DNA of 48,660 nucleotides from Planctomycetales bacterium (GTDB lineage Bacteria; Planctomycetota; Planctomycetia; Pirellulales; S012-138): the NCBI GenBank assembly GCA_015488215.1, contig WFOE01000236.1, positions 1-48,660 on the forward strand, read 5' to 3'. The translations under genes were made by a program, and so were the position numbers. Of the stretch, positions 1 to 48,660 are shown piece after piece; position 1 is the first letter of the stretch, and each line of letters opens with the position of its first letter. The notes below the pieces were generated by a model, which was given only the letters and a program-made list of their open reading frames with translations, had not been told where the DNA came from and did not search any database.

Positions 1-858
1 GCCTTTCTTGAGCGGCACGGGATGCTCGGCCATGAGCACTTCGATCCGTTCCGGGCCACCGTGGTCCTGGCCGATGGCCCACTGGGCGATGTCCACGTGA
101 TGGGCTCCCCAGTCGGTCATCTTGCCGCCGGAGTATTCGTACCACCAGCGGAACTCGATGTGGCAGCGCTGAGGGATGTAATCCACCAGCGGGGCCTGGC
201 CCAGCCAGCGTTCCCAGTTGAGATGGGCCGGGGGTTTTTGTTTCTCAAAAGGCCCTCCCTTGGGAGCCCCACCGATGGCACAAGTAACCCGCCGCACGCG
301 GCCGATGCGTCCCTGCTGCACCAAGGCCACGGCTTTTTGGAACATCAGGCCATACTCGCTTCGCTGCTGCGTGCCCACCTGGAGCACGCGGCCGGTTTCT
401 TTGGTGACGCGGCAGAGCAGTTGGCCTTCTTCGATGGTGAGCGTCAAGGGCTTTTCGCAGTACACGTCCTTGCCCGCCTGCATGGCGTGCACGCAGATGC
501 GCGTGTGCCAGTGGTCGGGCGTGCCGACCAGCACCAGATCGACGTTCTTGTCTTCCAGCAGCTTGCGATAGTCTTCGTAGAGTGCGGCCTTGCCTTGGGC
601 GTGTTTCTGGTTGGCTGCTTCCAGGTGTTTGCGATCCACGTCGGCCAGCGCCACCACGTCGCCGAATCGGCGCACCTGAGCGGCAATGTCGTTGCCTCGC
701 CAGCCCAGCCCGATGACCCCCACCCCGGGGCGGTCGTTGGCCGAACCCTCCCCGGCCGTGGCCCGACGCGGGCGAATCCAGTAGGGCATGCTCAATCCGA
801 CTCCGGTGATGCACAACCCTTGGACGAATCGGCGGCGGGACAGGCGGCGGGGCATCAT
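1..858 (-). CDS. Gfo/Idh/MocA-family oxidoreductase, Tat-exported, C-terminus cut by window edge
   Basis: Predicted NAD(P)-dependent sugar or inositol dehydrogenase-like protein acting outside the cytoplasm. It begins with a twin-arginine signal (SRRRFVQG about residues 7-14, then a hydrophobic stretch), followed by the Rossmann motif GVIGLGWRG and the family hallmark EKP (in DVYCEKPLT), where the lysine is normally catalytic. The motifs DHWHTRI and the later W-rich segment (WRWWYEYSGGKMTDWGAHH) are typical of the planctomycete exported branch. The start is ATGATG at 858/855, 5-8 nt after GGAGG. The reading frame is open at base 1, so the C-terminal part is missing. Substrate unknown; family assignment firm. 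Confidence 0.93.
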   Translation of the reverse strand, partial: MMPRRLSRRRFVQGLCITGVGLSMPYWIRPRRATAGEGSANDRPGVGVIGLGWRGNDIAAQVRRFGDVVALADVDRKHLEAANQKHAQGKAALYEDYRKLLEDKNVDLVLVGTPDHWHTRICVHAMQAGKDVYCEKPLTLTIEEGQLLCRVTKETGRVLQVGTQQRSEYGLMFQKAVALVQQGRIGRVRRVTCAIGGAPKGGPFEKQKPPAHLNWERWLGQAPLVDYIPQRCHIEFRWWYEYSGGKMTDWGAHHVDIAQWAIGQDHGGPERIEVLMAEHPVPLKKG

Positions 859-1065
859 CGATTCCTCCCAAGTCGAACAACCAAATCGGCTACAAAGGCA
901 ATTTCCAAGCCATCCAGGAATCAGCATAATGCACTCGGGCTCAGGATGCACCCAAAAAAACGGGGCGTCCATGCGTCGCGGAGTGCCCCTTGTATCTGCC
1001 GCCGCGGGGCCGCTTGTGGTATGTTGCAACTGTTCTTCCCCCAGTCGCCCGAGAGGAGCCGTTCC

Positions 1066-1548
1066 ATGACCGAATCGCCTGCGGACTTTGCTCCCGTGCT
1101 GGGCCGCGTGCCCAGCGGATTGTTCATTCTGACCGTGCGCCACCAGGGGCAGGAAACGGGCATGCTGGCCTCGTGGGTGATGCAGGCCGGATTCGAACCC
1201 CCGACGGTTACCATCGCCGTGAAGAAAGGACGCTATGTGGCCCAGTGGCTGCTGGAAAAAGCTCCCGCGGTGCTCAACGTCTTGGCCGAAGGCCAGAGCC
1301 AACTGGTGTCGCACTTTGCTCGCGGGTTCAAGCCGGGGGAGGACGCGTTCGGGGAGCTGAAAGTTTTTCGCACCCAGGAAGGGGTGCCGGTGCTGGAAGA
1401 TTGCCTGGGCCACTTGGAATGCCGCGTGCTGGACCACGTTGATTCGCCGGATCATCACGTTTTCCTGGCCGAAGTGGTCGGCGGCCGCTTGCACCAGGCG
1501 GACGCCAAACCCTGGGTCCACGTGCGCAAGAACGGGTTGCAGTATTGA
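1066..1548 (+). CDS. flavin reductase-like FMN-binding split-barrel protein
   Basis: A 160-residue protein of the flavin reductase-like domain family, which binds FMN and often passes electrons from NAD(P)H to flavin or serves as an oxidoreductase partner. The family's N-terminal half is visible: LGRVPSGLFILTVRHQGQETGMLASWVMQAGFEPPTV, where the G-M-L-A-S-W-V-M stretch normally contacts the flavin phosphate, and later APAVLNVLAEGQ. The chosen ATG has a GAGAGGAG ribosome site 8 bases upstream; the frame stays open far to the left, but that part overlaps the divergent oxidoreductase and has no family similarity. It lies 15 bases before the ATPase gene and could be co-transcribed. Substrate unknown. 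Confidence 0.88.
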   Translation: MTESPADFAPVLGRVPSGLFILTVRHQGQETGMLASWVMQAGFEPPTVTIAVKKGRYVAQWLLEKAPAVLNVLAEGQSQLVSHFARGFKPGEDAFGELKVFRTQEGVPVLEDCLGHLECRVLDHVDSPDHHVFLAEVVGGRLHQADAKPWVHVRKNGLQY

Positions 1549-1563
1549 ACCGGAACGCCGCCC

Positions 1564-2739
1564 ATGCTTTTGCACGAAATCACTTTGAAAAACGTGCTCT
1601 CCTTCGGGCCAGAAGGGCTAACTCTGCCCCTGCGGCGGCTCAATGTGCTCATTGGACCCAATGGGTCGGGAAAGTCCAACCTGCTGGAAGCGATCAACCT
1701 GCTGCGCAGCTCGGCCACTGGATTCAGTAGCGTGTTCACCGGCGAAGGGGCCAGTCCCGTGGTGGACTGGCTTTGGAAAAAACAGCCCGGTACCGTGGCC
1801 ACCATCGACGCGGTAATCGACTATCCGCAAGGAAAGCTCCCCCTGCGGCACACCCTGGAGTTTACCGAACAGAGCGGCGCGTTCCGCCTGGTAGACGAAC
1901 GGATTGAAAACGCAAAGCCGTTCCCCGGACACGACGAGCCGTATTTCTATTATCGCTACCAGCGCGGGCAGCCCGTCTTGCTGGTCCGGCAGGATGACCG
2001 ACGCCACCTCGTTCCCGAGGGTCTGGCCCCTGACGAATCGATCCTTTCGCAGCGGAAGGACCCGGATCAGTATCCGGAACTGGGCTTTCTGGCTTGGCAG
2101 TACCAGCAAGTGCGTATCTACAACCAGTGGTCCTTCGGTCGCCAGAGCGTGTTTCGCCGCCCCCAGGACGCTGCGTTGCGACGGGCTCCGCTGGCCGAGG
2201 ATTTTTCCAACCTGGGCCTTTTTCTCAACTACCTGCGCACCGACCCGCAAGCCCGCCAGGGGCTGCTGGAACACCTCCGCGATCTCTACACGGGGCTGCA
2301 GGACGTGGACGTGGAAGTGCGCGGGGGGACTGTCGAACTCTACGTGCTGGAAGAAGGCAAGCCGCCGATTTCGGCCAAGCGGCTTTCCGACGGCACGCTG
2401 CGCTACCTGGCTTTACTGGCCATCCTGCTAGATCCCGACCCTCCGGCGCTGGTGTGCATCGAAGAACCCGAATTGGGACTGCATCCGGACCTGCTGCCGA
2501 AGCTGGCCGATCTGATGATGGAGGCTTCGGAACGGATGCAACTGATCGTCACTACCCATTCGGATATCCTGGTGGACGCCTTTTCCGAACGGCCCGAGGA
2601 CGTGGTCATCGTCGAACGTCCCCAGGACCAAAGCCGTTTTCGTCGTTTGGAAAAAAGCGAGCAACTCGTGCGCTGGTTGGAGCAGTACCGGCTGGGCGAG
2701 CTTTGGATTCAAGGAGAACTGGGAGGCACGCGCTGGTAA
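1564..2739 (+). CDS. AAA family ATPase (AAA_21/OLD-like, ABC-type ATPase fold)
   Basis: A 391-residue cytoplasmic ATPase of the SMC/ABC-like class found in OLD- and PARIS-like two-gene systems. Walker A is GPNGSGKS (about 31-38), preceded by the N-terminal sensor-like strand LKNVLSFGPEGLTLPL; the ABC signature is LSDGTLRY (about 272), Walker B plus catalytic glutamate is LVCIEEPELGLHP (about 297-309), and the switch histidine is TTHSDILVD (about 329). There is no long coiled coil or fused nuclease domain. Its TAA stop overlaps the ATG of the DUF4276 gene by one base (TAATG), which implies translational coupling and a joint function. Most likely a regulatory ATPase of a defence or toxin-like pair; the function is inferred from pairing only. 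Confidence 0.9.
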   Translation: MLLHEITLKNVLSFGPEGLTLPLRRLNVLIGPNGSGKSNLLEAINLLRSSATGFSSVFTGEGASPVVDWLWKKQPGTVATIDAVIDYPQGKLPLRHTLEFTEQSGAFRLVDERIENAKPFPGHDEPYFYYRYQRGQPVLLVRQDDRRHLVPEGLAPDESILSQRKDPDQYPELGFLAWQYQQVRIYNQWSFGRQSVFRRPQDAALRRAPLAEDFSNLGLFLNYLRTDPQARQGLLEHLRDLYTGLQDVDVEVRGGTVELYVLEEGKPPISAKRLSDGTLRYLALLAILLDPDPPALVCIEEPELGLHPDLLPKLADLMMEASERMQLIVTTHSDILVDAFSERPEDVVIVERPQDQSRFRRLEKSEQLVRWLEQYRLGELWIQGELGGTRW

Positions 2740-3320
2740 TGGCACGTATTTACCTGGAAGGCGGCGGGAACCGCAATGAGCTAAGAGTGCGATGCCGCCA
2801 GGGGTTCCGAAAACTGCTGGAGCGGTGCGGGCTGGGCGGTCGCATGCCGCACCTGGTAGCCTGCGGTGGCCGCCAGGAAGCGTATAATCGCTTCGCCGGA
2901 CAAGACTTCGGCTCGGGCGAGTACGTGGCCCTGTGGGTCGATAGCGAACAGCCGGTCAAATCGCTCAACAAACCTTGGGCGCACGTGCAGCAACACGACG
3001 GCTGGGCGATTCCTTCGGGAGCCACCGACGACAACCTGCTGCTGGTCGTCACCTGCCTGGAAAGCTGGCTGGCGGCCGATTCCCAGACGTTGCAAAGTTA
3101 CTTCGGCTCCGGCTTTCGGCCGCAGGCGCTTCCCGCGGTCAACGCATTGGAACGCACCAACGCTCAGGCCACACTTGCCCGATTGAAACAGGCTACCGCC
3201 GGGTGCAACCCCTACCGCAAAAACAAGGCGTTTGAGTTGCTGGCACGGCTCAACCCCCAGGCGTTGTCGGCCCTGCCCGGCTTCCAGCGCTGCCTGGATG
3301 TGTTGCGAAAGAACTTATGA
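2739..3320 (+). CDS. DUF4276-family protein, Toprim-like partner of the upstream ATPase
   Basis: A 193-residue protein resembling DUF4276 (RloB-like). Visible family features are an N-terminal acidic strand (MARIYLEGGGNRNE, Glu7), a second acidic strand (ALWVDSEQ, Asp68 and Glu70) and the E-S-W-L-A-A-D motif at 108-114. The order Glu, then Asp-x-Glu, after hydrophobic strands recalls a Toprim metal site, so it may be a nuclease effector controlled by the ATPase; this is inference from motif layout. The start codon overlaps the stop codon of the ATPase gene. The C-terminal part (NPYRKNKAFELLARLNPQAL) fits the family. The next gene, glcD, starts 51 bases later and is probably unrelated in role. 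Confidence 0.82.
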   Translation: MARIYLEGGGNRNELRVRCRQGFRKLLERCGLGGRMPHLVACGGRQEAYNRFAGQDFGSGEYVALWVDSEQPVKSLNKPWAHVQQHDGWAIPSGATDDNLLLVVTCLESWLAADSQTLQSYFGSGFRPQALPAVNALERTNAQATLARLKQATAGCNPYRKNKAFELLARLNPQALSALPGFQRCLDVLRKNL

Positions 3321-3371
3321 GAAAGTGCGGTTTACTTCGTTTCCACCGCAAGACGAGCAAGGCAAGCTCCC

Positions 3372-4811
3372 ATGACCACAACCGATCTGCTGCCGCTGGT
3401 GGAGGAGCTGGAAGCATTGCTGGGCCCGGAAAACGTGCTGGCCCAGCACGCCGAGCTGGTGGTGTACGAGTGTGACGGCTACGTGGTGGAAAAGAACGTG
3501 CCGGACGTGGCCGTCTTTCCCCGCACCACGGAGCAGGTGAGCCAGGTGGTGCAGCTCTGCAACCGGTACGGGGTGCCGTTTCTGCCTCGGGGAGCCGGGA
3601 CCAGTCTGGCCGGAGGGGCGCTTGCCGCAGGCGGCGGGGTGATGATCGTGCTGACCCGGATGCGCGACATCCTGGAAATCAACCTTCGCGACCGCTACGC
3701 AGTGGTGGAGCCGGGCGTGGTCAACATCTGGCTTACCCACGCCCTGCGAGGCACGGGATTCCACTACGCGCCGGACCCTTCCAGCCAGGGCGCCTGCACC
3801 ATCGGCGGCAACGTGGCTACCAACTCCGGCGGGCCGCACACGCTCAAATACGGCGTGACCACCAACCACGTGCTGGCCCTGGAGGTGGTGTTGCCGGACG
3901 GCTCCGTGCACCGGCTCGGCTCCCCGGCCCCCGACACGCCGGGGCTGGACCTGGTGGGCACGCTGGTGGGCAGCGAAGGCACGCTGGCCATTGTGACCAA
4001 AGCCTGGGTCCGGCTTACCCGCGATCCGCAGGGCTATCGCACGCTGCTTGGCATCTTCGATTCGGTCGATCAGGCCACCGAGACGATCACGCAGATCATC
4101 GCCGCGGGAATCGTCCCAGCGGCCCTGGAGATGATGGACCAGGGTATCCTGGGCGCGTTGGAGGAAGCGTTCCACTTCGGTTTTCCGCTGGATGCCCGGG
4201 CCATCTTGCTCATCGAAGTGGACGGGCTGGAAGCCGGACTGGACGAGCAGCGTGACCGCATCGAAGCAATCTGCCGCCGCTGCGGAGCCCGCGAAGTTCG
4301 CCAGGCGGCCGACGCCCAGGAAAGGGCCGCCTTGTGGAAGTGCCGCAAACAGGCTTTCGGGGCCGTGGGCCGGCTAAGTCCCAGCTACTGCACCCAGGAC
4401 GGCGTGGTCCCACGCAGCAAACTGCCGCACATCCTGCGGCGGATTTACGAAATCGGCGGCAAGTACCGGCTGCGGATTGTCAACGTGTTCCACGCCGGGG
4501 ACGGAAACATCCATCCCATCTTGCTGTTCGACGAACGCGACCGGGAACAAGTGCGTCGGGTGCTTCAGGCCAGCGAGGAGATTCTGGAAGAATGTCTGGC
4601 CTGCGGCGGCAGCGTCACGGGCGAACACGGCATCGGGGTGGAAAAGATCAACTTCATGCATCGCATGTTTTCGCCCGAGTCGATTGCCGCCATGACCCGA
4701 CTGCGCCAAGCGTTCAATCCCACCGGCTGCTTGAGCCCGCACAAGATGCTGCCCACGGCCGGGGCTTGTTCCATCGAACAGGTTCACCCGGGCCGTCGGG
4801 CCGCGCTGTAA
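3372..4811 (+). CDS. glcD: FAD-linked oxidase, glycolate oxidase subunit GlcD-like
   Basis: Flavoprotein subunit of glycolate/D-lactate-type dehydrogenases, oxidising 2-hydroxy acids and passing electrons on through partner subunits. The N-terminal FAD-binding type-4 domain shows VAVFPRTTEQVSQVVQLCNRYGVPFLPRGAGTSLAGGA (about 47-85) and the nucleotide segment CTIGGNVATNSGGPHTLKYG; the C-terminal FAD-oxidase domain shows NVFHAGDGNIHPILLFD and GGSVTGEHGIGVEK. Its 479 residues match the usual GlcD length. The ATG at 3372 has an AAGG site about 10 bases upstream. A second FAD subunit (glcE) follows after 71 bases, but no iron-sulfur GlcF is present here. Confidence 0.94.
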   Translation: MTTTDLLPLVEELEALLGPENVLAQHAELVVYECDGYVVEKNVPDVAVFPRTTEQVSQVVQLCNRYGVPFLPRGAGTSLAGGALAAGGGVMIVLTRMRDILEINLRDRYAVVEPGVVNIWLTHALRGTGFHYAPDPSSQGACTIGGNVATNSGGPHTLKYGVTTNHVLALEVVLPDGSVHRLGSPAPDTPGLDLVGTLVGSEGTLAIVTKAWVRLTRDPQGYRTLLGIFDSVDQATETITQIIAAGIVPAALEMMDQGILGALEEAFHFGFPLDARAILLIEVDGLEAGLDEQRDRIEAICRRCGAREVRQAADAQERAALWKCRKQAFGAVGRLSPSYCTQDGVVPRSKLPHILRRIYEIGGKYRLRIVNVFHAGDGNIHPILLFDERDREQVRRVLQASEEILEECLACGGSVTGEHGIGVEKINFMHRMFSPESIAAMTRLRQAFNPTGCLSPHKMLPTAGACSIEQVHPGRRAAL

Positions 4812-4882
4812 CGCCCCCGGAGGAGCCGTCTCGAACCAGGCGTTTTCCGACCGTTCCCTATGCTTCTTCCTTCCCGAGAACC

Positions 4883-6124
4883 ATGACCACCACCGAGTTG
4901 CCGCTGCCAATCGCCAAGGAGTGCAAGCCTGCCGACGCGGAAGAGCTGGCCCGGGCAATCGCCCAGGCGGCCCAGGATAACATGCCGGTGTACCCTTGCG
5001 GCGGAGGGACCAAGCAGCATTGGGGCTTGCCGCCGCGCGAGCCCGGACTACTGCTCTCCACGGCCGGGCTGAACCGGGTGGTCGATTATCCTTGGGAGGA
5101 CATGACAATCACCGTCCAGCCGGGCATCACCGTAGCGGAGCTTCAGCGCCACCTGGCCCAACACGGCCAGCACCTGCCGGTGGACGTGCCGCGGCCCGAA
5201 GCAGCCACCTTGGGCGGGGCGATTGCCACCAACAGCAGCGGCCCGCGACGGTTCGGCTACGGCACGCTGCGGGACTACGTGATTGGCATCCAGGCCGCCG
5301 ACGGCCAGGGGCGCATCTACCAGGGGGGCGGACGCGTGGTGAAAAACGTGGCCGGCTACGATTTCTGCAAGCTGCTAATCGGCTCCTGGGGCACCGTGGG
5401 CGTGGTGACCCAGGTCACGCTCAAGGTGCCGCCCGCCCCGCAGGATCGGGCCATGTTGCTGCGGCAGCTTCGTTCCTGGAGCGAAGCCGACGAGGTGCTT
5501 GCAGAACTGAACACCCACGTGGTGCAGCCGGTGGCCGTGGAACTGTTGTGCGGTCCCGGCTGGAAAGAGCACTTGCCCGAAGGCGCGGCTGCCGAAGAAC
5601 AAGTTCCCGTGCTGCTGGTGGTGCTGGAAGGAACTCGGGAAGAAGTCCCATGGTGCGCCCAGGAGCTGGCCTGCCAGTGGGAAGCGGCCGGAGCCGCGTT
5701 GGTGCCGCTGGACGAATCGCAACAGCAGGCGCTTTGGCCCCGGTTGGTGGATTTTCCGCTTGAACGCCGCGGCCCGGCGACGATTCAAGCCACCACGCTG
5801 CCCAGCCGGACTTGCGAGTTGTTGCAGGAGCTGCTTCGCCGCGCGCCGCAATCCCTGGTGCTGGCCCATGCGGCAAGCGGCGTAGTGCTGGCCCACCTGG
5901 AAGGGCTGGCCGAAGCCGACGTGCCTCCGCTGGTGTTGCGGCATTTGCAGCCGCTGGCCCACGACGCCGGTGGCAACGTGGTGCTGCTGGGCGCCGAGCC
6001 GGGCGTAGAACGCACGCACCAACTTTGTTGGGGAGGTTGGCCCCCGGGCGTGGAACTGATGCAGCGCGTGCTGGACCAGTTCGATCCGGCCCGCGTGCTC
6101 AACCGCGGCCGTTATGTGGTGTAG
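4883..6124 (+). CDS. glcE: FAD-binding oxidoreductase, glycolate oxidase subunit GlcE-like
   Basis: A 413-residue second FAD-binding subunit of a glycolate oxidase-type complex. It carries the type-4 FAD domain with VYPCGGGTKQHWG, ITVQPGITVAELQRHLAQHG, the motif ATLGGAIATNSSGPRRFGYGTLRDYVIG and RVVKNVAGYDFCKLLIGSWGTVGVVTQVTLKV, and lacks the long C-terminal oxidase domain of GlcD, as GlcE does. The start at ATG 4883 begins the conserved region; the frame is open further left but there overlaps glcD. It ends FDPARVLNRGRYVV, close to the family's usual C-terminal FDPxxxxNPGR. No glcF follows; a repeat cluster and the convergent hisS come next. Confidence 0.9.
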   Translation: MTTTELPLPIAKECKPADAEELARAIAQAAQDNMPVYPCGGGTKQHWGLPPREPGLLLSTAGLNRVVDYPWEDMTITVQPGITVAELQRHLAQHGQHLPVDVPRPEAATLGGAIATNSSGPRRFGYGTLRDYVIGIQAADGQGRIYQGGGRVVKNVAGYDFCKLLIGSWGTVGVVTQVTLKVPPAPQDRAMLLRQLRSWSEADEVLAELNTHVVQPVAVELLCGPGWKEHLPEGAAAEEQVPVLLVVLEGTREEVPWCAQELACQWEAAGAALVPLDESQQQALWPRLVDFPLERRGPATIQATTLPSRTCELLQELLRRAPQSLVLAHAASGVVLAHLEGLAEADVPPLVLRHLQPLAHDAGGNVVLLGAEPGVERTHQLCWGGWPPGVELMQRVLDQFDPARVLNRGRYVV

Positions 6125-6228
6125 CGGGCTTGGGCGTCCGGTCCGCACTGTTTGGAGCGCGTTGTCCGGCGACCTCGCTCCGCACATGGGCCAGGCTTAG
6201 CGAGTCCCAGATTTCAGTCCGGGGAGAG

Positions 6229-6600
6229 CCGATTGCAAGAGTAAACTTTTATTCTTGCAGTGGAGCGGAAGCTCCCAGTGGCTGACGGCCGTGCCGTCCT
6301 CCGGGGACTAAAGTCCCCGGCTCGCTGAGTGCGAATATAAACGCTTACTTGCGTCGGTGCGGAAGCACCCAATCGCTGACGGCCGTGCCGTCCTCCGCCG
6401 GCTCAAGCTGGCGGCTCGCCGTTTCCAAGAATCAGCGTTTATTCCAGCCCGGAGCGGAAGCTCCTGCCCAAGACGCAAGACCCAAGACGCAAGACTTCTC
6501 CAAGTCGGCGGCTCGCTGAATTGCCGATTCGCGAGTGCCGATAGCGAGCTGCCGATTACGAGCGTTTGTTTGTCCGCTGGAGCGGAAGCTCCCGCGCAAG
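6229..6600 (+). repeat. dispersed repeat family A: cluster of about 95-bp modules with internal hairpins
   Basis: This gene-free gap between the converging glcE and hisS genes is filled by a repeated module. The 14-bp marker GGAGCGGAAGCTCC (or GGTGCGGAAGCACC) occurs at 6262, 6356, 6451 and 6579, spaced 94, 95 and 128 bp. After the first two copies comes GACGGCCGTGCCGTCCTCCG, then a hairpin (perfect 20-bp palindrome CCGGGGACTAAAGTCCCCGG at 6301-6320; a degenerate GCCGGCTCAAGCTGGC version near 6399), then an AT-rich hairpin related to one at 6234-6259. The last two units are truncated. Related modules lie near 44.4 and 48.1 kb on the opposite strand. No coding sequence is supported in 6125-6614. 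Confidence 0.85.
6301..6320. repeat. perfect 20-bp palindrome inside the family A repeat
   Basis: CCGGGGACTAAAGTCCCCGG folds into an 8-bp stem with a TAAA loop. The same core GGACTAAAGTCC recurs at 44528-44539, also inside a family A cluster. It has no T-run, so it is not a typical rho-independent terminator, though it sits between the converging glcE and hisS genes. Confidence 0.85.
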
Positions 6601-6614
6601 GCGCAAGCCGCCCG

Positions 6615-7949
6615 CTAAGCGTCGGCAGTCAGGATGGCCTGGGCCAGCTCCTGGAGCGTTTCATCCAGAGGATACTCGGTGCTGCGGCGCTGTTGCAGAT
6701 CTTTTAGTTGGCAGTGCCCGGCGGCCAGTTCGTCCGGACCGGCGATCAAAGCGAAGCGAAAGCCCCGGCGGTCGGCGTACTTGAGTTGCTTGTCCATCCG
6801 TTTCGGTTCCGGGTACAGATCGACCCGGACCCCCTGAGCTCGCAGCCGGGCGGCGATGGCCAGATAGTGTTCCAGGTCCTGTTCCTGAAAGTTGACCAGC
6901 AACACGTGGGCCGGAGTGGCCCGGCCGGGCAACATGCCCAGTTCCTCCATCGCAGCCAGCAGCCGGTCCAGTCCCAGCGAAGCTCCCACGCCGGGCAAGT
7001 GCTGCGGGCTGTACACTTCCACCAGGTTGTCGTACCGCCCGCCGGAACAGACCGAGCCAATCCCCGGCAACTGGTCCAGAAAGGTTTCGAAAATCGTGCC
7101 CGTGTAGTAGTCCAGTCCGCGGGCGATGCTCAAGTCCAGTTGCAACCGCTGGGGAGGAACGCCGGCCGCCTGGACGGCCTGGCCCAATCGGCGCAGCTCC
7201 TCGATACCCTGTCGGCCCACTTGGCTTGCGCCGACCAGTTGCTCGGCTTGGGCCAGCACGGAGTGCCAGTCGCCCTGGATTTCGGCCAGGCGGAGCACGT
7301 GCTGGATTTGCTCCTGGCTGGCTCTGGCCGTGCGGGCCATCTCCTCGGCCACCGGCTGCGGGCCGGCCTTGGCCAGCTTGTCCAGGGCGCGGAGCACGGC
7401 CGTGGCCTGCTCGGCCAACCCCAGGTGCTCCAGCAGCCCGTTGAGCACCCGGCGATTGTTCACGCGGATGGTGAACTGCTGAAAGCCCAACGCCCGCAGC
7501 AGGTCGTGGATGACCAGGGCGGTTTCGATGTCGGCCGTGAGGCTTTCGGTGCCCACGGTGTCGAAGTCGCACTGGACGAACTCCCGGTAGCGCCCCCGTT
7601 GGGTGTTCTCTCCCCGCCAGACCGGGGCGATGTGGTATCGCTTGATCGGAGCGCCCAGTTGCTGGTAGTGCTGGGCGACAAATCGGGCCAGCGGCACGGT
7701 CAGGTCGAACCGCATGCCGACCCAGCGGCCCCCGTGATCCTGGAACTTGTAGAGCTGCTTGTCGGTTTCCTCGCTCCCTTTTCCGGTGAGGATTTCCAGG
7801 TACTCCAGCGCCGGCGTGTCAATCGGGGCAAAACCGTAGCTGCGGTACACTTCCCGAGCAGTGTCGATCAACTGCTCGCGGGCCAGCATGGCCTGCGGCA
7901 AGTAGTCGCGAAATCCCTTAAGCGTGCGGGGCTTGATCCGCTGGGACAC
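6615..7949 (-). CDS. hisS: histidine--tRNA ligase
   Basis: Class II aminoacyl-tRNA synthetase charging tRNA-His in the cytoplasm, about 444 residues. Visible motifs are the N-terminal RTLKGFRDYLP, motif 1 region APIDTPALEYLEIL, motif 2 with RGENTQRGRYREFVQCDFDTVG, the histidine-binding ARGLDYYTGTIFE and motif 3 around GVGASLGLDRLLAAMEE, followed by the anticodon-binding domain (HVLLVNFQEQDLEHYLAIAARLRAQGVRVDL). The start is taken as GTG 7949, just before RIKPRTLKGFRDYL and 11 bases after AGGAG; the frame continues to a TTG at 8093, but that extension is not family-like. It converges on glcE across the repeat cluster. Confidence 0.93.
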   Translation of the reverse strand: MSQRIKPRTLKGFRDYLPQAMLAREQLIDTAREVYRSYGFAPIDTPALEYLEILTGKGSEETDKQLYKFQDHGGRWVGMRFDLTVPLARFVAQHYQQLGAPIKRYHIAPVWRGENTQRGRYREFVQCDFDTVGTESLTADIETALVIHDLLRALGFQQFTIRVNNRRVLNGLLEHLGLAEQATAVLRALDKLAKAGPQPVAEEMARTARASQEQIQHVLRLAEIQGDWHSVLAQAEQLVGASQVGRQGIEELRRLGQAVQAAGVPPQRLQLDLSIARGLDYYTGTIFETFLDQLPGIGSVCSGGRYDNLVEVYSPQHLPGVGASLGLDRLLAAMEELGMLPGRATPAHVLLVNFQEQDLEHYLAIAARLRAQGVRVDLYPEPKRMDKQLKYADRRGFRFALIAGPDELAAGHCQLKDLQQRRSTEYPLDETLQELAQAILTADA

Positions 7950-8145
7950 GGCGGGCGATGCTCCTGGCAAAACGAGGAACAAGTGGCGTTTGCGTGCCTT
8001 CCCTATAAACGGGAACTCTCCCCGAGACAAGGCGGGCCACCGGGGGCGGAGGGCCGTTTGCCCGATGGTTCCCCGACGGAAAAACTGCGGCAAAAAACGG
8101 AATGCCTTCCGCCCGCGGCCAAAGGCAGAGGGACCGCATGCCCCT

Positions 8146-8583
8146 TTAGCTCAGCACCGGCAGCAGCGGCGGTTTGGGGCTGCGAATCGACCGGCCCCGC
8201 GGCTGGCAGACGGCTTCCTGGTATTCTTCGAGCTGTTGGGCGGTTTCGAAATACCGCTCGTAGGTGTCCGTGTCGTCGTACTCGCAGTTGTCGGTGGAGT
8301 ACTCGCGGCAGATGCGGGGGCGCGTCTCGTAGATGCCGCAGCGGTGGTCCGGCTGCAAGTGGCGACACGGGGTGTGGACGACCAGGTACCAGTCGTCGTC
8401 TTCGGTAAAGACGCTGATGTTTTCGTGCAGCAGATACCAGCGGATGTAGTCGAACTCCCGCGGCGACTCGGGCGGATCTATCGGCAGCGCGATGTAGCGG
8501 CAACACTTGGCCGTGCAGTATTCGCACAGCGAGTGTCCGGGAGGAACCTGGTCGCGCGGGATGCGCACACGGGGAGAAGCCAT
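8146..8583 (-). CDS. YkgJ-family cysteine cluster protein
   Basis: A 145-residue cytoplasmic protein of the YkgJ/CxxCxxxCC (zinc- or iron-chelating) family. The cysteine cluster is CEYCTAKCCRYIALP (about 20-34) and the second part is CRHLQPDHRCGIYETRPRICREYSTDNCEY, a pattern shared with the family, which is thought to bind iron-sulfur or zinc; the cellular role is generally unknown. The ATG at 8583 follows an AAAGG site; a TTG at 8613 in the same frame is possible but weaker. The preceding secreted-protein gene ends 36 bases upstream on the same strand, so the two may be co-transcribed. Confidence 0.85.
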   Translation of the reverse strand: MASPRVRIPRDQVPPGHSLCEYCTAKCCRYIALPIDPPESPREFDYIRWYLLHENISVFTEDDDWYLVVHTPCRHLQPDHRCGIYETRPRICREYSTDNCEYDDTDTYERYFETAQQLEEYQEAVCQPRGRSIRSPKPPLLPVLS

Positions 8584-8619
8584 CGGCAACAGACCTTTCC
8601 GGAAAAACGGCAAATCCGG

Positions 8620-9318
8620 CTACTTGCGGCGGCGTTTCGGGCGACCTTGCCCCGCCGCGGGCAGTTGATTGGACAGGGTCACGTCCACTTTCTCGGCATA
8701 AATCAACTGCTGGTTGAACTGCGGGAATTGGCCCTCCACGCGGGCGGTGGAGCCGGGGCGTACCATGCGGACCCAAACCGGGCCGCGAACCGCCAGTTCC
8801 ACTTTCACGCCGGGGTCCAGAGGAACCTGGAACGTGCGCGTCTTACGCCCCACCGGCACGGCAACAAACATGACGTTTTTGCTCAGCCGGGTCAGCTTGC
8901 CGGCAATGAGGTAGGAACCGGGCTTGTCTTCCTTGGGTTCTTTTTCCACCTGATAGCCCAGCCGGTTCAGTTCGCTCACGGTGAACACTTCTACTTTCTT
9001 GACCGGGGAGAGGACTTTCCCCTTGTCGTCCACTTCGGCGGTAAAGCGGACGGTTTGGCCCCGACGCAGTTGCGAGGGAGGAACAGGCCCGGCCACCAGC
9101 AGATTGGTCCGGGGTCCGATCTGCACCAGGTACGGCCGCCCGTTTTCCCCTTGGAGCTGCAAGACTGTGCCGCGTACGCCACGCACCACGCCGGTGATGG
9201 TGATTCGCGTCAGCCGCGGAGGCACACGGCGCCGCTGGGCCTGGGCTTGCGATGCCAGAGCCAACACCACCAAAACGAACGCCCATCTGCGCCACAGCGA
9301 CATCGACAGAACGTCCAC
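8620..9318 (-). CDS. secreted hypothetical protein
   Basis: A 232-residue protein with a clear Sec signal peptide (WRRWAFVLVVLALASQAQAQ, cleavage probably after AQA near residue 27). The mature part is basic and beta-rich in appearance, with two similar segments: one on limits and reference values (GENGRPYLVQIGPRTNLLVAGPVPPSQLRRGQTVRFTAEV) and one later (VGRKTRTFQVPLDPGVKVELAVRGPVWVRMVRPGSTARVEG), suggesting two copies of an OB- or TOBE-like small barrel. It ends in a basic KRRRK tail. The GTG start at 9318 has AGGAGG 8 bases upstream, whereas the ATG at 9303 has none. No family recognised; a periplasmic or surface role is inferred from the signal alone. Confidence 0.75.
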   Translation of the reverse strand: MDVLSMSLWRRWAFVLVVLALASQAQAQRRRVPPRLTRITITGVVRGVRGTVLQLQGENGRPYLVQIGPRTNLLVAGPVPPSQLRRGQTVRFTAEVDDKGKVLSPVKKVEVFTVSELNRLGYQVEKEPKEDKPGSYLIAGKLTRLSKNVMFVAVPVGRKTRTFQVPLDPGVKVELAVRGPVWVRMVRPGSTARVEGQFPQFNQQLIYAEKVDVTLSNQLPAAGQGRPKRRRK

Positions 9319-9385
9319 AGTCCAGGCCTCCTCGATTCAGCGGAAGGAGTCGCAAAGGGCGACGAATGAAAGCCGCCGATTGTCC

Positions 9386-9413
9386 ATTATGGCAAACTGC
9401 ACCCCAAAGCCAA
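9386..9413 (-). promoter_or_regulatory. probable sigma-70 type promoter for the secreted-protein gene
   Basis: On the minus strand TTGGCT (9413-9408) and CATAAT (9391-9386) are separated by 16 bp, and the -10 lies about 68 bases upstream of the GTG start at 9318. It matches the housekeeping consensus at most key positions; no experimental support. Confidence 0.45.
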
Positions 9414-9527
9414 GCATTTCCGATTGTCGGGAGGGCAAGCGGCCCTGACAGTCGGCGGAGAAACGCTCCAGCGAGGTGGAAACAGGCGGGAACCGCTTCG
9501 GCGGGGCAGGGGGAAAGCGAGGGCGAC

Positions 9528-11369
9528 TTACTCCGGTTCCTCAATCCGCAGCAGTTGGTCCAGCTTGTCGATGGTCAGGGATTGTTTCTTGCCGCAGGGC
9601 CAGGTGATTTCAAGTTGCACCTCTCCCTGGTATTTCCCCAGTCCGAAGGTGAGCGTGGACTCGCACTGCGATAGATAACTTCGCGTGGCCGAAACGCAGC
9701 GCCACTGCCGCAGCTTGCCGGCCGTCAGCGTCACTTCGGCCCCGTAGGCGTTCCGATTGCAATGCTTGCCCACCAGGTGCAGCCGCAGCCAATGATGGCC
9801 CAACTGCTGGTCGTTGCGCAGCACCCGGGGAGCGGAGCCAATGCCGGTGATGACCACGTCCAGGTCGCCGTCGCCGTCCAGGTCGCCGGCCACAATGCCG
9901 CGCCCGACGATGGGCTTGAAGAAGTCCGGCCCGCTGTCCTCCGGCTTCACTTCGATGAAATCGCACTGGGCCTTGCGGCTCATCGGCCCGCAGTTCCAGA
10001 ACAACTGCGGCGGCTGCGGATAGGTGAGGTCTTCTTCCGTGGCGGCGATGTCCGGCTCCACGTGCCCGTTGGCCTGGGCGAAGTCGAGCCAGCCGTCCAG
10101 GTCGTAGTCGAAGAAACAAACCCCAAAGGTGAGCGGTTTGGTCGTGGGCACGCCCAGGCCGGCCACCATCGCTTCGTCGCTGAAAACGTGGCTGCCAGGC
10201 TTGGAGACGAACAAGCCGGTCATTTCCCCGGAAAAATTGCCCACGGCAATGCCTAACGTGCCGTTGTTACGGAAATCGGCCGCGTCGATTCCCATCCCTG
10301 AGCGGGCAATTCCATAAGGACCGAAGGCCACCTGATACTCCTGCCCTACCTCGCGGAAGGTTCCGTCCTGCTGGTTGAGGAACAGGAAGTTGCGCACCGT
10401 ATCGTTGGCTACTACAATATCGCACCACCCGTCGCGGTTCACGTCCAGGAACACCACGCCCAGAGCCTTGCCCAACGGTTTGCCCTGTAAGTTGTTCACT
10501 TCGATACCGGCTTCCTGGGAAACGTCGCTGAAGACCCCATCGTCGTTGCGGAACAAGCGGCAGTGGGTTCCAGCGAACTGGCGCGGGTTGACCATCCCCC
10601 GCACGCCGTTTTCCAGCCGGAAGAACAAGCTTTCGTTGATTTCCTCGTTCCAGACCACATAGCGGCAAACAAACAGGTCCAAGTCGCCGTCGCGGTCGTA
10701 GTCGAGAAAGCCGCAACTGGTCTGGAACTCTTCCGGCGGAGCCCGCAGCCCCACCCGGTCCGTCACGTCCTCGAACCGCCCGTTGCCCAGGTTGCGAAAC
10801 ATGCGGGCTTCGCCCAGCAGGGCCGAAACGTACAGGTCGTTCCAGCCGTCGTTGTCATAATCGCCCACGGCCACGCCCAAGGCGTGCATGGTGACATCCA
10901 AGCCGGCTTCCTTCGTGACATTGGTAAAACGCCAGTTGCCGTCGTTACGATACAAGGCTTGTGTGGGCCGGTCGGTAGCTGCTCGGGACGAAGAAGGCCA
11001 AGGGGCGAAATTGGCAAAGAAGATGTCCAAGTCCCCGTCGTTGTCGTAGTCGAACAGCGCCACGCCGGCGGTCATAATCTCCGGCAGCAGCTTCCGACCG
11101 TCTGCGCCGCTTTCGTGAACAAAGTCGATCCCCGCTTCCTTGGTCACATCAACGAACCGAACTTTGGGAACTTGCACCACGCTACGAGGATCAGGAACCG
11201 GCTCCGGCGAAATGGAATCGAACTCGGTTATCTGGTCCACGTCGCCGGAGGCAGAAGCAACCCAGAACCAGATTCCCACACCGATTCCGCCGGCCACCAG
11301 CAAAAACGCCAAGGAGTAAAAGAACGCCCTGACAATAATATTGGAGTCGGCCCGAACAGCTTCGTTCAT
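9528..11369 (-). CDS. CRTAC1/UnbV family FG-GAP repeat protein, membrane-anchored
   Basis: A 613-residue protein with an N-terminal membrane anchor (about residues 12-38, AFFYSLAFLLVAGGIGVGIWFW) and an extracytoplasmic beta-propeller of FG-GAP/VCBS repeats. Calcium-loop signatures are abundant: DYDNDGDLD, DYDNDGWND, DYDRDGDLD, DVNRDGWCD, DYDLDGWLD and DLDGDGDLD. The C-terminal ASPIC/UnbV domain follows (HHWLRLHLVGKHCNRNAYGAEVTLTAG, then LTFGLGKYQGEVQLEITWPCGKKQ). The family is much expanded in planctomycetes, with unknown ligands; binding or adhesion is likely. The ATG at 11369 begins just before the anchor. The gene stands alone, with 158 bases to a secreted-protein promoter region downstream. 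Confidence 0.9.
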   Translation of the reverse strand: MNEAVRADSNIIVRAFFYSLAFLLVAGGIGVGIWFWVASASGDVDQITEFDSISPEPVPDPRSVVQVPKVRFVDVTKEAGIDFVHESGADGRKLLPEIMTAGVALFDYDNDGDLDIFFANFAPWPSSSRAATDRPTQALYRNDGNWRFTNVTKEAGLDVTMHALGVAVGDYDNDGWNDLYVSALLGEARMFRNLGNGRFEDVTDRVGLRAPPEEFQTSCGFLDYDRDGDLDLFVCRYVVWNEEINESLFFRLENGVRGMVNPRQFAGTHCRLFRNDDGVFSDVSQEAGIEVNNLQGKPLGKALGVVFLDVNRDGWCDIVVANDTVRNFLFLNQQDGTFREVGQEYQVAFGPYGIARSGMGIDAADFRNNGTLGIAVGNFSGEMTGLFVSKPGSHVFSDEAMVAGLGVPTTKPLTFGVCFFDYDLDGWLDFAQANGHVEPDIAATEEDLTYPQPPQLFWNCGPMSRKAQCDFIEVKPEDSGPDFFKPIVGRGIVAGDLDGDGDLDVVITGIGSAPRVLRNDQQLGHHWLRLHLVGKHCNRNAYGAEVTLTAGKLRQWRCVSATRSYLSQCESTLTFGLGKYQGEVQLEITWPCGKKQSLTIDKLDQLLRIEEPE

Positions 11370-11542
11370 GACACTGAGCCTACCCAGAAAGCGGAGACGA
11401 CGACTCCGAATGACGCGATATGATTGCAGGACTCATAGCTCCTGATTATTGTAAGCTGGACGGCAGGTACCGTCTAGCAACTTCTGCTCCGGCCGGGGCG
11501 GCTCGGAAAAAACAGCCTATCCCGCTCTATTACCCCCACCAA

Positions 11543-11573
11543 TGAAAAACGTCCCGAGCTCCTGGCCCGGGAC
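11543..11573 (-). terminator. rho-independent terminator of the BBP7 gene
   Basis: On the minus strand GTCCCGGG and CTCGGGAC form a GC-rich stem around a short loop (11573 down to 11551), followed directly by GTTTTTC. It lies 34 bases beyond the stop codon of the leftward BBP7 gene. Confidence 0.75.
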
Positions 11574-11606
11574 GCGGTCGCTTCAGTACCAAGAGGGGCA
11601 GCCGTC

Positions 11607-12803
11607 CTACCAAACGATCTCGGCTCCGCCCACGGCCGCCTGCATGAACAGGAAACCGTTGTGATCCAGCCGCGGAGTGCGGTAGGGGGAGAAGATGGGG
11701 TTGAACTGCTCGGGAGCGAGGGCCACCCCCTCCATGAACACCACCTGGTAGCCGACATAGACGGTGAAGTTGCAGGTAATCTGCCAGTTGATCGTCACCA
11801 GGGAGTCGCCCACCACGGCCGCCACGTCGTTACGGATGACTTCGTTGTGAATCGTGGGCGTGAAGTCTTCCCACAGCCGCGTGTGCTGCTTGGCGAAGTT
11901 GACCCCGGCGGCCACCTTGCCGTCCCAACGCATCATCCAGGTGGAACTCAGCGGAGCGGTGACCAGCCAGCCCAACTGGAAGCCGTAGATGTCGTTTTCG
12001 GTGCGGGTGTACATCTCGGCGTGGATGACGTTGAGCGTGGGCACGTTGTTATACACCCGGGCCCGGCCGCGGTAGGAAAGCTCTTCGTCCAGCGCCGTGT
12101 AGCGCAGGCCCATCATGATCGACACGTCGAAGGTGCGGAGGATTTTCCGCTTGAGCGGGTGCCAGTAGTTCAGCTCGAAGTTGTAGAAGTCGGAAGTATA
12201 TTCCAGCTCGTGAATGAACGCCTGGTCGAACCCGGGCACGGGACCTCCCAGTTCCAGTTGCAGTTCGGAAAAGAGGAGGTTGGCCGGGTCTTCGCGGGCG
12301 TGCAGAAAGTCCCAATCCTCCACGCCGTAAAAGACTCCTTCGATGCTGTCCCGGTCGCCGATGCGGCGTTCCACGCCGATGCGCAATCCGTTTTCCGGCT
12401 CGAACTCGATGGAATCCCGGTCGATGGCCACCGGGCCGACGTTGTCGAACAACCGCCGGCTGAAGGCCACGTAGTCGGAAACTTCCCGATGAATGTACAG
12501 GTAATCGGACCGCACGCGCCACAGCCCGCCGTAAACCGTCTGGCCGTCGAAGCCTTCCAAGGGGGCGTACTCCGGCGCGGTCCCCTCGCCCTGGTCCGAG
12601 TACTGGTCGGCCGGAATGGGTGTCAGGGGAGTAGGCCCCGCCAAAACCGTGCCCGCCGGTACCACTTGCGGCCCGACTGGTGGCATCGCCCCCGGAACGC
12701 CATAGGGGGAGACCACGGGCATTTGGGCCGAAGCGGTCCCGACCAGCAGCGCCCAACCGGCCAGGCTGCACAGAGCCACGATGCAGAAGCGAGTCCCTCT
12801 CAC
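11607..12803 (-). CDS. BBP7 family outer membrane beta-barrel protein
   Basis: A 398-residue exported protein resembling the planctomycete BBP7 family of outer-membrane beta-barrels. It has a signal peptide (CIVALCSLAGWALLVGTASA, cleavage before QMPVV), a proline-rich linker with GPTPLTPIPADQYS, and a C-terminal barrel with alternating aromatic strands (WRVRSDYLYIHREVSDYVAFSR, FQLGWLVTAPLSSTWMMRWDGKVAAGVNF, FTVYVGYQVVFMEGVAL). It ends in tryptophan rather than the usual phenylalanine. The GTG at 12803 has GGGAGG 8 bases upstream. A strong terminator follows the gene, so it is probably monocistronic. Pore activity is not shown by the sequence. Confidence 0.85.
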   Translation of the reverse strand: MRGTRFCIVALCSLAGWALLVGTASAQMPVVSPYGVPGAMPPVGPQVVPAGTVLAGPTPLTPIPADQYSDQGEGTAPEYAPLEGFDGQTVYGGLWRVRSDYLYIHREVSDYVAFSRRLFDNVGPVAIDRDSIEFEPENGLRIGVERRIGDRDSIEGVFYGVEDWDFLHAREDPANLLFSELQLELGGPVPGFDQAFIHELEYTSDFYNFELNYWHPLKRKILRTFDVSIMMGLRYTALDEELSYRGRARVYNNVPTLNVIHAEMYTRTENDIYGFQLGWLVTAPLSSTWMMRWDGKVAAGVNFAKQHTRLWEDFTPTIHNEVIRNDVAAVVGDSLVTINWQITCNFTVYVGYQVVFMEGVALAPEQFNPIFSPYRTPRLDHNGFLFMQAAVGGAEIVW

Positions 12804-13449
12804 GTGTCGAGCCTCCCTTGCGAAGGGCCAACGGCCGTATGGTCAAGGTTGCATGACGAACCCAGCCAAGGGTCCGCGAGGCCCGCTGACCATCTACACA
12901 CAGTCCGGGCCGAACCGTTGTGGCTTTGCCTATAAAATCGGCTCGATCCGGAGGACCTCTCTATGTATTTGGTTGCTCCGATCACGAAAAATCCGGCCCA
13001 GACGCACCGCTAGCATATCGGCCGAAGCAGTTACCACCCGCAGAGTTTCGCTCACCGGCAAAGTTTGACACCCGATCCCCCGGCACGAACAAATGGCCCT
13101 TTCGGCCAGGTTCGGCGATTGCAGTTCTACGCCACCCAGGGAAACCACGGTTGTCCGGCAGTTGCCAGATTCTCATGTCCCCTAGACCCGACTGGCCACT
13201 TTGGCAAAACCAATGCTTGATAAACTTGATGGAAGCGCTGCCTGCATGCTTGCCCGATGCCGGATGGCGATCGTGTGTCCCAATGGAGTTTTGGGCTCGG
13301 GGACAGCCGAAACAGAATCGGCAACGGGAGCAGACGCCACTGCGAAAACGGTAACGCTGCCATCACTGACCGGGAGCCCCGATTAGGGCCCCGAATGAGA
13401 ATCGCCGGTGCGCGGCTGGAAAGAATCGGCTCGTGGCGCATACCCGTCA

Positions 13450-13463
13450 GACCAAGCTTGGTC
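13450..13463. repeat. 14-bp perfect palindrome
   Basis: GACCAAGCTTGGTC reads the same on both strands. It is in a gene-free region about 290 bases upstream of the dnaG promoter and could be an operator for an unseen transcript; no second copy was noticed. Confidence 0.35.
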
Positions 13464-13515
13464 CGGCAGACTAGCTTGACGGCAACAATGAGTTAAGCCG
13501 GGAGCTGAACCCAGA

Positions 13516-13554
13516 GCATCACGTGTTTCTGATGCCCCATGCACGCCTCTGGGG
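13516..13554. other. pair of adjacent short hairpins
   Basis: GCATCA (13516-13521) pairs with TGATGC (13530-13535) over an 8-base loop, immediately followed by CCCCA (13535-13539) pairing with TGGGG (13550-13554) over a 10-base loop. The two arms touch, as in some structured RNAs. There is no T-run, so a terminator is unlikely. Function unknown. Confidence 0.3.
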
Positions 13555-13750
13555 TTCGTGGAATGGAGTTAACCCTAACCAGTTAACCATTAGTCACTTA
13601 TGAAGTCATCGCCGATTTTACGCGCCGGGGGCGGCAAACAATGGGGGTAGGCCAGATGATAGCACGCTTGCTGTGGAGCTTTTTGTTTTGTTTTTGGCGG
13701 GCTTTGTGCGTGGAAATGCAGTCGGTGATGGCGGCGGGATTTTTTCTTCG

Positions 13751-13780
13751 TTGACGCTGCGCCAGGCTCAGGCGTATAAT
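13751..13780 (+). promoter_or_regulatory. strong sigma-70 promoter of the dnaG-rpoD operon
   Basis: TTGACG (13751-13756) and TATAAT (13775-13780) are separated by 18 bp, an almost ideal housekeeping promoter. Transcription should begin near 13787, giving an untranslated leader of about 230 bases before the chosen dnaG GTG at 14018. Confidence 0.75.
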
Positions 13781-14017
13781 CCCCGGCCCTTGAGGGCAAA
13801 GTGTCTGTTGCCGGACCCCGGCGAGCCGTTCCCGGTGGCCGAGCGTCCCCCAGCAGAGCTGCCCCGGTTCGCTTCGCTTTCTGCGGGAGCAAGGATGCGC
13901 CGATTCTGCTGGTCAGTCACGGAGGAAGGGGGGACTTGCGTCGTCCCGGGCAACGTGGGAACCTGGACCTGGACATGGCCGGTTCTGGTGGTGCTTTTTC
14001 TTGCAGGGGGACATCCG

Positions 14018-15850
14018 GTGGCATCCGGGGCCGATTTTGAAGTCAAAGAGCAGGTCCGCCAGGCGATTGATATTGCCGATCTGGTGGGCCGCTACATCCC
14101 TTTGCGCCGCCAGGGCAAGCTGTTGGTCGGGTTGTGTCCCTGGCACGACGACACCCGGCCCAGCCTGCAAGTCAATCCCCAGCGGCAGACGTTCCGGTGC
14201 TGGGTGTGCGACATCGGTGGGGACGTGTTCAGTTTTCTGATGCGGATGGAAGGCCTCTCCTTTCCCGAGGCCCTGGCCCAACTGGCCCAACAGGCCGGGG
14301 TGCCGCTCCGCCGCGGTTCGGGGCCCCGGGCGGAAAACCCCCGGCAAAAGCTGCACGACGTGCTTCGCTGGGCCATCGAGCAGTACCACCGGCTGCTGTT
14401 TCAGCCTCCGGGAAGCGAGGCCCTGGAATATCTCCACCAGCGCCACATCCACCAGGAGAGCATCCGCCGTTTCCGCTTGGGTTACGCTCCGCCCCAGTGG
14501 GACTGGCTGGTGCAACAGGCCGCCCGCGCCGGAATCGATTCCGCTCTGCTCCAAGCGGCCGGACTGGCCGCTCCCCGGGAACGCGGCGGCCACTACGATC
14601 GCTTTCGCGGCCGCGTGTTATTCCCCATCTACGATGCCCAAGGGCGGCCCGTGGGGCTCGGCGGACGCATTCTGCCCCAGCACGCCGACGAAAAGACGGC
14701 CAAGTACGTCAACACGCCCGAAACGGCCCTTTTCGCCAAGAGCCGTTTGCTGTTTGGTCTGGACCAGGCCCGCGACGCGCTTCGCCGCAGCGGCGTGGCC
14801 GTGGTGGTGGAAGGGTACACCGATTGCATCATGGCCCATCAGTTGGGCCAGCAGAACGTGGTGGCGGTGCTGGGCACGGCCATGACCGAAGCCCACTTGC
14901 GGCTGCTGCGCCCGCTGGTGGACGAAGTGGTGCTGGTGCTCGACGGGGACGAAGCCGGACGCCGCCGCAGCGAGGAGCTGCTGGAGCTGTTCGCCACCGG
15001 GTCGCTCGATTTGCGCGTGTGCACGCTGCCGGCCGGGCTGGACCCCTGCGATTTCCTGCTCCAACGCGGTGTGGAAGCCTGGCAGGAACTGCTGGCCCAG
15101 GCCCCCGACGCCCTGGAACACAAATACCATCTGGTGCGGCAAGCCTTGGGCCCGGAAGCCACCCCGGGGCAACTGAGCCGCGCGTTGGACGAAGTGCTGC
15201 GGGTGCTGGCTCGCGTGGCCCGAGGTCCCTCCGGCAGCCAGGGAGAAGCCCAGATTCGCCTGGCCCGGCTGCTGACCCGCTTGGCCCACGTAGCCCGGGT
15301 GGACGAAACCGTACTCCGCCGCCGGCTGGGACAACTGGCCGGCAAGGCGGGAACGGAACGCACCGCGGTGCGTCGCAGTTCTCCCCCCCAGGCGGAGCGG
15401 CTTCGGCTGGAGCTGTGGCAACGGGAACTGCTGGAAGTGATGTTGCTCCGCCCGGAAGAAGCCTGGGAAACCCTCGGCCAGGCGACCGCGTTGCTGGACG
15501 AACACCCGCTGGCCGGCGAAATCTGCCGTGCCTTTGCGGCGCTTCGCCAGCAAGGAATAGAGCCGACCGTGGAGCACCTGCTCAGTTGGATCGAAGATGA
15601 ACAGGTCAAAAACCTGCTGGTTGCCCTGGACGAATCGGCCCAGGCCAAAGCTCAGCAGGTGGAAGACCTGCCCCAGTGGACCCAGACCGTTTTGCAAGGA
15701 GCCCTGACCCGTTGGCAGCAACGCCACGCTGTGGAAAACCAGCGGCGGCTTGCCTTGACCCAAGAGGAACAGCAACAGCGTGCGTTGTTCGAGCAGTTGC
15801 TGGAACAGAAACGCCGCCGGGACGGAATCCGCTCATCCACGGAAGGGTGA
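14018..15850 (+). CDS. dnaG: DNA primase
   Basis: Replication primase making RNA primers at the fork with DnaB helicase. The 610 residues contain the N-terminal CHC2 zinc finger ([14 protein letters not shown], then [17 protein letters not shown]), the N-terminal catalytic region ([29 protein letters not shown]) and the Toprim core ([17 protein letters not shown], then [13 protein letters not shown]) with the catalytic E, D and DxD. The C-terminal helicase-binding part follows. The GTG at 14018 has AGGGGG 7 bases upstream and begins right before [24 protein letters not shown] longer form from ATG 13895 would add a hydrophobic, signal-like segment unusual in a primase. rpoD follows after 89 bases. 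Confidence 0.93.
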
Positions 15851-15873
15851 GGAGGGCCGGACAGCAGGACTCG

Positions 15874-15903
15874 TTGAAGGGGCTGCCCAGGCCCGAGCAT
15901 AAT
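15874..15903 (+). promoter_or_regulatory. probable internal promoter for rpoD
   Basis: TTGAAG (15874-15879) and CATAAT (15898-15903) are spaced by 18 bp in the dnaG-rpoD gap, 36 bases before the rpoD GTG. This would allow sigma factor synthesis independent of primase, as in other macromolecular-synthesis operons. Confidence 0.6.
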
Positions 15904-15939
15904 CGACAGTACGAGGCACCACAGCACAGGAGGTCGCTC

Positions 15940-17583
15940 GTGGAAATGTTGGAACAATTGCTCCCTGTCCTACTGGAACAAGCACGGCGTCAGGGGTATC
16001 TGACCCTGGACGACCTGAACCGGATGCTGCCCGAAGAGGCGTCCGATCCGGACCTGTTCGATTCGTTGCTGGTGGCCCTGGAAGACCGGGGGGTGGAAGT
16101 GCTGGAAGCCCCTCCGGTGACCAACGGGCAATCCGCCCCAGCGAAGGCGGATCCGGCCCAGGAAGCCGCCGATCCCAAACTGCTCAAGGAACTGGAAGAG
16201 GAGGTCCGCTGGAGCGACGACCCGGTGCGGCTCTATCTGAGCCAGATGGCCGAAATCCCGCTGCTGACCCGCGAGCAGGAAATCGAGCTGGCTCGCCGCA
16301 TCGAGCAGACCCGCCGGGCGTTTCGCCGCGTGTTGCTCACCAGCCCGGTGGCGCTTCGGGCCACGTTCGAAGCACTGAAGAAAGTCCACGAAGGGAAGCT
16401 CCCCTTTGATCGCACGATTAAAGTGTCGCTGACCGAGCGGCTGACCAAGGAGCAGATCCTGGCCCGCATGCCGCACAACCTGCGCACGCTCGAAGCGCTG
16501 TTGGAGCAGAACGAGCGGGACTACGCCACGTTCCTGGACCGGACGCTCCCGCTGGACCAGCGCCGCCGCGCCCTGCGACGCGTGCTGCGGCGGCGACGTC
16601 GGGCGGTCAAGCTGGCCGAAGAACTGAGCCTGCGCACCCGCCGGGTGCAGGGACTGCTTCCCCAACTGGAAGAGCTGCTGCAACGGATGGAAACCTTGCA
16701 GCGCCGCCTGGCAAGCGACGGCTGCGTGGACAAGGACCAGCGGGCCAACTGGCGCCGCGAGCTTCAGGACCTGATGCGCACCAGCCAGGAAACTCCCCGC
16801 AGTCTGCGGCGCCGGCTGGAGCGAATCGCCCAGGCCCGCGAACAATACGAACAGGCCAAACGCGAACTCTCCGCCGGTAATCTGCGGTTGGTCGTCTCCA
16901 TCGCCAAGAAGTACCGCAACCGCGGGCTCAGCTTCCTGGACCTAATCCAGGAAGGAAACACCGGACTGATGCGGGCGGTGGACAAGTACGAATACCGCCG
17001 TGGGTTCAAGTTCAGCACCTATGCCACGTGGTGGATTCGGCAGGCGATTACCCGGGCCATCGCCGACCAGGCGCGGACAATCCGCATTCCGGTGCACATG
17101 ATCGACGTGCTGAGCAAGTTGCGGCAAACCGCCCGGCAGCTCTCGCAGCAGTTGGGTCGCGAGCCCACGGCGGGAGAAGCCGCCGAAGCGGCCCAGCTCA
17201 GCGTGGAGGAAGTGCGGCGGGTGCTCAGCATCGGCAACCATCCGGTGAGTCTGGACCGGCCGGTGGGCGAGAGCGAGGACACCAGCTTCGGCGAGTTCAT
17301 CGAGGACCGATCCACGCAAAGCCCGTTGTCGGAAGCCAACCGGGCGCTGTTACGGGCACGAATCGAATCGCTGCTGAAGACGCTCACCTATCGGGAGCGG
17401 GAGATCATCCGCTTGCGTTACGGGCTGGGCGACGGCTATACCTATACATTGGAAGAAGTGGGCCGTATCTTCCGCGTCACGCGGGAGCGGGTCCGACAGA
17501 TCGAGTCCAAGGCCATGCGCAAGCTGCAACATCCTGTACGGAGCAAACAACTCGAGGGATTCCTCGAGCAAGTGGCTGGTTGA
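15940..17583 (+). CDS. rpoD: RNA polymerase primary sigma factor
   Basis: Primary sigma-70 factor (547 residues), directing core RNA polymerase to -10/-35 promoters. Region 1.2 is [29 protein letters not shown] (about 90-120); region 2 is [67 protein letters not shown]; region 3 contains [12 protein letters not shown]; region 4 is [45 protein letters not shown] with its helix-turn-helix. A long, charged, alpha-helical spacer separates regions 1.2 and 2. The GTG at 15940 follows AGGAGG by 6 bases; ATG 15946 is the alternative. A strong terminator follows. Confidence 0.94.
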
Positions 17584-17591
17584 CCCCCCGA

Positions 17592-17618
17592 GCCGCTGGC
17601 CTTGGCCAGCGGCTTTTT
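17592..17618 (+). terminator. rho-independent terminator of rpoD
   Basis: GCCGCTGGCC (17592-17601) and GGCCAGCGGC (17604-17613) form a nearly continuous 10-bp GC-rich stem followed by TTTTT (17614-17618). It is 9 bases beyond the rpoD stop and 36 bases before the next gene, so that gene probably relies on read-through or its own promoter. Confidence 0.88.
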
Positions 17619-17653
17619 CGTTACTCTCCCGTGTTTCGGAACAACATCCCCCC

Positions 17654-18376
17654 ATGGACGCCAACGAACTGAAGGTTTCCGCCCAGGTGCTGGCCCGCCT
17701 GCATTTTCTTCACCGCCAACTGGCCGACCTGCGCGGCAGGCTCCGCCGGGGACCGATGCTGGTTCAGGCGCGAGAACAGCACCTGGCCCAGCTTCAGCAG
17801 CAGGTAGAACGCCTTCGCCAACAGACCAAAGAGGCTCAGGTCGCCGCCGACCACAAGCAACTACAACTGCGCGAAGGCGAAGACAAGATTGCCAAGCTCA
17901 AAAAACGGTTGCAGGAAGCCAGCAACAACAAGGAATACCAGTTGTTGCTCGAACAGATTAAAGCCGACGAAATGGCCAACAGCGTGTTGGAAACCGAAAT
18001 TCTCGAAGCGCTGGAGAAGATCGACTCGCTCAAACAACAAGTCCACGAAGCCACCCAGCAGGTGGAAAAAGCCCAGCAAGACCTGGAACGCATCCGCCGG
18101 GAAGTGCAACAGGAAGCCGAAACCATCCAGGGAGATATCCAACGCCTGGAGGAAGAATTGCAGCAGGCCGAATCCCTGCTCCCTGAGATGCTCCGCCCCA
18201 AATACCAGCGGCTGGTCCAGGCCAAAGGGGCCGACGCCATGGCTCCGGTGGAAGAACGCATGTGCGGGGGCTGCTACCACGAGCTGCCGCCCAACCAGGT
18301 GAGCCTAGTCCGGCTCAATCGGATCGTCTTCTGTCCCAGTTGCGGCCGATTGCTCTATCTGGAAAGCGGCAGCTAG
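17654..18376 (+). CDS. coiled-coil protein with C4-type zinc ribbon (CdsZ-like)
   Basis: A 240-residue protein of the family with an N-terminal long antiparallel coiled coil and a C-terminal C4 zinc ribbon (zf-RING_7; CT398/CdsZ-like). Heptad-rich glutamine, leucine and charged residues run from about residue 15 to 195, with the conserved turn ASNNKEYQLLLEQIKADE near 90-110; the ribbon is CGGCYHELPPNQVSLVRLNRIVFCPSCGRLLYLE. The family occurs across bacteria and has been linked to type III secretion or RNA processing contexts in some groups; its role here is unknown. The ATG at 17654 lacks a strong ribosome site. Confidence 0.85.
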   Translation: MDANELKVSAQVLARLHFLHRQLADLRGRLRRGPMLVQAREQHLAQLQQQVERLRQQTKEAQVAADHKQLQLREGEDKIAKLKKRLQEASNNKEYQLLLEQIKADEMANSVLETEILEALEKIDSLKQQVHEATQQVEKAQQDLERIRREVQQEAETIQGDIQRLEEELQQAESLLPEMLRPKYQRLVQAKGADAMAPVEERMCGGCYHELPPNQVSLVRLNRIVFCPSCGRLLYLESGS

Positions 18377-18539
18377 GACCGGCTCCGGTCCGGGGAATCC
18401 GTGGCCTTTTGACTGGAAAACGCATCTTAACCTCCGAGCGGCGCCGTGCCGATAAACGAACCAGGGAAGGCATGCGCTGAGATGGCACCGCAGGGCGACT
18501 GGAGTTTTTGTTCCACCTGGTTGCTGCGGGAAACGCTTC

Positions 18540-19430
18540 ATGGCCCAAGGCCAAAACCGCTTGCGCACATTGTGGCTGGCCGCGGGGGCTACCCTGGCCG
18601 GATTCGCTCTGTTGTTCTGGGCGGTGGCCCACACCTTGCGCGAACAAATGGCCCAGGCTCCCCGCTTCCGCGTTCAGGCGGAAAACATCCGCCTGCATCC
18701 GCCTCCTCCCCCCTGGATCCGCCGTCCGGTGGTTCAGGAAGTCATCGAGCACACCCGCTGGGAAGAACCCCTTACGGTGCTCGATGCCCAGTTGCCCAAG
18801 AAACTCTACGAAGCCTTTTCGCTCCATCCCTGGATCGCCTGTGTGGAGCGGGTCCAGTTGGAAGCCGGCCCCCGGGTCCAGGTTTGGGTCCAGTACCGCA
18901 AACCCGTGCTGATGGTCGAAGTGCCCGGCGGGTTGTTTCCGGTGGACCAGTACGGGGTGCTGTTGCCCACCGAAGATTTTACGCCCGAGCAGGCGTCCCG
19001 ATTTCCACGGCTCGGAGGCATCCGCAGCCGGCCTTCCGGGCCGCCTGGGACTCCTTGGGGGGACCCCCTGGTACAGCAAGCCGCTACGGTTGCGGACACT
19101 TTGCAGGACGTCTGGCTGGCCTGGGGGCTGTACCGGTTGGTGCCCCGCGCGAAACCGGCCGGACAAGCCCGCGCCCAGGCTGCTGGCCCGCCCTGGTTCG
19201 AAATCCACACTCGCCACGGCACCCGTATCCTCTGGGGTCCGGCCCAGGGGGAACCAGACATGCCCTCGCCGGCCCAGCGCAAGGCCCTGCTGGAACAACT
19301 GGTCCGTCAGTTGGGCACGCTGGATGATCCGCAGCAACCGCGGTTGATCGACCTGCTGGCAGCGCAAGCGCCGCGGGTTATGCCGCTTCGAGCCCAAACG
19401 GCCGGCCGGGACCGCAGCCCTTCGCGATAA
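18540..19430 (+). CDS. FtsQ/DivIB-like single-pass membrane protein
   Basis: A 296-residue inner-membrane protein with a short cytoplasmic N-terminus, one membrane segment (LWLAAGATLAGFALLFWAVAHTL, about 11-33) and an extracytoplasmic domain. The latter has a POTRA-like beginning (FRVQAENIRLHP, about 43) and the FtsQ-type beta domain with LYEAFSLHPWIACVERVQLEAGPRVQVWVQYRKPVLMVEVPGGLFPVDQYGVLLPTEDF, matching the family's 'P-W-V...R-x-P-V...D-x-x-G-x-x-L-P' layout. The C-terminal part, WFEIHTRHGTRILWGPA, resembles the FtsQ 'GxxVxLG' strand region. No other division gene is adjacent. The family call rests on pattern only. Confidence 0.65.
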   Translation: MAQGQNRLRTLWLAAGATLAGFALLFWAVAHTLREQMAQAPRFRVQAENIRLHPPPPPWIRRPVVQEVIEHTRWEEPLTVLDAQLPKKLYEAFSLHPWIACVERVQLEAGPRVQVWVQYRKPVLMVEVPGGLFPVDQYGVLLPTEDFTPEQASRFPRLGGIRSRPSGPPGTPWGDPLVQQAATVADTLQDVWLAWGLYRLVPRAKPAGQARAQAAGPPWFEIHTRHGTRILWGPAQGEPDMPSPAQRKALLEQLVRQLGTLDDPQQPRLIDLLAAQAPRVMPLRAQTAGRDRSPSR

Positions 19431-19502
19431 TCCACACGGGGGAAAGCCGAGCTTTTCGTGCTACCGAATCGGAGGAAATTCGCCGTCCCAAACAGGGCCG
19501 GG

Positions 19503-19820
19503 TCAGGTTCCACGCTGCGGCGAGCATCGGGCTTGGGAGCCGGGGGTCCAGCGAAGTGCAGCCCCCTGGGCGGGAAGCTTGACCCGGGGCATGGCGCTTG
19601 CCGCGGGGAACTGAGCCGACTCGCGGTGCCCCAGCAAGTGATAGAAACGCGAAGCATCTCGGGGGCGGCGAAAGATAAGCCGATAGAGCCGGGTGGGCCG
19701 AATCTGGATGAAGTTCGCTCGGCGGACCTGCTCGGCCGGTTCTTCGGCCCGCCCGCTGGAAACCGCCGTGCCCAGAACTACCGCAGCCGCGACAATCCAC
19801 GCCCGAAAGCAGCTCGTCAT
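19503..19820 (-). CDS. small secreted protein, hypothetical
   Basis: A 105-residue protein with a good signal peptide (MTSCFRAWIVAAAVVLGTAV, cleavage likely after GRA near 24). The mature part is short, basic and rich in arginine, ending in SPQRGT with no recognised motif. The ATG at 19820 has a GGGAG site 6-7 bases upstream, which is the main support besides the signal sequence. It converges on the FtsQ-like gene with 72 bases between stops. It could also be a chance reading; no family is known to me. Confidence 0.5.
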   Translation of the reverse strand: MTSCFRAWIVAAAVVLGTAVSSGRAEEPAEQVRRANFIQIRPTRLYRLIFRRPRDASRFYHLLGHRESAQFPAASAMPRVKLPAQGAALRWTPGSQARCSPQRGT

Positions 19821-20256
19821 ACCGTGCTCCCAGGGATCGGAAAAGACTTACGAGCGTTACAACCGCCCCGATCCGTGGGCGTGGCACAAACGGAACAATC
19901 CCTTTTTTCGTTTCTCTCCTAAGTTTCGTTTATTTTGGCGCAAAAGCAAGCAGCCGTGCCGATTTTTCCGGCCGGAGTTCCGGCGCGCCGCTTTCATTTT
20001 CTGCGGGGCACGATGCGGACCCGGGGGCGCAGCTTCCCGTCTGGCAGAAGCTTGTTGTCAAACAGCAGATTGCCGGACCGGATACAACTTGAGACAGTGC
20101 CGCCGCTTCAGTCCGGTCCGTCAGGCCTTCCGGAAGAGCGCAGACACGGGGAAGGAAACGGCGGAGCAAGGAATCGATTGACTGGTTGCCACAAAACGTC
20201 CGGCCGCAAGCGCCACACGCGAGGATTGGAGCAAGACCAGAGGGTTTTGTGACCCG
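19821..20256. other. gene-free region between the small secreted protein and the BASS transporter
   Basis: About 436 bases. It holds a T-rich patch near 19900-19935 and one family B element (20187-20253) at its right end, 4 bases beyond the transporter's stop codon. No reading frame here shows family features or a ribosome site. Confidence 0.5.
20187..20253. repeat. dispersed repeat family B, copy 1 (about 67 bp, inverted ends)
   Basis: Begins TGCCACAAAACGTCCGG and ends CAGAGGGTTTTGTGAC, so the ends (CACAAAAC against GTTTTGTG) are inverted repeats. The inner CGCCAC and AGGATTGGAGC blocks are shared with copies at 21459 and 38685. It lies immediately downstream of the leftward BASS transporter gene and could act in its 3' end. 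Confidence 0.85.
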
Positions 20257-21303
20257 TTAGTATCCGCCTTGGCTTTCCGTCGCCGGCTCGTCGGCCGTGG
20301 GAACGGGTTCCGCTTGGGAAGCCCTGGCGCGGCTGCCCCAGTACGCTGCCAGAACCGTGCCGGTGAACATGCAGCCGAAGGTGTAAAGCGCCGGCGGCAA
20401 CTGGATGGCCGCTTGCTGGGGGAAGAGTTGGGCGGCCAGCACCGTTCCCAAACCGGCGTTTTGCATGCCGATTTCCAGCACCAGCGCCCGCTGCATGGGC
20501 TGAGGGAGCCGGAGGAGCCAGCCTCCCAGCGCGCCGCCCAGGTAGCCAATCACGTTCAGACCAAACAGCGTGGTCCAGAGTTGGGCTTCCCACAGCAGTA
20601 GCCGCTCCCGATTGGCCGCCACCACATAGGCAATAATCCACAGGATTGCCAGGTTGGCTACCGTGCCGCCCCAACGCCTGGCCCAGCGATCCAGCGGAGC
20701 CCAGGCCCGAGCCAGCAGGTGCCCCAAAAGCACCGGCCCTACCACCTGGGTAACCAACACCCAGAACGCCTGCCGGGCCAACACCCCGGCGGCCGCGTGC
20801 CCCTGGCGGAATACCAAGTAGAGAATCAATGGCACCACCGCCGGGGAAAGCAGCGTGGCCGACGTGGTCAAACTGACCGAGTAGCTCACGTTGCCCCGGG
20901 CCGCCAGGGTCAGCACGTTGGAAGCCATCGCTCCCGGCACGCAGCCTACCAGCACCACGCCTATTTGCAGTTCCTGGGGCAACTGCATCGCCTTGGCCAA
21001 TCCCCAGGCAGCCAGGGGCATGACGGTGTACTGCACGGCCGTGCCCCCGACCACTTGCGGCCAACGGCGAAGCACCTGGGCCAGTTCGTCCCGAGGCAGA
21101 AGACAGCCCAGGCAGAACATCACCGCGGCAAACAGCCAGGGCAAAGCGGGCCGGGAGAGCAGGAACGGGTCCCAGTTCCAGGTGGCCTGTTCGGCCAATC
21201 CCACCCGCTGGACCAGCACCGGCCAGAGCAAAGCCAGCCCGCATAGCAAGACAAGCCACAGCAGCAGATAGCGTTGGAGCATCAGCAGAGCCAACTTTCG
21301 CAA
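20257..21303 (-). CDS. bile acid:sodium symporter (BASS) family transporter
   Basis: A polytopic membrane protein of 348 residues with about ten hydrophobic segments, typical of the BASS/SBF family of sodium-coupled carriers of organic anions (bile acids, pantothenate, ketopantoate, pyruvate and others). Family features are VLVGCVPGAMASNVLTLAARGNVSYSVSLTTSATLLSPAVVPLI (the unwound helix and sodium site region) and VLEIGMQNAGLGTVLAAQLFP (the second discontinuous helix). The first possible start is TTG 21303; ATG 21282 trims seven residues and neither has a clear ribosome site. Substrate unknown. It is divergent from fhcB across a 255-base gap. Confidence 0.9.
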   Translation of the reverse strand: MRKLALLMLQRYLLLWLVLLCGLALLWPVLVQRVGLAEQATWNWDPFLLSRPALPWLFAAVMFCLGCLLPRDELAQVLRRWPQVVGGTAVQYTVMPLAAWGLAKAMQLPQELQIGVVLVGCVPGAMASNVLTLAARGNVSYSVSLTTSATLLSPAVVPLILYLVFRQGHAAAGVLARQAFWVLVTQVVGPVLLGHLLARAWAPLDRWARRWGGTVANLAILWIIAYVVAANRERLLLWEAQLWTTLFGLNVIGYLGGALGGWLLRLPQPMQRALVLEIGMQNAGLGTVLAAQLFPQQAAIQLPPALYTFGCMFTGTVLAAYWGSRARASQAEPVPTADEPATESQGGY

Positions 21304-21458
21304 CCACGGGGCAACCCAATCGCAGTTCCGTTATACTTTGCCGGCCAAGGCTTGGCACGCAGTTCCCTCTTGCCGGAGCGTGCTGTTGCCCGGGGCCGCG
21401 GGCGTTTACAATGAAACGCGTCGCATCCGTTCGACGAAGGCGTGTTTTTCCAAGAGGC

Positions 21459-21525
21459 TGCTCCAAAACTTCCGGCCGCGGACGCCACCCCGAAGGATGG
21501 GAGCGACGCCGGAGGGTTTTGTGAC
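21459..21525. repeat. dispersed repeat family B, copy 2
   Basis: Reads TGCTCCAAAACTTCCGGCC at one end and GCCGGAGGGTTTTGTGAC at the other, matching copies at 20187 and 38685 throughout its 67 bases. It lies in the divergent gap between the BASS transporter and fhcB, ending 33 bases before the fhcB start. Confidence 0.85.
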
Positions 21526-21558
21526 ACGCGGCAACGTAACTTCAAGTTTCGGCCTGCC

Positions 21559-22950
21559 ATGAGCACTGCACACACCGCCCCGAAAACGGATTCCGACTCT
21601 CCTTTGAAAGTGGTCGAGGACGCCACGTGCACCTTCTGCGGCTGCGTCTGCGACGACATCACGCTCAAGGTGCAGGACGACCGAATCGTCGAAGCCAAAC
21701 GGGCCTGCGTGCTGGGCAAAGCCTGGTTTCTGAACCACCAGGGCCACCAGGGACCAAGCTGCCTAATCCGCGGCGAGCCCGCTCCGGTGGAAGAAGGAAT
21801 CCGGCTGGCTGCCCAAATCCTGGTCGAAGCCCGTTATCCGGTCATCTACGGCCTGAGCGACACCACCTGCGAAGCCCAACGGGTGGCCGTTAGTATTGCT
21901 GACTGGATCGGCGGCACGGTGGACACCACCACCAGCGTGTGCCACGGACCGTCGGGGATGGCGTTCCAGGACGTGGGCGAAGTGACCTGCACGCTGGGCG
22001 AAGTGCGCCACCGGGGGGATTTGATTATCTTCTGGGGGTCCAACCCGGCCGAAAGCCACCCGCGGCACTTTACCCGCTACAGCCTGATGCCCAAAGGGAT
22101 GTTCGTCCCCCGGGGCCGTAAGGATCGCACCTGCGTGGTGGTGGACGTGCGGCGTACCAAAAGCGCCAAAGCGGCCGACTTGTTCATCCAGATTAAGCCA
22201 GGTGGGGATTTCGAGGCGCTGTGGACCCTACGCGCCTTGGCCCGAGGGTTCGTGCCAGACGCCCAAACCGTGCTGGAGCAAACCGGCGTGGAGCTTTCGG
22301 TGTGGCAGGACCTGATGGAGCGGATGAAACGGGCTCGCTTCGGGGCGATTTTCTTCGGCATGGGACTGACCATGACCCGTGGGAAACACCTCAACAGCGA
22401 AGCCCTGCTGGCCTTGGCTCGCGACATGAATCGGCACACCCGGTTTGTTTGCAAGCCCAACCGGGGACACGGCAACGTAACCGGAGCGGACAATGTGGTG
22501 GCCTGGCGAACCGGGTTTCCGTTCGGGGTGAACCTCTCGCGGGGCTATCCGCGGTTCAACCCTGGCGAATACACCACCACGGACCTGCTGGCCCGGGGAG
22601 AGGTGGACGCGGCCCTGATCGTGGCCAGCGACCCGATGGCCAACTTCAGCCAGCGGGCGCGAGAGCATCTGGCCCGAATTCCCTACGTGGCTCTGGACCC
22701 TCAGCCCACCCCCACCACCCGGGGGGCCACCGTGGCGTTTCACACGGCCGTTTACGGTATCAACGTGCCCGGCACGGTTTACCGCATGGATGATGTGCCC
22801 ATCCGGCTGCGTCCGGCGCTGGATTCGCCCCACCCGAGCGACCTGGAGGTGCTCTCAGGGATCGAGCGGGAGGTGAAGCGGTTGCTGGGAATCGGCCCGG
22901 CATCGGAAAGTGCCGCCGATGGTAGTGCCGGTTCCGGCAACCCGCCGTAA
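21559..22950 (+). CDS. fhcB: formylmethanofuran dehydrogenase subunit B-like protein
   Basis: Subunit B of the formylmethanofuran dehydrogenase/formyltransferase-hydrolase complex of the H4MPT-dependent C1 pathway, 463 residues. It retains an N-terminal cysteine set (CTFCGCVCDDI, Cys24, 27, 29, 31, plus Cys50 in KRACVLGK) that normally binds a [4Fe-4S] cluster, and the CHGPSG motif with Cys128 at the place of the Mo/W ligand. Molybdopterin-type motifs follow: IIFWGSNPAESHPRH, VVVDVRRTKSAKAADLFIQIKPGGDFEAL, RGHGNVTGADNV and IVASDPMANFS. The ATG at 21559 starts the family-like part. The other fhc genes are not in the window. Confidence 0.9.
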   Translation: MSTAHTAPKTDSDSPLKVVEDATCTFCGCVCDDITLKVQDDRIVEAKRACVLGKAWFLNHQGHQGPSCLIRGEPAPVEEGIRLAAQILVEARYPVIYGLSDTTCEAQRVAVSIADWIGGTVDTTTSVCHGPSGMAFQDVGEVTCTLGEVRHRGDLIIFWGSNPAESHPRHFTRYSLMPKGMFVPRGRKDRTCVVVDVRRTKSAKAADLFIQIKPGGDFEALWTLRALARGFVPDAQTVLEQTGVELSVWQDLMERMKRARFGAIFFGMGLTMTRGKHLNSEALLALARDMNRHTRFVCKPNRGHGNVTGADNVVAWRTGFPFGVNLSRGYPRFNPGEYTTTDLLARGEVDAALIVASDPMANFSQRAREHLARIPYVALDPQPTPTTRGATVAFHTAVYGINVPGTVYRMDDVPIRLRPALDSPHPSDLEVLSGIEREVKRLLGIGPASESAADGSAGSGNPP

Positions 22951-23095
22951 ACGGAACTGTCAATCCAAACCGTAGCGTTTTTGTTACACATTTCTGCAAG
23001 TTTTTACCAAGGCAACTCCGGCTTTTTGGCGATGAGCCGGGAATAGCCTGGGCCGGTTGCAGCGAAAACGAAGCCGGGAAAATCTCCAAATTGGT

Positions 23096-23124
23096 TTGGC
23101 ACGGGGCCGATTTGTCGATACATT
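23096..23124 (+). promoter_or_regulatory. possible promoter upstream of the squalene-cyclase-repeat gene
   Basis: TTGGCA (23096-23101) and TACATT (23119-23124) with a 17-bp spacer, about 108 bases before the ATG at 23233. It lies in the 282-base gap after fhcB, which has no gene. Confidence 0.45.
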
Positions 23125-23232
23125 GTGTAAGTGGGTGCTAAATCGGGCATTTCTGCCCTTTGCAGCGCCCTTTCCACCCAGTGTGTCACCTCCGTTGGAC
23201 CACCTTTTCGCCAGACCTTTGGAGTCTGCATC

Positions 23233-24939
23233 ATGGCCCTGCCTGCTCCCGGATCGGAATCTTCTTCTTCCAATTCCTCGGTGATCTCTTCCCAGCAGCA
23301 GCCCCCAGCAACGGGCAACGGGAACAGATCGAGCAACACGCCGGTTGCGCCGCGTAAGGTGGCCAAGGCAGCCGGAGTGCCCAAGGCTAAGGCGCCGTCC
23401 CCCCCGAAGGCCGCACCGGTCCAGCCGGCCCGAGCTCAAGCGGTGGCGAAATCTTCGGTTCCGCTGCTTGGGATCGAAGAAGAACCCCCAAGCCGCACCT
23501 GGCGGGAGCTGGTCATCATGGCTCCCAGTTGGCTTATCAGCATGCTGGTGCATGCGCTGGTGCTGATCGTGCTGGCCCTGATGGTTATCCCGTCGGAGAA
23601 CTCTTTTCAGGCGGCCCTGAGCGCCCTGAATACGGACGAAGAATCGGTGGAGGACATTGAGGAAGAGTTCGAGGAGCTGGAGCCACCTGAACCGCTCGAC
23701 CTGACCGAGACGGTGGAAGCCACGGTGGACACCGAAGTAGAACAGGCCGAAGTGGTGGACGTGTCGAACTTCAACGACGACACCGCCGCCAAACTGGACA
23801 TGAAACTGAACGACTTTGGCGACATCAAGGTGATGGCCGACAACCTCACCGACCGGATCGGGACGGTTAACGGCAATGCACTTTCTGGGCGCGGCAGTGC
23901 CAAATCCCGGCTACGAGCCGCGGTTGCCGGAGGGGGAGGTAAAGATACCGAAGAGGCCGTGGCCCGGGCGCTGAAATGGCTCGCCAGACACCAATTGCCC
24001 AACGGCGCGTGGAGTTTCGATCACCGTTTGGCCAACCATCCCAACGGGAAAGATCCCGGCCGGCTTCGGGACGCTTACAATGGAGCCACCGGCCTGGCCT
24101 TGATGTGTTATGTTGGAGCTGGGCACACACACAAAAAAGGCAAGTACAAGAACGTGGTCCGCAGAGGGCTCTACTACCTGCTTTCCCGAATGAACAAGCG
24201 GACCGGCAGTTGGCACGAACCAGGGGGCAACATGTACTCTCATGGTATTTGTACCATTGCCGTGTGCGAAGCCTACGCCCTGACGCGGGACCGCAGCTTG
24301 CGTGGGCCTGCCCAAGCGGCCATCAACTTCATCTGCTACGCCCAGGACCCGGTAGGCGGAGGGTGGCGGTACCAACCTCGCTCACCAGGTGATACTTCCG
24401 TGGTCGGCTGGCAATTCATGGCCCTCAAGAGTGGACACATGGCCTATCTGGCCATTCCCCCGAAGACGATTCAAGGAGCAATTCAATTCCTCAACAGCGT
24501 GCAGACCGACAGCGGGGCTTACTACGGCTACACCAGTCCCGGTCGGGGACCGGCCACCACGGCCGTCGGTCTGCTGTGCCGCATGTACACCGGCTGGAAA
24601 CACGAGGAACCGGCGTTGCAACGCGGCGTAGAAGCCTTGCTGAAATTGCAAGACCGCCAGAAACGCAATCCCTATTTCTACTACTACGCTGCCCAAGTGC
24701 TGCACCACTACGGTGGCGAAGAATGGGAACAGTGGAACCGAAAAATGCGCCCCTGGCTCGTAGAAACGCAGGAAAAAGAAGGACACGAAGCCGGTAGCTG
24801 GTACTTCGATGGCGGGCATGCCAACGAAGCCGGCGGACGGCATTTCGTCACCTGCTTGAGCTGCATGACGCTGGAAGTCTATTACCGCTACTCGCCCATC
24901 TACAAGAAAAAGAGCGTCGAGGACGAGTTCGAAGAATAG
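23233..24939 (+). CDS. membrane-anchored prenyltransferase/squalene oxidase repeat protein
   Basis: A 568-residue protein. The first 90 residues are low-complexity Ser/Pro/Ala; one membrane segment follows (PSWLISMLVHALVLIVLALMVIP, about 97-120), then a highly acidic linker (EESVEDIEEEFEELEPPEP and onward) and a C-terminal alpha/alpha toroid of the squalene-cyclase/prenyltransferase type (VARALKWLARHQLPNGAWSFDH; GGGWRYQP; ALLKLQDRQKRNPYFYYYAAQV). It lacks a DxDD or zinc-site signature that I can see, so enzymatic activity is doubtful; a surface scaffold is as likely. This layout is common in planctomycetes. It ends 13 bases before the HisA-like gene. Confidence 0.85.
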   Translation: MALPAPGSESSSSNSSVISSQQQPPATGNGNRSSNTPVAPRKVAKAAGVPKAKAPSPPKAAPVQPARAQAVAKSSVPLLGIEEEPPSRTWRELVIMAPSWLISMLVHALVLIVLALMVIPSENSFQAALSALNTDEESVEDIEEEFEELEPPEPLDLTETVEATVDTEVEQAEVVDVSNFNDDTAAKLDMKLNDFGDIKVMADNLTDRIGTVNGNALSGRGSAKSRLRAAVAGGGGKDTEEAVARALKWLARHQLPNGAWSFDHRLANHPNGKDPGRLRDAYNGATGLALMCYVGAGHTHKKGKYKNVVRRGLYYLLSRMNKRTGSWHEPGGNMYSHGICTIAVCEAYALTRDRSLRGPAQAAINFICYAQDPVGGGWRYQPRSPGDTSVVGWQFMALKSGHMAYLAIPPKTIQGAIQFLNSVQTDSGAYYGYTSPGRGPATTAVGLLCRMYTGWKHEEPALQRGVEALLKLQDRQKRNPYFYYYAAQVLHHYGGEEWEQWNRKMRPWLVETQEKEGHEAGSWYFDGGHANEAGGRHFVTCLSCMTLEVYYRYSPIYKKKSVEDEFEE

Positions 24940-24952
24940 GCCGCACCGGCCC

Positions 24953-25690
24953 ATGTTTCTCATCCCGGTGCTGGACCTACGGGCGGGGAGCGCTGTCCGC
25001 GCCGTGGGTGGCCACAGAAAGTGTTACCGGCCCCTGGAGCCGCAAAGCGACCCTTGCGCCTTGGCACAGTGGTATCGGGACCACTGGGGGCTGCGCCACC
25101 TCTACGTGGCCGATTTGGATGCTATCGAGGAGGGCAAACGTCACTGGTCGCTATACGCTCGACTGCATCGCTGCATGTCCCGTCTGTGGCTCGACCTGGG
25201 TCTGCGCAACGCCGAGGAACTGAACCAGGCCGCCGGGCGTTTGGCCGCGCTTGATCCCCCGCCTCGGCTGATCCTGGCCCTGGAAACCTTCAACTCTCCG
25301 GAAGAACTTCGTAACGTCGGCCACTGCTGGCCCCGGCAGCATCTGGTCTTCAGCCTTGATCTGCGTAACGGGCGTCCCTTGGGCGGCTTTGCCTGGCCGT
25401 CCGAACCGGCAGCCATTGTGGCTCAGGTCCGCCGGGCCGGAATCGACCAACTCATCCTGCTGGATTTGGCCGACGTAGGTCGGGGCGAGGGCGTGAGCAC
25501 CTTGCCGCTGTTCCATCGCCTGCGCCGCCGGTGGCCCGAGCTGCGTGCCGTACTCGGCGGGGGAGTGGCTTCGGCCGGAGAGCTTCACCAACTGGAACAG
25601 GCTGGCGCCTCTGCCGCTTTGGTCGCTTCCGTACTCCACCAGGAAGTGATTACGCCGGAAGAAGTGGCCCGCAACGGCTGGTCCGGCTGA
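24953..25690 (+). CDS. HisA-related TIM-barrel protein (COG1411-like)
   Basis: A 245-residue (beta/alpha)8-barrel related to HisA/HisF. The first strand is LIPVLDLRAGSAVRAVGG, with the HisA catalytic Asp position; phosphate-binding loops are GLRNAEEL and VLGGGVASAGELHQLEQAGASAALVASVLH, and LILLDLADVGRGEG occupies the second catalytic-Asp region. It differs from true HisA, for example in the long KCYRPLEPQSDPCALAQWYRDHWGLRHLYVADLDAI stretch. Related proteins occur in methanogens and in bacteria with H4MPT-linked C1 metabolism, so it may serve cofactor synthesis near fhcB; that link is inference. It starts 13 bases after the preceding gene. Confidence 0.8.
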   Translation: MFLIPVLDLRAGSAVRAVGGHRKCYRPLEPQSDPCALAQWYRDHWGLRHLYVADLDAIEEGKRHWSLYARLHRCMSRLWLDLGLRNAEELNQAAGRLAALDPPPRLILALETFNSPEELRNVGHCWPRQHLVFSLDLRNGRPLGGFAWPSEPAAIVAQVRRAGIDQLILLDLADVGRGEGVSTLPLFHRLRRRWPELRAVLGGGVASAGELHQLEQAGASAALVASVLHQEVITPEEVARNGWSG

Positions 25691-25700
25691 AGCCCAACTT

Positions 25701-26651
25701 TCAATCCGCAAACAGGCCCGTGGCGTACCATACCCCGTTGTTCCCGCGACAGATGTCGTAGCCGTAGAGCCGGTGGCGGCGGCGGACGGCGTTCCAGTGT
25801 CCGGAAGATTGCCGCCAGGCGTGCACGCAGTCTTCGGCCGCCTTGACCAGTTCCATGCCGGCCCAGCTCTCGGCCACCACCTCCTGGCACAACAGTCCTC
25901 CGCCCAAACGGCCGTTAATGCGGTGGAACCGGGTTTCCCAGTTGTGGTGTCCTTGAATCTGAATCTTCGCCTGGTAAGCGGAGTGAGATTGGGCTTCTTC
26001 CATCAAGATGGGGCTCAATTGTCCTTGGGTGCTGGCTGGCCGTTCCGGGTGTGTGCGAACCGCGTAGATCATGGTTCGTTGCGTCAGCGTGCCCGGCGGC
26101 AGGTCCAACACGACGCGAAAAGCCCAGCCGGTGAGCAGCTTGCCCGGGTCGAATGGAAAACAACTGACCACGTGACCGTAGTAGGGGGCGTCCACATGGG
26201 CATAGTCCACAATGGCCACCCCTTGCCGCCCGTACATGTGCTGGAAGGCCCCGTGCTCCAGCAACCGAAAACGCTTTCCTTTCTCGGTCACTTCGGCATC
26301 CAGCGGCAGTTTCAGCCAGACGTAGCGTTCCAGGTCCCGCGGCCTGACCGCTTCGGGCACTTCCTCTTGCACGAACCTGGCCGCGGCCACTTGTTCGGCC
26401 GGATCGACAAACAGAATCAACAGCAGTTTTCTCTCCCGGACCGCCTGGTGTCGCGCCTGGCTGTAATCCTCCAGCCACGGAACCGTCACCTGCTCCCCGG
26501 AACCGGTAACCGGAGGAGCCACCAGCGGCCCTCGGGTCGCAGGCATCGCCGTCCAGCCCACGGTTCCGAAGGTTCCCAAGATCAGCCAGACTGCCATCAG
26601 GCCACACCAAAGCCCGGTTGCTCTTTCCGGCGGGAGAAAGCAACGTTGCAT
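25701..26651 (-). CDS. secreted protein with thioredoxin-like and CAP/SCP-like domains
   Basis: A 316-residue protein with an N-terminal hydrophobic signal or anchor (LWCGLMAVWLILGTFGTVGW, about 14-33). The first half resembles a thioredoxin-like fold without a CxxC (YSQARHQAVRERKLLLILFVDPAEQVAAARFVQEEV). The last 60 residues resemble a CAP/SCP domain end: ESWAGMELVKAAEDCVHAWRQSSGHWNAVRRRHRLYGYDICRGNNGVWYATGLF, in which the S-G-H-W-N pattern is characteristic. The ATG at 26651 has GAGGAG upstream. The order of the two domains and the missing redox cysteines suggest a structural or binding role. It converges on the HisA-like gene. Confidence 0.7.
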   Translation of the reverse strand: MQRCFLPPERATGLWCGLMAVWLILGTFGTVGWTAMPATRGPLVAPPVTGSGEQVTVPWLEDYSQARHQAVRERKLLLILFVDPAEQVAAARFVQEEVPEAVRPRDLERYVWLKLPLDAEVTEKGKRFRLLEHGAFQHMYGRQGVAIVDYAHVDAPYYGHVVSCFPFDPGKLLTGWAFRVVLDLPPGTLTQRTMIYAVRTHPERPASTQGQLSPILMEEAQSHSAYQAKIQIQGHHNWETRFHRINGRLGGGLLCQEVVAESWAGMELVKAAEDCVHAWRQSSGHWNAVRRRHRLYGYDICRGNNGVWYATGLFAD

Positions 26652-26977
26652 CGTTCCAGCTCTCCTCTATCTGTCCAGGTGCCAAGGGGTAACGCGCGGC
26701 CGACGTAGCGCCGCTTCGGCTTGCTTTTCCCAGGCCGCACAGACGACGGTTTTTTCCGAGTTTGTCTTGCCCGCCTAAACCCAGGCTGTTAAAGTCGTGG
26801 CTACCCGGGTGACCTAGGAGGCGGTGTGTGCAAAGTCATTGAACAGGAAAACGGACAGGTTACGCAGGCTAGACTATTTGTAAAGCCTGCGAAAGAATCG
26901 GCAGCTTATATCCTCTTGCCCTCGGCGAAAAGGGCCTGCGGTTGAGAAAACTCCTATTTCTGACAGGGAGCCGACGC
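26652..26977. other. divergent intergenic region
   Basis: 326 bases between two divergent secreted-protein genes. Apart from the inverted repeat at 26863-26891 and the ribosome site GGGAG before 26978, I see no gene. No convincing -35/-10 pair was found on either strand. Confidence 0.5.
26863..26891. repeat. 8-bp inverted repeat, possible operator or hairpin
   Basis: CGCAGGCT (26863-26870) and AGCCTGCG (26884-26891) surround a 13-base AT-rich spacer. It lies 87 bases before the start of the secreted protein gene at 26978, so it could bind a regulator or fold in the leader. Confidence 0.4.
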
Positions 26978-28810
26978 ATGGAGGGGACCAAGTCTTGGAG
27001 GATTGTTGCGGCTTTAGTAGTAACTCTTTCTAGCACAATAGCTTACGGTCAGCACTCCGAGTTCGATGAACTGGCTCGCTGGCTGCAAGGGTCTCCTCAC
27101 GAGCAAGCCTGGCACCGCATCCTGGCCACTGAGGACTTGGTACCCCAATTGGTCTTGGGTCCCCAAGCCGACCCAGACGTGGTGGCCCGAGTGCTTCGGC
27201 GCTACGAAGGAAAAGACTCGGGGCTGCGTCTCAAGCCGTTTGGCCGGGTACGGGCGGCGCTGAAGATGTGGCTGGCTCGGCTCCGCCAGGCCGACAGACC
27301 CTTGCCGGAACTAGTGCAACAGGCCCAAGGGCTTTCGGTTCCCAAGCAGCTCGCCGCCGAGTATCGCAAGCGGCTGCAGGAGCTGCGGCAGTTGGCTGCT
27401 CGGCCGCCGGAAAAGTTGTCCTTTGCCGAACACCGCCGGATTGTGGCCACCCTGCTTTGGCTCGAAGAGCACAAGCTGGCTCCCACGCTGCAACTGGCTT
27501 TGCGGCGGCGATTCACCGCCCCGGGGGCATGGGTGGAAGTGGACCAGCAGATGTTCCGGGCGCTTCTGGTGGATCCGGAACCGGAGGAAGTGGAAATCCG
27601 GGAAACCATTCTGGGAGCAGCCGTAAGGGGTCGGGGGGTGTTTCGGGCTCACGCGCAGTTGGGGTTGGTTCCTTCGGTGCGTCAGGGTCGGTTGCTCGCC
27701 CTGGTCGAAGGGGAGATCACCGCTCGCACGACCAGCTACCAGCGTAAGGTGCGGGTCTTCAGCCGCTCGCGGACCGAGTTCCGCGCTCGCAAGCCCTTGC
27801 TGGTGAAAAGCCGCGGCGTGGAAGCTTTGGAGTCCCAAGTGGACGTGCAGGCCCACAACCGTCCCTACTCGGTTTCGACCGGCGGTTGCAACTGCGGGCT
27901 GATTCAGCGGATTGTCTGGAACCAGGTGCAAAAGCGGCTGCCGGCGGCCAGGGCCGAAGCGGAATCGAAAGCCCGCCGCCGCATCGCCCGAAGAATCGAC
28001 CGGCGCGGCGAGGAACAGTTGGCCGAAGTGAACCAGCGTTTGCAGCAAGATTTGCTCCAGCCGCTTGAAAAAGAATACAACGCCCTGCCGCTGGTGCAGA
28101 CGGCCACCAGCACGCGGCGGTTGTTTTTCGTTGCCCGACAGCAGCGGTTCGATCTGGCTCCCACCCGGGTGCCGCCGCCGGCTAGCCCCGCGGGAGCCGA
28201 CGTGGTGGTGAAGGTGCATCAGGCGCTGCTGAACAACACGTTCCAGTGGGTCTTTGCCGGTCGGACGCTCAAGCGGGAGGACCTTCAGCAGCGCTGGGGG
28301 GACCTGCTCCCGCCGCCTCCGGAGGACGAGGAAGAGAAGGACTGGCAGATCACCTTTGCTTCCCGGGCACCAATCATCGTGCAGTTTGCCCGCAACCAGT
28401 TCCGCGTGCTGATTCGCGGCCGGCAGTTCGGCAAGCGGCGTCAGGCGATGACCGTGTCGGTCCACTACCGCATCGTCCAGGAACAGGGGAAACCCAAAGC
28501 CGTGCGGGTAGGTCCCATCCAGGCTCTGCCGCCCGGGGCCACGCCCAAGACGCAACTGAGCGGTTCCGAAGTGGCTTTGCAACGCCAGTTGCAGAAGCGG
28601 TTCCAGCGCGTCTTCGGCCCCGAGCTGCTGCACGAACCCATCGTGCTCCAGGACCCCCAGCAGCGGCAAACCCGAGGCCAACTCCAGTTGGTTCATCTTT
28701 CCAGCAAGGAGGGGTGGCTGGTGCTGGGATGGAAATACGTGCCGGAGAAAGAATCGGCCGCCGAGCCGCAGCGCCAAGCCGCGCTTCCCCTGGTGGCACA
28801 ATCCCCGTAA
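26978..28810 (+). CDS. secreted hypothetical protein
   Basis: A 610-residue exported protein with a signal peptide (SWRIVAALVVTLSSTIAYG, cleavage before QHSEFD, about residue 25). The mature part has two halves: an alpha-helical, arginine- and leucine-rich first half (to about 330), and a beta-rich second half including RLFFVARQQRFDLAPT and TFASRAPIIVQFARNQFRVLIRGRQF. A CNCG tetrad appears near 305 (GGCNCGLIQR). No known family is recognised; similar long exported proteins are found in planctomycetes. The ATG 26978 has GGGAG 7 bases upstream; a TTG 26942 is possible but poorer. Confidence 0.8.
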   Translation: MEGTKSWRIVAALVVTLSSTIAYGQHSEFDELARWLQGSPHEQAWHRILATEDLVPQLVLGPQADPDVVARVLRRYEGKDSGLRLKPFGRVRAALKMWLARLRQADRPLPELVQQAQGLSVPKQLAAEYRKRLQELRQLAARPPEKLSFAEHRRIVATLLWLEEHKLAPTLQLALRRRFTAPGAWVEVDQQMFRALLVDPEPEEVEIRETILGAAVRGRGVFRAHAQLGLVPSVRQGRLLALVEGEITARTTSYQRKVRVFSRSRTEFRARKPLLVKSRGVEALESQVDVQAHNRPYSVSTGGCNCGLIQRIVWNQVQKRLPAARAEAESKARRRIARRIDRRGEEQLAEVNQRLQQDLLQPLEKEYNALPLVQTATSTRRLFFVARQQRFDLAPTRVPPPASPAGADVVVKVHQALLNNTFQWVFAGRTLKREDLQQRWGDLLPPPPEDEEEKDWQITFASRAPIIVQFARNQFRVLIRGRQFGKRRQAMTVSVHYRIVQEQGKPKAVRVGPIQALPPGATPKTQLSGSEVALQRQLQKRFQRVFGPELLHEPIVLQDPQQRQTRGQLQLVHLSSKEGWLVLGWKYVPEKESAAEPQRQAALPLVAQSP

Positions 28811-28888
28811 GCTGACCCTTGCCGTCGGCGGGCCGTGTGGCCGCCGGAGGCCGAAGGGGCTTGCCTTTCGGGGAAGTCAGGACGTGCC

Positions 28889-29974
28889 ATGCCCGCTGTG
28901 CTGGTAACCGGCGGAGCCGGATTCATCGGAAGCCACCTGGTCGATTGGCTGCTGGCCAACATCCCGGACCCGGTGGTGGTGCTGGACCGGTTGGATTACG
29001 CCGGGCTGGAAGCCAATCTGGAACCGGCTCGCCACAGCCCGCGGTTCTGCTTTGTTCGCGGCGATGTGGCCGACCAGTCCCTAGTCCGGCAAGTGCTGGC
29101 CGAGCACCAGGTCGGGGCTGTTGTGCATCTGGCGGCACTTACGCACGTGGACCGCTCCATCGACGCGCCAAGCCAGTTTGTGGCCGCCAACACGTTGGGC
29201 ACCGCACGCCTGCTGGAAGAAGTGCTGCGGTACTGGTCCGCGCTGCCCCAGCCGCAACGTCGCCGGTTTCGCTTTGTGCACATGTCCACCGACGAGGTGT
29301 ACGGCAGCCTGGGGCCCCAAGGGCATTTCGGCACGGAGGACCCTCTGCGGCCCAACTCTCCCTACGCAGCCAGCAAGGCCGCCGCGGACCACGTGGTCCA
29401 GAGTTTTCTGGCCACCTACGGGCTGCCGGTCGTGCTGGTGCGGGCTTGCAACAACTACGGGCCGCGCCAGTTTCCCGAAAAACTGGTGCCGCTGATGATC
29501 CTGCGCGCCCTGGACGAACAACCGCTGCCGGTTTACGGCAGCGGGGAAAACGTCAGGGAATGGATTCACGTGCACGACACCGCCCGCGGGCTGGGAGCCG
29601 TCCTTTCTCGGGGCGAGCCGGGCCGGGTGTATCACTTGGGTTCCGGCTGCGAGCGGAGCAACCTGGAAATCGTCCGCAGCGTGTGCCGACTGCTGGACCG
29701 GATTCGCCCTCGACCCAACGGCGAGCGTTACGAGCACCTGATTCGCTTCGTTTCGGACCGGCCTGGGCACGATTTCCGCTACGCGCTCGCTTCGGCCCAA
29801 AGCTGGCAGCTCCTCCACTGGCAGCCCGAAACGACGCTGGAAGACGGCCTGGAGCAGACGATTCGCTGGTATCTGGACCATCCGGAATGGGTCGAACGCA
29901 CCCGAACCAGTTACCAGGGCCAGCGATTGGGGTTAGGCCCCGGGGGACAAAAGCCGTCCCAACACGCTACGTAA
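28889..29974 (+). CDS. rfbB: dTDP-glucose 4,6-dehydratase
   Basis: NAD-dependent short-chain dehydrogenase/reductase-type enzyme converting dTDP-glucose to the 4-keto-6-deoxy sugar, for rhamnose and other deoxysugars. It has the Rossmann motif VTGGAGFIGSHLVDWLL (about 5-21), the catalytic MSTDEVYGS, the YAASKAAADH catalytic Tyr-x3-Lys, and NNYGPRQFPEKLVPLMI and YGSGENVREWIHVHD of the RmlB subfamily. The length is 361 residues, normal for the family. The ATG has AGGA 7 bases upstream. No other sugar-nucleotide genes surround it, and the following kinase is convergent, so it is an isolated copy. Related NDP-sugar epimerases cannot be excluded. Confidence 0.88.
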   Translation: MPAVLVTGGAGFIGSHLVDWLLANIPDPVVVLDRLDYAGLEANLEPARHSPRFCFVRGDVADQSLVRQVLAEHQVGAVVHLAALTHVDRSIDAPSQFVAANTLGTARLLEEVLRYWSALPQPQRRRFRFVHMSTDEVYGSLGPQGHFGTEDPLRPNSPYAASKAAADHVVQSFLATYGLPVVLVRACNNYGPRQFPEKLVPLMILRALDEQPLPVYGSGENVREWIHVHDTARGLGAVLSRGEPGRVYHLGSGCERSNLEIVRSVCRLLDRIRPRPNGERYEHLIRFVSDRPGHDFRYALASAQSWQLLHWQPETTLEDGLEQTIRWYLDHPEWVERTRTSYQGQRLGLGPGGQKPSQHAT

Positions 29975-30098
29975 ATCGCATCTCACCCCCGGAGGGAGAC
30001 TACGCCTGTCAGCGGGAAAGTTTGGCGTTGTCTCCGGCTCTTGGAGCCTGTTGGGCTTTTCCGGGGACACTCCCCCCAGGCGGTGGCACCCCCGGGTT

Positions 30099-31019
30099 TC
30101 ACAGCGGCTGGCGCTGATCGAAGAACTGCACTTCCAGGCGAACCAGCCGCTGCACCAGCTCGGCGCCACTCTGCGGGCGACGAAGCGGATCTTTGGCCAG
30201 CAGCCGGTGAATCAGCTCGGCCACCGGCCGGGGAAGCCAGGGCACCAGATGGCGAATGGGCCGCGGGGCCTGGGTCAGGTGCTGGGTAACCACTTGGGAG
30301 AGCTGCGGGCCGGCAAAGGGGCGCACGCCTGAAATCAATTCGTAGAGCAACGCGCCCAGACTGTAGAAATCGGCCCGAATGTCCACTTTCAACCGGGAAG
30401 TGAACATCTCCGGGGCCATGTAATACGGGGTGCCCACCAGCGGCCGGTCCAACTGCCAGCCTTGTTCGTCCAGCCGCCGGGCGTAGCCCAGGTCCAGCAG
30501 AGTGACGTGGCCGCTGGGCGAAAGCATGACGTTGGCCGGTTTCACATCCCCGTGCATCCAGCCGTTTTCTTCCAGGGCGGCCAGGGCTTGAGCCACCTGC
30601 CGGGCCACGCTCAGCGCGGTGGCCGTGCTTACGCGGCGCCGCTGTTTCAAGAAGTGCCGCAGCGTCGTGCCCGGCAATCGCGGCAGTACCAGGTAGTAGG
30701 GCGAGCGATGCAAGTGATGGGCCAGCACGGGCAGCAGATGCGGGTGGTTGAGCTGCTGGCCAAGTAGCGCTTCCCGCTGCAAGCACTGGCGTTTTTCGGC
30801 ATCGAGCTCCCAGCGGGGCCGCAATTGCTTGATGACGTAGGGAGCCCCCTCTCCGGCGGGGGCATCCGCCGCTCGAGCGGCAAACAGCCGGCAAAGCCGT
30901 CCTTGGGCCACCGGAGCCACCAACAGCCAGGGGCCCAAGGAGCGCGGGAAGCTCTCCTGGGCGGCCCGGCGGCGTGGCTGGGCAGCGGGGCTTGCGGCGG
31001 ATGGAACGGGGCGAGTCAT
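30099..31019 (-). CDS. serine/threonine protein kinase, single-domain (HGD/DLG variant)
   Basis: A 306-residue Hanks-type kinase without membrane or sensor domains. Catalytic features: VIK lysine (Lys64, APYVIKQLR), catalytic loop HGDVKPANVML (156-166) with Asp158 in place, and DLG (176-178) instead of DFG; the activation segment ends GTPYYMAPEMF and helix F begins DIRADFYSLGALLYELISGVRPF. The HRD arginine is replaced by glycine, so it may not need activation-loop phosphorylation. The glycine-rich loop (APVAQGRLCRLFAARA) is weak, so ATP binding could be altered. The ATG at 31019 lacks a clear ribosome site. It converges on rfbB. Confidence 0.85.
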   Translation of the reverse strand: MTRPVPSAASPAAQPRRRAAQESFPRSLGPWLLVAPVAQGRLCRLFAARAADAPAGEGAPYVIKQLRPRWELDAEKRQCLQREALLGQQLNHPHLLPVLAHHLHRSPYYLVLPRLPGTTLRHFLKQRRRVSTATALSVARQVAQALAALEENGWMHGDVKPANVMLSPSGHVTLLDLGYARRLDEQGWQLDRPLVGTPYYMAPEMFTSRLKVDIRADFYSLGALLYELISGVRPFAGPQLSQVVTQHLTQAPRPIRHLVPWLPRPVAELIHRLLAKDPLRRPQSGAELVQRLVRLEVQFFDQRQPL

Positions 31020-31259
31020 AGGGGACGGCACACTGGAGGACCAGGACACACGGTTCCAGCAGTTGGCTTCGGCCCGAAGTGCCCCAGCGGTTGAGCTTCC
31101 GGCCTTGGGCAAGCATAGCCGGAACGATTCGGACTTTCGCCCGAGGCGGTTTTTCTGGTAAATGTTTACCCTTTGTGGGTTTCCGGCACTCCCGGGGCTT
31201 TGGGCCGAACCAAGCCCAGTGGGCAGGTGCCTCTCCGCTTGCGGCAAGGATGCTTGTGG

Positions 31260-34200
31260 ATGATTCGCTCTGGTCGCGGTGGTTTCCCAGGGGCGGTTTG
31301 GCTGCTGCTCTGGTTCGTGGCCGCCGGAGGACTGCCGGAGACACGGCTTGCCCTGGCCCAACCGATGCGGACTTCCGCTCCCGCCGTGCCCTCCCCGCTG
31401 GCTCAAACCGCCCCGCTGGAACAGGTGGTGTTTGTCGATTCCCGGCACGGCTGGGCCGCCGGGGACTTGGGAACACTGTGGCGCACTACCAGCGGCGGCC
31501 AGCGGTGGCAACTGCTGCGGTTGCCCGAGTCAGGGCAGATTACCGCCGTGAGCTTTCTGGACACTCGGCGAGGCTGGGTAGCCACGGCCGAAGCGCTGCC
31601 CGGGCTGGAGTTTACCCGCGGACGGGTGTGGTACACTGAGGACTCGGGCCGCAGTTGGCAGCAGCGTGGCGGGGCGCTGCCCGGTGTGCTGGCCCTGCGG
31701 TTTTTCGATTCCCGGCGCGGCCTGGCCGCCTGCGTGCCTTCGCCGCTGGCTCCCACCGGGCTGCTCCGCACCGGCGACGGAGGCCGGAGTTGGGCCCCGG
31801 TTCCGGGCGAAGTCTCCGGCTACTGGCAAGCGGCCTGGTTGGCCTCGCCCCAGCAAGCGGTTCTGGCCGACCAGACAGGCCGTCTGGCTGTTTTGCACCA
31901 GGGGGTGCTCCGTCCCAGCGATGCGCCCGGGTTTGGGCTTCGTCGCGTGCGGACCATCGCCGACGATGGACAGGGCACGTTGTGGCTTGCCGGTTCCGGT
32001 GGGCTGCTGGCCCGAAGCACCGACCAGGGCCGGTCCTGGCAGGTGGTTTCACTTGGCAGCCTGGGCCCCGTGGCCGCCCAGATGGATTTTCTTGCCCTGG
32101 CCGCTCGCGGTCCCAAGCTCTGGCTGGCTGGCTCTCCCGGCACCGTGGTGTTCCATTCGCCCGACGGTGGTCGCTCCTGGCAGCTTTGGCCCACAGGCGT
32201 CTCGGTGCCGATTCACGCCCTGAGCTTTACCGACTCGGGGCGGGGCTGGGCCGTGGGAGCCTTGGGCACCGTGCTTTCCACTCCCGATGGTGGCCGTTCC
32301 TGGCAAGTGCAGCGAAGCGGCGGCAAACGGGCGGCTCTTTGGGGAGCATGGCTTGCCGCCGAAGCCGTCCCTTGGGAAGCCCTGGCCTGGCTGGCCGCTG
32401 ACCAGGGCTACCTGACGGCCGTCTCGCTTATCACCCGCCGCGATGCTTGGGGACGCCCTTGGGATAGCCAGCACTCTTTCCGCTGCCGCCAGGCGTTGCT
32501 GCATCTGGGTGTGGCCGAAGTCCATTCGCCCTGGGGATTCCCGCTCCCGCAGCCGGACGTGGCTCCCGATGAAAAGAGCCTGGAACGGCTCTGGGCAGCC
32601 GTGCACGACGGGCGGCATCGCCAAGAGCTTCAGCAGTATCTATTGCGGCAGATTCTCCAATGGCGACCCGAGGTCGTGCTTACCCATGCCGCAGTGCCCC
32701 ACCGCAGTCAGCCGGGCGCGGTGTTGCTAAACCGGCTGGTGCAACAAGCCGTCCGCCAGGCGGCCGACCCGACTACCTGGCCCCCGGAACTGGTCCAATT
32801 GGGGTTCAAGCCCTGGCGGGTGAAAAAGCTCTGGGGTGTGCTGCCCTCGGGCCGAAAAGGCCAGGTGCAGGTGACCACTTTCCAATTCGCACGGCAATTC
32901 GGCCGTTCCCTGCGACAAGTGGTCGGCACGGCCCGATTGGTCGTTACCCCGCAGGAAATACCCACGCCGGAAAGCTGGCAGTTTCGCTTGATTGATTCCC
33001 AACTGCCCCGGCAGGCGGCTACCGCGGGACTGATGTCCCAGGTGGTGCTCTATCGCGGGGGCGAGGCCCGGCGGCTGCTGATGCGGCAGGAAACCCTCGG
33101 ACCGGAACGGCTCCTGGCCGCCCAGCGCTATCGGAACGCCTGGGCATTGCTAGCCGGAGGGCATATTCCCCCGGACCGTGCACTGGCCGGACTCGATTCC
33201 CTGCTGGAAGGCGTGCCGGAAGAGGATCGAGCCCATTTGCTCTACCAGTTTGGTATGGCTTCCGCTGGCCAGGGGCAATGGGCCACCGCAGCCCAGGTGC
33301 TGGAACTGCTGGTGGAAAACCACCCTCGTTCGCGGCTGGCTCCTGCGGCGGCCCGATGGCTGGCCTGCTACTGGGCCGGGAGCGAGCCGGCTCAAGCCGG
33401 AGGGCTCCACACCGGGCTACCGGCTTCTTCGCTGGCGCAGGTTGCCCCGGCCGGGGAAAACACCGCTCCAGGCGCCTTGCTCCAGGGCAAGCGGCTGCTT
33501 CGGCCCGCCGAGCTGCGCCGCAAACAGGCCGCAAGATGGATCGCCTGGCTCGGGCGCCACACCCCGCAGGTTGCCCGCAGCGGCCCGGTGCAATTGTTGG
33601 CCGCATCGTTGGCCGCCCAACGCGGGGAACGCACGCTCGCCTTGCGCCATTTGCAGGAAGTGGTGCAACGAACAGGCCAGGACGCCTGGGCCGAAGCGGC
33701 CGTGCACCGCCGCTGGGTGCTCTTGGGCCAGGGGCCTCCTCCGGCCCGGATTGCCCGCTGCCTGCACGTGCAGAAGAAACCTTTTCTGGACGGCAAACTG
33801 GACGAACCGTTCTGGCAACAGGCGGGCAAGGTGGTGCTGACCCACCCGCGGCTCGGCAAGCAAGAGCCGGCCGCGGTAATTCGCTTTGCCCGGGACGAAC
33901 AGTTCCTCTACGTCGCCGGCACGTGTCGGCTTTGGGCGGCGGCCGGTCCATCCCCGAACGAAACGCCTCCTCGACCAGGTCCCCGCGATGCAGCACTGCA
34001 AGGTCACGACCGTGTTGAGTGGTTTTTGGACCTGGACGGAGACCATAGTACCTGGTTCCACTTCGCCGTGGACCATCGGGGACGTGCCCGGGAAGATTGC
34101 TGGGGAGCGGTCAACTGGAATCCTTCCTGGTTCGTGGCCGTGGATCGCCGGAAAGAGGCTTGGAGCTTCGAAGCGGCCATTCCGCTGGCCGTCCTGACCA

Positions 34201-34352
34201 GCAAGCAACCGGACATCGACCAGGCGTGGTCCTTGGGTGTCAAACGGGTAGTGCCGGGTGTGGGGCTTTTCGGCTGGGGGCATCTGCGAGGTACCTTTCC
34301 CCGGCCCGAGGGTTGGGGGCTGTTGCTTTTCGGCCCCCGGCAGGCACCATAA
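31260..34352 (+). CDS. secreted Ycf48-type propeller, PIG-L-like and CBM9-like fusion protein
   Basis: A 1030-residue exported protein of unusual layout. After a signal peptide (FPGAVWLLLWFVAAGGLPETRLALA), residues about 55-380 are a Ycf48/BNR beta-propeller with repeated blades of the type GWAAGDLGTLWRTTSGGQRWQ, RVWYTEDSGRSWQ and VVFHSPDGGRSWQLWP. Next, LAWLAADQGYLTAVSLITRR to WRPEVVLTHAA resembles a PIG-L deacetylase fold but lacks its HPDD motif. A TPR-like helical segment follows (VLELLVENHPRSRLAPAAARWLACYWAG), and the end is a CBM9-type domain (KPFLDGKLDEPFWQQA to AAIPLAVL). ATG 31260 follows AAGGA by 9 bases. coaX lies 59 bases downstream. Confidence 0.75.
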   Translation: MIRSGRGGFPGAVWLLLWFVAAGGLPETRLALAQPMRTSAPAVPSPLAQTAPLEQVVFVDSRHGWAAGDLGTLWRTTSGGQRWQLLRLPESGQITAVSFLDTRRGWVATAEALPGLEFTRGRVWYTEDSGRSWQQRGGALPGVLALRFFDSRRGLAACVPSPLAPTGLLRTGDGGRSWAPVPGEVSGYWQAAWLASPQQAVLADQTGRLAVLHQGVLRPSDAPGFGLRRVRTIADDGQGTLWLAGSGGLLARSTDQGRSWQVVSLGSLGPVAAQMDFLALAARGPKLWLAGSPGTVVFHSPDGGRSWQLWPTGVSVPIHALSFTDSGRGWAVGALGTVLSTPDGGRSWQVQRSGGKRAALWGAWLAAEAVPWEALAWLAADQGYLTAVSLITRRDAWGRPWDSQHSFRCRQALLHLGVAEVHSPWGFPLPQPDVAPDEKSLERLWAAVHDGRHRQELQQYLLRQILQWRPEVVLTHAAVPHRSQPGAVLLNRLVQQAVRQAADPTTWPPELVQLGFKPWRVKKLWGVLPSGRKGQVQVTTFQFARQFGRSLRQVVGTARLVVTPQEIPTPESWQFRLIDSQLPRQAATAGLMSQVVLYRGGEARRLLMRQETLGPERLLAAQRYRNAWALLAGGHIPPDRALAGLDSLLEGVPEEDRAHLLYQFGMASAGQGQWATAAQVLELLVENHPRSRLAPAAARWLACYWAGSEPAQAGGLHTGLPASSLAQVAPAGENTAPGALLQGKRLLRPAELRRKQAARWIAWLGRHTPQVARSGPVQLLAASLAAQRGERTLALRHLQEVVQRTGQDAWAEAAVHRRWVLLGQGPPPARIARCLHVQKKPFLDGKLDEPFWQQAGKVVLTHPRLGKQEPAAVIRFARDEQFLYVAGTCRLWAAAGPSPNETPPRPGPRDAALQGHDRVEWFLDLDGDHSTWFHFAVDHRGRAREDCWGAVNWNPSWFVAVDRRKEAWSFEAAIPLAVLTSKQPDIDQAWSLGVKRVVPGVGLFGWGHLRGTFPRPEGWGLLLFGPRQAP

Positions 34353-34411
34353 GGGATAACTTCCCCGATTGCCGCAGGCGACTTCCGTTCCCTTGGCTTC
34401 CCGTGCAATCC

Positions 34412-35269
34412 ATGTCCCCAATCGACCTGGCCTCCGCTCCGGCCGTCCGTTTTCCGCTTGTGGCCGTGGACATCGGCAACACGCGGCTGAAGATGGCGCT
34501 GTGGCCCCAACCGCCTCAGGTGGCCCCTGACCGGGAAGCTCCCGCTCCGGTTGCTCCGTTGGCATTGCGTCCGGGGGATTGGGACACGCTGCTTGCCTGG
34601 CTCCGGGAGCACGTTCCCTCCGGCACTCCCTGGCATCTGGCCAGCGTGCAGCGGCATTACCTGGCCGACCTGGTGCAGTTCCTGGGCGAACACCGCCCGG
34701 ATGACCCCCTGTTGCTGCTCAATCACGAACTGCTGCCGCTGGAAGTCAAGCTCCCCCAGCCCGATTACGTGGGAATCGACCGCTTGCTCACTGCCCTTGC
34801 CGCCCGGCACCTGGTCCCGCAAGGTGACCCCCTGGTGGTGGTCGATTTGGGCACGGCGATTACGGTCGATTACGTATCGGCCGCGGGGGAGTTCCGCGGC
34901 GGAGCGATTCTGCCCGGGGTGGCCATGTCGGCCCAGGCGCTGGAACACTTTACCGACCTGCTGCCGCTGGTGCCCATGGACCAACTGGACCAGCCCCCGG
35001 CGGCCCTGGGCACCGACACGGTTTCGGCCATCCGATCCGGACTATACTGGGGGGCCGTGGGCGCAGTACGCGAGCTAATCGCACGGCTGGTCCCAGCAGG
35101 GCAACAAGCCCGGGTGGTGCTTACCGGCGGAGCGGCCCCAGCCGTGGCGAAGCTGCTGGACCCAAGTGCCCGGTGCGAGCCGCATCTTTCGTTGCTGGGC
35201 ATCGCCCTTTCGGCCGCTTTCTGGCACAAGCAGCAGCCTTCTTCGGCCAACAGCCCGCGGCCAAAGTAG
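34412..35269 (+). CDS. coaX: type III pantothenate kinase
   Basis: Enzyme phosphorylating pantothenate in the first step of coenzyme A synthesis, of the ASKHA fold. The 285 residues contain the phosphate motifs LVAVDIGNTRLKMALW (about 16-31), YVGIDRLLTALAARH (about 112-126) and VVVDLGTAITVDYVSAAGEFRGGAILPG, with the second Asp/Thr phosphate loop; VVLTGGAAPAVAKLL is the adenosine-side motif. The start codon at 34412 lies at the beginning of the family-like sequence. It follows the propeller fusion gene on the same strand with a short gap and may be co-transcribed. Confidence 0.93.
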   Translation: MSPIDLASAPAVRFPLVAVDIGNTRLKMALWPQPPQVAPDREAPAPVAPLALRPGDWDTLLAWLREHVPSGTPWHLASVQRHYLADLVQFLGEHRPDDPLLLLNHELLPLEVKLPQPDYVGIDRLLTALAARHLVPQGDPLVVVDLGTAITVDYVSAAGEFRGGAILPGVAMSAQALEHFTDLLPLVPMDQLDQPPAALGTDTVSAIRSGLYWGAVGAVRELIARLVPAGQQARVVLTGGAAPAVAKLLDPSARCEPHLSLLGIALSAAFWHKQQPSSANSPRPK

Positions 35270-35460
35270 CAAGCTGCCACCGTGCTGAAGCCTTCTGGCC
35301 CAGGGGCTCTCCGGTGTTTGCCGGATGGGCGTTGTTCCCTGGTTGAGGCCGCCTGTTCCTTCGGCATCCGGCTGTGATAGATTGTTTCCAGGAAGAGACG
35401 CAGCGTCGGAGAGCTGCCGGACCGGAAGCGAAAGCCGATGCACATTGCAAGGAGCCAGCC

Positions 35461-36294
35461 ATGTTACGCAGGATTCTGGTTGCTTTGGATGGGAGCCCTT
35501 ATTGTGAACGAGCCACGGAGCTGGCGCTGCGCTGGGCCAAGCAAGTGCAGGCTTCGCTAACGGGTCTGGGCGTGATCGACGAGCCGGAAATCTGCGCTCC
35601 GGAGCCGGTGCCCATCGGCGGCGGGGCGTTCAAGCTGGAGTTGGAAGAAACACGACTCCAGGAAGCCCGCGTCACCATCGAGGCGGCCGTGGAACAGTTC
35701 CGCCGGCGGTGCCAGCAGGAGGGAATCCCCTGCCAGGGACTGGTGGACGTGGGCCTGCCCGTGGAACAACTGACGCGCGAAGCCCAGCGGGCCGACCTGG
35801 TCGTCATCGGCCAGCAGACGCATTTCCGACTCGACGGCGAACCGGGGCGTACCGTGCATGCTCTCTTAAAAGGACCGCCTCGTCCGGTGGTGGTGGTTCC
35901 GGAACAGCTCCCCAGCCGGAAGAACGTGCTGGTGGCCTACGACGGTTCGTTGCAGGCATCGCGGGCGCTGTGGGCGTTTTGCCAGTTGGGCCTGCATGCC
36001 CTGTTCGAACAGTTCCACGTGCTCACGCTGGACGACGACCAGCAACGCGGCGTGTTGGTTTCCCGCTACGCTACCGAGATGTTGCAACTGCACGGGATCG
36101 ACGCCACGCCCCAGGTGCTCTCGTTGAGCGAAGGCAGCGCCGATCGGATGATCCTCCGCGTGGCCGAGGAGCGCCAGGCGGGACTGTTGGTAATGGGCTG
36201 CTACGGGCGAGCGTCGCTGGTGGAGTGGTTCCTGGGCACCACCACGCTGCACGTGATCCAACAATCGACCATCCCCCTGTTCCTGTACCAATAA
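35461..36294 (+). CDS. tandem universal stress protein (UspA domains)
   Basis: A 277-residue cytoplasmic protein with two Usp domains in a row. The first begins RRILVALDGSPYCERATELALRWAKQ and has an incomplete nucleotide motif (VVIGQQTHFRLDGEPG); the second begins KNVLVAYDGSLQASRALWAFCQLG and carries the ATP motif G-2X-G-9X-G-T as GCYGRASLVEWFLGTTT. So only the second half is likely to bind ATP. The ATG at 35461 has an ideal AAGGAG 6 bases upstream. It appears as a single gene between coaX and the HNH gene; role in stress or starvation is family knowledge only. Confidence 0.93.
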   Translation: MLRRILVALDGSPYCERATELALRWAKQVQASLTGLGVIDEPEICAPEPVPIGGGAFKLELEETRLQEARVTIEAAVEQFRRRCQQEGIPCQGLVDVGLPVEQLTREAQRADLVVIGQQTHFRLDGEPGRTVHALLKGPPRPVVVVPEQLPSRKNVLVAYDGSLQASRALWAFCQLGLHALFEQFHVLTLDDDQQRGVLVSRYATEMLQLHGIDATPQVLSLSEGSADRMILRVAEERQAGLLVMGCYGRASLVEWFLGTTTLHVIQQSTIPLFLYQ

Positions 36295-36592
36295 CTAACC
36301 TGTGCCAATAAATGGATTGAACTGATCGGCGGATGTCGCCGTGCGCGAGGTTCGATTTCCCGCCAGTTTGCTTTTTTCCGCCGGATTGCGAACAATGAAA
36401 GAAACCCCAGCGGAGGCAGCCCCCGCAGCGGCATTCCTCGCGGGGAGAGGCTGCTGGGCCCAACGACGCGGTTTGCCGGTGGGAGGGTGGCGTGCTGTCT
36501 CTTGGCGTGGGCGTTCCCCTTTTGACCGACAGGATTTCCAATGATGGATAAGCGGCGCGATCGTTTCAGGTTCTAAGTAACAGGAACTCTTT

Positions 36593-37186
36593 ATGTCTTC
36601 CGTGCTGGAACGACCGACCCTGGTGTTGAACCGCAACTGGCAGCCCGTGGGAGTGGCCAGCGTGGGCCGCGCGTTGATTAAGGTTTACAACGGCGCGGCC
36701 AAGGTGGTGGACCCGAACGACTACCAGCTCTACACCTGGAGCGATTGGTCTGCTCTGGAACCAGCCGACGGGGAGCCGTTCATCCAGACCCCTCAACTGC
36801 GGCTGCGCGTGCCCGAGGTGGTAACCCTGGTCCACTACGACCGGGTGCCGATGAAGCGGGTCACTTTCAGCCGCCGGAACCTGTTTCGCCGGGACAACTA
36901 CACGTGCCAGTACTGCGGTCGGCGTCCGGGCACCGAGGAGCTGACCATCGACCACGTGGTGCCCCGCAGCCAGGGAGGCGATTCCAGTTGGGAAAACTGC
37001 GTGGTGGCCTGCGTCCGCTGCAACGCTCGCAAGGCCAACCGCACGCCGCAGCAGGCCGGGATGAAGCTGCTCAAGGAGCCGCGCAAGCCCAAGTGGCGCC
37101 CGGCCTACGCTTCGCTGTCGGTAAAGATTGACAGTTGGAGTCGCTTCATCAGCGAAGTGTACTGGAACGTGGAGCTGGAACAGTAA
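36593..37186 (+). CDS. HNH endonuclease family protein
   Basis: A 197-residue protein with an HNH nuclease core: CQYCGRRPGTEELTIDHVVPRSQGGDSSWENCVVACVRCNARKANRTPQQAGMKL (about 103-157), in which the two Cys pairs hold structural zinc and DH plus N form the catalytic site. The N-terminal half (ERPTLVLNRNWQPVGVASVGRALIKVYNGAAKVVD) is typical of a widespread chromosomal HNH family found as single genes and not linked to phages. The ATG at 36593 follows AGGAA by about 6 bases. A strong terminator follows, so the gene is probably monocistronic. DNA target and role are unknown. Confidence 0.92.
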   Translation: MSSVLERPTLVLNRNWQPVGVASVGRALIKVYNGAAKVVDPNDYQLYTWSDWSALEPADGEPFIQTPQLRLRVPEVVTLVHYDRVPMKRVTFSRRNLFRRDNYTCQYCGRRPGTEELTIDHVVPRSQGGDSSWENCVVACVRCNARKANRTPQQAGMKLLKEPRKPKWRPAYASLSVKIDSWSRFISEVYWNVELEQ

Positions 37187-37220
37187 CCCGGCAGAACCCC
37201 CCTTCGGCCACGTTTCCCGC

Positions 37221-37253
37221 CCCGGCTCGTGCCCTGGCACGAGCCGGGTTTTT
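37221..37253 (+). terminator. rho-independent terminator of the HNH gene
   Basis: CCCGGCTCGTGCC (37221-37233) pairs with GGCACGAGCCGGG (37236-37248), a 13-bp perfect stem, followed by TTTTT (37249-37253), 34 bases after the HNH stop codon. Confidence 0.92.
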
Positions 37254-37381
37254 GCTTGGCCTGCAAGGCCGCGGCCGGTATCGTAGCAATCCACCTTCCT
37301 GGCTTCTGAATCGCCGGTTCCCGGTCGCCGGGGACGCTTGGAGAGGCAAGCACACTTGTCCGGTCCGCTCGAAGCTCCGCC

Positions 37382-38635
37382 ATGCCCGCTCGCCTTCGCA
37401 CGCCAAGCTGGTTTGCCTTGCTGGCCCCCGGGCTGCTGGTGGCCGCCACCGGGGTGGGAGCCGGCGACTTGCTCACCGGGGCCTTGGCCGGTTCGCACGT
37501 GGGGCTGGCCGTGCTGTGGGCGGCGTGGCTTGGGGCCGTGTGCAAGTGGACGCTCAACGAAGGCATCGCCCGCTGGCAGATGGGCACAGGAACACCGCTG
37601 CTAGAAGGCTGGGTCCGGTACCTGGGCACGCCCTTGTACGTCTTCTTCCTGGTCTATCTGCTGCTGTGGTCCGTGGTGGTGGGCGGGGCGCTGGTTTCGG
37701 CCTGCGGCGTGGCCGGCACGGCCTTCTGGAGCTGGGGAGAGCCGGAGTGGTCCAAGCGCATCTGGGGCGTTTTTCATTCCTTGTTGGGGCTTGGGTTGAT
37801 CTGGTGGGGCGGGTTCCGTTGGTTCGAGCGACTGATGGCTTGCTGCGTGGCGGCTATGTTCGCCGTGGTGCTACTGACGGCCTTCTGGATGCCGGGAGTG
37901 GATTGGGCCGCCGCGCTGCAAGGTCTGCTGCCCCGGGTGCCGCCGCCCCAGGGACTTGGCTGGACCCTGGGCGTGCTGGGAGGGGTGGGCGGCACCGTAA
38001 CGCTGCTTTCCTACGGGTACTGGATTGCCCATCACGAGCGCCAGGGCCGCCGGGGCTTGCGCGTCTGCCAGATTGACCTGGCCGCCGGATACACGATGAC
38101 CGGGCTGTTCGGCATGGCGATGGTAGTCATCGGCTCGCGTTTCCGGCTGCCTGAGGCCAAGGACCCTCTGCTGGCCCTGGAACTAGCCCAACTGATCCAG
38201 CAAGCCGTGGGCCCCTGGGGCCGGTGGTTGTTTCAGCTTGGGTTCTGGGCGGCCGTGTTTTCCAGCTTGCTTGGCGTGTGGCAGAGCGTGCCGTACCTGT
38301 TTGCCCACCTTGTCCACTTGCGGCGTCGGGAACGAGGGCGGCTGGATGCCGCCGCCGTCGAACAACTGGAAACCACGAACGAATACCGCGGCTACCTGCT
38401 CTTTCTGGCCACCGTGCCTTGCCTGCTGTTGGGCTGGCGGGTGCAGGGCGTGCAACTGCTCTATGCGGTGCTGGGCGCGCTTTTCATGCCCTTGTTGGCT
38501 GCCACGCTACTCGTGTTGAACAACCGCCCCGGCTTGGTGGGCCGCGAGCTGAAAAACCCCTGGTGGATCAACCTGATGCTGCTGGGCGTGCTGGCGTTGT
38601 TCGCTTTCTTGGGTATCCGCTCGCTGATTCCGTAG
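37382..38635 (+). CDS. Nramp-family-like transporter lacking the usual metal motifs
   Basis: A 417-residue integral membrane protein with about eleven hydrophobic segments in the Nramp (SLC11) pattern: a first segment PSWFALLAPGLLVAATGVGAGDLLTGALAGSHVG, then CKWTLNEGIARWQMGTGTPLLEGW. Canonical Nramp carriers have DPGN in the first helix and a methionine-containing MPH motif in the sixth; here these places read GVGAGD and GGTVTLLSYGYW, so the classical Mn/Fe site is not present. It may carry Mg2+, another cation, or have lost transport. The ATG at 37382 has no clear ribosome site. It converges on the phospholipase-fold gene with repeat B copy 3 between them. Confidence 0.78.
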   Translation: MPARLRTPSWFALLAPGLLVAATGVGAGDLLTGALAGSHVGLAVLWAAWLGAVCKWTLNEGIARWQMGTGTPLLEGWVRYLGTPLYVFFLVYLLLWSVVVGGALVSACGVAGTAFWSWGEPEWSKRIWGVFHSLLGLGLIWWGGFRWFERLMACCVAAMFAVVLLTAFWMPGVDWAAALQGLLPRVPPPQGLGWTLGVLGGVGGTVTLLSYGYWIAHHERQGRRGLRVCQIDLAAGYTMTGLFGMAMVVIGSRFRLPEAKDPLLALELAQLIQQAVGPWGRWLFQLGFWAAVFSSLLGVWQSVPYLFAHLVHLRRRERGRLDAAAVEQLETTNEYRGYLLFLATVPCLLLGWRVQGVQLLYAVLGALFMPLLAATLLVLNNRPGLVGRELKNPWWINLMLLGVLALFAFLGIRSLIP

Positions 38636-38684
38636 CGGCCTTGCCGGACGATGCCCCTGCGAGGCTCCAAGCAACTTTAGAGGC

Positions 38685-38748
38685 TGTTACAAAACTTCCG
38701 GCTGCAAACGCCACGCCCCAGGATGGGAGCAGCACCGGAGGGTAACAC
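38685..38748. repeat. dispersed repeat family B, copy 3
   Basis: Reads TGTTACAAAACTTCCGGCTG at the left and CACCGGAGGGTAACAC at the right; its right end lacks the TTTTGTG block seen in the copies at 20187 and 21459. It fills the 141-base gap between two convergent genes. Confidence 0.8.
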
Positions 38749-38776
38749 GCTCAAAGAGCACGGACCGCTTGCAGTT

Positions 38777-40093
38777 CTACGGCGCCCCTTTGGCGGCTGG
38801 GGCCTTGATGAGCGTGGGGGCAGCCCAAATGGCGTAGTTGTGCTGCGACTGGGAAGTTTTCGACTCCAGGGCAAGAGCCAGCCGGGTTACTCCCCGAATG
38901 TCGCACTCCAACCGCCGCGCCGGTTCGCTCCCGGACAGAACAATCCGCTGCAGCACTTTGCCGTCGCCCAGCACGGCAAACTGTACTTTGCCCTGGGCGC
39001 CCAACTGGGCGTGCAAGCCCGCGGTTACCTCGAACCGCTGGAACACTCCCTCGGGGAGCAGAAACGTCAGCCGGCGTCCCATGCCGGCGCTGATGCCGTT
39101 GGGTATTTCGTGTTCCCGTATCTGCTCCCCCTGCCGCAGACGCAGCCGCAAGGGAACAGGCCGCTTCCCTTCGGCCAGCGTGAAGCCGACGCGCGGATAC
39201 CCCCAATACGGCCTGCCGAAAAACTGCGACTGCGGGTAGTAGAGCTTGGGCGCTTCGAGCGGGAAGAAGCGGGTGATTTCCACCCGTTGCAGTTGTTCCA
39301 CTTCCGCCGGGGCGAAACGTTTTGTGCCCAGGCAGAGAATCGTGTAGAGGGCGTCGGCCACCACCTGGGCGTCGAATCGGGCGGCCTTGCGCTGCTGGGC
39401 GTCCACCGTCTTGTGGTCCCCGGCGTACAAACCGCGGATGATCGGCACGGTGGTGGCGCGGACGTACAAGATTGCCTCGTGGATGCGATGCAACAGGCGC
39501 CAGGAGGCTTCCGGCACCGAAGTGCCCAGCAGCCGCGGCCGATAGTCCTTCAGGCGGATTTGGAAGGTGCCGTTTTCGATGGGGCCGTGCAGCAGCACCC
39601 CTTTCATCTCCTCCGGCGGGGGCAGGAACTGCTGCCAGAGGGTGAACATGTTGTCCTCGGGCACCACGTGGGCCGGACTGCCGTAGTCTTCCACCAGGTG
39701 GCACACGGTGCCCATGTACCGGGCCGCGTCGGCCACGCGGCCGGCACGCAGAGCGGCGACAGCCTTTTCCACGAAGTATTGCAGGACTTCCAGATTTTCC
39801 GGCGGCGGGCCGGGCAGGTGCAAATTGAGGATGTACCGCACGCCGGGCCGGGAATCCATCATCGCAAAGCGGGCGTTTTCCCGGTCCGTGTAAACCTGGT
39901 CCGGAATCAGGCAATACCGATGCACCAGCCCGGCCAACTGGGTGCCGAGCAGCTCCTTTTGCCACGGCGGCAGCGTCTCGCAAGCCGCCCGGGTGATGGC
40001 CACATGGGACGCACCACCCCAGGCCAGCCCAGTGCGCGGACAGGCCAACGCGGTGCCAAGTGCCAGCGCCAGAAACCAACAAGCTCGCAACAT
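38777..40093 (-). CDS. secreted zinc-dependent phospholipase C/S1-P1 nuclease-fold protein with NPCBM-like domain
   Basis: A 438-residue exported protein. It has a signal peptide (MLRACWFLALALGTALACPRTGLA) ending before WGGASHVAITRAA, the Trp-x-x-x-x-His start that contributes zinc ligands in the phospholipase C/S1-P1 nuclease fold. The central helix YMGTVCHLVEDYGSPAHVVPEDN supplies the HxxxD...PxH ligands. The C-terminal third is beta-rich and resembles an NPCBM carbohydrate-binding domain (RFEVTAGLHAQLGAQGKVQFAVLGDGKVLQ to ALALES). The combination implies a carbohydrate-associated extracellular hydrolase. The ATG at 40093 begins the signal peptide. Substrate unknown. Confidence 0.72.
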   Translation of the reverse strand: MLRACWFLALALGTALACPRTGLAWGGASHVAITRAACETLPPWQKELLGTQLAGLVHRYCLIPDQVYTDRENARFAMMDSRPGVRYILNLHLPGPPPENLEVLQYFVEKAVAALRAGRVADAARYMGTVCHLVEDYGSPAHVVPEDNMFTLWQQFLPPPEEMKGVLLHGPIENGTFQIRLKDYRPRLLGTSVPEASWRLLHRIHEAILYVRATTVPIIRGLYAGDHKTVDAQQRKAARFDAQVVADALYTILCLGTKRFAPAEVEQLQRVEITRFFPLEAPKLYYPQSQFFGRPYWGYPRVGFTLAEGKRPVPLRLRLRQGEQIREHEIPNGISAGMGRRLTFLLPEGVFQRFEVTAGLHAQLGAQGKVQFAVLGDGKVLQRIVLSGSEPARRLECDIRGVTRLALALESKTSQSQHNYAIWAAPTLIKAPAAKGAP

Positions 40094-40187
40094 CGGTCTT
40101 TCGTCCCCGGGCCCCGGCTGCGTAGGGCGCGTGCCCGAACGTGCTCGGGCGAGCCGGATGCCGCTTCGGTACCGCTCCAGGTGGATA

Positions 40188-41492
40188 CTACAGGTACATG
40201 TTGATCAGGTTTTCCAGGTACTCCTGGCGTCCGCTGCGGTTGGGCTCGATGTCGCCCTTTTCCATGATGTACTGGGCCAGGGACTCCAGGGTGTGTTTGC
40301 CCGCCTCGATCTCGGCGCCGATGCCGGTGTCCCAGGAGCTGTAACGCTCTTTGACAAACTGATCCAGCACCCCGTCGGCCCGAATCGCCGCGGCGATCTT
40401 CAGCCCCCGGGCAAAGGCGTCCATACCGCCAATGTGGGCGTGGAACAGGTCGACCGGCTCAAAGCTTTCGCGGCGCACCTTGGCGTCGAAGTTGATGCCG
40501 CCGGCCAGCCCGCCGTACTTCAGAATCACCAACATGCACTGCGTGGTGAGATAGATGTTGGTGGGAAACTGGTCCGTATCCCAACCCAACAGCAGGTCGC
40601 CGGTGTTGGCGTCGATTGAGCCGAGAAATCCCTGGTGGGCCGCGTACTCGATCTCGTGCATCATTTCGTGCCCGGCCAGCGTGGCGTGGTTGGTTTCGAT
40701 GTTGAGTTTGAAATCGTCGGTCAAATCATAGGCCCGCAGGAAATTGATACACGCGGCCGCATCCGAATCGTACTGGTGCTTGGTCGGTTCCTTGGGCTTG
40801 GGTTCGATGTAGAACTGGCCCTCGAACCCAATCTTCTTCTTGTAGTCCACGGCCATGTGCAGGAACGCGGCCAGGTGGTCCAGCTCGCGTTTCATGTCGG
40901 TGTTGTAGAGGTTTTGGTAGCCTTCGCGTCCGCCCCAGAACACGTACCCCTGGCCGCCCAGCTCGTGGGTGACTTCAAGCATCTTTTTCACCTGGGCGGC
41001 GGCGTAGGCAAACACGTCGGCGTTGCAACTGGTGGCCGCCCCGTGGACGTAGCGTGGATTGGAGAACAAGTTGGCCGTGCCCCACAGGAGCTTGATGCCG
41101 GTCCGCTCCTGTTCTTCCTTGAGCACCTTGACCACCGCATCCAGGTTACGGTTGGTTTCGGCCAAGGTTTTGCCTTCAGGGGCCACGTCGCGGTCGTGGA
41201 AGCAGTAGTACTCCACGCCCAGTTTTTCCATGAACTCAAACGCCACCCGCACGCGGTTGATGGCGTTCTCCACCGTGTCGGCCCCCTCCCAGGGGCGGAT
41301 CATCGTCGGTGCCCCGAACGGATCGGATCCCGTGCCGCGGAACGTGTGCCAGTACGCCACCGAAAAGCGGAAGTGTTCCCGCATCGGCTTGCCTTCGACC
41401 ACTTCGTCCGGGTTGTAGTAGCGGAAGGCCAGGGGGTTGCGCGAATCGGGCCCTTCGTAGCGGATTTTTTCAATCTCGGGAAAAGCGGTCAT
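40188..41492 (-). CDS. xylA: xylose isomerase
   Basis: Cytoplasmic enzyme interconverting xylose and xylulose (also glucose and fructose), with two divalent metal ions. The 434 residues belong to the long class II type: [13 protein letters not shown] (catalytic His), [67 protein letters not shown] (metal Glu) and [25 protein letters not shown], then WDTDQFP with metal-binding Asp residues. The ATG at 41492 follows AAGGAG by 8 bases. No xylulokinase or xylose transporter is next to it. A 13-bp palindrome lies 74 bases upstream. Confidence 0.96.
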
Positions 41493-41830
41493 GTTCCACA
41501 CTCCTTGCAAAAGACGACGCACGGGGACAACCACGCCGGGCAAACCGCGGCAACTTGTCTGACATCACGTTCAACGTGGCGTTCATTTTCCCCAAATGCC
41601 CGGCAAGAGCAACCACTTGCCCGCCTCGGCCAGCGAATCCCTGTCCCCAAGCCCGCAACGCTAGCGGTGCATCGGCTCCGGTGGCCTGCGGCGGCGGCAA
41701 GCTTTCCCTCGGTACCGCATTTTTTCCGGCTGGACTAGTGCCCGTATGAACATTGGCGGGCCAGCCAAACCGACTGTGCCGATAAAACAAACAAGAGTCC
41801 GTATTCTTCTTTCAACGCTGGTGGCGCGCC
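41493..41830. other. divergent intergenic region between xylA and the TPR gene
   Basis: 338 bases without a supported gene. Near xylA it holds the palindrome at 41566-41578. Near the TPR gene there is an imperfect TTGGC...GCCAA repeat around 41753-41768. No good -35/-10 pairs were found. Confidence 0.45.
41566..41578. promoter_or_regulatory. candidate operator upstream of xylA
   Basis: CACGTTCAACGTG is a 13-bp palindrome with one central base. It lies 74-86 bases upstream of the xylA start and resembles in size the half-site layout of dimeric repressors. No regulator gene is nearby; role is a guess. Confidence 0.3.
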
Positions 41831-43465
41831 ATGTGGGAACGGCTCCGCGGTGTGGTGTTCGGTCTGCTTGTGGCCGCGGCGGCAGGAGTTGTCGCCCGAG
41901 GGGAGGAACCAACGCAGCCGGGCCTGCCCGCCATGAGCCAGGCGGTACGCACGCTCCTGGTGGCCGAAAGCATGTTCGAGTTGGGCCAAGGGGCCGAACT
42001 TTGCCGCCAGGCGCTTCGGCGGCTCCGCAAGCCCGAAGACCGCCAATTTTGTCGCTTGCTGCTGGCTTCGGCCCTGGTGCAGCGGTCGGCCTATCTGCTA
42101 AGTACAGCCTTGGATGCTCCGCCCCAATCGGCCGAGGAGCTTCGCTTCTGGCAGCGGCTGGTGCGGCTGGGAGCCCGCGACGCCGAAGACGCCCTGGAGC
42201 TGATACCCGATGCGGCCGAGCCGTACTATCTGCTGGGCCGTTTTCGGCTCTTGCAAGGCAAAAGCCGGGAAGCCGGCCAACTGCTCCAGCAAGCGCTTCG
42301 CTACCCGGCCAACGATCCCCGCATCAAGGCCCGAGCCCTGGCCGTGCTGGGCAACCTGAGCCAGGAACCGGAGCAGCAGCTTGCCTATTACGATAGGGCC
42401 TGCCGCCTGGCTCCCGGCGATGCCGAAGTGCTGCTGGCCCGGGCGCGCTTCCTGGCCCGACGGGGCCGCTGGCCCCAGGCCCTGGCCGACCTGAACGCCG
42501 CTCTGGCCGCCGAGCCGGAGAATCTGGACACCCGGCTGCTGCGGGCCGAAGTGCTGCTGAAACTCAACCGGCTGGAAGACGCCCAGAAAGAACTGCAACG
42601 GCTGCAAAAGCTCGCCCCCGCTCATGCCCAAGTTCATCTGCTCACCGGGCTGCTGGCCGCCCGGCGGCAGCAGCACCAACAGGCCGCAGAAGCGTTTACC
42701 CGGGCAATCGCCTTTCGCGGGGCCACGCCCCGGCTGCTGGCACTGCGGGCTCAGGCCCTGCTTCGGGCCGGCCAGCGGCAAGAAGCCCTACGCGACGCGC
42801 AGGCCGCCGTCGAACTGGAACCGGAAGACCCTGCCGTGCTGACGCTGGCCCTGGGGGTGCTGCTTGAGGGGAACGGCCCTCGGGCCGTGGAACGCCCCCT
42901 GGCCAAGGCGCTTCGGCTCCACCCGCGGCATGCCCCGCTCTGGTACTTGGAAGCCCTCAGGCGCCACAAGGCCGGAGAGGTCAGGGCGGCGCTTTCGGCC
43001 GTGGATCGGGCGCTGCGGTTGGACGAGTCGCTGGTGCCGGCCTTGTTGCTTCGGGCATCGCTCTACCAGCAGCAAGGCCGCTGGGACTTGGCCGCTTGGG
43101 ATTACGAACAGGTGCTTCGCCGCGAGCCGGATCACGTGCAGGCGCTGAACAACCTGGCCTGGATCCTGGCTACGGCTCCCGAGCCGCAGTTGCGAAACGG
43201 GGCCCGGGCCGTTCGACTGGCCCGGCGAGCTTGCCGCTTGAACCGCTACCGCGACGCTGCGTCGCTCAGCACGCTAGCCGCCGCTCTGGCCGAGCAGGGG
43301 CGGTTCGACGAAGCCGTCCACTGGGCCCTTCAGGCGCTGCGCAGCGCCCCAGAACCGATGCGCCCCCAGGTGGCCGCCGAGCTGAAAAGCTACCGCCAGC
43401 GCCGGCCTTGGCGGGAGCAGTTGGTCCGCGGGCCGAAACGCCCCGCCGCGGCCGAGCTCCGGTAG
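41831..43465 (+). CDS. secreted tetratricopeptide repeat protein
   Basis: A 544-residue exported protein with a signal peptide (RGVVFGLLVAAAAGVVARG, cleavage near 24) and about ten TPR-like helix pairs. Clear repeats are AEPYYLLGRFRLLQGKSREAGQLLQQALR, AEVLLARARFLARRGRWPQALADLNAAL, LDTRLLRAEVLLKLNRLEDAQKELQRL, PRLLALRAQALLRAGQRQEALRDAQAAVELEP and DAASLSTLAAALAEQGRFDEAVHWALQAL. The domain normally mediates protein-protein contact; the partner is unknown. The ATG at 41831 has no strong ribosome site. It converges on hisH. Confidence 0.87.
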   Translation: MWERLRGVVFGLLVAAAAGVVARGEEPTQPGLPAMSQAVRTLLVAESMFELGQGAELCRQALRRLRKPEDRQFCRLLLASALVQRSAYLLSTALDAPPQSAEELRFWQRLVRLGARDAEDALELIPDAAEPYYLLGRFRLLQGKSREAGQLLQQALRYPANDPRIKARALAVLGNLSQEPEQQLAYYDRACRLAPGDAEVLLARARFLARRGRWPQALADLNAALAAEPENLDTRLLRAEVLLKLNRLEDAQKELQRLQKLAPAHAQVHLLTGLLAARRQQHQQAAEAFTRAIAFRGATPRLLALRAQALLRAGQRQEALRDAQAAVELEPEDPAVLTLALGVLLEGNGPRAVERPLAKALRLHPRHAPLWYLEALRRHKAGEVRAALSAVDRALRLDESLVPALLLRASLYQQQGRWDLAAWDYEQVLRREPDHVQALNNLAWILATAPEPQLRNGARAVRLARRACRLNRYRDAASLSTLAAALAEQGRFDEAVHWALQALRSAPEPMRPQVAAELKSYRQRRPWREQLVRGPKRPAAAELR

Positions 43466-43515
43466 CGGAACCCCCGCTCCCCGGCGACACGGAACCGGGC
43501 GGCACCACGCGGCGG

Positions 43516-44127
43516 TCAGTCCGGCATGCGGGCAAAGCGGTCCAGCATGGCCAGACCCACCTGCTGGCTCTTTTCCGGGTGAAACTGCGTGGCCTGTAAT
43601 CGCCCCCGGGCAATCATCGACACGAACGGCCCGCCGTAGTCGGTTACGGTGGCCACCACCTGTTCGTCTTCCGGCTGCACATAGTAGGAGTGGACGAAAT
43701 AGACGAACGTGCCCGGGGCCACCCCTTCCAGCATCGGCGCCGGGCGGCGAATCTCCAGTTGGTTCCAGCCCATGTGAGGCACCTTGTACTGCGGCGGCAA
43801 CTCGAACCGCACGACCCGGCCCGGAATCACGCCCAGGCCCTGGTGCTCTCCGTCCTCGTAGCTGGTCTGGAACAACAACTGAAGCCCCAGGCAAATCCCC
43901 AGGAAAGGTTTTTCCCGTTCGATGGCCTCCAGCAGCGGTTCCACCAGTCCGGCGGCGCGCAGGTTGTGCATCGCATCGGCAAACGCGCCCACACCCGGCA
44001 GCACCACTTTGCTCGCCTGGGCCACCTGGTGAGGGTCGCTTGTGATTTGGGCCGGGTGGCCCAGCCGGGCGAACGCCTTTTGCACGCTGCGTAGGTTGCC
44101 CATTCCGTAATCGACAATGGCGATCAT
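43516..44127 (-). CDS. hisH: imidazole glycerol phosphate synthase glutaminase subunit
   Basis: Class I glutamine amidotransferase providing ammonia to HisF in histidine synthesis, 203 residues. The oxyanion and nucleophile region is GVGAFADAM (about 45-53) and [13 protein letters not shown] with Cys79; the catalytic dyad is QFHPEKSQ with His183 and Glu185; FVHSYYV is characteristic for HisH. The ATG at 44127 gives the normal N-terminus ([15 protein letters not shown]). The partner hisF is not in the window; the HisA-like gene near 25 kb is not adjacent. Upstream lies a long repeat-bearing region. Confidence 0.95.
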
Positions 44128-44696
44128 TGCAGAAGGTGCTTTTCTGTCAGGAAGACACAGCAGGCCAGTCCAGGATATTCGTATTCTTGTCTGCCCGGGG
44201 CAGAAGCGGGAGGGGGCCGAAAAAGTTTCAACAGGTACCATGTTTTGGAACCGACGCGATGGCACAGTTTCCTGCCCCTTCCGCCGACTATGGTGGGCGT
44301 GGAGGCTTGGGGGCGTGGGGAGATGAGGTGGGTGGTTCCGCACCGGGCGGAAAAACAAACGCAACCGTAGATTCTCGGCAACGGCAACGGCGAGCCGCCG
44401 ACTTGAGTCGGCGGAGCAACAGCGAGCCGGGAGCGTAAGCTTCCGGAGGACGGCACGACTGTCCGCCACTGGGAGCTTCCGCTCCAGTACAAGAATTCGC
44501 GTTTATTCACACAATCGGACCTCCCCGGACTAAAGTCCGACGCTTGCGGAAGCGCCGAGTCGCGTCGTCTGCTGATTTGCTCGAAAACGATTGGCCGGGC
44601 AGGCGTCTCAGCTCAGCTCCCCCAAGCAAGAATCTCCGGCAACAATCGGCAACAAAAAGCTGGCCCCCGACGCCGCCCAGGCGATACACTGCCAGC
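44128..44696. other. gene-free region between divergent hisH and the signal peptidase gene
   Basis: About 570 bases without a supported gene. The left 210 bases contain nothing I can name; the rest is a family A repeat cluster. The hisH promoter should be here on the minus strand, but none is clear. Confidence 0.5.
44340..44600 (-). repeat. dispersed repeat family A, minus-strand cluster
   Basis: Contains the reverse marker GGAGCTTCCGCTCC (44472-44485), hairpin CCGCCGACTTGAGTCGGCGG (44395-44414), AAGAATTCGCGTTTATTC (about 44491-44508) and GGACTAAAGTCC (44528-44539). Read on the minus strand, the marker is followed by CAGTGGCGGACAGTCGTGCC, matching the modules at 6.3 kb. An A-rich GGAAAAACAAACGCAACC (from 44349) and TTTGCTCGAAAACGATTGGC (from 44576) have relatives in the 48-kb cluster. 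Confidence 0.75.
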
Positions 44697-46001
44697 ATGA
44701 TGGCCAAAGTGCTGCGCTTTTCCAGCGAGATGATGTTGCTGGGGATTCTGGGGCTGCTGCTGGTGCGCGGGCTGGTGTTCTCCTGGCACCGCGTAGAGGG
44801 GCCTTCGATGCTGCCCCATTACTGGGGCGGCGGACTCCAGCGCCGTTGCCCGGAATGCGGCTGGCTCATCCGCATAGCCTATCCCACGGGAAGACAAAAG
44901 CCGTTTTGGGCCCAGTGCCCCCTGTGTTCCCTGGCCCCGGTAGCGTTCGACCGGGCCCGGTTCACCCGGGGCGAGCTGCTTCTGCTGCCGCGGCTGGGCC
45001 ACCCCGGGGGCAAGTTGCGGCTCTGGCAACCGGTCCTCCTGCGCCATCCCCGGCAAGGGGCGCGCGTGCTGCTAAAGCGCATTGCCGGACTCCCGGGCCA
45101 GCAGGTGGGCCTGCTCCGGGGCAATCTGGTCATCGACGGGCAAGTGGCCCCTAAACCCGCCCGGCTGTGGAGAAAACTGCTCGTGCTGGTGCACGACAGC
45201 CGCTACCAGCACAACGCCCCCTGGGCCAGCGGGTGGAAGACCGACTCCCCGTGCTGGCGCCTGACTCCCCAGGCATTTCACTTCCAAGTGCCGCAGCGTC
45301 CCGGTGGCCGCGTTTCCGGTTCGCCCCCGGACAGCAACATCCACTGGATCGGCTACCAGCGCCGAAGCGGCCCCTTGCCGCACCGCAGTTCCGGGCAACC
45401 TGTGCCGCTTGTCGATACGCTGGGCGAAAACCAGGCGCTGCCCCGACGCCGCGAATCGATCCATCTGGTTAGCGAACTCTGGCTGGAGTGCCAGCTTCGC
45501 TGGAGTAGCCCGGGCACGCTGTTGCTCGAACTCGAAGTTCCCGCCGGAAAGCTCCAGTTGCAACTCAAGGCCCAGGAACAGAAGGCCATCCTCCGGCTGA
45601 ACGGGCAACGGCTGGATGCCTTCCCTGCGCCGGAACCGGACGGGCGGCTTTGGCATCTGGGGCTGGCCTGGCTGGACGGGCATCTCTGGTGCCAAGTAAA
45701 CGACCGCCTGTGGAAACACCCCCTGGAAGCCAAGCCCCCGGACGCCCAAGCTCCCCGGCCCGTGGCGGCCCGGATTGGAGCCGCTTCTGGCGCCGGCCAG
45801 CTTTTGCGGGTGCGGCTTTGGCGCGACGTGTACTATCTGGCTCCCGACGGACAAGCCCGGTACGATTTCGGCCGGGTGCCCCCTGGCCACGTGCTGGTGC
45901 TGGGGGACAATAGCTTCCAGAGCGAAGACAGCCGCACGTGGCCTTCGCCCTGGGTCCCGATGGAGCTGGTCCTGGGCGTGCCGTTGCGGCTTGGGCCCTA
46001 G
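44697..46001 (+). CDS. lepB: signal peptidase I with two cysteine pairs and a large beta-rich insertion
   Basis: A 434-residue membrane-bound serine/lysine protease removing Sec signal peptides, much longer than usual. It has one N-terminal membrane segment (EMMLLGILGLLLVRGLVFSW), the box B catalytic serine GPSMLPHYW (Ser37), the box D lysine RVLLKRIAGLPGQQVG (Lys127) and the box E GDNSFQSEDSR near 403. Between boxes B and D are two cysteine pairs (CPECG at 51-54, CPLC at 74-77), zinc-ribbon-like. Between D and E lie about 240 residues, including a jelly-roll-like beta domain (SELWLECQLRWSSPGTLLLELEVPAGK to RVRLWRDVYYLAPDG). The start is ATGATG 44697/44700. moeA follows closely. Confidence 0.85.
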   Translation: MMAKVLRFSSEMMLLGILGLLLVRGLVFSWHRVEGPSMLPHYWGGGLQRRCPECGWLIRIAYPTGRQKPFWAQCPLCSLAPVAFDRARFTRGELLLLPRLGHPGGKLRLWQPVLLRHPRQGARVLLKRIAGLPGQQVGLLRGNLVIDGQVAPKPARLWRKLLVLVHDSRYQHNAPWASGWKTDSPCWRLTPQAFHFQVPQRPGGRVSGSPPDSNIHWIGYQRRSGPLPHRSSGQPVPLVDTLGENQALPRRRESIHLVSELWLECQLRWSSPGTLLLELEVPAGKLQLQLKAQEQKAILRLNGQRLDAFPAPEPDGRLWHLGLAWLDGHLWCQVNDRLWKHPLEAKPPDAQAPRPVAARIGAASGAGQLLRVRLWRDVYYLAPDGQARYDFGRVPPGHVLVLGDNSFQSEDSRTWPSPWVPMELVLGVPLRLGP

Positions 46002-46028
46002 GGTTTCCCACCAGGTTCGGATGAGTCG

Positions 46029-47300
46029 ATGAACGCTTCCGGTGATCGTGCGCCTGCGGATGTGCGTATGCGAGGGTTTGCTCGCCGCCACACGGTCGAG
46101 CAGGCATGGCAGTGGATCGACCAGCACACCCAGCCGTTACCCTCGGTTACCGTGCCGCTGGCCGAAGCCGCCGGCCGGGTGCTGGCCCAACAGGTGGTCA
46201 GCCCACTGGATGTCCCTTCGTTCCCCCGGGCGATGATGGACGGTTACGCCTTACGGGGCGAGGAAACTCAAGGGGCCAGCCCTTACAACCCGTTGGAGTT
46301 TTCCGTGGTAGGCCAGTCGTTGCCCGGGCGACCCTGGCCAGGAAACGTGGGACCGGGCCAGTGTGTGCGAATCATGACCGGGGCTCCCATGCCGGCCGGA
46401 GCCGACGCCGTGCTGCCGGTGGAACAGACCCAGTGCCAGGGCCAGGTGATGCTGGCCCACGGCGAAGTGCCGCCGCAGAAGAACGTGGGCCAGGTGGCCG
46501 AAGACATCGCCCAGGGGCAGACGCTGTTCGAACCCCCGCGACGACTGCGGCCGCAAGACCTGGGCGTGCTCAGTTCGTTGGGCCTGGCGTTTTTGGAAGT
46601 GGTGCGGCGCCCCCGGGTGAAAATCCTCATCACCGGCAACGAGCTGGTCCCCCCGGGCCAGCCCAAGGGCCCATACGCCATCTACGATGCCAACGGGCCC
46701 ATGCTTCAGGCGCTGGTCCAACGCGACGGGGCCGAACTCACCGGCCGCCACATGGTGGCCGACGAAGAAGCGAAGCTCCGCGAACACTTGCAAGACCCGC
46801 AAGCCGACGTGGTGCTCATCTCCGGCGGTTCCAGCGTGGGTCAGGAAGACCTGGCCCCGCAACTGGTGGCCCAACTGGGCCAGTTGGCCATCCACGGCCT
46901 GGCGATGCGGCCCAGCAGTCCAGCCGGAATGGGACAAATCGGCTCGGCGCTGGTGTTTCTCCTGCCGGGCAATCCGGTTTCGTGCCTCTGCGCCTACGAC
47001 TTCTTTGCCGGCCGGGCGATTCGCCGCCTAGGCGGTCTGCCGGCCCAGTGGCCCTACCCGCAGGTACGTTTGCCTCTGGCCCGCAAGCTGGTTTCCCAGG
47101 TGGGCCGGACCGACTACGCCCGCGTGGTGCTGCAACCCGACGGAACGGTCAGCCCTCTGGCCGTAAGCGGGGCTTCGATTCTCTCTTCGACCACCCGGGC
47201 CGACGGGTTCGTAATCGTTCCTGAAGACAGCGAAGGCTACCCGGAAGGAACCCCGGTCGATGTGTTCTTTTACGACGCTTCCGTATCTCCTGGTCCGTAG
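46029..47300 (+). CDS. moeA: molybdopterin molybdenumtransferase
   Basis: Inserts molybdate into adenylylated molybdopterin, completing the molybdenum cofactor. The 423 residues show the N-terminal AMMDGYAL (about 70-77), IMTGAPMPAGADAVLPVEQT, the MoaB/Mog-like domain with VKILITGNELVPPG, YDANGPML and ISGGSSVGQED (normally SGGVSVG, one substitution), LPGNPVSCL, and the C-terminal beta barrel ending GTPVDVFFYDA. Length and domain order are typical. It begins 27 bases after the signal peptidase gene and is probably co-transcribed. A molybdenum or tungsten enzyme in this cell would be consistent with the retained FhcB ligand cysteine. Confidence 0.93.
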   Translation: MNASGDRAPADVRMRGFARRHTVEQAWQWIDQHTQPLPSVTVPLAEAAGRVLAQQVVSPLDVPSFPRAMMDGYALRGEETQGASPYNPLEFSVVGQSLPGRPWPGNVGPGQCVRIMTGAPMPAGADAVLPVEQTQCQGQVMLAHGEVPPQKNVGQVAEDIAQGQTLFEPPRRLRPQDLGVLSSLGLAFLEVVRRPRVKILITGNELVPPGQPKGPYAIYDANGPMLQALVQRDGAELTGRHMVADEEAKLREHLQDPQADVVLISGGSSVGQEDLAPQLVAQLGQLAIHGLAMRPSSPAGMGQIGSALVFLLPGNPVSCLCAYDFFAGRAIRRLGGLPAQWPYPQVRLPLARKLVSQVGRTDYARVVLQPDGTVSPLAVSGASILSSTTRADGFVIVPEDSEGYPEGTPVDVFFYDASVSPGP

Positions 47301-47485
47301 CCCCGGTAAGGTTCCAACCAGAATCTTCAAACGCGCCGAAGGCCCAGCAACTTGCGACGAGAAAACTCCCTTTCGGTGTGCAACGCCACCAAGAGTCCTT
47401 GAACGCTTCGATTGCGCATTTCGACGAGCCTCGGGGTTCAGGCTGGGAATAACCGACATTTCGGCTTCTTCTTATCCTGGAGCAA

Positions 47486-47529
47486 CGCCACCCGCGTTTG
47501 CTCAAAGAGCAATTGCTACCCACTAAAAG
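47486..47529. repeat. left arm of an imperfect inverted repeat flanking the AT-rich orphan gene
   Basis: CGCCACCCGCGTTTGCTC and the following AGCAATTGCT (itself palindromic, 47508-47517) align, about two thirds identical by eye, with the reverse complement of 48081-48125. Confidence 0.6.
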
Positions 47530-47540
47530 TGCCAAGCCCA

Positions 47541-48077
47541 ATGGGACGACAAATCAACTTCTACATGACGCATAAAGATGAGCTTGATTTTATTGAGTTC
47601 GCAAAATCAGATCGTGACATCTGTATATTCGCTGACCGAGCAACCACACCAGACCCGAAATGTCTCGGAGAACTCCCGCGGGAGGACATTCCCGGCTGGT
47701 TCGTTGTCTGGCTATGGGATCAAAGCAATAGCCCGCGGCCCATTTGGAAGTTCATTGAAGAACAGGAGCATTATGTAGTTGATCCCTTCGAATCTGAAAT
47801 TATAGAGTTCTGGCGAAGCACTTTTTATCGAGGGCACCTCGTCCGCGGAAGGATATGGGCAGAGATGTCTTTCGTGGACCCGAAGGACCCTTCCAAAGTT
47901 GTATCCAAGAAAGAGAGTTTCCGACGATGGTTCAATCGTCTTGCCAATTGGATAAGACGTAATTCGGTGCGGGATGCTGCAGGAGACTACTTGCTTCCTG
48001 GCGCTGCCGAGTTCGTTAAGAAGGGAGGGAAAACAGTGCAGGCGATCCTTGGGAACGGAAGCTTTCTTCCAGGTTGA
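47541..48077 (+). CDS. orphan hypothetical protein of atypical base composition
   Basis: A 178-residue protein beginning MGRQINFYMTHKDELDFIEF, with many aromatic and acidic residues (GWFVVWLWDQSNSPRPIWKFIEEQEHYVVDPFESEIIEFWRSTFYRGHLVRGRIW). No signal peptide or membrane segment; likely cytoplasmic. I know of no named family, though this kind of N-terminus is reminiscent of small proteins found scattered in bacterial accessory regions. Codon use is much more AT-rich at third positions than in its neighbours (for example GAT GAG CTT GAT TTT ATT), a sign of recent acquisition. The ATG at 47541 is preceded by CCAAGCCCA, without a strong ribosome site. Confidence 0.75.
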   Translation: MGRQINFYMTHKDELDFIEFAKSDRDICIFADRATTPDPKCLGELPREDIPGWFVVWLWDQSNSPRPIWKFIEEQEHYVVDPFESEIIEFWRSTFYRGHLVRGRIWAEMSFVDPKDPSKVVSKKESFRRWFNRLANWIRRNSVRDAAGDYLLPGAAEFVKKGGKTVQAILGNGSFLPG

Positions 48078-48080
48078 CGT

Positions 48081-48260
48081 GTTGCTAAGTGGCCAACAAT
48101 TTGCTTTAGAGCAGACTCGGCGGCGAGTCGCCGACTTCAGTCGGCGGAGCATGACACGGCCGTCGGTGGCTGGCTGCTTCCGCATCAATGCAAGAATAAG
48201 CGTTTATACTCGCACTCGCCGAGACTCGACCTTTAGCTCGGAGGGAAAAACAACCGCAAA
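48081..48260 (-). repeat. dispersed repeat family A with right arm of the inverted repeat
   Basis: Starts with the inverted-repeat arm (48081-48125), then the hairpin CGCCGACTTCAGTCGGCG (48129-48146), the reverse marker GCTTCCGCATC (about 48173-48183), an AT-rich hairpin (TGCAAGAATAAGCG, then a near-complementary TTATACTCGCA) and GGAAAAACAACCGC. The module order resembles that of the 44-kb cluster. Confidence 0.7.
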
Positions 48261-48307
48261 CGCTCTTCCTTCGGACACTTGCACAACCTTCTCCTAGGGC
48301 CGGTACC

Positions 48308-48660
48308 GTGTTGGCGATCGCCGTGGCCCAATACGGTGCCTCGAACATCACCGAAGGAATCACCACGATGATCCATCGGGGGGGCGGGATCAATCCTGGC
48401 CAGTGGGCGACCGAACAGGTCGTTACGACCGTAGCCGGCGAAGAGCACCGCTGGCTGGGCACGCTCCTTTACCGCGGCGGCGAGCTGGCCGTCGATCTCA
48501 AAGCCGCCCATCACCTGGCCACCCACCCGAGAGCAATTGGCGAGGTTGCCAGAACCGCGGATCGGGCGCATGATGTAGCCCATACCGCCGATAACGCGGC
48601 CGACGCCGCAGTCCCTATCAAACCCTCTCGTTCCCACCATGTTCTAGACCCGGCCTCCGA
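48308..48660 (+). CDS. partial open reading frame at right edge, possible displaced RHS/polymorphic-toxin fragment
   Basis: 117 codons from GTG 48308 stay open to the window edge and use host-like, GC-rich codons, unlike the opposite-strand frame. The sequence is LAIAVAQYGASNITEGITTM, then HRWLGTLLYRGGELAVDLKAAHHLATHPRAIGEVARTADRAHDVAHTADNAADAAVP. The alanine-rich helical run resembles the region ahead of the toxin tip in large RHS-type proteins; this is inference from style, not a family match. GTG 48308 has AGGG about 8 bases upstream, but it could be a truncated piece of a longer gene. The end lies outside the window. Confidence 0.45.
   Translation, partial: MLAIAVAQYGASNITEGITTMIHRGGGINPGQWATEQVVTTVAGEEHRWLGTLLYRGGELAVDLKAAHHLATHPRAIGEVARTADRAHDVAHTADNAADAAVPIKPSRSHHVLDPAS

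Follow-up and report, generated by a model that had tools for sequence, protein, structure and literature searches.

An AT-rich gene framed by repeat arms in a planctomycete-like genome as a probable orphan immunity gene of a polymorphic-toxin system

The AT-rich gene and the repeats beside it

A small gene near the end of a planctomycete-like contig raises the question of what it encodes and how it came to stand alone between two inverted repeat arms. The window analyzed here (48,660 nucleotides) is one entire contig (C236) of a draft genome, G000, which comprises 303 contigs and is 96.5% complete. The reading frame of the gene, termed P0001, is open and intact (Table 1). As the initial annotation had observed, its base composition is unlike that of its neighbors, with a GC content of 49% versus 64% for the window and a third-position GC content of 50% versus 77 to 80% in the two genes preceding it. 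P0001 is also foreign looking and lineage specific, being missing at the same place in sister genomes: G001, G002, and G004 have no such gene after moeA, and their downstream gene order differs. The contig itself ends 583 bp past P0001.

Table 1. Positions of features in the 48,660-nucleotide window
Feature	Position	Strand	Remarks
Right end (RE) of another element copy	44550..44610	+	TTTGCTC...GATTGGC piece
moeA-like gene	46029..47300	+	Conserved left neighbor (82% amino acid identity with G002, of the same genus); bounds the lineage-specific region on the left
37-bp stretch	47322..47358	+	Sole other genome match at C181:10508-10544, upstream of the polymorphic-toxin ORF; 84% identity, E=3.9e-4, weak
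Left arm	47486..47524	-	Solo truncated left end (LE) of candidate MITE-like element; core motif 47496-47524; outer tip towards P0001
P0001	47541..48077	+	178 aa; probable orphan immunity protein
Right arm	48081..48125	+	Left end (LE) of second candidate MITE-like element; core motif 48088-48116; outer tip towards P0001; outer TAG kept
Palindromic interior repeat of element	48121..48268	+	>40 places in genome; no right end before toxin fragment
Toxin-like fragment	48297..48529	+	233 bp, 99% identical (231/233) to an internal part of a polymorphic-toxin-like ORF, C181:12080-12312
Divergent continuation of fragment frame	48530..48660	+	Alternative C-terminal side; cut by contig end

Alignment of the flanks paired positions 47486-47524 with 48088-48125 in opposite orientation. 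Taken singly, this pair is only marginal, as 10 to 16 of 1,000 dinucleotide shuffles scored equally well. Both arms, however, carry a 29-bp motif (GTYTGCTCN7AATTGYTNNCCACT) with zero mismatches, and the genome holds 27 matches to it at ≤3 mismatches, compared with 0 for the reversed motif and 0.02 expected in the window; the arms are therefore real. Matches in four relatives were few and poor. When the flanks were compared with the repeat loci, both arms also matched a third and a fourth copy elsewhere. The right arm continues into the repeat family of 6.3 and 44.4 kb (query position 742 onward; >40 places genome-wide), and the related piece at 44.58 kb proved to be the opposite end of an element of this type. 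Thus, the initial annotation was correct in regarding the arms as inverted and in linking them to these repeats.

We read the family to which the arms belong as a dispersed MITE-like element. One side of most copies leads into palindromic intergenic repeats, and the opposite side terminates with an outer TAG beside a gene. A second end type, GCGTCTGCTGATTTGCTCAAAGACTATTGACCGGGTACTTAG, closes the same elements. Aligned as imperfect inverted repeats, the consensus left and right ends outscore every one of 2,000 shuffled versions, with single copies mostly marginal. An outer TAG is present in 15/24 left ends, which suggests TA/CTAG targets. Such targets recall IS630 elements. Like MITEs and REP-type intergenic repeats, the element is dispersed, noncoding, and intergenic, with a palindromic interior and imperfect inverted ends bearing an outer TAG/TA; unlike them, it has an interior that varies (about 0.2 to 0.7 kb) and is made of palindromic units. 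An arm-motif search recognized no copies in same-genus genomes. An Rfam search gave no match, and integron-type features were rejected. Eight further contigs (C49, C84, C95, C97, C107, C171, C16, and C252) start or end within or beside the element; with many contigs ending in or near copies, it is a main cause of the fragmentation of the draft.

A predicted toxin domain in front of homologues

Searches of Pfam, NCBIfam, PADLOC, and PHROGs with P0001 retrieved no match. Twelve homologues compared with Pfam were equally without a match, and a named Imm family is lacking, which is a matter of naming and not of function. The family is rare and patchy (2/58 near relatives and 14/398 genomes of the class), with homologues occurring in diverse phyla. 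Neither P0001 nor its homologue from G368 gave a match in plasmid tblastn searches, and a scan of named genomes with P0001 alone found nothing.

Scanning the named genomes with a three-sequence profile retrieved nine loci. In seven of them, the homologue starts 1 to 22 bp past the stop codon of a larger ORF, and these larger ORFs all end in one common domain (alignment A5; NPxGKxGG...R[FY]xDxV...Q[VI]G...RERxAI). A locus left out of profile building (L084) also carries this domain upstream (E=1.1e-4), providing an eighth, independent case, while the domain occurs in none of the control loci. The paired loci span Planctomycetota, Poribacteria, and Firmicutes. Their carriers are varied: L114 contains RHS repeats (2.5e-8), the toxin of L072 contains a PT-HINT region (4.9e-8), and L113 is a bare 101-aa toxin cassette. 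The closest relative of P0001, from a Phycisphaerales MAG, shares 35% identity over its full length and is encoded 13 bp behind an RHS toxin. A gene order of toxin followed by immunity protein has been described for polymorphic toxins (PMC3482391), and the relatives of P0001 behind the A5 domain show the same arrangement. Identity between P0001 and the paired homologues is 18 to 35%, a level at which its specificity may differ from theirs.

The A5 domain matched no Pfam or NCBIfam model, and PDB profile searches with the P0001 family and with the A5 toxin yielded nothing convincing. Eight loci (L113 at 3131-3974, L114, L115, L116, L118, L119, L072, and L084) combine this toxin C-terminal domain with the immunity family, both of which are unnamed in Pfam and NCBIfam. 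Two of them, L118 and L119 from Lachnospiraceae, contain tandem RHS-type toxin tips with a different small ORF after each, i.e., arrays of toxin-immunity pairs. At another locus (L074 of G691, 263-1191), a close P0001 homologue lies beside REP-associated-transposase-like fragments without the toxin domain and represents another orphan.

Structure prediction from the single P0001 sequence was useless (pLDDT of 34). An AlphaFold2 model built with ten homologues was confident (mean pLDDT of 91.7 and pTM of 0.87). A Foldseek search of the PDB with this model gave no match at E<=0.001, and the listed matches had TM-scores of <0.3 by query length. Judging from this predicted model and one search, the family possibly adopts an undescribed fold. 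We lean slightly towards a broader reading, namely, a new immunity family, with a fold absent from the PDB, whose partner is an equally new nuclease-like toxin domain common to Planctomycetota, Poribacteria, and Firmicutes, with the immunity half kept alone here as a defense against neighbors.

The profile search with A5 found 0 matches in G000 and none in G001 or G002, and no remnant of the cognate toxin was found upstream of P0001 or in the window. With the toxin domain absent from its own 96.5%-complete genome, P0001 is therefore regarded as an orphan immunity gene; a toxin may be encoded in the portion that the draft lacks.

The contig end and a possible insertion

The toxin-like fragment downstream of P0001 probably belongs to a different polymorphic toxin. 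The ORF on contig C181 that it matches has an AT-rich 3' part (GC content of 52% versus 65%) and is followed directly by an AT-rich 211-aa ORF (51%). The GC content of P0001 resembles the values of this tip and of the putative immunity gene behind it and is unlike that of the host. Relatives of the central part of the C181 ORF in G001 and G028 contain HINT-like or Hint/PT-HINT regions, one being a Hint/PT-HINT protein that matches AHH weakly. We read the C181 ORF and the 211-aa ORF as a putative polymorphic toxin and its immunity gene, of which the copy on C236 would be a 5'-truncated toxin fragment. An assignment of the contig-end fragment to Ntox27 was rejected as too weak (E=0.015 and 0.086), covering 28 residues. 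At the C181 locus itself (L035, 10742-12678), the N-terminal LExR-LLA-type segment (10742-11284) and the rest (10894-12678) are in different frames, reflecting an assembly error or decay. The 37-bp C181 match after moeA is given little weight.

Gene order in G002 runs moeA, a DUF3592-like gene, and trpC in a row. In G000, the DUF3592-like gene and trpC lie at the end of contig C252, the last bases of which are repeat sequence. The simplest reading is that a toxin/immunity island was probably inserted between moeA and the DUF3592-like gene and left unclosed by the assembler. The join of C236 and C252 follows from gene order in G002 and is not assembled; the borders of the island are correspondingly putative. 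Elsewhere in the window, a signal-peptidase-like ORF (44544-46001) has, as judged by eye, a start that resembles a zinc ribbon (CxxC...CxxC), and a long insert separates its conserved peptidase parts.

Explanations for the lone gene

Taken together, P0001 is very probably the immunity protein of a polymorphic-toxin system, orphaned in that its cognate toxin is gone, and likely arrived in an island after moeA. Counting against this explanation, some distant homologues are unpaired or accompany other toxins, and neither a promoter nor a ribosome-binding site is evident upstream of P0001. The unpaired homologues are also what favors an alternative in which P0001 has a housekeeping or stress function with no link to toxins and its position behind toxin genes in some genomes is coincidental, as several stand alone with no toxin nearby. 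We consider such a coincidence quite improbable, given that the homologues were retrieved on sequence alone, that seven of the nine begin no more than 22 bp past one shared toxin domain in three phyla, and that no control locus contains this domain.

The initial annotation had instead proposed a mobile cassette, in which the arms serve as terminal inverted repeats around a single cargo gene moved by a transposase in trans. Much of its basis stands: the arms are inverted and related, the gene is AT rich, foreign looking, and lineage specific, and inward-facing motif pairs recur on C88, C97, and C107 (the C107 pair lying 25 kb apart). The arms nonetheless fail as cassette ends. Their outer tips (CTAAGT) point at P0001 on both sides, i.e., inside-out for a cassette; because these are the tips of left ends, P0001 lies between two elements and inside neither. 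Furthermore, the left arm is only a solo end, broken off after about 40 to 50 bp. The inward pairs on C88 and C97 surround ordinary genes, in one case a region with phosphoglycerate kinase (pgk, recognized by reading the ORF) and in the other ferredoxin/NapH-like genes, both with host-like GC contents (66 to 67%). The arms therefore do not define cargo, and no second cassette, or cargo gene bounded by arms, was found. A Y1 (REP-type, REP-associated) transposase is also absent from the genome and was rejected as the mover. Identity as a polymorphic-toxin immunity protein, together with the adjoining toxin fragment, explains the composition and patchy occurrence of P0001 without the arms. The cassette is thus largely refuted and very improbable. 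A role for the elements of another kind, in which recombination between MITE copies removed the toxin half and left an immunity gene, whether brought in or isolated, framed by element ends, is possible but on balance unlikely. It would fit a truncated left copy that stops 16 bp before the P0001 start codon, where the toxin stop codon lies in relatives (1 to 22 bp), and a right element that passes into the toxin fragment without its right end. Neither an intermediate nor an empty site was seen, however, and copies of the element are common in intergenic spaces in any case.

For the preferred explanation, an orphan immunity protein, the sequence of events may be outlined as follows. In relatives, the immunity gene forms the second half of a toxin-immunity pair, behind a nuclease-like domain at the C terminus of RHS, HINT-containing, or bare-cassette proteins. 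In this genome, the cognate toxin would have been lost, leaving P0001 alone after moeA beside a 5'-truncated fragment of another polymorphic toxin. The gene probably arrived with a toxin/immunity island that entered between moeA and the DUF3592-like gene, and the flanking arms would be ends of the dispersed MITE-like element that has accumulated in these intergenic spaces. If expressed, P0001 would bind the toxin domain delivered by neighbors that still carry the toxin and in this way shield the cell.

There is precedent for this kind of locus, as CDI and Rhs loci are known to include orphan CT/immunity modules (PMC3150448; PMC3482391). Like orphan cdiI/rhsI genes and displaced CT-immunity modules, P0001 is a small AT-rich immunity gene without its own toxin, near a toxin fragment that lacks its 5' part, of foreign composition, and lineage specific (PMC3150448). 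It differs in that no complete cdiA or rhs gene precedes it, its place being after moeA, and in that a MITE-like element separates it from the toxin fragment. The paired loci similarly share with PT-HINT/RHS polymorphic toxin systems (Zhang et al. 2012, PMC3482391) the toxin-immunity order, HINT or RHS carriers, toxin-tip exchange at the 3' end, and standalone cassettes, whereas the A5 toxin domain and the immunity family described here are without a Pfam or NCBIfam model. What is new is this particular toxin-immunity family, unnamed in the libraries; the orphan immunity gene itself is a known kind of thing.

More generally, a foreign gene can be flanked by inverted arms that are the ends of unrelated dispersed repeats and not the borders of a cassette. 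The analysis defines a toxin-immunity pair, unnamed by Pfam and NCBIfam, across distant phyla, and it gives a previously anonymous orphan gene a predicted role that can be tested, that of a defense protein against a named toxin domain.
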